Positions 1-20,337 of a DNA stretch of 20,337 nt are shown here, piece by piece (the stretch's first letter is position 1; the number at the start of each line of letters is the position of its first letter). A program made the position numbers and the translations under genes. This DNA comes from a virus. Location: positions 1-20,337 of IMG/VR virus record IMGVR_UViG_3300044639_000626. The stretch is one strand, 5' to 3'. The notes beneath the pieces were generated by a model. That model was not told the origin of the DNA. It was given only the letters and a program-made list of their open reading frames with translations, and did not search any database.

Positions 1-282
1 TGCGGTGCCCGAACTGGTGCCGATGTTAACCAGCGACAGATCAAACGTGCTGCCAACAGTGGCGTTGGGCACGGCGGCGTCGATCAACGCTGCGGTGGGC
101 AAAGTGTAAACGGCGGGAGCACCAGAACCGGGGTTTGCAACCAGCATCTGGTTGACCACTTGAGCGGCGGTCAAAGTTGCGGTTGTAGTTGCGGTTTGCG
201 GTGCAGCCATTGCACTCATAAGGGTTTCTTGACGGTTGCCAGCACCGACTTGATAACCACCTGCGCCATTAGGTAAAGCCAT
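1..282 (-). CDS. Hypothetical phage structural-type protein, 3' end outside window
   Basis: The frame is open from an ATG at 282 down to base 1, giving 94 codons with no stop, so the C-terminus is outside the window. An AAGGAA ribosome binding site lies about 8 bases upstream. The protein is Ala/Thr/Gly-rich: a short Gly-rich N-terminus (MALPNGAGGYQVGAGN), an Ala/Thr stretch, then a segment (VGSTFDLSLVNIGTSSGTA) of the beta-rich kind common in phage virion proteins. I do not recognise a named family. It is the next gene after the coat gene in the same direction and lies beyond a hairpin terminator, so it may be made at a lower level than coat. A head decoration or tail-associated role is possible, but only by position and composition. 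Confidence 0.75.
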   Translation of the reverse strand, partial: MALPNGAGGYQVGAGNRQETLMSAMAAPQTATTTATLTAAQVVNQMLVANPGSGAPAVYTLPTAALIDAAVPNATVGSTFDLSLVNIGTSSGTA

Positions 283-310
283 GATAAATTTCCTTCAAAA
301 AGATGTTACG

Positions 311-330
311 AAGAAAGGGGCCAAAGCCCC
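311..330 (-). terminator. Intrinsic terminator after the coat gene
   Basis: Read on the minus strand, the coat stop codon is followed within about 10 bases by a GGGGC-TTTG-GCCCC hairpin and then TTTCTT. The stem is short (5 bp) but G+C-only. It would partly separate the highly expressed coat gene from the gene at 1-282. Confidence 0.5.
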
Positions 331-338
331 GTTTCAGA

Positions 339-1538
339 TCAACCCCAAATGCGGCAGGCCATTTGAGGACGAATGGTGGAAAAACCGTACAACACGTCAA
401 TACGGCAAGGCATACGGTCGTTGTTGATGTCGTACTGGCGAACCACACGCAAGCTGATGCCATTGTGAACGGCGCGCGCGGCCATGTCTACGCCCTGGGG
501 CAGCAACAAGTCAGCGGTAGCGAACGTGATGGCGTCCTTGTGGTAGACCAAGTTTTGGGGGTACTGGGTTGAGGCAGCACCCACAAACACCACGGCCTTA
601 GCGTTAGCTGGCAAAGTCAGCATGGTAGCCAGAGCATGGTTGGCCGAGTACATCGGAGCCACGGTCACAGTAGCGGTGGTGGTGGCAGTCGTTGATGCCA
701 AAGCCACGAACTGGAACAGCGAGCCGGTGGACTCACGGGTCTGTGGGTTCACAGCAAAGCAGTCAGCAATCGTAAACACGTCGCCAACGGCGATGGTTTC
801 ACCAGTACCAACAGTCAGCGTCAGCGTAGCAGAACCTTCAGCGGTCACAGCGGCAGCGGTGACGGTGCCGGTAGCGGCGCGGGTGCCAGTGGAGTGCTGC
901 TTGATCGACTGAGACATGTTGATCTCGTCAAAGCCCAACACACCCATGCCCATCATGCCGTTCTTGAATTGGCGGCTGATGGTGTCGGTGGGGTTGAACA
1001 GACCTTTCATGCCTTCAACCAAACCAGCGTTAGCGGCGGGGTTGACGGTGGCATAACGGGGTGACATCACAGCGGCGTTTTCGTTCAGCTTCTGCTGGGC
1101 TTGCAACAGCACCAAAGAAGTCGAAGGAGTGGTGCCAGGAGTGCCCACGGTGTTACCAATGCTCTTGTAAGCATTGGCAACGTCGGCATCGATGGAGCTG
1201 GCCAACTGGCTGATACGAGGCTTCAACACACGCTCTGCAAAGTCATCCAATTGCATGGTCAATTCAGCAGAAGTGAAGTTGACACCAATGTGCTTTTGGC
1301 TGGCCACGGTCAAGGTGGTGAACTGCTCGTTGTCGTCTTGAACTTGCAAGGCGGCGCCGTCGGTCACCAAAGCGCGATCAGGCAGGCGAATACGCAGGGT
1401 TGAACCAATCTTGGCACCTTCAACAGCAAAGCTGTCGTCGTACTGACGGTTCACGTTACGGGTCAACACAAGGTTGTTTTCGAGAATCTCAAGCGCTTTG
1501 CGCGTGATCATGTCGATGGTTAAGATACTGTTAGCCAT
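339..1538 (-). CDS. Major capsid protein, P22 coat (gp5) family
   Basis: This 399-aa protein forms the icosahedral shell. It resembles the P22 coat family: an N-terminal helix (LTIDMITRKALEILENN), a beta segment with IGSTLRIRLP near residue 45, a charged helix (TMQLDDFAERVLKPRIS, about 94-110), and a Thr/Val-rich middle that would fit the inserted beta-barrel domain. The C-terminus ends with RIDVLYGFSTIRPQMACRI, like the closing 'YG..ATRPE' segment of P22 coat. P22 coat is 430 aa, so the length fits. AAAGGA lies 8 bases before the ATG. It follows the scaffold-like gene by 20 bases, the usual scaffold-coat order, and is followed by a terminator. The call comes from sequence patterns; no structure was modelled. 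Confidence 0.85.
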   Translation of the reverse strand: MANSILTIDMITRKALEILENNLVLTRNVNRQYDDSFAVEGAKIGSTLRIRLPDRALVTDGAALQVQDDNEQFTTLTVASQKHIGVNFTSAELTMQLDDFAERVLKPRISQLASSIDADVANAYKSIGNTVGTPGTTPSTSLVLLQAQQKLNENAAVMSPRYATVNPAANAGLVEGMKGLFNPTDTISRQFKNGMMGMGVLGFDEINMSQSIKQHSTGTRAATGTVTAAAVTAEGSATLTLTVGTGETIAVGDVFTIADCFAVNPQTRESTGSLFQFVALASTTATTTATVTVAPMYSANHALATMLTLPANAKAVVFVGAASTQYPQNLVYHKDAITFATADLLLPQGVDMAARAVHNGISLRVVRQYDINNDRMPCRIDVLYGFSTIRPQMACRIWG

Positions 1539-1558
1539 GGAAAAAATCCTTTAAAAAT

Positions 1559-2338
1559 TTAGCGGTTTGCCTGCATCTTTTTCAACTGTCGGGCTCGTTC
1601 GGCGTCAATCCACTCTGAGGCGCTCATGGTCTTGGTAGACCGTGGGTCAGTCGTGTCATAAGCCGGCGCTCCAGAGGAGCGAGCCGTCACGGGAGAAATC
1701 GGTGCTGGCGCAGACGTTGTTTTCTTGACCGGGGGCGCTGAAACCAATTTGGCCTCAATTTTCCCGATCTCTTTCGCCTGGCTCAAGGGCGTCATGCGTG
1801 AGATACGTTCCGCTTCTTTAGGGTTAGACCCGAGGTAGTACGCTAACTCAGGGCCAATCTCCGAAGACTGAATCGTTTCAGCCATCACGTTCGTAACTGG
1901 AAGTTTGGGGTTGTAGGCAACTTGTTCAAAGTCGTCGTACTTACTCCGCGCTTCTTCCTCAAGATCGTGGTAGCTCTCAAGAACTTGCGACTGCTGCCTA
2001 GCTTGGTCACGTTTGGCGATCAGCTCTTCTGCCTTCTGATATGCCAATGCTTCCGCATAGGCTTCAGGGCTTTCAAACTGGTCAACAGACGTGGCTGCTG
2101 GCGCTTTTACAATTTGCGTTTCCGCAGACCGCTGTGCTTGCTCTCGTTCCCACTTACGTTGCTCTCTTGCAAGGCGTTTGCCAATGGCTGCATCCAGTTC
2201 CTCTTGGGTAAAAACCCTAGAAGGTTCTTTTTGCTCATCAGCGACTACCGGCGTACTTTCAACAGTCTCAGGAGTGGCCGTCACTTCCGTTGCTGGCGCG
2301 GAGTCAACTTCCGCTAGGTTTTGGACTTCTTCAGTCAT
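1559..2338 (-). CDS. Probable capsid scaffolding protein
   Basis: This 259-aa, highly charged protein sits directly upstream of coat, where scaffolds are found. Residues 1-45 are acidic and rich in Thr/Val/Pro/Glu. A helical segment follows (FTQEELDAAIGKRLAREQ, then a Lys/Glu/Gln-rich stretch), then a helical middle with YHDLEEEARSKYDDFEQVAY, a low-complexity Ala/Pro/Thr/Ser linker, and a basic C-terminus (ARQLKKMQANR). A basic C-terminal helix is what P22 scaffold uses to bind coat. Scaffold sequences diverge fast, so the call rests on charge, helical content and position. The ATG at 2338 has AGGA about 9 bases upstream. A DUF4355-like scaffold family is an alternative name for the same role. 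Confidence 0.7.
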   Translation of the reverse strand: MTEEVQNLAEVDSAPATEVTATPETVESTPVVADEQKEPSRVFTQEELDAAIGKRLAREQRKWEREQAQRSAETQIVKAPAATSVDQFESPEAYAEALAYQKAEELIAKRDQARQQSQVLESYHDLEEEARSKYDDFEQVAYNPKLPVTNVMAETIQSSEIGPELAYYLGSNPKEAERISRMTPLSQAKEIGKIEAKLVSAPPVKKTTSAPAPISPVTARSSGAPAYDTTDPRSTKTMSASEWIDAERARQLKKMQANR

Positions 2339-2392
2339 TTCAATGAATCCTAAGATTCCCCGGTGAACCTCGCCGGTAAGGGTTTGTCAGCA

Positions 2393-2455
2393 TTATGCTG
2401 GAATTTGGGCTTGTTGTGCAATTTGTTCTTGATAGGCAGCAATAACCTCAGTTAT
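2393..2455 (-). pseudogene. Start-less C-terminal gene remnant at the edge of the tail module
   Basis: Between the spike stop (2471-2473) and the scaffold start (2338), the minus strand has an open stretch ending at TAA 2393-2395. It reads (IT)EVIAAYQEQIAQQAQIPA and begins right after an in-frame TAA at 2456-2458. It has no ATG, GTG or TTG start. Its helical, Gln/Ala-rich make-up looks like the C-terminus of a real protein and not random translation. It is in the same frame as the spike, with two TAA codons between. It could be the tail of a gene whose body was replaced when the spike was acquired, but chance cannot be excluded for 18 codons. A small inverted repeat (AATAAC-TGAG-GTTATT, 2441-2456) lies at its start. 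Confidence 0.3.
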
Positions 2456-2470
2456 TTAACATATAAATTT

Positions 2471-3739
2471 TTACGGTTGTGTTGCAATGACTTGCGATGC
2501 GCCCGTAGCAAACCGAACTTTAAGCACAGTTTTTCCTGTCCCATCGTCTATTGCAAATAATTTAAAACCGTTTGCTGGGGGTGCTGCTGGCTCGGAAGCC
2601 AGTTCAGTTCCTTGAATAGATGATGCGCTAAAAAGTACGTTGTCATTTGAAACTTCTACAACTGGTACATTGTTTATTCTTAGATACAGCAGACTTGTGG
2701 AATTTAACGAATTGCTTGCACCCGATGCAAGCGCAGCTAATATATAGTTTGAAACAGACGGCGTTAAATTTTCTGGGTAAATTGAACCGTACCCAGTTCC
2801 TGCACCATTTGTTCCAGTAAGAATTTTTAAGCCCGCTTGAGTAGTTGCTCCAGTGCCTACGCGCAAACTTTGAAAAGTTGCGTTTTGCAAAACTAGCGTT
2901 GTTGGTTCATTGTTTTCTATTGTTGCAAAAGCAGAAACAGTTACATTTAAAAATACATTTCTTAACGCACCGGACGCTATGAAAATATCTTTAACACCAT
3001 TTACCTCACAATCCCCACCCATTACTACACCGTCAGTTTGGCCTGACGCAAAATAAAGTCCGTATTGCGTATTTGATTCGCATGATGGCGCAATGATTGT
3101 GTTAGGGCCACCCGTACCCATGCTAATACCAGCACCAACATTGCTGTTGCATTGAGGGCTAATTATTGTTCCCGCATTTGCGTCAATTGGCGATACGTCA
3201 TGGCAATAAATTCCATCATTGCCGTTTGAGGTGCAAATTGGGCGCACCAAGAAAAAAGTGTTGGAGTTAGTACCATCAACAACGCTGCTTCCAACACGAA
3301 TGCCAGCGCCGCCCATGTCGTAAACAACGGGGTCATACCAACTGCAATGATTACCGTTAATCACAATGCCATCGCCTGTATCAGCGCCAGCCACTTTTGC
3401 CCTGACCCCACCGCCAACACCAACAAAATTAGCAACTGTAATTTTGATTCCAGGCTTTGCCATGCCTGATTGTTTTATAAGGTAAGACCCTAAATTTGGA
3501 GGTATGTTTGCACCTCGGTCTTGTGGGCCATTAAAAACAACCTTGATCGGCTTATTAAATAAAATTGTGTCTGAAATTAATGGCGTTCCATTAATAATTA
3601 AAGTTTTGTTTTCTGCGGCAGTAATTGCCGCCCTAAGATTATCTGTGTCATCAACAATGCCATCGCCAACTACACCATAGTCAGAAGCATTTACTGGTGC
3701 TCCAGTAATCATGGAATATGAAACTTTTGTAAGACTCAT
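2471..3739 (-). CDS. Tail spike with pectate-lyase-type beta-helix domain
   Basis: This 422-aa receptor-binding or polysaccharide-degrading tail protein opens with a short N-terminal segment (residues 1-18) followed by NASDYGVVGDGIVDDTDNLR, the 'YGV.GDG..DDT..' signature that begins pectate-lyase-3 right-handed beta-helix domains. Repeated short beta strands with turns follow (GDGIVINGNHCSW, NGNDGIYCHDVS, NVGAGISMGTGG, NTQYGLYFASGQ), typical helix rungs to about residue 290. A separate C-terminal region ends VRFATGASQVIATQP. Catalytic residues cannot be assigned, so depolymerase activity is a possibility, not a finding. AAAGGAGG lies 6 bases upstream of the ATG. The gene is visibly A+T-richer than coat, portal and terminase, which suggests transfer. 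It would attach through the neighbouring adapter gene products. Confidence 0.8.
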   Translation of the reverse strand: MSLTKVSYSMITGAPVNASDYGVVGDGIVDDTDNLRAAITAAENKTLIINGTPLISDTILFNKPIKVVFNGPQDRGANIPPNLGSYLIKQSGMAKPGIKITVANFVGVGGGVRAKVAGADTGDGIVINGNHCSWYDPVVYDMGGAGIRVGSSVVDGTNSNTFFLVRPICTSNGNDGIYCHDVSPIDANAGTIISPQCNSNVGAGISMGTGGPNTIIAPSCESNTQYGLYFASGQTDGVVMGGDCEVNGVKDIFIASGALRNVFLNVTVSAFATIENNEPTTLVLQNATFQSLRVGTGATTQAGLKILTGTNGAGTGYGSIYPENLTPSVSNYILAALASGASNSLNSTSLLYLRINNVPVVEVSNDNVLFSASSIQGTELASEPAAPPANGFKLFAIDDGTGKTVLKVRFATGASQVIATQP

Positions 3740-3740
3740 T

Positions 3741-3917
3741 TTATGCCTCCTTTAGAGGACTTGGATTTGCAACTATTTGATTGTTTTGCAAAATGTATTG
3801 ACCACTAATAAGTTGGTCATATTGTGCATCCGTTAATGCAAAAGCACCTTCTTGCAAAGGATAACTATCTTCACGAATTTCAGTTACACCGTCTTGACGG
3901 ATTAATGCGTATTTCAT
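3741..3917 (-). CDS. Small protein between tail fibre and tail spike (58 aa)
   Basis: The ATG at 3917 overlaps the TGA of the fibre gene as ATGA and has AAGGAG 6-7 bases upstream. The 58-aa product starts MKYALIRQDGVTEIREDSYP, continues with EGAFALTDAQYDQLISGQY, and ends NPSPLKEA. It is soluble-looking, with a short beta N-terminus, then a helix. Its own last codons carry the AAAGGAGG ribosome binding site of the spike gene, so translation of the two is likely coupled. Small proteins in this place are often assembly chaperones of fibres, or were once the C-terminal part of a fibre, but no family is recognised. Composition matches the A+T-rich tail module. Confidence 0.75.
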   Translation of the reverse strand: MKYALIRQDGVTEIREDSYPLQEGAFALTDAQYDQLISGQYILQNNQIVANPSPLKEA

Positions 3918-4936
3918 CGTATTCTCCTTGCTCTGATGACACCATAAGCATTTGCTGTGCCTATGGCAAAAGATACTCGTGTAACTAAATAAACAGTTGT
4001 TGTTGAAGCCAAAGACAATCTTGTTACAGGCGCAGAAACAGCATAATCAATGGTGGCGGCTATGTTTGTGTTTGTTGTTATAGAACCCATTTGACCTAAC
4101 GAACCAGAAGTGGCTGACGTTGTTGAAACCCCATAATTTATGTAATCAATTGTGGTGGTCGCGCCGGTAGTTATTGCAACAAGACCTGTTACATCCCAAT
4201 CACCAGCCGTCAAACTAATGCTTGTTATGTTTGCATAAGTTGCCGTGGTTAGAGAAACAGCGGAACCACTAGTAACACTTGAGGAAATAATTTCACCAAC
4301 AACTCCAGCATCAGCATTATCGTTTGTTGCAGTACCCGCAATGCCTTTACCTGATGTACCAAAAATTACATTTCCAGATGATTTAACATTACCTACAACA
4401 TCTAGTTTTTCCGCTGGACTAATTGTGCCAACACCTACACGACTATTTGTGGCATCGGTGTAAAACAAGTTGGCATCTGTATCGCCTTCAATACGCACGT
4501 TAAACACCGCACCAATTTCGTTAACCACAAGATTGGTCGTGCCAATAATCATTTTCTCGGTCAATGCACCAGCAGTTGCAGTTTCAAAGTGAAGCTGACC
4601 CTGTTCAGCGGTTGATGTTGGGCTAAGAATAGATGCGTGAATTAAACCGTAGGCTTGTTTGTTACCTGCTGAATCTTCACCATTAAATTCAATTTCACCC
4701 AATGTGTCAGATGCCGCTGGAGTTGCTGAGTCTCTGTACAGATCGAGGATAGGTGCGGCTGTTGCGCCAGCATCAGTAGACGTTAGCGTCATGCCCAAAG
4801 CATTAAAAGATCGGCCCGCAGTTAAATTAGCAACTGAAACTTGTTTTGTAGTGCTAGATTGAACAATAGGCAATACTTCAGTACCCGCAAGCGGGACGGT
4901 GGAAGCGGGTAATGCGGAGATTTTGGTATCGGCCAT
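3914..4936 (-). CDS. Tail fibre protein
   Basis: This 340-aa tail fibre or collar protein starts MADTKISALPASTVPLAGTE and continues VLPIVQSSTTKQVSVANLTA. That is a very common N-terminal anchor of phage tail proteins, in which a 'T.E..P.VQ....K.V...L' segment is diagnostic. Residues 167-184 hold VGVGTISPAEKLDVVGNV, the 'vGIGT..P...LdV.G' repeat seen in trimeric fibres, often before an intramolecular-chaperone or needle domain. The rest is Thr/Ser/Ala-rich beta structure ending AYGVIRARRIR. No peptidase-chaperone motif was identified. It is 9 bases downstream of the adapter gene and overlaps the 58-aa gene by ATGA. Confidence 0.8.
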   Translation of the reverse strand: MADTKISALPASTVPLAGTEVLPIVQSSTTKQVSVANLTAGRSFNALGMTLTSTDAGATAAPILDLYRDSATPAASDTLGEIEFNGEDSAGNKQAYGLIHASILSPTSTAEQGQLHFETATAGALTEKMIIGTTNLVVNEIGAVFNVRIEGDTDANLFYTDATNSRVGVGTISPAEKLDVVGNVKSSGNVIFGTSGKGIAGTATNDNADAGVVGEIISSSVTSGSAVSLTTATYANITSISLTAGDWDVTGLVAITTGATTTIDYINYGVSTTSATSGSLGQMGSITTNTNIAATIDYAVSAPVTRLSLASTTTVYLVTRVSFAIGTANAYGVIRARRIR

Positions 4937-4945
4937 GATGATTCC

Positions 4946-5443
4946 TTAATTAAACATGACTTCAATGGATGAAGTAATAGGCGGTGCTTCAGAAAATGTC
5001 AGCGTTACGCCCGACACGGTATAAGTGTTTTTCTGTTGATACACGCCGTTGATATACACAAACGTAAAATCTTCACCCAACGACGCAGAACTAAGTGTAA
5101 ATACAGTTTGTAATCCTGTACCCGTAAAATTATTGACTTGAAATGCCGCCGCGCCAAGACCAGAAATATTGTCGTAAGTTGCTATAAGCACATCTGCTGA
5201 TGTATACAACGCAAACTTATACGGCGCAGACAATAGCCAAATTTCGCCGCCAGGCACGCGCCCTGCGGAGTCCAAAATAATTGGGTTGGTGTGCGCCGTG
5301 TTGCCGCTAGAAGATGTGTATGTTGGTTTTGGTGTAGTTGTCCCCGCTGCGTAGGTGTACAGCTTGCCGCCAGACAGGATTACGCCGCTGTTGGTGAAGA
5401 ACTGGGCCGCAGCGCCGCCCACAGGGGAGAGAAAGACGGCCAT
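4946..5443 (-). CDS. Tail adapter with P22-tailspike-like head-binding fold
   Basis: This 165-aa protein has an N-terminal half (about 1-95) with the pattern FFTNSGVILSGGKLYTYAAG, then TTPKPTYTS, NPIILDSAGRVPGGEIWL and YKFALYTSADVLIATYDNI. This resembles the N-terminal head-binding domain of P22-type tailspikes, where 'GKIY.G...P.NP..P..V....G..I..PL..NaaGk' precedes 'Y...i.d..g..v'. The C-terminal half (about 100-165) is a beta domain with FTGTGLQTVFTLS, FVYINGVYQQKNTYTVSG and a closing SSIEVMFN, a module found on many phage fibres. With no receptor-binding part of its own, it may serve as a virion adapter for the separate fibre and spike proteins encoded just downstream. Confidence 0.75.
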   Translation of the reverse strand: MAVFLSPVGGAAAQFFTNSGVILSGGKLYTYAAGTTTPKPTYTSSSGNTAHTNPIILDSAGRVPGGEIWLLSAPYKFALYTSADVLIATYDNISGLGAAAFQVNNFTGTGLQTVFTLSSASLGEDFTFVYINGVYQQKNTYTVSGVTLTFSEAPPITSSIEVMFN

Positions 5444-5448
5444 TTAGG

Positions 5449-5610
5449 TCACTCCAAAAGAATTAAGCCACCGTCCTCTTGGACGAGATTGTCATTGTTT
5501 TCGCACAACAAATTGCCTATGATGATCTCGGCATGCTTTCCAGAAACCAGCGTGGCAATACCGCCAAGACCAATGGCTACTGCGTTGCGAAGAGCGACAC
5601 CAAAGCTCAT
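5449..5610 (-). CDS. Small phage protein, 53 aa
   Basis: The ATG at 5610 overlaps the TGA of the preceding gene as ATGA, and the TGA ends 5 bases before the adapter gene. The product starts MSFGVALRNAVAIGLGGIAT and ends ENNDNLVQEDGGLILLE. The first half is hydrophobic and glycine-rich, and the second half is acidic with a hydrophobic end. The ribosome binding site is weak (CAAGCA), so translation probably depends on coupling. I do not recognise a function. Closing segments of the QEDGG-LLLE type are frequent in small proteins near phage tail genes, so a tail-associated role is plausible. It is too hydrophilic at the C-terminus to call a holin. Confidence 0.65.
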   Translation of the reverse strand: MSFGVALRNAVAIGLGGIATLVSGKHAEIIIGNLLCENNDNLVQEDGGLILLE

Positions 5611-5909
5611 TGCTTGTTAATCGGTTTGCAGTATATCGCGCCGTCATCCGCAATGCGAATGGCGCTTACGCGAAAAGGAGCGCCGGTGCCCATGGGCAAG
5701 TAAAACGGGATCGGGGTGTATGCAGGGATTGGCGTGCTGCCCGTTGTTGCAACAGCAGCGGGGCCAATTTCTACATAGCAAGGAGTTGTTGACCAGACCA
5801 TTACGCCTTCAGGGCCAGAACCCCAATCAGCAGTATTGCCCGCAGAACCGCTGTAAGACGCCGTGCGGCCAGGAAAACCAGTTTGTGATAGCGGATTCAA
5901 AAGTTCCAT
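5607..5909 (-). CDS. Hypothetical virion-type protein, 100 aa
   Basis: This is a Gly/Pro/Ser/Thr-rich, beta-type protein beginning MELLNPLSQTGFPGRTASYS, with a middle VWSTTPCYVEIGPAAVATTG followed by a Pro-rich loop (TPIPAYTPIPFYLPMG) and an end FRVSAIRIADDGAIYCKPI. This reads like a small immunoglobulin- or jelly-roll-like virion protein: alternating strands, no charged helices, no membrane segment. It is located between the DUF5856-like gene and the tail module, is 9 bases downstream of the former, and overlaps the 53-aa gene by ATGA. A decoration or tail-completion role is guesswork from position. Confidence 0.75.
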   Translation of the reverse strand: MELLNPLSQTGFPGRTASYSGSAGNTADWGSGPEGVMVWSTTPCYVEIGPAAVATTGSTPIPAYTPIPFYLPMGTGAPFRVSAIRIADDGAIYCKPINKQ

Positions 5910-5918
5910 GATGCGTCC

Positions 5919-6281
5919 TTATGCCAAAAAGCGGAGTTTGTACAGAGTGCGAAGATAAATCTCAATGATGTTGTCAATGAGTTGCTGCAAAGATGAGTCG
6001 GATTTGTCAGCCACTTCATACCGGCAGTCTTCAATTTCTTTTAGCGAGTCTTCCAAAAACTCAATAATGTTAGCCGTCTTCTTTGCCGAATGCAAAGTAA
6101 TTGGCCCCATCAAACCATGCCGGCCTTGATAGGCTTCAGCAAAATCATCAGCAGCATCAATGATGCGCTCATAAAAGTGCGCCAAAGCCTTGTGTTTGGA
6201 ATAGCTGCGGGTATTCAAGTGGACGCTGTGCGTCACATCTCGGGCAAGAAACAGCAACCCTACAAAATCACACGCTTTCAT
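5919..6281 (-). CDS. DUF5856-like helical protein, 120 aa
   Basis: An all-helical protein that starts MKACDFVGLLFLARDVTHSV and carries HLNTRSYSKHKALAHFYERI, then DAADDFAEAYQGRHG, then a long acidic helix (IIEFLEDSLKEIEDCRYEV) and a C-terminal helix. The spaced 'H..HL.T.SY..H.AL..fY..i.D..DdfaE.YQG' pattern is, as I recall, that of DUF5856, a phage family with a possible Dps/ferritin-like four-helix fold. His, Glu and Asp residues fall at ferritin-like spacing, but metal binding is not shown. It overlaps the portal gene as ATGA, so it is probably co-translated with it. Its place next to portal suggests a virion or packaging link, though function is unknown. Confidence 0.75.
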   Translation of the reverse strand: MKACDFVGLLFLARDVTHSVHLNTRSYSKHKALAHFYERIIDAADDFAEAYQGRHGLMGPITLHSAKKTANIIEFLEDSLKEIEDCRYEVADKSDSSLQQLIDNIIEIYLRTLYKLRFLA

Positions 6282-8455
6282 TGTGGCATCCCTTGTTGTT
6301 CGGGCATCATCTGTTGAGGCATCATCTCATTCTGCTCCCGGCCTGGCATTTCGCTTACCAAGTCACCTGATGTAATCATGCCATGCACCGTGCCCAAGAC
6401 TATATCTTGAATTTGCTCTGGTGACATGCTTGCCTGCACTTGGGCCAAACGCTTGGTTTCAGCTTCGTATGCCTTGACCTGGGCCTCAAAGTCCTTGCGC
6501 TCCATGTCTTGCGCTTCAATGGACTTGCCGACATTTTGGATCATCTGGTGCATTTGCTCCATCTCTTGGCCCATGGCCTGCATCTGCTGCTGAGCCGCCT
6601 GCAATGCTGGGTTGTCCTCGCCATCCGACATGAATTTGGGATCGATGGTCTTGGCAAAACGCTTAGACATCTCTTGGGCGCCAGGCCAATCCATGTTCTT
6701 GACAAACAGGTCACCGGCCACAGCCCACAGTTGAGGGTTTCCTTGCAACAGTTGTGCCATTGCTTCCAGTGCCTCTTGACGTTTGGTCGCGTAGCCTGGG
6801 CCAGTGATTGCTACCACGTCGTACTTGCCAACGCTTGGATTGTAGATTTTCTCCATCACAATCCCGCGTTCATCAACGATTTTGTTGACCGGCTGCTCTT
6901 GATCGGGGTTGATCTTGACCATCTTGGTTTCGCCATCTTCACCGATAATGCGAGCGATGCGCTGGGTGTCGTAAATCTTGGGGATCAAGTCCACCAACTG
7001 ACGGGCCACATGGCGCACGCCGCGAGCCAAGTTGTCGCCATAGTGGTATGTGCCCACATCGCCTTCGCGCTGGCGGGCCAGAATGGCTTTGCCCGAACGT
7101 TCGTTGGAGCCCATGCCCAAACTGGCGTTGTATTGGCCTGTGGTGCTTTTGATGTCTTCAGACGCCCCCGCCTTGGCCTGCAATAGGCCGCTGGAGGCCA
7201 TTGGAGGCTGTGCCCTAGCTGGCAATGGCAACATGCCGCCTTGGCCGTCTGTAACGTCTGGGTTGACCTCCAAATACGGCCAATTCTGCGTGTTGGCGGT
7301 CTTCCACTGGGTCTCATACCCTTCAAACTGCCCGCCGTAGCCAATGAACGGGGCTTTGGGCGCCAAAGCAAGCATCTCGGCCTCTTGGCTCACCCAGTAG
7401 TTGTACATGCGTTGGGCATCTTTGGCGTTGCGCACCAAGCCCGACACGTACAAACGACCGTCAACTTCAAATTCATTGCCCACGATACGGATGACAGGGA
7501 TGTATTTGCCCGCCCACTCGCGCTCTTCAAGGATTTCGTACCCGTTGATCTTGCAGTACTTGACTTTTTGGCGGTCAGATTGGCGTGACTTCTTGGGCTT
7601 GCCGTAGATGGCCCGCAATTGCTTGTCCTCTGGCGTACCCTCAAACGCCGTGGCGTTGCCGGGGTACAAGTTGAGTGTTGCAGGGTCAAAGTCGATATAG
7701 TAGTAATCCGCGATGCGGATCGTGTCTTCATTGAGCCAATTGCTGATTGACTGATCGCCCACACCCAGCGATTGCAGGGTTGTGATGGGCGCAGCGTCTG
7801 GGTACATCCGCTCAAACTCGGCCTTGGTCAAGTCTTCAGTAATAAAGCAATACTTGGCATCCGCGCCGGTCGGGTCTTGAATTGTTGGATCCATGTAGAC
7901 CGAAAAGGAGTTGCGCACCCGGCCAATCTTGATGTCTTGATCAAACGTGTTGTCGTCGCAATACTCGGTCAACAATCGAAGGTAACCTTCGCCGTAAGAA
8001 ACTTGGTTTTCGCAGGCAGTGTCGTAGGCCACGTCAGCGTCGCTGATGTACTCAATGTGCCGAATCATGCCGTTGAAGATGTCGGCCACTTCCACGTCGG
8101 CGTTGTCGTCCACCGGGATGACCTTAGCGCCGGGGCGGTTCTGGCGCTGGTCGTTGGTGACTTGGCGCACATGTTGGGGCAGCTTGTTGATCGTCAGACA
8201 CGGGCGGGCGTTGATGGTTTGACCTTGCACGGCGCCACGGGTAGCCAGTACGTCGGCGGGCCACTGCCAATGGTTGTCGGGCGAGCCGGCATAAAAGCGC
8301 AGATCATCGATCTCATCCTCGCGGCTCTCGGCAAGCGCGGACACCGCCATATCCAGCCTAGCACGGGCTGTGGCCAGGATGTCAGACGCGCTCTTCTTTG
8401 GTTTACCGCCTTCGGCCACTGCGCCAGCAGCCGCAATGCCTGTGAAGTCTGCCAT
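6278..8455 (-). CDS. Portal protein, P22 gp1 family
   Basis: This 725-aa protein would form the dodecameric ring at the head vertex through which DNA enters and leaves. Its length equals that of P22 portal. Recognisable parts: RARLDMAVSALAESREDEID then LRFYAGSPDNHWQW (residues 32-65), the conserved INARPCLTINKLPQHVRQVT and NDQRQNRPGAKVIPVD (80-115), and AYDTACENQVSYGEGYLRL (about 143-161). Further on come RNSFSVYMDP and the segment NERSGKAILARQREGD, which is characteristic of this portal family. Residues about 615-690 are a long Gln/Met/Glu-rich helix, matching the C-terminal barrel helix of P22 portal, and the tail is Met/Gln/Pro-rich. The ATG overlaps the previous gene as TAATG. Confidence 0.93.
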   Translation of the reverse strand: MADFTGIAAAGAVAEGGKPKKSASDILATARARLDMAVSALAESREDEIDDLRFYAGSPDNHWQWPADVLATRGAVQGQTINARPCLTINKLPQHVRQVTNDQRQNRPGAKVIPVDDNADVEVADIFNGMIRHIEYISDADVAYDTACENQVSYGEGYLRLLTEYCDDNTFDQDIKIGRVRNSFSVYMDPTIQDPTGADAKYCFITEDLTKAEFERMYPDAAPITTLQSLGVGDQSISNWLNEDTIRIADYYYIDFDPATLNLYPGNATAFEGTPEDKQLRAIYGKPKKSRQSDRQKVKYCKINGYEILEEREWAGKYIPVIRIVGNEFEVDGRLYVSGLVRNAKDAQRMYNYWVSQEAEMLALAPKAPFIGYGGQFEGYETQWKTANTQNWPYLEVNPDVTDGQGGMLPLPARAQPPMASSGLLQAKAGASEDIKSTTGQYNASLGMGSNERSGKAILARQREGDVGTYHYGDNLARGVRHVARQLVDLIPKIYDTQRIARIIGEDGETKMVKINPDQEQPVNKIVDERGIVMEKIYNPSVGKYDVVAITGPGYATKRQEALEAMAQLLQGNPQLWAVAGDLFVKNMDWPGAQEMSKRFAKTIDPKFMSDGEDNPALQAAQQQMQAMGQEMEQMHQMIQNVGKSIEAQDMERKDFEAQVKAYEAETKRLAQVQASMSPEQIQDIVLGTVHGMITSGDLVSEMPGREQNEMMPQQMMPEQQGMPQ

Positions 8456-8631
8456 TATTTGATCTTGTTAAGGACTTTGTCCACCGTTGCCTTGACATTG
8501 TTGCCCGATGGAATCGTGGCATTGCAGTTGGCAGTGGGTGAACGGGTCTCTTTGTTGCGGTCAGGCATACCGCCGCCCGACATTTTGGGTTCGCGGCTGT
8601 TCAATTTGGCAATGGGTGCAAGAGTTTTCAT
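8455..8631 (-). CDS. Small basic protein, 58 aa
   Basis: The ATG at 8631 overlaps the previous stop (ATGA), and the TAA at 8455-8457 overlaps the portal ATG (TAATG), so this gene is locked between its neighbours. The product starts MKTLAPIAKLNSREPKMSGG, continues GMPDRNKETRSPTAN, and ends VDKVLNKIK. It is Lys/Asn/Pro-rich with no hydrophobic core, so probably extended or DNA-associated. The leader is purine-rich (AAAGAAAAGAA), without a classic Shine-Dalgarno. It is one of four consecutive small basic proteins between terL and portal. I do not recognise a family. Confidence 0.7.
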   Translation of the reverse strand: MKTLAPIAKLNSREPKMSGGGMPDRNKETRSPTANCNATIPSGNNVKATVDKVLNKIK

Positions 8632-8765
8632 TTCTTTTCTTTCGGGGCTGCACGTTTGACTGCATACGCAATGGCCACGGCCTGCTTGACGGGCTTGCCC
8701 GCCTTGACTTCGGCCTTGATGTTTTTGCGGAACGCTTCGGGGGATTTAGATTTGACGAGTGGCAT
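8628..8765 (-). CDS. Small Lys/Ala-rich protein, 45 aa
   Basis: The product begins MPLVKSKSPEAFRKNIKAEV and continues KAGKPVKQAVAIAYAVKRAA, ending PKEKK. The 'MPL.KSKS..AF..NIK.E...GKP.KQA.AIAY..KR' pattern is one I recall from many phage and prophage genomes, always as a 40-70 aa protein with no known role. It would form two amphipathic helices around a GKP turn. It is one base from the previous stop and overlaps the next gene by ATGA, so it is part of the co-translated packaging block. Confidence 0.75.
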   Translation of the reverse strand: MPLVKSKSPEAFRKNIKAEVKAGKPVKQAVAIAYAVKRAAPKEKK

Positions 8766-8766
8766 G

Positions 8767-8919
8767 TTACTTCTTCTTTGCAGTTTTGGCTGAATTTTTG
8801 AAGTCTTTGGCAGTTGGAGCGCCAGGCGAGCCCGGTTTTCTCATCTTCTCTTTAGAGCCAGCGGCAATACGTGCCTGCTTGGCGTGAATGTTTGCGTAAA
8901 GTCCAGGTTTGGTAGCCAT
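8767..8919 (-). CDS. Small basic protein, 50 aa
   Basis: The product begins MATKPGLYANIHAKQARIAA and continues GSKEKMRKPGSPGAPTAKDF, with a Lys-rich end (KTAKKK). The 'MA.KPGLYANIHAK..RI..GSgEKMRKPGs.GAPT...F' pattern is widespread among phages, usually annotated as hypothetical. It is strongly basic and lacks hydrophobic clusters, so binding to nucleic acid or to the procapsid interior is conceivable, but nothing in the sequence proves it. It lies one base after the DUF6321-like gene's TGA and one base before the next ATG. Confidence 0.75.
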   Translation of the reverse strand: MATKPGLYANIHAKQARIAAGSKEKMRKPGSPGAPTAKDFKNSAKTAKKK

Positions 8920-8920
8920 G

Positions 8921-9178
8921 TCAACACTTCCATCTTTTAAGGGCTGCTTTAGCGCGTTCGCCGTCTTTGGCGTTGGCCGCTACAGCACCCATCCTTGCAC
9001 AAAATGAATCTTTGCGACCTTGGTCTGCCTTGGTCTTAGGGTTGGGTGCCGGCGCCTTGAGGTTGGAACCTGTAGCGGCGTTGTACTTAGCGCGGCCCTT
9101 CTCAGTCAGACCCGCACCCTTGGACACCGGCAACTTCTCGCCGCGACCGACTGACAGAGATACGCTCTTCTTCTTCAT
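8921..9178 (-). CDS. DUF6321-like small basic protein, 85 aa
   Basis: The product begins MKKKSVSLSVGRGEKLPVSK, followed by GAGLTEKGRAKYNAATGSNL, KAPAPNPKTKADQGRKDSFC and ARMGAVAANAKDGERAKAAL, ending KRWKC. The 'GLT.KGR.KYN..TG.NLK.P.p.....gRk.SFCARM' pattern matches the phage family I know as DUF6321 (name from memory). The two cysteines (in SFCARM and the last residue) and a Trp near the end are typical. I chose the ATG at 9178 over the one at 9190 because it overlaps the terL TGA as ATGA, the rule in this block. In other phages it lies near terminase and portal genes, as here, so it may act in packaging or head assembly. Function is unknown. Confidence 0.8.
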   Translation of the reverse strand: MKKKSVSLSVGRGEKLPVSKGAGLTEKGRAKYNAATGSNLKAPAPNPKTKADQGRKDSFCARMGAVAANAKDGERAKAALKRWKC

Positions 9179-10698
9179 GCGCCCATCCATCCTGTAGACA
9201 CTGCGCTACCGTAGCTTCTAGCGGTGCGCTTGGGTTCAGCATACTCACGATGTGCCACTGGAAAGGCAAATGTGACGCAGATAGCGTCAGCAGCGTCGGG
9301 TGAGGCAAGACCGCGAGCTTTCATTTCCTTTTTGCTTTCCAAGAAGATTGTTCCCCGTGAATCAGGCTTCATCATAGGCGAAATCAAGTCCGTCTTCAAG
9401 AACCTGTCGTTGGGGATACTAGCAGATTTCAGCCATTCTCGCATATCTCCCCACATTTGCGCGCGCATATTGCCATACATGATCGGGTTTTTGGCTTTAT
9501 TCCCAAAGTTTATGCCCTTGACCTTGTACCGTTGCTCTTTTAATCGATCAACAATACCCGCCCCCAGCCCGCCTTCGTCGATCACAACCAGCGCGGGCTT
9601 AAATTCCTCAATCGCTTCAATCACATACCCCACCACCGTCATGGTGTCGTCGCCCCTGTGGCGCATTATCTTGACAATATCCCGTCCTTGCCTGACCGCG
9701 ATCACCGTAGCGTCCGCTCCAAACCGCGCCGGGTCTACGCCAATCACAATTGGGGCGCTGGCATCCTTGTACTTGGGCCGGGCCATGGCGTCGTCCACAA
9801 TGTCGGCCCCGATGAACTGGTCATCGCCCGCGCTTGGGAACATACCGTAGACCTCAACGTGCGCCTGGGATGAGTCAGGCCCATATTCGTCAATGATTCG
9901 GTTGTAAACCGCTTTGTCGGTGCCTTCAACCGTCCTAGCGTCCACGATTCTGGTGCGCCAAAACGCCCGTTTGCTGTTGAAAGCCTCGTAAAAGTACCCG
10001 GTGTTGCGTCGCGGGTTGGAAAACGCCAACCAAAAGCGGTTTGGCGTGTTTTCTGTAAAGAAACCGCCGGTCACCGCCCAGATGGAGTCGTCAATACCAC
10101 TGGCCTCATCAAAAACCACCAGCACACCGTCAAAGTTGTGGACACCAGCGTAGGCGTCGGGGTTCTCCGCTGACCAGAGCCGCCCTTCCACGCCCCAGTA
10201 CCGGGTGCCCTTCTTCAAATCCCGCTCGACCAGTTCAGTCAGCCACTTGGCCGGCATGACGCGGGTGGCTGAGACTTCAAACCAATGTGAGTTGATGGCC
10301 ATGGCCAGCCATTTGGTGATCTCGGCCCAAGTAATTGACCGTAGCTGGGACTCGGAGTTGGCCGAAATAATGGTCGTCGAACCAATCCTGGTGGCCAGCA
10401 TCCAGATCGTGATCCATGAGACCAACGCCGACTTGCCAATACCCCGGCCAGACGATATAGCTTCTTGCAAGACATCAAAGTCTGCTTTGCCCTGGTTCAG
10501 TTTGATGTGCTCGGCGATGTCCAGCAGCACCTCGCGCTGCCATTTGCGCGGGCCAGTGAAGTGCTCCAGCGGCGTGCCCTTGACGCCCCAAGGAAAAGCA
10601 AACATTACAAACGCCAGCGGGTTGTCCTTGATCGCCGGGCTCCACAGCCGGGCCATCAGCTCTTGTTCGTCTTCAGCGCTGTACTTGGTGCTCTGCAT
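9175..10698 (-). CDS. terL: Terminase large subunit (ATPase and nuclease)
   Basis: This 507-aa packaging motor pumps DNA through the portal and cuts the concatemer. Visible motifs in order: an adenine-pocket-like region with KWQREVLLDI (about 52-61); Walker A SSGRGIGKSALVSW with the key Lys at 89; Walker B VLVVFDEAS (192-200) with Asp-Glu; a coupling segment LAFSNPRR (224-231); and an RNase H-like nuclease starting IVIGVDPARFGADATVIAV with Asp 322. ALVVIDEGGLGAGIVDRL follows with Asp 374, and SPDAADAICVTFAF supplies the third acidic residue near the end. It overlaps terS by 26 bases. Length and motif spacing are normal for a complete gene. Confidence 0.95.
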   Translation of the reverse strand: MQSTKYSAEDEQELMARLWSPAIKDNPLAFVMFAFPWGVKGTPLEHFTGPRKWQREVLLDIAEHIKLNQGKADFDVLQEAISSGRGIGKSALVSWITIWMLATRIGSTTIISANSESQLRSITWAEITKWLAMAINSHWFEVSATRVMPAKWLTELVERDLKKGTRYWGVEGRLWSAENPDAYAGVHNFDGVLVVFDEASGIDDSIWAVTGGFFTENTPNRFWLAFSNPRRNTGYFYEAFNSKRAFWRTRIVDARTVEGTDKAVYNRIIDEYGPDSSQAHVEVYGMFPSAGDDQFIGADIVDDAMARPKYKDASAPIVIGVDPARFGADATVIAVRQGRDIVKIMRHRGDDTMTVVGYVIEAIEEFKPALVVIDEGGLGAGIVDRLKEQRYKVKGINFGNKAKNPIMYGNMRAQMWGDMREWLKSASIPNDRFLKTDLISPMMKPDSRGTIFLESKKEMKARGLASPDAADAICVTFAFPVAHREYAEPKRTARSYGSAVSTGWMGA

Positions 10699-11119
10699 GC
10701 GTGGGTAACTCTAGTTTGGGGCTGGGCGCGTGGGCGATGACGTCGATGACCCGGGATTCAGCGTCGCGCAGCGCCTGGGTGACTGAGATGCGCTGGTCAA
10801 CATCAATAGTAATAGATTGTTTGGCCACCCAACCGTGGACGTTCTGAAGTATGGCCAACGCCGCTTTGGAGTCGCCCTCTCGCGCTGCCTTGTGCAGGCA
10901 CTGAGACATTTCCATCTCAGCGTCTGCCTTGCCTTTTTGCGCGGCCATCTCCGCAATTGGGTCAAGCTGCACCAGTTGCCGGTATTCGGCGGGCAACATG
11001 CCAGACGCCAACGCCAACGAGTCGCCTTTCAACCCCAGCTTGGCGGCTTCGTAGATGCGGGTTAAGCGCGCCTCAGTCGCTTCGACCTTGCGCGGTGCAA
11101 AAGGTAGGCTTTCAAACAT
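10673..11119 (-). CDS. Probable terminase small subunit
   Basis: This 148-aa helical protein precedes and overlaps terL, the standard place for the DNA-recognition subunit. Its N-terminal region (about 10-55) contains EARLTRIYEAAKLGLKGDS then LALASGMLPAEYRQLVQLDP, which reads as a helix-turn-helix ('A...GLKGD.LALA.GM....Y..L') typical of small terminases. The middle (AEMEMSQCLHKAAREGDSKA) fits an oligomerisation helix, and HGWVAKQSITIDVDQRISVT is the beta segment found near the end of many of these proteins. There is no Shine-Dalgarno. Instead TATATT lies 6 bases before the ATG at 11119, so the message may be leaderless or start very near the ATG. Confidence 0.8.
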   Translation of the reverse strand: MFESLPFAPRKVEATEARLTRIYEAAKLGLKGDSLALASGMLPAEYRQLVQLDPIAEMAAQKGKADAEMEMSQCLHKAAREGDSKAALAILQNVHGWVAKQSITIDVDQRISVTQALRDAESRVIDVIAHAPSPKLELPTHAEHQVQR

Positions 11120-11125
11120 GTGCCG

Positions 11126-11131
11126 AATATA
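11126..11131 (-). promoter_or_regulatory. Possible -10 element just before terS
   Basis: On the minus strand TATATT lies 6 bases before the terS ATG and downstream of a long A/T run (11132-11153) that could act as an UP-like element. No good -35 box is present at 16-18 bases. If used, transcription would begin at or near the ATG, which would explain the missing Shine-Dalgarno. Weak evidence. Confidence 0.25.
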
Positions 11132-11226
11132 CCAAAAATAAAATTAAAAATTTGTGGGTCGTGTGGGCAATGTGGGCTATAAAAAATTTTGTTTGTGGCC
11201 CCTCCGCTGCCGTGGCCCTCTGGCCA

Positions 11227-11248
11227 GGGCCCTCCCCCGGGGGCCCTC
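11227..11248. repeat. GGGCCCTC direct repeat with G/C palindrome
   Basis: GGGCCCTC occurs at 11227-11234 and again at 11241-11248, with CCCCCGG sequence between. The unit can fold (CCCCC/GGGGG at 11234-11243). It lies in the left arm of the control region, and its role is unknown. Confidence 0.5.
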
Positions 11249-11250
11249 AA

Positions 11251-11274
11251 GCAACCGGCAACCGGCAACCGGCA
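11251..11274. repeat. Three tandem 7-bp repeats (GCAACCG)
   Basis: Three perfect copies of GCAACCG run without gap at 11251-11271, followed by GCA of a partial fourth. The length of 7 bp is off the helical pitch. It could be an iteron-like protein binding site or simple slippage. Confidence 0.7.
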
Positions 11275-11408
11275 CGCGGCCACCAGATTGCAGTTTGTAG
11301 TACTTTAGTGGGGGGCAATGTGGGCAGTGTCCACATGACCCGCACGCTCGCTGGCGCATGGCCTGGTGGCCATGTGGCCATGACCATGCGCGGGCATTTG
11401 TGGGTCAT

Positions 11409-11436
11409 GTGGGCGTTGTACCCACGATTTTTTTTT
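11409..11436 (+). terminator. Weak hairpin followed by nine T
   Basis: GTGGG (11409-11413), a 7-base loop, CCCAC (11421-11425), then GA and a run of nine T (11428-11436). The stem is only 5 bp, but the T-run is long, so a rightward intrinsic terminator is possible. There is no rightward gene before it, so it could stop antisense transcription leaving the late block, or simply be part of the TGTGG array. Confidence 0.35.
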
Positions 11437-11480
11437 CGCTCTCAAACGTGGGGGTTGTGAGCATTCGTGAGCCATACACC

Positions 11481-11500
11481 TACTGTATAGCTATATAGTA
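11481..11500. promoter_or_regulatory. Near-perfect 20-bp palindrome, candidate operator
   Basis: TACTGTATAGCTATATAGTA is its own reverse complement except for one symmetric pair (positions 5 and 16), with a perfect TATAGCTATA centre. It sits in the A+T-rich core between the two facing TGTGG/CCACA arrays. Dyads of this size are typical of dimeric repressors or origin-binding proteins. No binding protein is identified in the window. Confidence 0.45.
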
Positions 11501-11686
11501 TTACAAAAATATCTATCATCTAGCGTATCATTTAAAGTAGTCCACATTGTCCACAAATGATAGTTTTCACTCTTAAACCCGGTCAATCGCACGTTGTCCA
11601 CAATAGCCCCAAAAGCGCCCACAATCGCGCCCACGCTATCCACACCCAATAACCCCACACAATCGAAGGTCTAAAAATGTGGGCAT

Positions 11687-11715
11687 TTGACAAGCGCTAG
11701 ACATTGTCTTACATT
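11687..11715 (+). promoter_or_regulatory. Sigma70-type promoter for the rightward island
   Basis: A perfect -35 box TTGACA (11687-11692) is followed, after 17 bases, by TACATT (11710-11715), a 4 of 6 match to the -10 consensus. Transcription would begin near 11722, leaving a leader of about 50 bases before the first island gene at 11771. This is the clearest promoter in the window and would use the host polymerase, fitting early expression. Confidence 0.55.
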
Positions 11716-11748
11716 ACATCACCGGCGCGATTTTGCACCGGCATACAG

Positions 11749-11767
11749 TCAACTAATCGAGAGGTTT
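11749..11767 (+). repeat. Shared leader motif, copy 1 (TCAACTAATCGA + GAGG)
   Basis: TCAACTAATCGA at 11749-11760 is followed by GAGG as Shine-Dalgarno, then the ATG at 11771. The same 12-mer recurs before the gene at 12888. A shorter relative (CAATCGAAGG) occurs at 11660. Two genes of the island thus share a copied leader. Confidence 0.6.
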
Positions 11768-11770
11768 TCA

Positions 11771-11995
11771 ATGTCTAATTTGCCCACAACACTCAATAAA
11801 TGGCAACGCCGCGAAATCGAAACAATGCAGAAAATGCAACATTTCGGCGCAAATTATCTGGCGCGCGGGTTGTCTATGCTTTGGCGCAGCGCGCCGAAGA
11901 AAACCCAGCAAGCTGAAATTCTGGCACTGGCGCAACGCCTGGGCGTTGATCAAAATCCGGAATTCATTATTTCTAACCAATGCACGTTCATGTAA
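11771..11995 (+). CDS. First gene of the rightward island, 74 aa, unknown
   Basis: The ATG at 11771 is chosen because GAGAGG precedes it by 7-8 bases. A longer frame back to a TTG at 11687 would use the promoter -35 box as its start and is not credible. The product starts MSNLPTTLNKWQRREIETMQ and continues KMQHFGANYLARGLSMLWRS, with an AEILALAQRLGV helix and the end NQCTFM. It is mostly helical and basic, with no membrane segment. No family is recognised. As the first gene behind a host-type promoter it is a candidate early protein. A G/C hairpin follows 10 bases after the stop. Confidence 0.7.
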   Translation: MSNLPTTLNKWQRREIETMQKMQHFGANYLARGLSMLWRSAPKKTQQAEILALAQRLGVDQNPEFIISNQCTFM

Positions 11996-12004
11996 ACGTC
12001 AACC

Positions 12005-12023
12005 GCGCGGCCACCGGCCGCGC
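12005..12023 (+). terminator. G/C-only hairpin between island genes 1 and 2
   Basis: GCGCGGCC, loop ACC, GGCCGCGC is a perfect 8-bp stem. There is no T-run after it, so it is more likely a partial or Rho-linked stop, or an mRNA 3'-end stabiliser, than a full intrinsic terminator. Confidence 0.45.
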
Positions 12024-12054
12024 TCAATTCACTCAAATACAGTAAAGGTCCATC

Positions 12055-12813
12055 ATGTCAAAAATTCTAGGTTATATCGCTTATGAGGGTCCATCGACCA
12101 TTGACGGCGCGCCCATTGTCGTCATTGTCAACAAAATCCACACCGATTCTAAAAACGATAAGACCGGCGCGATTGTGCAAACCTTTATTATCCGGTCCGA
12201 TATCGCGCCCATGGCCGCGCTTCAATCGGGCGAAGATGAATCCATATGTGGCGATTGTGGGCACCGGCCATATCTCATTAAAACCGGCGAGAGCGAAGAA
12301 CCGCCATGTTATGTCCAAGTCGGAAAGTCGGTTCAATCGGTTTATCACGCATACAAACGCGGCCGGTACGTCAAAGCGGACCCGGCCACAATCGCCCGCG
12401 TGCTCGCCGGTAAGATTGTCCGTATCGGTACATATGGCGACCCCTTCGCTGCGCCGGTGCGCATGTGGGCGCAGATAACCCGGTATGCGGCCGGCCGGCG
12501 CGGTTATTCGCACCAATGGGACCGCGCCGATTTTGACGTGCAAGCATGGGCCCCTTTGGTTATGGCAAGCGCGGACAATATTGATCAAGCTGCGAAGGCT
12601 AACTTGCTTGGCATGCGCGTTTTTCGCGTGTCAATGGGGGTTGACGTTCAACCGGGTGAGGCATCATGCCCGGCATCGGCCGAAAGTGGCCGCCGGTCTA
12701 CATGCGCAAAATGTACCCTTTGCTCTGGCACGTCAATCAACGCGCGCGATATTGTAATCGCCGATCACGCGGCCGGTCATGCGCGCCGGGTTATTTCGAT
12801 CGCTAGTGTGTGA
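12055..12813 (+). CDS. Seven-cysteine protein of unknown function, 252 aa
   Basis: The largest island gene. The ATG at 12055 has AAAGG 8 bases upstream. Cysteines are grouped: C65xxC68 (CGDCGHRP), C85 (PPCYVQVG), C205 (ASCPAS), and C217xxC220xxC223 (TCAKCTLCSG). Other conserved-looking blocks are YHAYKRGRY (97-105), RIGTYGDPFAAP (123-134), GYSHQW (150-155) and the end DIVIADHAAGHARR. I recall phage homologues with the same Cys blocks and the 'G.YGDP...P' segment, all annotated as unknown. The cysteines could hold zinc or an iron-sulphur cluster. The C-terminal CxxCxxC with a distant Cys recalls Fe-S proteins, but there is no CxxxCxxC radical-SAM motif. It follows a hairpin, so it may have its own expression level. 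Confidence 0.8.
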   Translation: MSKILGYIAYEGPSTIDGAPIVVIVNKIHTDSKNDKTGAIVQTFIIRSDIAPMAALQSGEDESICGDCGHRPYLIKTGESEEPPCYVQVGKSVQSVYHAYKRGRYVKADPATIARVLAGKIVRIGTYGDPFAAPVRMWAQITRYAAGRRGYSHQWDRADFDVQAWAPLVMASADNIDQAAKANLLGMRVFRVSMGVDVQPGEASCPASAESGRRSTCAKCTLCSGTSINARDIVIADHAAGHARRVISIASV

Positions 12814-12820
12814 CCTTATG

Positions 12821-12838
12821 TGGACCCTTCGGGGTCCA
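12821..12838 (+). terminator. UUCG-tetraloop hairpin after the seven-cysteine gene
   Basis: TGGACCC, loop TTCG, GGGTCCA forms a perfect 7-bp stem closed by C(UUCG)G, one of the most stable RNA tetraloops. It starts 7 bases after the stop codon. There is no T-run after it, so it probably protects the 3' end or attenuates transcription, and does not terminate fully. Confidence 0.55.
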
Positions 12839-12865
12839 TATCGGGGCGCGCACTGGTGCACGCTA

Positions 12866-12881
12866 TCAACTAATCGAAGGG
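12866..12881 (+). repeat. Shared leader motif, copy 2 (TCAACTAATCGA + AGGG)
   Basis: TCAACTAATCGA at 12866-12877 is identical to the copy at 11749 and again leads into a Shine-Dalgarno (GAAGGG) and an ATG (12888). A short palindrome GCACTGGTGC (about 12850-12859) precedes it. It may be a copied translation-initiation region or a regulator site. Confidence 0.6.
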
Positions 12882-12887
12882 TAAACC

Positions 12888-13112
12888 ATGGTTAAGACTA
12901 TGAAAGCAAAATTTAAGGGTAAGGATGCGCGCACGGGCGCGCCGATCTACCCGGGCGATGAGATCCAATATTGCACGACCACGCGCCGCGCATGGATTAC
13001 CGCCGAACCGGGTGAGATAACGTTTATCGGCGAAAGTGGCCCGACCACGTTTTATCGTAACCCGCGCGGGCGCTGCGAAGACGCCCCATGTTGCGGATGC
13101 TGCACTATTTGA
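12888..13112 (+). CDS. Small protein with C-terminal cysteine cluster, 74 aa
   Basis: The ATG at 12888 has GAAGGG 8-9 bases upstream. The product starts MVKTMKAKFKGKDARTGAPI and continues YPGDEIQYCTTTRRAWI, then a beta stretch GEITFIGES, and ends RGRCEDAPCCGCCTI. The 'K..G.D..TG.PI..GD.I.Y' part is the compact beta-barrel type I have seen in small phage proteins. The end packs five cysteines into ten residues (C63, C68, C69, C71, C72), with C29 further upstream. Such a cluster could bind zinc or another metal, or form disulphides. Function is unknown. It is followed 11 bases later by the next gene. Confidence 0.75.
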   Translation: MVKTMKAKFKGKDARTGAPIYPGDEIQYCTTTRRAWITAEPGEITFIGESGPTTFYRNPRGRCEDAPCCGCCTI

Positions 13113-13123
13113 AGAGGATCATC

Positions 13124-13315
13124 ATGTTTAGTACTTATCTGCGGTTAAACGTGCCCGTATGGGCCAGCACACGCGCGGTTATCCGCGCCACCTACGGGCG
13201 CCTGCGGCCATCTGCGCGCGCCCACGCCCATCGGGCGCCACGCCACGCCATCATCCGCGAGATGCTGGGCCATCATGCGCGCGCGCAGGCATTGCATGAG
13301 AGGGTTAGTGCATGA
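13124..13315 (+). CDS. Arg/His/Ala-rich small protein, 63 aa
   Basis: The ATG at 13124 is chosen because GAAGAGG precedes it by 6 bases. An upstream ATG at 13088 would overlap the previous gene. The product starts MFSTYLRLNVPVWASTRAVI and continues RATYGRLRPSARAHAHRAPR, with HAIIREMLGHHARAQALHER near the end. It is extremely basic. The pattern 'RAviRa.y.RL.p.ARa...R...RH...R.ML..H..A..L' resembles small proteins I recall from phages of Burkholderia and Pseudomonas, function unknown. The high G+C of this stretch leaves the opposite strand open as well, but the ribosome binding site and the ATGA overlap with the next gene support this strand. Confidence 0.6.
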   Translation: MFSTYLRLNVPVWASTRAVIRATYGRLRPSARAHAHRAPRHAIIREMLGHHARAQALHERVSA

Positions 13316-13467
13316 CCTACTACACCACCAAAGCGGCCGCGCAGGCCCTGGCCGATACGCTGACCGCGCAGGATGATGACGCATGGCTTTACGAAGTACA
13401 CGCGAGCCCACGCGGGTTTTATGTGGCCGTTTTTGATTTTGATCACTTTTTTTTAGGAAACCTATGA
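13312..13467 (+). CDS. Small acidic phage protein, 51 aa
   Basis: The ATG at 13312 overlaps the previous TGA as ATGA, and the TGA at 13465-13467 overlaps the next ATG. The product starts MTYYTTKAAAQALADTLTAQ, followed by DDDAWLYEVHASPRGFYVAV and the end FDFDHFFLGNL. The layout, a helix of alternating Ala and Thr/Leu, then 'DD.W.Y.V......F.V.v.D.d...LG.L', is that of a small alpha-beta phage protein family I recall from Proteobacterial phages with no known function. A run of eight T near the 3' end (13446-13454 region) encodes Phe-Phe-Leu and is a possible slippage site. Confidence 0.65.
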   Translation: MTYYTTKAAAQALADTLTAQDDDAWLYEVHASPRGFYVAVFDFDHFFLGNL

Positions 13468-13550
13468 GCACATTTGAGCGCGCGCAGCGTATTGTTTTTT
13501 TGGTGGCCATCATTGTGGTGGCTTTGGATCTTTTTATTTGGAGACCATAA
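13464..13550 (+). CDS. Single-pass membrane peptide, 28 aa
   Basis: The ATG at 13464 has TAGGA 6 bases upstream and overlaps the preceding stop (ATGA). The product is MSTFERAQRIVFLVAIIVVA then LDLFIWRP. One clear transmembrane helix (about residues 10-26) follows a charged N-terminus with net positive charge, predicting an N-in orientation. It resembles the many tiny inner-membrane proteins of phage early regions. A pinholin or an inhibitor of a membrane target is possible. No lysis gene is nearby, so a lysis role is not supported by context. Confidence 0.55.
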   Translation: MSTFERAQRIVFLVAIIVVALDLFIWRP

Positions 13551-13551
13551 C

Positions 13552-13842
13552 ATGCAAACGATTAAACTAGGGAAAACCCTATACGTCACGCGCCGGGATG
13601 ATATTCTGGCGCATCACGCCAAATGCACCGGCAAGCAACGCAAACTTAAAAGCAAAGGCGCGGAGAAGCGGTTCTATCCGCCCATGGGGGCCACTATGTC
13701 CACGGCTGATTATGTGCGAGCCTATGAGACGCTCAACGCTCAAAAGAACCTGACTAAGTGGGATTGGCAATCCCTGAGCACCGCGCCCACGGTGCCAAGT
13801 GGCGAAGATGCGGCATGGGAGGTCGATTATGAATCTAATTGA
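13552..13842 (+). CDS. Hypothetical basic protein, 96 aa
   Basis: The ATG at 13552 follows the previous stop by one base and has TTGGAG about 10 bases upstream. A longer in-frame start at 13474 lies inside the membrane-peptide gene and lacks a binding site. The product starts MQTIKLGKTLYVTRRDDILA, then HHAKCTGKQRKLKSKGAEKR, FYPPMGATMSTADYVRAYET and LNAQKNLTKWDWQSLSTAP, with an acidic end. The N-terminal half is strongly basic and the C-terminal part has Trp/Tyr-rich helices with a 'STADYVRAYE.LN' segment. I do not recognise it. It overlaps the next gene by 14 bases. Confidence 0.7.
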   Translation: MQTIKLGKTLYVTRRDDILAHHAKCTGKQRKLKSKGAEKRFYPPMGATMSTADYVRAYETLNAQKNLTKWDWQSLSTAPTVPSGEDAAWEVDYESN

Positions 13843-14017
13843 TCAAGATTATGTATTGATTGAAGGCGCGGCTTGGGTGGAAGTGCAAGGGTTCGCGGTG
13901 CGCATACGCGCCAATTCGTCCGGGTTAGCGGTTGACGTGTATAAGTCAGGCGCAGAGGGGGAAGACACTTTGGCAAGTATTTGTCTGGAGCCGCTCGATG
14001 TTACATCCGATCTTTGA
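13829..14017 (+). CDS. Hypothetical acidic protein, 62 aa
   Basis: The ATG at 13829 is chosen over an in-frame start at 13799 because a strong GGGAGGT lies 6 bases before it. The product starts MNLIDQDYVLIEGAAWVEVQ, then GFAVRIRANSSGLAVDVYKS, and ends with EDTLASICLEPLDVTSDL. It is a beta-rich acidic domain ('YVLIEG.AWV.V.gFaVRI..n..GL.VDVY.sG.E.edtL'), of a kind I have seen in phage early regions. Function is unknown. It overlaps the preceding and following short genes. Confidence 0.7.
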   Translation: MNLIDQDYVLIEGAAWVEVQGFAVRIRANSSGLAVDVYKSGAEGEDTLASICLEPLDVTSDL

Positions 14018-14078
14018 GGATATTTTGAGGCGGTATGCGCCGCCGCCCCCACCGCCCAAGGGGGAGGCATGGCGTTGA
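13998..14078 (+). CDS. Possible 26-aa peptide with six prolines
   Basis: The ATG at 13998 has GGAG 8 bases upstream and overlaps the preceding gene by 20 bases. The product is MLHPIFEDILRRY followed by APPPPPPKGEAWR. A run of six prolines would stall the ribosome unless EF-P acts, so it could tune translation of the peptide that starts at 14069. It is short, so chance is possible, but the binding site and tight tiling favour a real gene. Confidence 0.4.
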   Translation: MLHPIFEDILRRYAPPPPPPKGEAWR

Positions 14079-14128
14079 TCTGCGCGGTCATTTTGGCCGC
14101 TATACTTGCGCTGCTGCTGGACCTCTAG
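14069..14128 (+). CDS. Possible 19-aa hydrophobic peptide
   Basis: The ATG at 14069 lies 4-5 bases after AGGGGG and overlaps the stop of the poly-Pro peptide. The product is MALICAVILAAILALLLDL, almost entirely one hydrophobic helix. It is the last reading frame before the terminator at 14146. Length alone does not prove coding, but the strong binding site, tiling with neighbours and pure membrane-helix content argue for a tiny membrane protein. Confidence 0.4.
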   Translation: MALICAVILAAILALLLDL

Positions 14129-14145
14129 CAGTTGCCAACATTCAC

Positions 14146-14171
14146 AGGGCCCCTCGCGGGGCCCTTTTTTT
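14146..14171 (+). terminator. Strong intrinsic terminator closing the rightward island
   Basis: GGGCCCC, loop TCGC, GGGGCCC (14147-14164), extended by an outer A-T pair and followed by a T7 run (14165-14171). It lies between the convergent island and primase genes and points rightward, so it ends the island transcript before it runs antisense into the replication block. Confidence 0.88.
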
Positions 14172-14191
14172 GTGTCCACGCCGTAGGTGGC

Positions 14192-16459
14192 TTACACCTC
14201 GATCATGCGCCTGAGATCGCTGCGCGAATACTCTCCCAATTCAGGGGCGCAGAAAACATGTTTCTTGGTCTCAAAGTCGCGCGACTTGATGCGGCCCATG
14301 TCGATCCACCCGGCCTCTTTGAAGGCATGAAGAAGCGCGGCCTGCACGACTTTGACGTTACCCGGGGCCATGCCCTGGAGCCGGTCACAGAGGCCATAGA
14401 AGGGGCCACCGCACACGCCACGCGAGAATTCGCCCGCACGCCTGCGCATGAGGTCAACCAGAAACGACTCAGCGCCGCTCATGCCGTGCTCGACCATGAT
14501 GGACTTGGCCTCAGTCATGGGGGGCGCAGCGTTTGGATTCCACGCGGCCACGTCTCGCGTGTGCAGGTAGTGGGCCACGGCCTCGAACCCGCCCCGGCGC
14601 TGATACCAGTTCCACAAGCTCACGGCCTGAGCTTCTGGGAGCTTGGGGGCGTCAGCCCAAAGGACAAACCAACGGCGGTCTTCTGAGGGGATCGATATGG
14701 CCACGCGCTCATTGGAAAAGGCGATCACAAAGACCCGGTTCAAGGCCATGTAGGGGTGGAGACCCTTTCGATTGACCATGAGCAGCTCAGGGGGCGCAGC
14801 GATGATGGGCTTCAACGTATTCTCAAGCGCGCGCCTGTCCTTGGCTTCGGCCTGGCGCAGTTCGGCGATTTCCATCACCTCGCACTCAAGCGCATAGCCC
14901 CATTGGGAGGTCAGTTCTTCATTCTTGACCAGTGAACAGTTGTGCTTGGACGGGCCACCAATGGCCCAGAAGAAGGGGGCAAAAAGGGTATCTTTGCCCG
15001 ACCCGTGATTACCGCCCAAAAGGATGGCGTGATTGATCTTGTGGCCTGGGAACTGGACTTTGTGGGCCAAGGCGTTGAGCAGGTGCTCGCGTTCGAACCG
15101 CTCGGGGATCATGCGCTCCACATGGGCCAGCCACAAGGACACGTCACCGGCCACCGGCGCAGGGCGGGCATCGCGCCAGCGGTTGCCGTAGACCTGACCC
15201 TCGCGGGCCACCAGCACGGACGCGCCCGCGGCGTAGGTGATACCCACCAGTGACTTGGCGCCCTTGCCCTGGCGGTTCTCATCAAAGGACGTTGCGGCCT
15301 CAATGCGGCGCTTGGCGTTGTGTATGGATTTGCAGTCAATGTGCCGGAACAAGGCGTTGAAAGTGTTGCGCGACACCTCCCGGCGGTCGGTCATGTCGAA
15401 AAAGGCGTCATCGGTCTGCACGTAGGCGAAGCGCTCAAACCATTCGTTTTTCTCCACGCGGCCAAGCTCTTTGCGCTCGACCTCGGCGATGACGCGGGCG
15501 GCCTCGTCTGGGTAGTCGGCGGTCGGGGTGAGCTTGGCGCGCACGGACTCCATAGCCTGGGTGAGCAGTTCCTCACGCAAGCCGGGGGTGTGGGCGGGGC
15601 CACCTTGGTCGGCCACCCACGTCAAAAAGGCGCGGGAATCAAAGTCAACGCAATGCGAGTGAAGGCAGCAATACGCGCGGTTGGCGGGCATATAGCGCCC
15701 CTCTGGGTTGCCGTCGGTATGCTCTGCGCTGTTGGGGCAGATGACGCCCGCCCAGCCCTCGCCATTGGGCTTGGAGAGCAGCAGACCTTGGCCGGAGAGC
15801 CACGCCATCACATCGTCCGCGCCATCGTCTGAGATGCGGATCGGGCGCAGGGTGAGCGAGTCGGGTTCGACCGGCGTCACGTCCAAGGCCGCGCAGATGT
15901 TACCTAGTGTGTATTCGCGCTCGGGATGGAACTCCACCAGACGGGCGGCGAAGTTGTCGCGGCCTGGCTTCAAGTTGACGCTACCCGGCAGCCGGAAGTT
16001 GCGCACCGGGTTACAGGCACCGGGGTCGGTGTAGCCCGCCTCGGCGATGGCCTTGATGGCCGCGCTGAACTCGGCCTTGGTCGGTTGGTCGCTGAAGGCG
16101 TATCCCCACTGAAATGAGCCGGGGGAGGTCTCCATGATCCAAGTCGGGTCGAGCGGGGGCGTCTTGGACTTGGTGCCAATGTCGTCCAGCATCATCACCA
16201 AGATGTATTCGCAGTTGGCCGCTGACGCTGACACCCGGCCCTCGGCGAAGCGGTCAATGATAAAGCTGGCCGTGTTGCCGTACCATGCTTGATCTGCTTT
16301 GATGCGCTTGGGGTCGGGCAGGAATGCCGGCCATGTGCATTTGACGGCCCCATCGGCGTGGAGTTGTATCTCGCCGTCTTTCAACTGTGGTTTTTGCCTG
16401 ACAATGAGCGCTGTCTCGCCATTTGGGGCAAGTTTTGTAATAAAATCCAGAAATTCCAA
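14192..16459 (-). CDS. Primase-helicase: RepB/AEP-like primase with SF3 helicase
   Basis: This 755-aa replication protein primes and unwinds DNA. The N-terminal half looks like an archaeo-eukaryotic-type primase: YILVMMLDDIGTKSK (about 85-99) with adjacent acidic residues, WIMETSPGSFQWGYAF (107-122), and the block NPVRNFRLPGSVNLKPG (150-166). A putative zinc site follows (C241, H247, C264/C265, H267/H269, C270). The C-terminal half holds a DUF5906-type SF3 helicase: ILLGGNHGSGKDTLF with the key Lys at 489, EVMEIAEL (527-534) as Walker B, and VFVIAFSNE (576-584) as the sensor. It uses a TTG start at 16459, chosen because AAAGGAGA lies 7-8 bases upstream and no ATG is nearby. It is the last gene of the leftward replication block. 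Confidence 0.88.
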   Translation of the reverse strand: MEFLDFITKLAPNGETALIVRQKPQLKDGEIQLHADGAVKCTWPAFLPDPKRIKADQAWYGNTASFIIDRFAEGRVSASAANCEYILVMMLDDIGTKSKTPPLDPTWIMETSPGSFQWGYAFSDQPTKAEFSAAIKAIAEAGYTDPGACNPVRNFRLPGSVNLKPGRDNFAARLVEFHPEREYTLGNICAALDVTPVEPDSLTLRPIRISDDGADDVMAWLSGQGLLLSKPNGEGWAGVICPNSAEHTDGNPEGRYMPANRAYCCLHSHCVDFDSRAFLTWVADQGGPAHTPGLREELLTQAMESVRAKLTPTADYPDEAARVIAEVERKELGRVEKNEWFERFAYVQTDDAFFDMTDRREVSRNTFNALFRHIDCKSIHNAKRRIEAATSFDENRQGKGAKSLVGITYAAGASVLVAREGQVYGNRWRDARPAPVAGDVSLWLAHVERMIPERFEREHLLNALAHKVQFPGHKINHAILLGGNHGSGKDTLFAPFFWAIGGPSKHNCSLVKNEELTSQWGYALECEVMEIAELRQAEAKDRRALENTLKPIIAAPPELLMVNRKGLHPYMALNRVFVIAFSNERVAISIPSEDRRWFVLWADAPKLPEAQAVSLWNWYQRRGGFEAVAHYLHTRDVAAWNPNAAPPMTEAKSIMVEHGMSGAESFLVDLMRRRAGEFSRGVCGGPFYGLCDRLQGMAPGNVKVVQAALLHAFKEAGWIDMGRIKSRDFETKKHVFCAPELGEYSRSDLRRMIEV

Positions 16460-16476
16460 AATGTCTCTCCTTTAAG

Positions 16477-16500
16477 AGCCCGCCTGCCAGCGGGCTTTTT
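16477..16500 (+). terminator. Hairpin with T-run pointing against the operon
   Basis: AGCCCGC (16477-16483), loop CTGCCA, GCGGGCT (16490-16496), then a T-run to 16500, on the plus strand. Both flanking genes are on the minus strand, where the hairpin lies between the polymerase stop and the primase ribosome binding site and is preceded, not followed, by the A/T run. It can stop antisense transcription, or act on the sense mRNA as a processing or stability element. Confidence 0.7.
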
Positions 16501-18409
16501 ACTTGCCGTACCTAGACATGATCGCCACCTCTGCGTCAAGGGGCAAGCCCTTGGCCCACTCGGGCGGCGTACACATCACCTCTTTCAATCGCACGGCCAT
16601 CTCCTCTGGCCGATCGGTCTCAATGACCACTTCGTCATGGACGTGGAGCACCACATCATCAAGCTGGCGCAGGGTATGGCGCAGCAAATCATTGGCGGTG
16701 GCCTGTGTGATATTCTCACACGCTAGACCCTTCCAAAGGCGGGCTCGCGGCCATTCTTTTGCGTCTGCTGCCGGTTTCCATGCGGCCTTGGCGTAGCTCA
16801 CACCGTCGGCGTCCAGCTTGGCAAATGGGTAGCACAGCACCCGCGCGGAGGGCAGAGCGTACCAGAGATGTTGGCCGTCGAATAGGTACGTAACCCGGCC
16901 CACGCTAAACTCATGGCCCTTGTTGCGCATGGCGCGGGTGTAGGCTTCTTCAAGGTTTTGCCAGTAGGGCACAGACCAAGGGTTTGCCCTACGCCATGCG
17001 TCCACCATGCGCTTGGATTCGAATTCAGTTAGTTGCACGCCATAGGCACGGCCCATGGCCGCGAAGGCACCCACGCCGCCGGCAAAACCGCAGGCGAGCT
17101 CTTGCACCTTGCCGATCTGGCGCTGATCTTTGGTTACCTCATCGACCCGCACGCCGAAGGTGGCGGCTGCGTTGACCTTGTACACGTCCTCGCCCTTGGC
17201 GAAGATGGCCAGCTTGTCGTCCCCACGGCCTGAGAGCCAAGGGTTGGCGCGGGCCTCGATGGCAGCCCAATCGGCCACAACCAAGGACTTACCCTTAGCG
17301 GGGATCAGTGCGGGCCTGAGCATCCCCTTGAGGACATCAGTAACGCGCTTTCCAAATCGAGGAACAATTGAATGGCCTCTGACCATTGCAGTTCTAACGT
17401 CTTCGGGCGATTCGGCGCACTTGCGAGTGAAATTGTGAACCTGGGCTCCATAGCTAGAAGCACGGCCTGTGGCGCTGCCGCCTGCGAATACAAACGCGCC
17501 TCGTACTCGGTTGTCCTCGACATCTGCCAGGCTTGCAAGGCGGCTGAACTTCGCAACCGACGACGCCCAAAGGTCGTCGGCGCACTGAATGACTTCTTGA
17601 ACATGGGGTGGTACCTCCTCACAATTTAATAAATTGGCCCGCACAGTCTTGTCGATGCTGTACTTCATCTCGCCGTCTTTGTAGGTTTCCATGAGCTTCA
17701 AAGCCTGCGGGCCCACGCGCTCGATCACCCACTGGCGCATCTTGGGGCTGCGCACGCTGGTGATCGCGCCCTCGGTGACCTCGGCCACGATTTGCTCAAT
17801 CTCGACCAACTCATCGCTGGCGTATTTGATGGCGGCCTTGCACAAGGGCACATCGACCAAGACGCCCCGGTCGTTGATGCGCTCGTTGATGTGGTAGTCC
17901 AGCAGCTCTTCCTCTGACAGTGGCTGCAGCGCCTTGCTGATCGAACGCATGGCGCGCACGTCTTGTTCGCAGTAGGCCACCATCTCGGCCATGAGCTCGG
18001 GGTCGTTGCGGAATGGCGGTATGCACAGCAAGCGGATCAACTGTGAACCACGGTGATCCTTCTTCATGGACGCGCCGGCAAAGCGGCCAACGTCTTCAAG
18101 GCTACCCGGCGCACAGTTGGCGCGGGCCTGGGTGGCGGTGCAGACGAACTGCTCCAGCTTGAAATTGATCTGCAACACGTACCAGAAAATTAGGCGCTCG
18201 AAAGCAGCGTTGTGGGCGTAGATCAGGCCCTTATGGTTGCGCACGCGCTCGGGGAAGGGCCCGGTGGGCAGCCACGTCTGCACCTCATCATCATCAAAAG
18301 CCCACGACATACAAAGCACGTCGGTCGATGGGTCTTGAGCGTAGTTGTAAACGCCTGCGGCTTTAAGGTCGCAGGCGCTACGAGTTTCAAAGTCAAGCCA
18401 GAGTGTCAT
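16499..18409 (-). CDS. DNA polymerase I family A with 3'-5' exonuclease
   Basis: This 636-aa replicative polymerase has exonuclease motifs of the DEDDy type: LWLDFETRS (D6, E8), IYAHNAAFE (63-71) and YCEQDV (Y146, D150). The polymerase domain has motif A VVADWAAIEAR (D380), motif B RQIGKVQELACGF (R430, K434), and motif C HVHDEVVIE (D592). Phage members of this branch read 'SAIEAR' and 'RQIGKV.ELalGY.GG' at these places, matching here. By eye, the residue aligned to E. coli Phe762 is Leu438 and that aligned to Tyr766 is Phe442. There is no 5'-3' exonuclease domain. It overlaps the 130-aa gene by ATGA and lies upstream of the primase-helicase. All catalytic residues are present. Confidence 0.95.
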   Translation of the reverse strand: MTLWLDFETRSACDLKAAGVYNYAQDPSTDVLCMSWAFDDDEVQTWLPTGPFPERVRNHKGLIYAHNAAFERLIFWYVLQINFKLEQFVCTATQARANCAPGSLEDVGRFAGASMKKDHRGSQLIRLLCIPPFRNDPELMAEMVAYCEQDVRAMRSISKALQPLSEEELLDYHINERINDRGVLVDVPLCKAAIKYASDELVEIEQIVAEVTEGAITSVRSPKMRQWVIERVGPQALKLMETYKDGEMKYSIDKTVRANLLNCEEVPPHVQEVIQCADDLWASSVAKFSRLASLADVEDNRVRGAFVFAGGSATGRASSYGAQVHNFTRKCAESPEDVRTAMVRGHSIVPRFGKRVTDVLKGMLRPALIPAKGKSLVVADWAAIEARANPWLSGRGDDKLAIFAKGEDVYKVNAAATFGVRVDEVTKDQRQIGKVQELACGFAGGVGAFAAMGRAYGVQLTEFESKRMVDAWRRANPWSVPYWQNLEEAYTRAMRNKGHEFSVGRVTYLFDGQHLWYALPSARVLCYPFAKLDADGVSYAKAAWKPAADAKEWPRARLWKGLACENITQATANDLLRHTLRQLDDVVLHVHDEVVIETDRPEEMAVRLKEVMCTPPEWAKGLPLDAEVAIMSRYGK

Positions 18410-18798
18410 TGTTTTTTCATCTCTTGCAACAGAACCGTCAGCTCAAAAGCAAAAGAATTTGGGCCGTATTTGTTACTGCCGAGGTTGCCTTCTTTAAGGC
18501 GATGCTCCAGTGCTTCAACGGTTGTTTCTTCGGGTTTCCATTGGCCTTCAAGCGCATAGCATGAGCAGTGAGAACCGTTAACTTCGTACAGTTGGCCGTC
18601 TTTACGAAACAACACAAAAGCATCGCCTTCATAACAGGCGTATTCATAGCTGGCCAACAGTACTTCAATATTCTGAAACTCGGGTTTTTCATGCGCCGGC
18701 GTTGGGTTTTCGCGGTAACCATACCAGCGGTCGCTATCAAAGTCTTTGCACATGCCTTCAAACTTTGAGTCTTTCCAATCATTTAAATAAATCGACAT
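18406..18798 (-). CDS. Hypothetical replication-block protein, 130 aa
   Basis: The ATG at 18798 has GGAG 8 bases upstream, and the stop overlaps the polymerase ATG (ATGA). The product starts MSIYLNDWKDSKFEGMCKDF and carries WYGYRENPTPAHEKPEFQNI, then EVLLASYEYACYEGDAFVLF, RKDGQLYEVNGSHCSCYALE and GQWKPEETTVEALEHRL. The block 'NIEVL.asYeY..YEGDAFVLFrkdGkLYEVN.sHCSCYgLE.qW.pEeTt' is one I recall from phage and plasmid proteins of unknown function. C33-type single cysteines plus the HCSC group could be structural. Its place between the putative SSB and the polymerase suggests a role in replication, but no activity is known. Confidence 0.8.
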   Translation of the reverse strand: MSIYLNDWKDSKFEGMCKDFDSDRWYGYRENPTPAHEKPEFQNIEVLLASYEYACYEGDAFVLFRKDGQLYEVNGSHCSCYALEGQWKPEETTVEALEHRLKEGNLGSNKYGPNSFAFELTVLLQEMKKQ

Positions 18799-18825
18799 TA
18801 CTTTACTCCAATGTACTTTATAGGC

Positions 18826-18849
18826 GGGGCCAGCCTAAGGGCCAGCCCC
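18826..18849 (-). terminator. Hairpin after the putative SSB gene
   Basis: In the minus-strand RNA, GGGGCUGGCC and GGCUGGCCCC pair over 10 bp (two G-U pairs) around the loop CUUA, starting about 9 bases after the stop at 18858. The two G-U pairs become A-C mismatches on the plus strand, so the structure is specific to the sense RNA. It has no T-run, so partial termination or 3'-end protection is likely, allowing more of the upstream gene product than of polymerase. Confidence 0.55.
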
Positions 18850-18857
18850 TATTTCAA

Positions 18858-19493
18858 TCAGGCAGACCGACGACGACGGCCAGCGGGAGCAGGCGCGGGG
18901 GCTTCGACAGCAACCTCAGGCTCACCGTCCATGCTGACCCACTCTTGCACCTCGAAAACCGGAGTGTAGATTTTGCCGTAGCTCTTGTGGGCGTAGTGAT
19001 CCTTTTTGAGTTTCACAATTGCCACTGGCTTTGCTTGGTCTTTTTCGACCTGCTCTGCCAACGCTACAGCCAAGGTCTGCACAGAACGCTTACCCCCCAC
19101 TGACGTGGTGGTGTACCGCGCTTCCATGCCCTTGTCTTCACCGCTGATGCACTTGAGGCTCATGCCCACTTGTGTCTCCCAACCTTTTTTGGCGCCGGGG
19201 GGCGCTTCATCAAGCTCGGGCAGCGGTTGGGACACCGACGCCATCTTCTCGGCCAACACTTCACCATCGCCCCAGGCGATAAAGCCGTGGACAAAGCTGA
19301 AAGGGTTGATGGCCCAGGTGGAGTCGTCTTCCACTTCGGTTTGATCGGCACCGAAAACCCAATGGCCAGTCTTGTCCATTTTCAGGATGACCGTGCCGGC
19401 GGGGCCCACGTCTGCTTGGATCGCGCGCAAAGCGGTTGAGAGGGTGGAGACTGCGGGCAAGCCCGCTTGAGAGAACGCTACTAAATTGGACAT
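18858..19493 (-). CDS. Putative ssDNA-binding protein (DUF2815-like by context), 211 aa
   Basis: The ATG at 19493 has AAGGAA 7 bases upstream. The product starts MSNLVAFSQAGLPAVSTLST, with a beta-rich core (GTVILKMDKTGHWVFGADQT, then STWAINPFSFVHGFIAWGDG and WETQVGMSLKCISGEDKGME). A Lys-rich part follows (KPVAIVKLKKDHYAHKSYGK), and the end is a Pro/Ala/Glu linker with GRRRRSA. Beta-rich proteins between a Cas4-like nuclease and a family A polymerase are usually T7 gp2.5-like ssDNA-binding proteins such as DUF2815. The call rests mainly on that synteny, since the start does not look like typical DUF2815. The basic last residues differ from the acidic tail of gp2.5. A hairpin follows the gene. 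Confidence 0.55.
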   Translation of the reverse strand: MSNLVAFSQAGLPAVSTLSTALRAIQADVGPAGTVILKMDKTGHWVFGADQTEVEDDSTWAINPFSFVHGFIAWGDGEVLAEKMASVSQPLPELDEAPPGAKKGWETQVGMSLKCISGEDKGMEARYTTTSVGGKRSVQTLAVALAEQVEKDQAKPVAIVKLKKDHYAHKSYGKIYTPVFEVQEWVSMDGEPEVAVEAPAPAPAGRRRRSA

Positions 19494-19502
19494 TTCTGTT
19501 CC

Positions 19503-20337
19503 TTATTGAAGTTTAGAAAGGGCAGCAGTCAACTGCTTCCCGATTTGAACCACCGCCGGCCTGGGATCACTCTCAGACGCGATGGTGTTACCCGAACTGA
19601 CGGCGACGACCAGATCATCAGGCAGGGCTTGCTTGCGCTTTTTGAGCGCCTTCTCAGCCTTGGCCGGTGAAATGATTGATGTCTCCATCACCTCAGATTC
19701 TGTGAGACCGAACGCAAACAGGGCGACTTTGGCCTTGTCTTCGTCAGTCCACTGTCTGATGGCACGCTTGGCCACCAACTTGTAATCAGGCAGTTTAGCA
19801 CCGCTGTCCAGCATCTGAAGGGCCAGCGCGCGCAGGTCAGCGATCCACTGCTCCAGCATGTCAGCGTTCTTCAGATACGCGCTGATCTGCGGCGCGTCCA
19901 GGCTCTCAATCGACGTCTTCAAGGCACGGTCAACAGCGCCGGTCATCTGTGGGCAGATGGGCTTGGCTGCGCACCAGCGGCAGTGGTCGCCGGTCTTGAG
20001 TTCAGCGTCTGGCTTTTGCGCCAGCTTGACCGCTTGCACCAACTGCAACTCAAACTCAGCGATGCGCTTTGGCGTGGTCACCCAGCGCTTGACTTGGGGC
20101 GGCTGCACGATCACGCATTCGATCTCATCGACGCCATCAAACGCCCACTTGGCGCTTTCAGTGCGCATGGCCGCTGCGGCGTAGAACATCAACTGCGGAT
20201 TTTCCACCACGTCAACCATAACACCATCACCAAACTTCCAGTCCAAAACGACAGCGCGTTGTCCACTCCGACCAATAAGATCAGTACTACCGAACACACC
20301 AGGGAGCAAATCACCAAACCCAACGCGTGTTTCAGCT
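19503..20337 (-). CDS. Cas4/RecB-like PD-(D/E)XK nuclease (DUF2800 type), 5' end outside window
   Basis: The frame is open to the window edge, so the N-terminus is missing. The visible part starts ETRVGFGDLLPGVFGSTDLI, giving the GSTDLIG motif with the first catalytic Asp. AVVLDWKFGDG follows with the D...K pair of the PD-(D/E)XK active site, and NPQLMFYAAAA supplies the RecB-type Q...Y motif. Further on, HCRWCAAKPICP holds three cysteines (C-x2-C-x5-C) like the C-terminal Fe-S cysteines of Cas4 and AddB. A fourth Cys would lie in the missing part. The C-terminal third is Lys-rich and helical. DUF2800 nucleases precede SSB and PolA genes in many phages, as here, with a proposed recombination or end-processing role. 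The stop lies 9 bases before the next ATG. Confidence 0.88.
   Translation of the reverse strand, partial: AETRVGFGDLLPGVFGSTDLIGRSGQRAVVLDWKFGDGVMVDVVENPQLMFYAAAAMRTESAKWAFDGVDEIECVIVQPPQVKRWVTTPKRIAEFELQLVQAVKLAQKPDAELKTGDHCRWCAAKPICPQMTGAVDRALKTSIESLDAPQISAYLKNADMLEQWIADLRALALQMLDSGAKLPDYKLVAKRAIRQWTDEDKAKVALFAFGLTESEVMETSIISPAKAEKALKKRKQALPDDLVVAVSSGNTIASESDPRPAVVQIGKQLTAALSKLQ

Follow-up and report, generated by a model that had tools for sequence, protein, structure and literature searches.

An opposite-strand island of ten small genes in a P22-like phage pairs a putative radical-SAM-like barrel protein with a cysteine-tail protein

The window analyzed here, a stretch of 20,337 nucleotides, derives from a P22-like freshwater phage infecting bacteria. 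Ten short genes (g1 to g10) occupy the plus strand from 11771 to 14128 between minus-strand terminase and primase genes, and every flanking gene called in the window lies on the minus strand (Table 1). The first-pass annotation had described a flipped island of ten genes, bounded by a promoter (11687-11715) and a terminator (14146-14171) of its own, and this was confirmed by direct reading of the sequence and by scans. The tight tiling with ATGA overlaps was present at g4/g5 and g5/g6; g7/g8, g8/g9, and g9/g10 overlap as well. The products that had been singled out were also recovered: g2 contains exactly seven cysteines, g3 carries a C-terminal cysteine cluster, g4 is rich in Arg/His, and the membrane-size peptides are g6 and g10.

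Table 1. Features of the plus-strand island, with positions in the window. Fractions of 80 are related loci with the gene.
Feature	Position	Strand	Support
Sigma-70-type promoter, TTGACA-N17-TACATT	11687..11715	+	sequence, scan, 12/23 relatives
Hairpin CCGGCGCGATTTTGCACCGG, expected transcript 5' end	11721..11742	+	dG -10.8 (50-nt stretch), z -1.0
g1, 74 aa, variable	11771..11995	+	relatives in 9/80 loci, best 52% identity
Intercistronic hairpin after g1, without U-run	12005..12023	+	dG -17.6, z -3.8
g2, 252 aa, seven-Cys barrel protein, core gene	12055..12813	+	80/80 loci, 75-95% identity
Intercistronic UUCG hairpin after g2	12820..12839	+	dG -14.5, z -1.9
g3, 74 aa, C-terminal tail RGRCEDAPCCGCCTI	12888..13112	+	34/80 loci
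g4, 63 aa, Arg/His rich, variable	13124..13315	+	6/80 loci
g5, 51 aa, common	13312..13467	+	34/80 loci; codon-position differences 286/267/735
g6, 28 aa, single TM-like peptide	13464..13550	+	12/80 loci
g7, 96 aa, common	13552..13842	+	44/80 loci
g8, 62 aa, rare	13829..14017	+	1/80 loci
g9, 26 aa	13998..14078	+	19/80 loci
g10, 19 aa, hydrophobic peptide	14069..14128	+	47/80 loci, at least 7 identical
Intrinsic terminator	14146..14171	+	8-pair stem, T-run; dG -17.9, z -4.4

The promoter comprises TTGACA (11687-11692) and TACATT (11710-11715) separated by a spacer of 17 nt. By number alone, the scans did not outperform shuffled sequences for promoters (5 versus 3.1) or for terminators (3 versus 5.0). 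Identical hexamers and spacer were retained in 12 of 23 relatives, 83-373 bp 5' of g2, which argues that the promoter is more than a chance match. The hairpin where the transcript is expected to start was retained in two relatives (L006 and L013) with a compensating change, CTGG/CCAG. The terminator stem reads AGGGCCCC-TCGC-GGGGCCCT and is followed by a T-run.

Relatives were fetched with g2 as the query, giving 80 related viral contig loci. Wherever both the terminase and the primase gene were recovered, g2 lay between them on the opposite strand. It was the constant element; g3, g5, g7, and g10 were common, and the remaining genes varied. The comparison with related phages that the first-pass annotation had suggested thus revealed a fixed site with variable content, i.e. 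an accessory slot. An excess of third-codon-position changes was found for g2 (codon-position differences among relatives, 467/299/1927), g3, g4, g5, g6, g7, g9, and g10, pointing to purifying selection on these genes; g1 and g8 (one sequence) were left out of this test. As judged from the sequences, the island is a genuine block of genes that has been conserved in evolution.

The g2 protein matched the phrog_2554 profile with an E value of 3.6e-60, and 39 of 39 relatives aligned with it matched the same profile. DUF7227 was matched by 38 of the 39 (E up to 0.1), and one matched GP88 (E 4.9e-7). g2 itself scored 17.7 bits against Pfam DUF7227 (PF23872), below the 27-bit gathering cut-off, and was therefore filed under phrog_2554 and called only related to DUF7227. 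Three attempts to connect the g2 and GP88 alignments with hhalign gave no link. The connection to GP88 rests on phrog_1392, which was also matched by 8 of the g2 relatives and 12 of 15 GP88 proteins, on the one direct Pfam match, and on the fold search described below. Thus, g2, DUF7227, and GP88 are linked by sequence comparison, GP88 via intermediates and fold. DUF7227/phrog_2554 proteins have the same cysteine set and order of barrel strands as g2, whereas proteins of the g2 type are longer at the N-terminus and have C-x2-C-x16-C as their first cluster. GP88 (PF17338; phrog_1617) resembles g2 in the strand/helix order of the models, in three cysteines after the first barrel strand, in its early-region position, and in having the same tail partner, but lacks the four C-terminal cysteines. 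The earlier statement that most products match no known function must consequently be modified for g2, which belongs to a large recorded family (148 phage records), itself without an assigned function, and for g3, whose tail is common to 197 mycobacteriophage records. Pfam and PHROGs gave no convincing match for g1 and g4-g9, and PADLOC and NCBIfam no meaningful match for the island proteins tested.

Residues Cys65, Cys68, Cys85, Cys205, Cys217, Cys220, and Cys223 were invariant in 12 diverse phage proteins. Three of them follow the first barrel strand and four lie near the C-terminus (3+4 layout). The AlphaFold (AF2) model of g2 was a (beta/alpha) barrel (pLDDT 89.6, pTM 0.88). In BFVD it matched, in this order, DUF7227 proteins at E 7e-6, GP88 proteins at E 0.006 with prob 0.90, and a radical-SAM-annotated protein (prob 0.72). 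Foldseek against the PDB gave no significant match for the g2 or the GP88 model, the best row for g2 being SkfB (E 0.018), and PDB sequence searches with g2, the g2 alignment, and GP88 returned nothing. The top VIA rows for the g2 model included lysine 2,3-aminomutase, viperin, and NifB, albeit weakly (Z 3.2-3.6). For the GP88 model, the nine best VIA rows were all radical-SAM enzymes (Z 5.2-5.9), among them viperins, ChlB, PFL-activating enzyme, and NifB. Values of Z below 8 may reflect a common arrangement. Structure prediction followed by fold search, proposed in the first-pass annotation for each product, was run on g2 and gave a barrel with weak radical-SAM-like matches.

In the placement of its cysteine clusters and, tentatively, in barrel fold, g2 resembles viperin, SkfB, NifB, and PFL-activating enzyme. 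It differs from these radical SAM enzymes in its weak fold scores and in having neither a profile match nor the CX3CX2C motif. The canonical motif was absent from all three types: the g2 type has C-x2-C-x(7-25)-C, the DUF7227 type C-x3-C-x5/6-C, and the GP88 type C-x6/7-C-x3-C. No Radical_SAM Pfam family was among the matches at E values up to 1 (g2) or up to 0.1 (relatives). Such non-canonical spacing, the missing profile match, and the weak scores would suit a zinc or structural-metal barrel devoid of radical chemistry, e.g. an inhibitor of a host protein with lost enzymatic function. We consider this possible but rather unlikely, given that seven cysteines are invariant in a 3+4 layout across distant phages, that the top rows for GP88 are radical-SAM enzymes, and that, in our reading, an invariant YGDP stretch follows a barrel strand at the place taken by GGE in radical-SAM enzymes. 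From the 3+4 layout, g2 would instead be expected to be a radical-SAM-like Fe-S protein with a predicted auxiliary cluster.

The C-terminal end of g3 is CEDAPCCGCCTI. The tail motif (CEDAPCCGCC in g3) was found in at least 120 viral contigs. The g3-type tail is nearly invariant and cysteine-rich at the sequence level, a conservation that is partly imposed because the contigs were chosen by the motif. A relaxed tail search showed that the free positions stay E/I and A. The tail was rejected as a bacterial chromosomal feature, since the motif occurred in only 10 of 84,980 species genomes, nine of these occurrences being in MAG contigs. A literature search, which left out most subscription journals and all preprints, yielded no relevant paper on DUF7227, PF17338, or the tail.

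A barrel gene of the g2, DUF7227, or GP88 type was also encoded in 105 of 120 tail contigs. For 92 of the 120 tail genes the barrel gene was located in the fetched locus, on the same strand in 92/92 cases and upstream in 88/92; GP88 was found in 13 of the remaining 28 contigs, and 15 of the 120 showed no barrel. g2/DUF7227 and GP88 never occurred together in the same contig (42 longer contigs). When tail neighbors were clustered at 50% identity, the three barrel families (9 clusters; 35, 31, and 24 loci) were among the most frequent and the closest, with median distances to the tail gene of 35, 4, and 4 bp. Among the controls, a small set not matched for phage type, none of the 40 loci and none of the 36 records contained a barrel. 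An apparent barrel-tail fusion (L208) was set aside; its barrel part is truncated, and the fusion may be a deletion.

The gene order suggests that barrel and tail form an operonic pair in many phages, although not an obligate one. g3 was absent from 30 of 65 related islands retaining g2, a tail gene was not seen in the fetched flanks of isolated phages with g2, and for tail mini-proteins of ~40-50 aa (L285 and L288) the fetched locus contained no barrel. The islands without g3 and the mini-proteins would also fit independent early genes that are co-located by compact early regions and each work alone; the tail might then be a peptide that binds metal or the host. This explanation appears unlikely to us, as it is at odds with same-strand adjacency to three barrel families at spacings of a few base pairs and with 105/120 pairings against none in the 36-40 controls. 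Under the operonic-pair reading, the arrangement resembles radical-SAM RiPP pairs in the Cys-rich C-terminal segment and, in most but not all tail loci, in the adjacency of the two genes. In contrast to such pairs, the tail sits behind exchangeable N-terminal domains, and no transporter or peptidase was noted.

In T7-like phages, relatives of g2 and GP88 were located upstream of the gene for RNA polymerase, and the g2-linked families DUF7227 and GP88 often stand at the head of early regions. Early-type positions of barrel genes were seen in S2B, jiawei, Hroenn, Lo5R7ANS, RhynO, and Bongo. In cluster A mycobacteriophages, GP88 is located at the right end, and the right arm of D29, a member of this cluster, is active at 15 min (PMC5712189). 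The island shares compact small genes and a g2/GP88 gene near the head with these T7-like and cluster A early regions, but it is separate and on the opposite strand, between terminase and primase genes. Judging by position, the island is probably expressed early. Of the putative early takeover cassette, the fixed slot with variable content is supported, and early timing is made probable by position.

These observations lead us to favor, with moderate confidence, an early accessory operon centered on a radical-SAM-like Fe-S protein together with its Cys-tail substrate or partner. One host-type promoter and one terminator would serve to read the whole island in its fixed slot. g2 would be a barrel protein with putative Fe-S binding and radical-SAM-like chemistry, the tail CEDAPCCGCC of g3 would most likely be its substrate or cofactor partner, and each of the two may act on the other. 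We would guess that the phage gains from a small effector modified early in infection. A more specific version, in which g2/DUF7227/GP88 is a non-canonical radical-SAM-fold Fe-S enzyme that modifies the partner tail into an active effector, a RiPP-like takeover system in many phages of unrelated hosts, is speculative and rather unlikely. The proposal offers a first testable function for DUF7227, GP88, and phrog_2554. These families occur in hundreds of phages sequenced so far, common phages of Mycobacterium smegmatis among them, and are now tied to a highly conserved cysteine tail. If the barrel does act on the tail, this would be new early phage chemistry, accessible to study in standard laboratory strains.

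The accessory slot, the small genes of variable content, and the early-type position would likewise agree with a counter-defence cassette whose small products block host defences. This seems quite improbable: PADLOC, a set of defence proteins, gave no match, and g2 is deeply conserved across unrelated hosts, which speaks against an antidefence gene that is purely host-specific.

A nearly complete relative of 36,136 bp has two plus-strand blocks, namely the island and a second one that encodes an SNF2-type helicase.

The window is a 20.3-kb piece of a P22-like podophage genome, for which DSL-LC05 was the closest annotated phage (20% coverage, 76%). Ten plus-strand ORFs with a promoter and a terminator were found between the terminase and primase genes, as the first-pass annotation had claimed. 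Viral contigs were scanned with g2, the 252-aa seven-Cys protein of this island, and the best 80 of 175 relatives were taken. In every relative with recovered flanks, g2 was placed between TerS and primase, which are both encoded on the opposite strand. In 12 of 23 relatives, neither the promoter hexamers nor the 17-nt spacer had changed, with promoter-g2 distances of 83 to 373 bp, and the post-promoter hairpin was preserved with a compensating change (loci L006 and L013). Gene presence in these 80 loci was uneven: besides the query g2 (80/80), we counted g10 in 47, g7 in 44, g3 and g5 in 34 each, g9 in 19, g6 in 12, g1 in 9, g4 in 6, and g8 in 1, all lower bounds because part of the loci are fragments. 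Codon-position differences indicated selection on most island genes. Comparison with related contigs revealed a constant site with variable content. Conserved flanks, promoter, and hairpin, combined with uneven gene presence, show the island to be an accessory slot built around a constant core. One nearly complete relative had two plus-strand blocks, one of them the island. At least seven copies of the hydrophobic peptide g10 were identical among the 47 of 80 islands. The g1/g2 and g2/g3 intercistronic hairpins are possible processing or stabilizing elements.

Coordinates and placement of features in the window and in fetched loci
Feature	Source	Position	Strand	Description
Coat, scaffold, portal, terminase genes	window	left of island	minus	
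Primase-helicase (DUF5906/RepB-like), family A DNA polymerase, SSB-like gene, PD-(D/E)XK nuclease	window	right of island	minus	
g1/g2 hairpin	window	12005-12023		strong, without U-run
g2/g3 hairpin	window	12820-12839		strong, without U-run
g10	window	14069-14128	plus	19 aa, directly 5' of terminator
Other plus-strand block	L329 (G089)	24542-26342	plus	153-aa gene and SNF2-type helicase
g2 remnant	L093	726-989		Pseudomonas phage LUZ100 gp04
Barrel-tail ORF	L208	63-893		single ORF
Tail motif	L263	4841-5413		225-kb contig

The g2 protein matched phrog_2554 (E 3.6e-60), and its match to DUF7227 fell below the cut-off. By tblastn, 148 phage records matched g2 (Mycobacterium, Gordonia, Klebsiella, Roseobacter, Caulobacter, Microcystis, and others), and six plasmid records carried homologues of 32-36% identity (Nostoc, Tolypothrix, Microchaete, Brasilonema, Methylobacterium). 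All seven cysteines were invariant across 12 diverse proteins. An alignment of 39 relatives united the g2 and DUF7227 types. In Drake94, a cluster A mycobacteriophage, GP88 (PF17338) occupies the position of the g2 homologue of RhynO; one aligned g2 relative matched GP88 directly (E 4.9e-7), and phrog_1392 was matched by g2/DUF7227 relatives and GP88 proteins alike. Because profile-profile comparison of g2 with GP88 gave no link, homology between them rests on these intermediates and on the fold. LUZ100 gp04, encoded in an early region, is what remains of the N-terminal part of a truncated g2 homologue.

AlphaFold models of g2 (pLDDT 89.6, pTM 0.88) and of a GP88 protein (pLDDT 81) had equal strand/helix order when the element lists were read by eye. 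The N-terminal Cys trio sits after the first strand of the predicted barrel, and the last four cysteines of g2 after a late strand. BFVD matches of the g2 model were, in order, DUF7227, GP88, and radical-SAM-annotated proteins. The top nine VIA rows for the GP88 model were all radical-SAM enzymes with weak scores (Z 5.2-5.9), and the best rows for g2, likewise weak (Z ≤3.6), included lysine 2,3-aminomutase and viperin. Foldseek against the PDB gave no significant match for either model, and the CX3CX2C motif was not encountered in the barrel proteins. Because of these weak scores, the non-significant Foldseek result, and the missing motif, g2 is not classed as a radical-SAM enzyme, but the models suggest that it may act in the manner of one. 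Cys layout and weak fold similarity suggest that g2 most likely assembles an Fe-S cluster.

Three T7-like phages (S2B, jiawei, and Hroenn) encode a g2 or GP88 relative upstream of their RNA polymerase gene; that of Lo5R7ANS is close to the genome start, and those of RhynO, Bongo, and Drake94 are close to the right end. In D29, cluster A right-arm genes are on by 15 min, with expression beginning near Pleft (PMC5712189). These positions and the D29 timing make early expression of the island likely. Transcription would most likely be by the host RNA polymerase, judging from promoter type and position. A host-takeover or counter-defence role is a possible reading of the island.

The C-terminal end of g3, a 74-aa protein, is RGRCEDAPCCGCCTI. 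Scanning with the pattern [R/S]CEDAPCCGCC matched at least 120 viral contigs, a set with many fragments and some near-duplicates. A barrel gene was present in 92 of 120 listed tail loci, always on the same strand (92/92) and upstream of the tail in 88; 13 of the remaining 28 contigs carried GP88, and therefore 105 of the 120 have a barrel. The 92 loci comprised 31 g2, 35 DUF7227, 24 GP88, and 2 unclassified barrels. When all neighbours were clustered, the three barrel families were closest to the tail (medians 4-35 bp), and barrels near the tail formed 22 clusters at 70% identity. Among 42 longer contigs, none combined g2/DUF7227 with GP88. Controls picked by a polymerase motif, a small and unmatched set, had a barrel in 0 of 40 loci and 0 of 36 records. 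The pair is not obligate, g3 being absent from 30 of 65 g2 islands. Where g3 is present, operonic pairing suggests that g2 most likely acts on or with its Cys tail. The barrel families are already on record, without assigned function, and operons of this type are known. The literature searched yielded nothing on the tail or on the barrel-tail pair, which appears to be a new variant. The pair is widespread, conserved, and open to direct testing, with a putative chemistry. In L208, a g2-type barrel's N-terminal half and a tail protein share a single ORF, the product of either a fusion or a deletion.

In nearly all listed tail proteins the motif lies at the stop or a few residues before it, and the N-terminal parts differ, one resembling DUF5710 below the cut-off. 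In a relaxed scan, nearly all matches still had E or I and A at the free positions. Three loci (L267, L285, and L288), with no barrel gene within the fetched locus, have ORFs of about 40-50 aa ending in CGCEDAPCCGCNL. The motif also occurs in a Mycobacterium pinniadriaticum contig (L263), possibly in a prophage.
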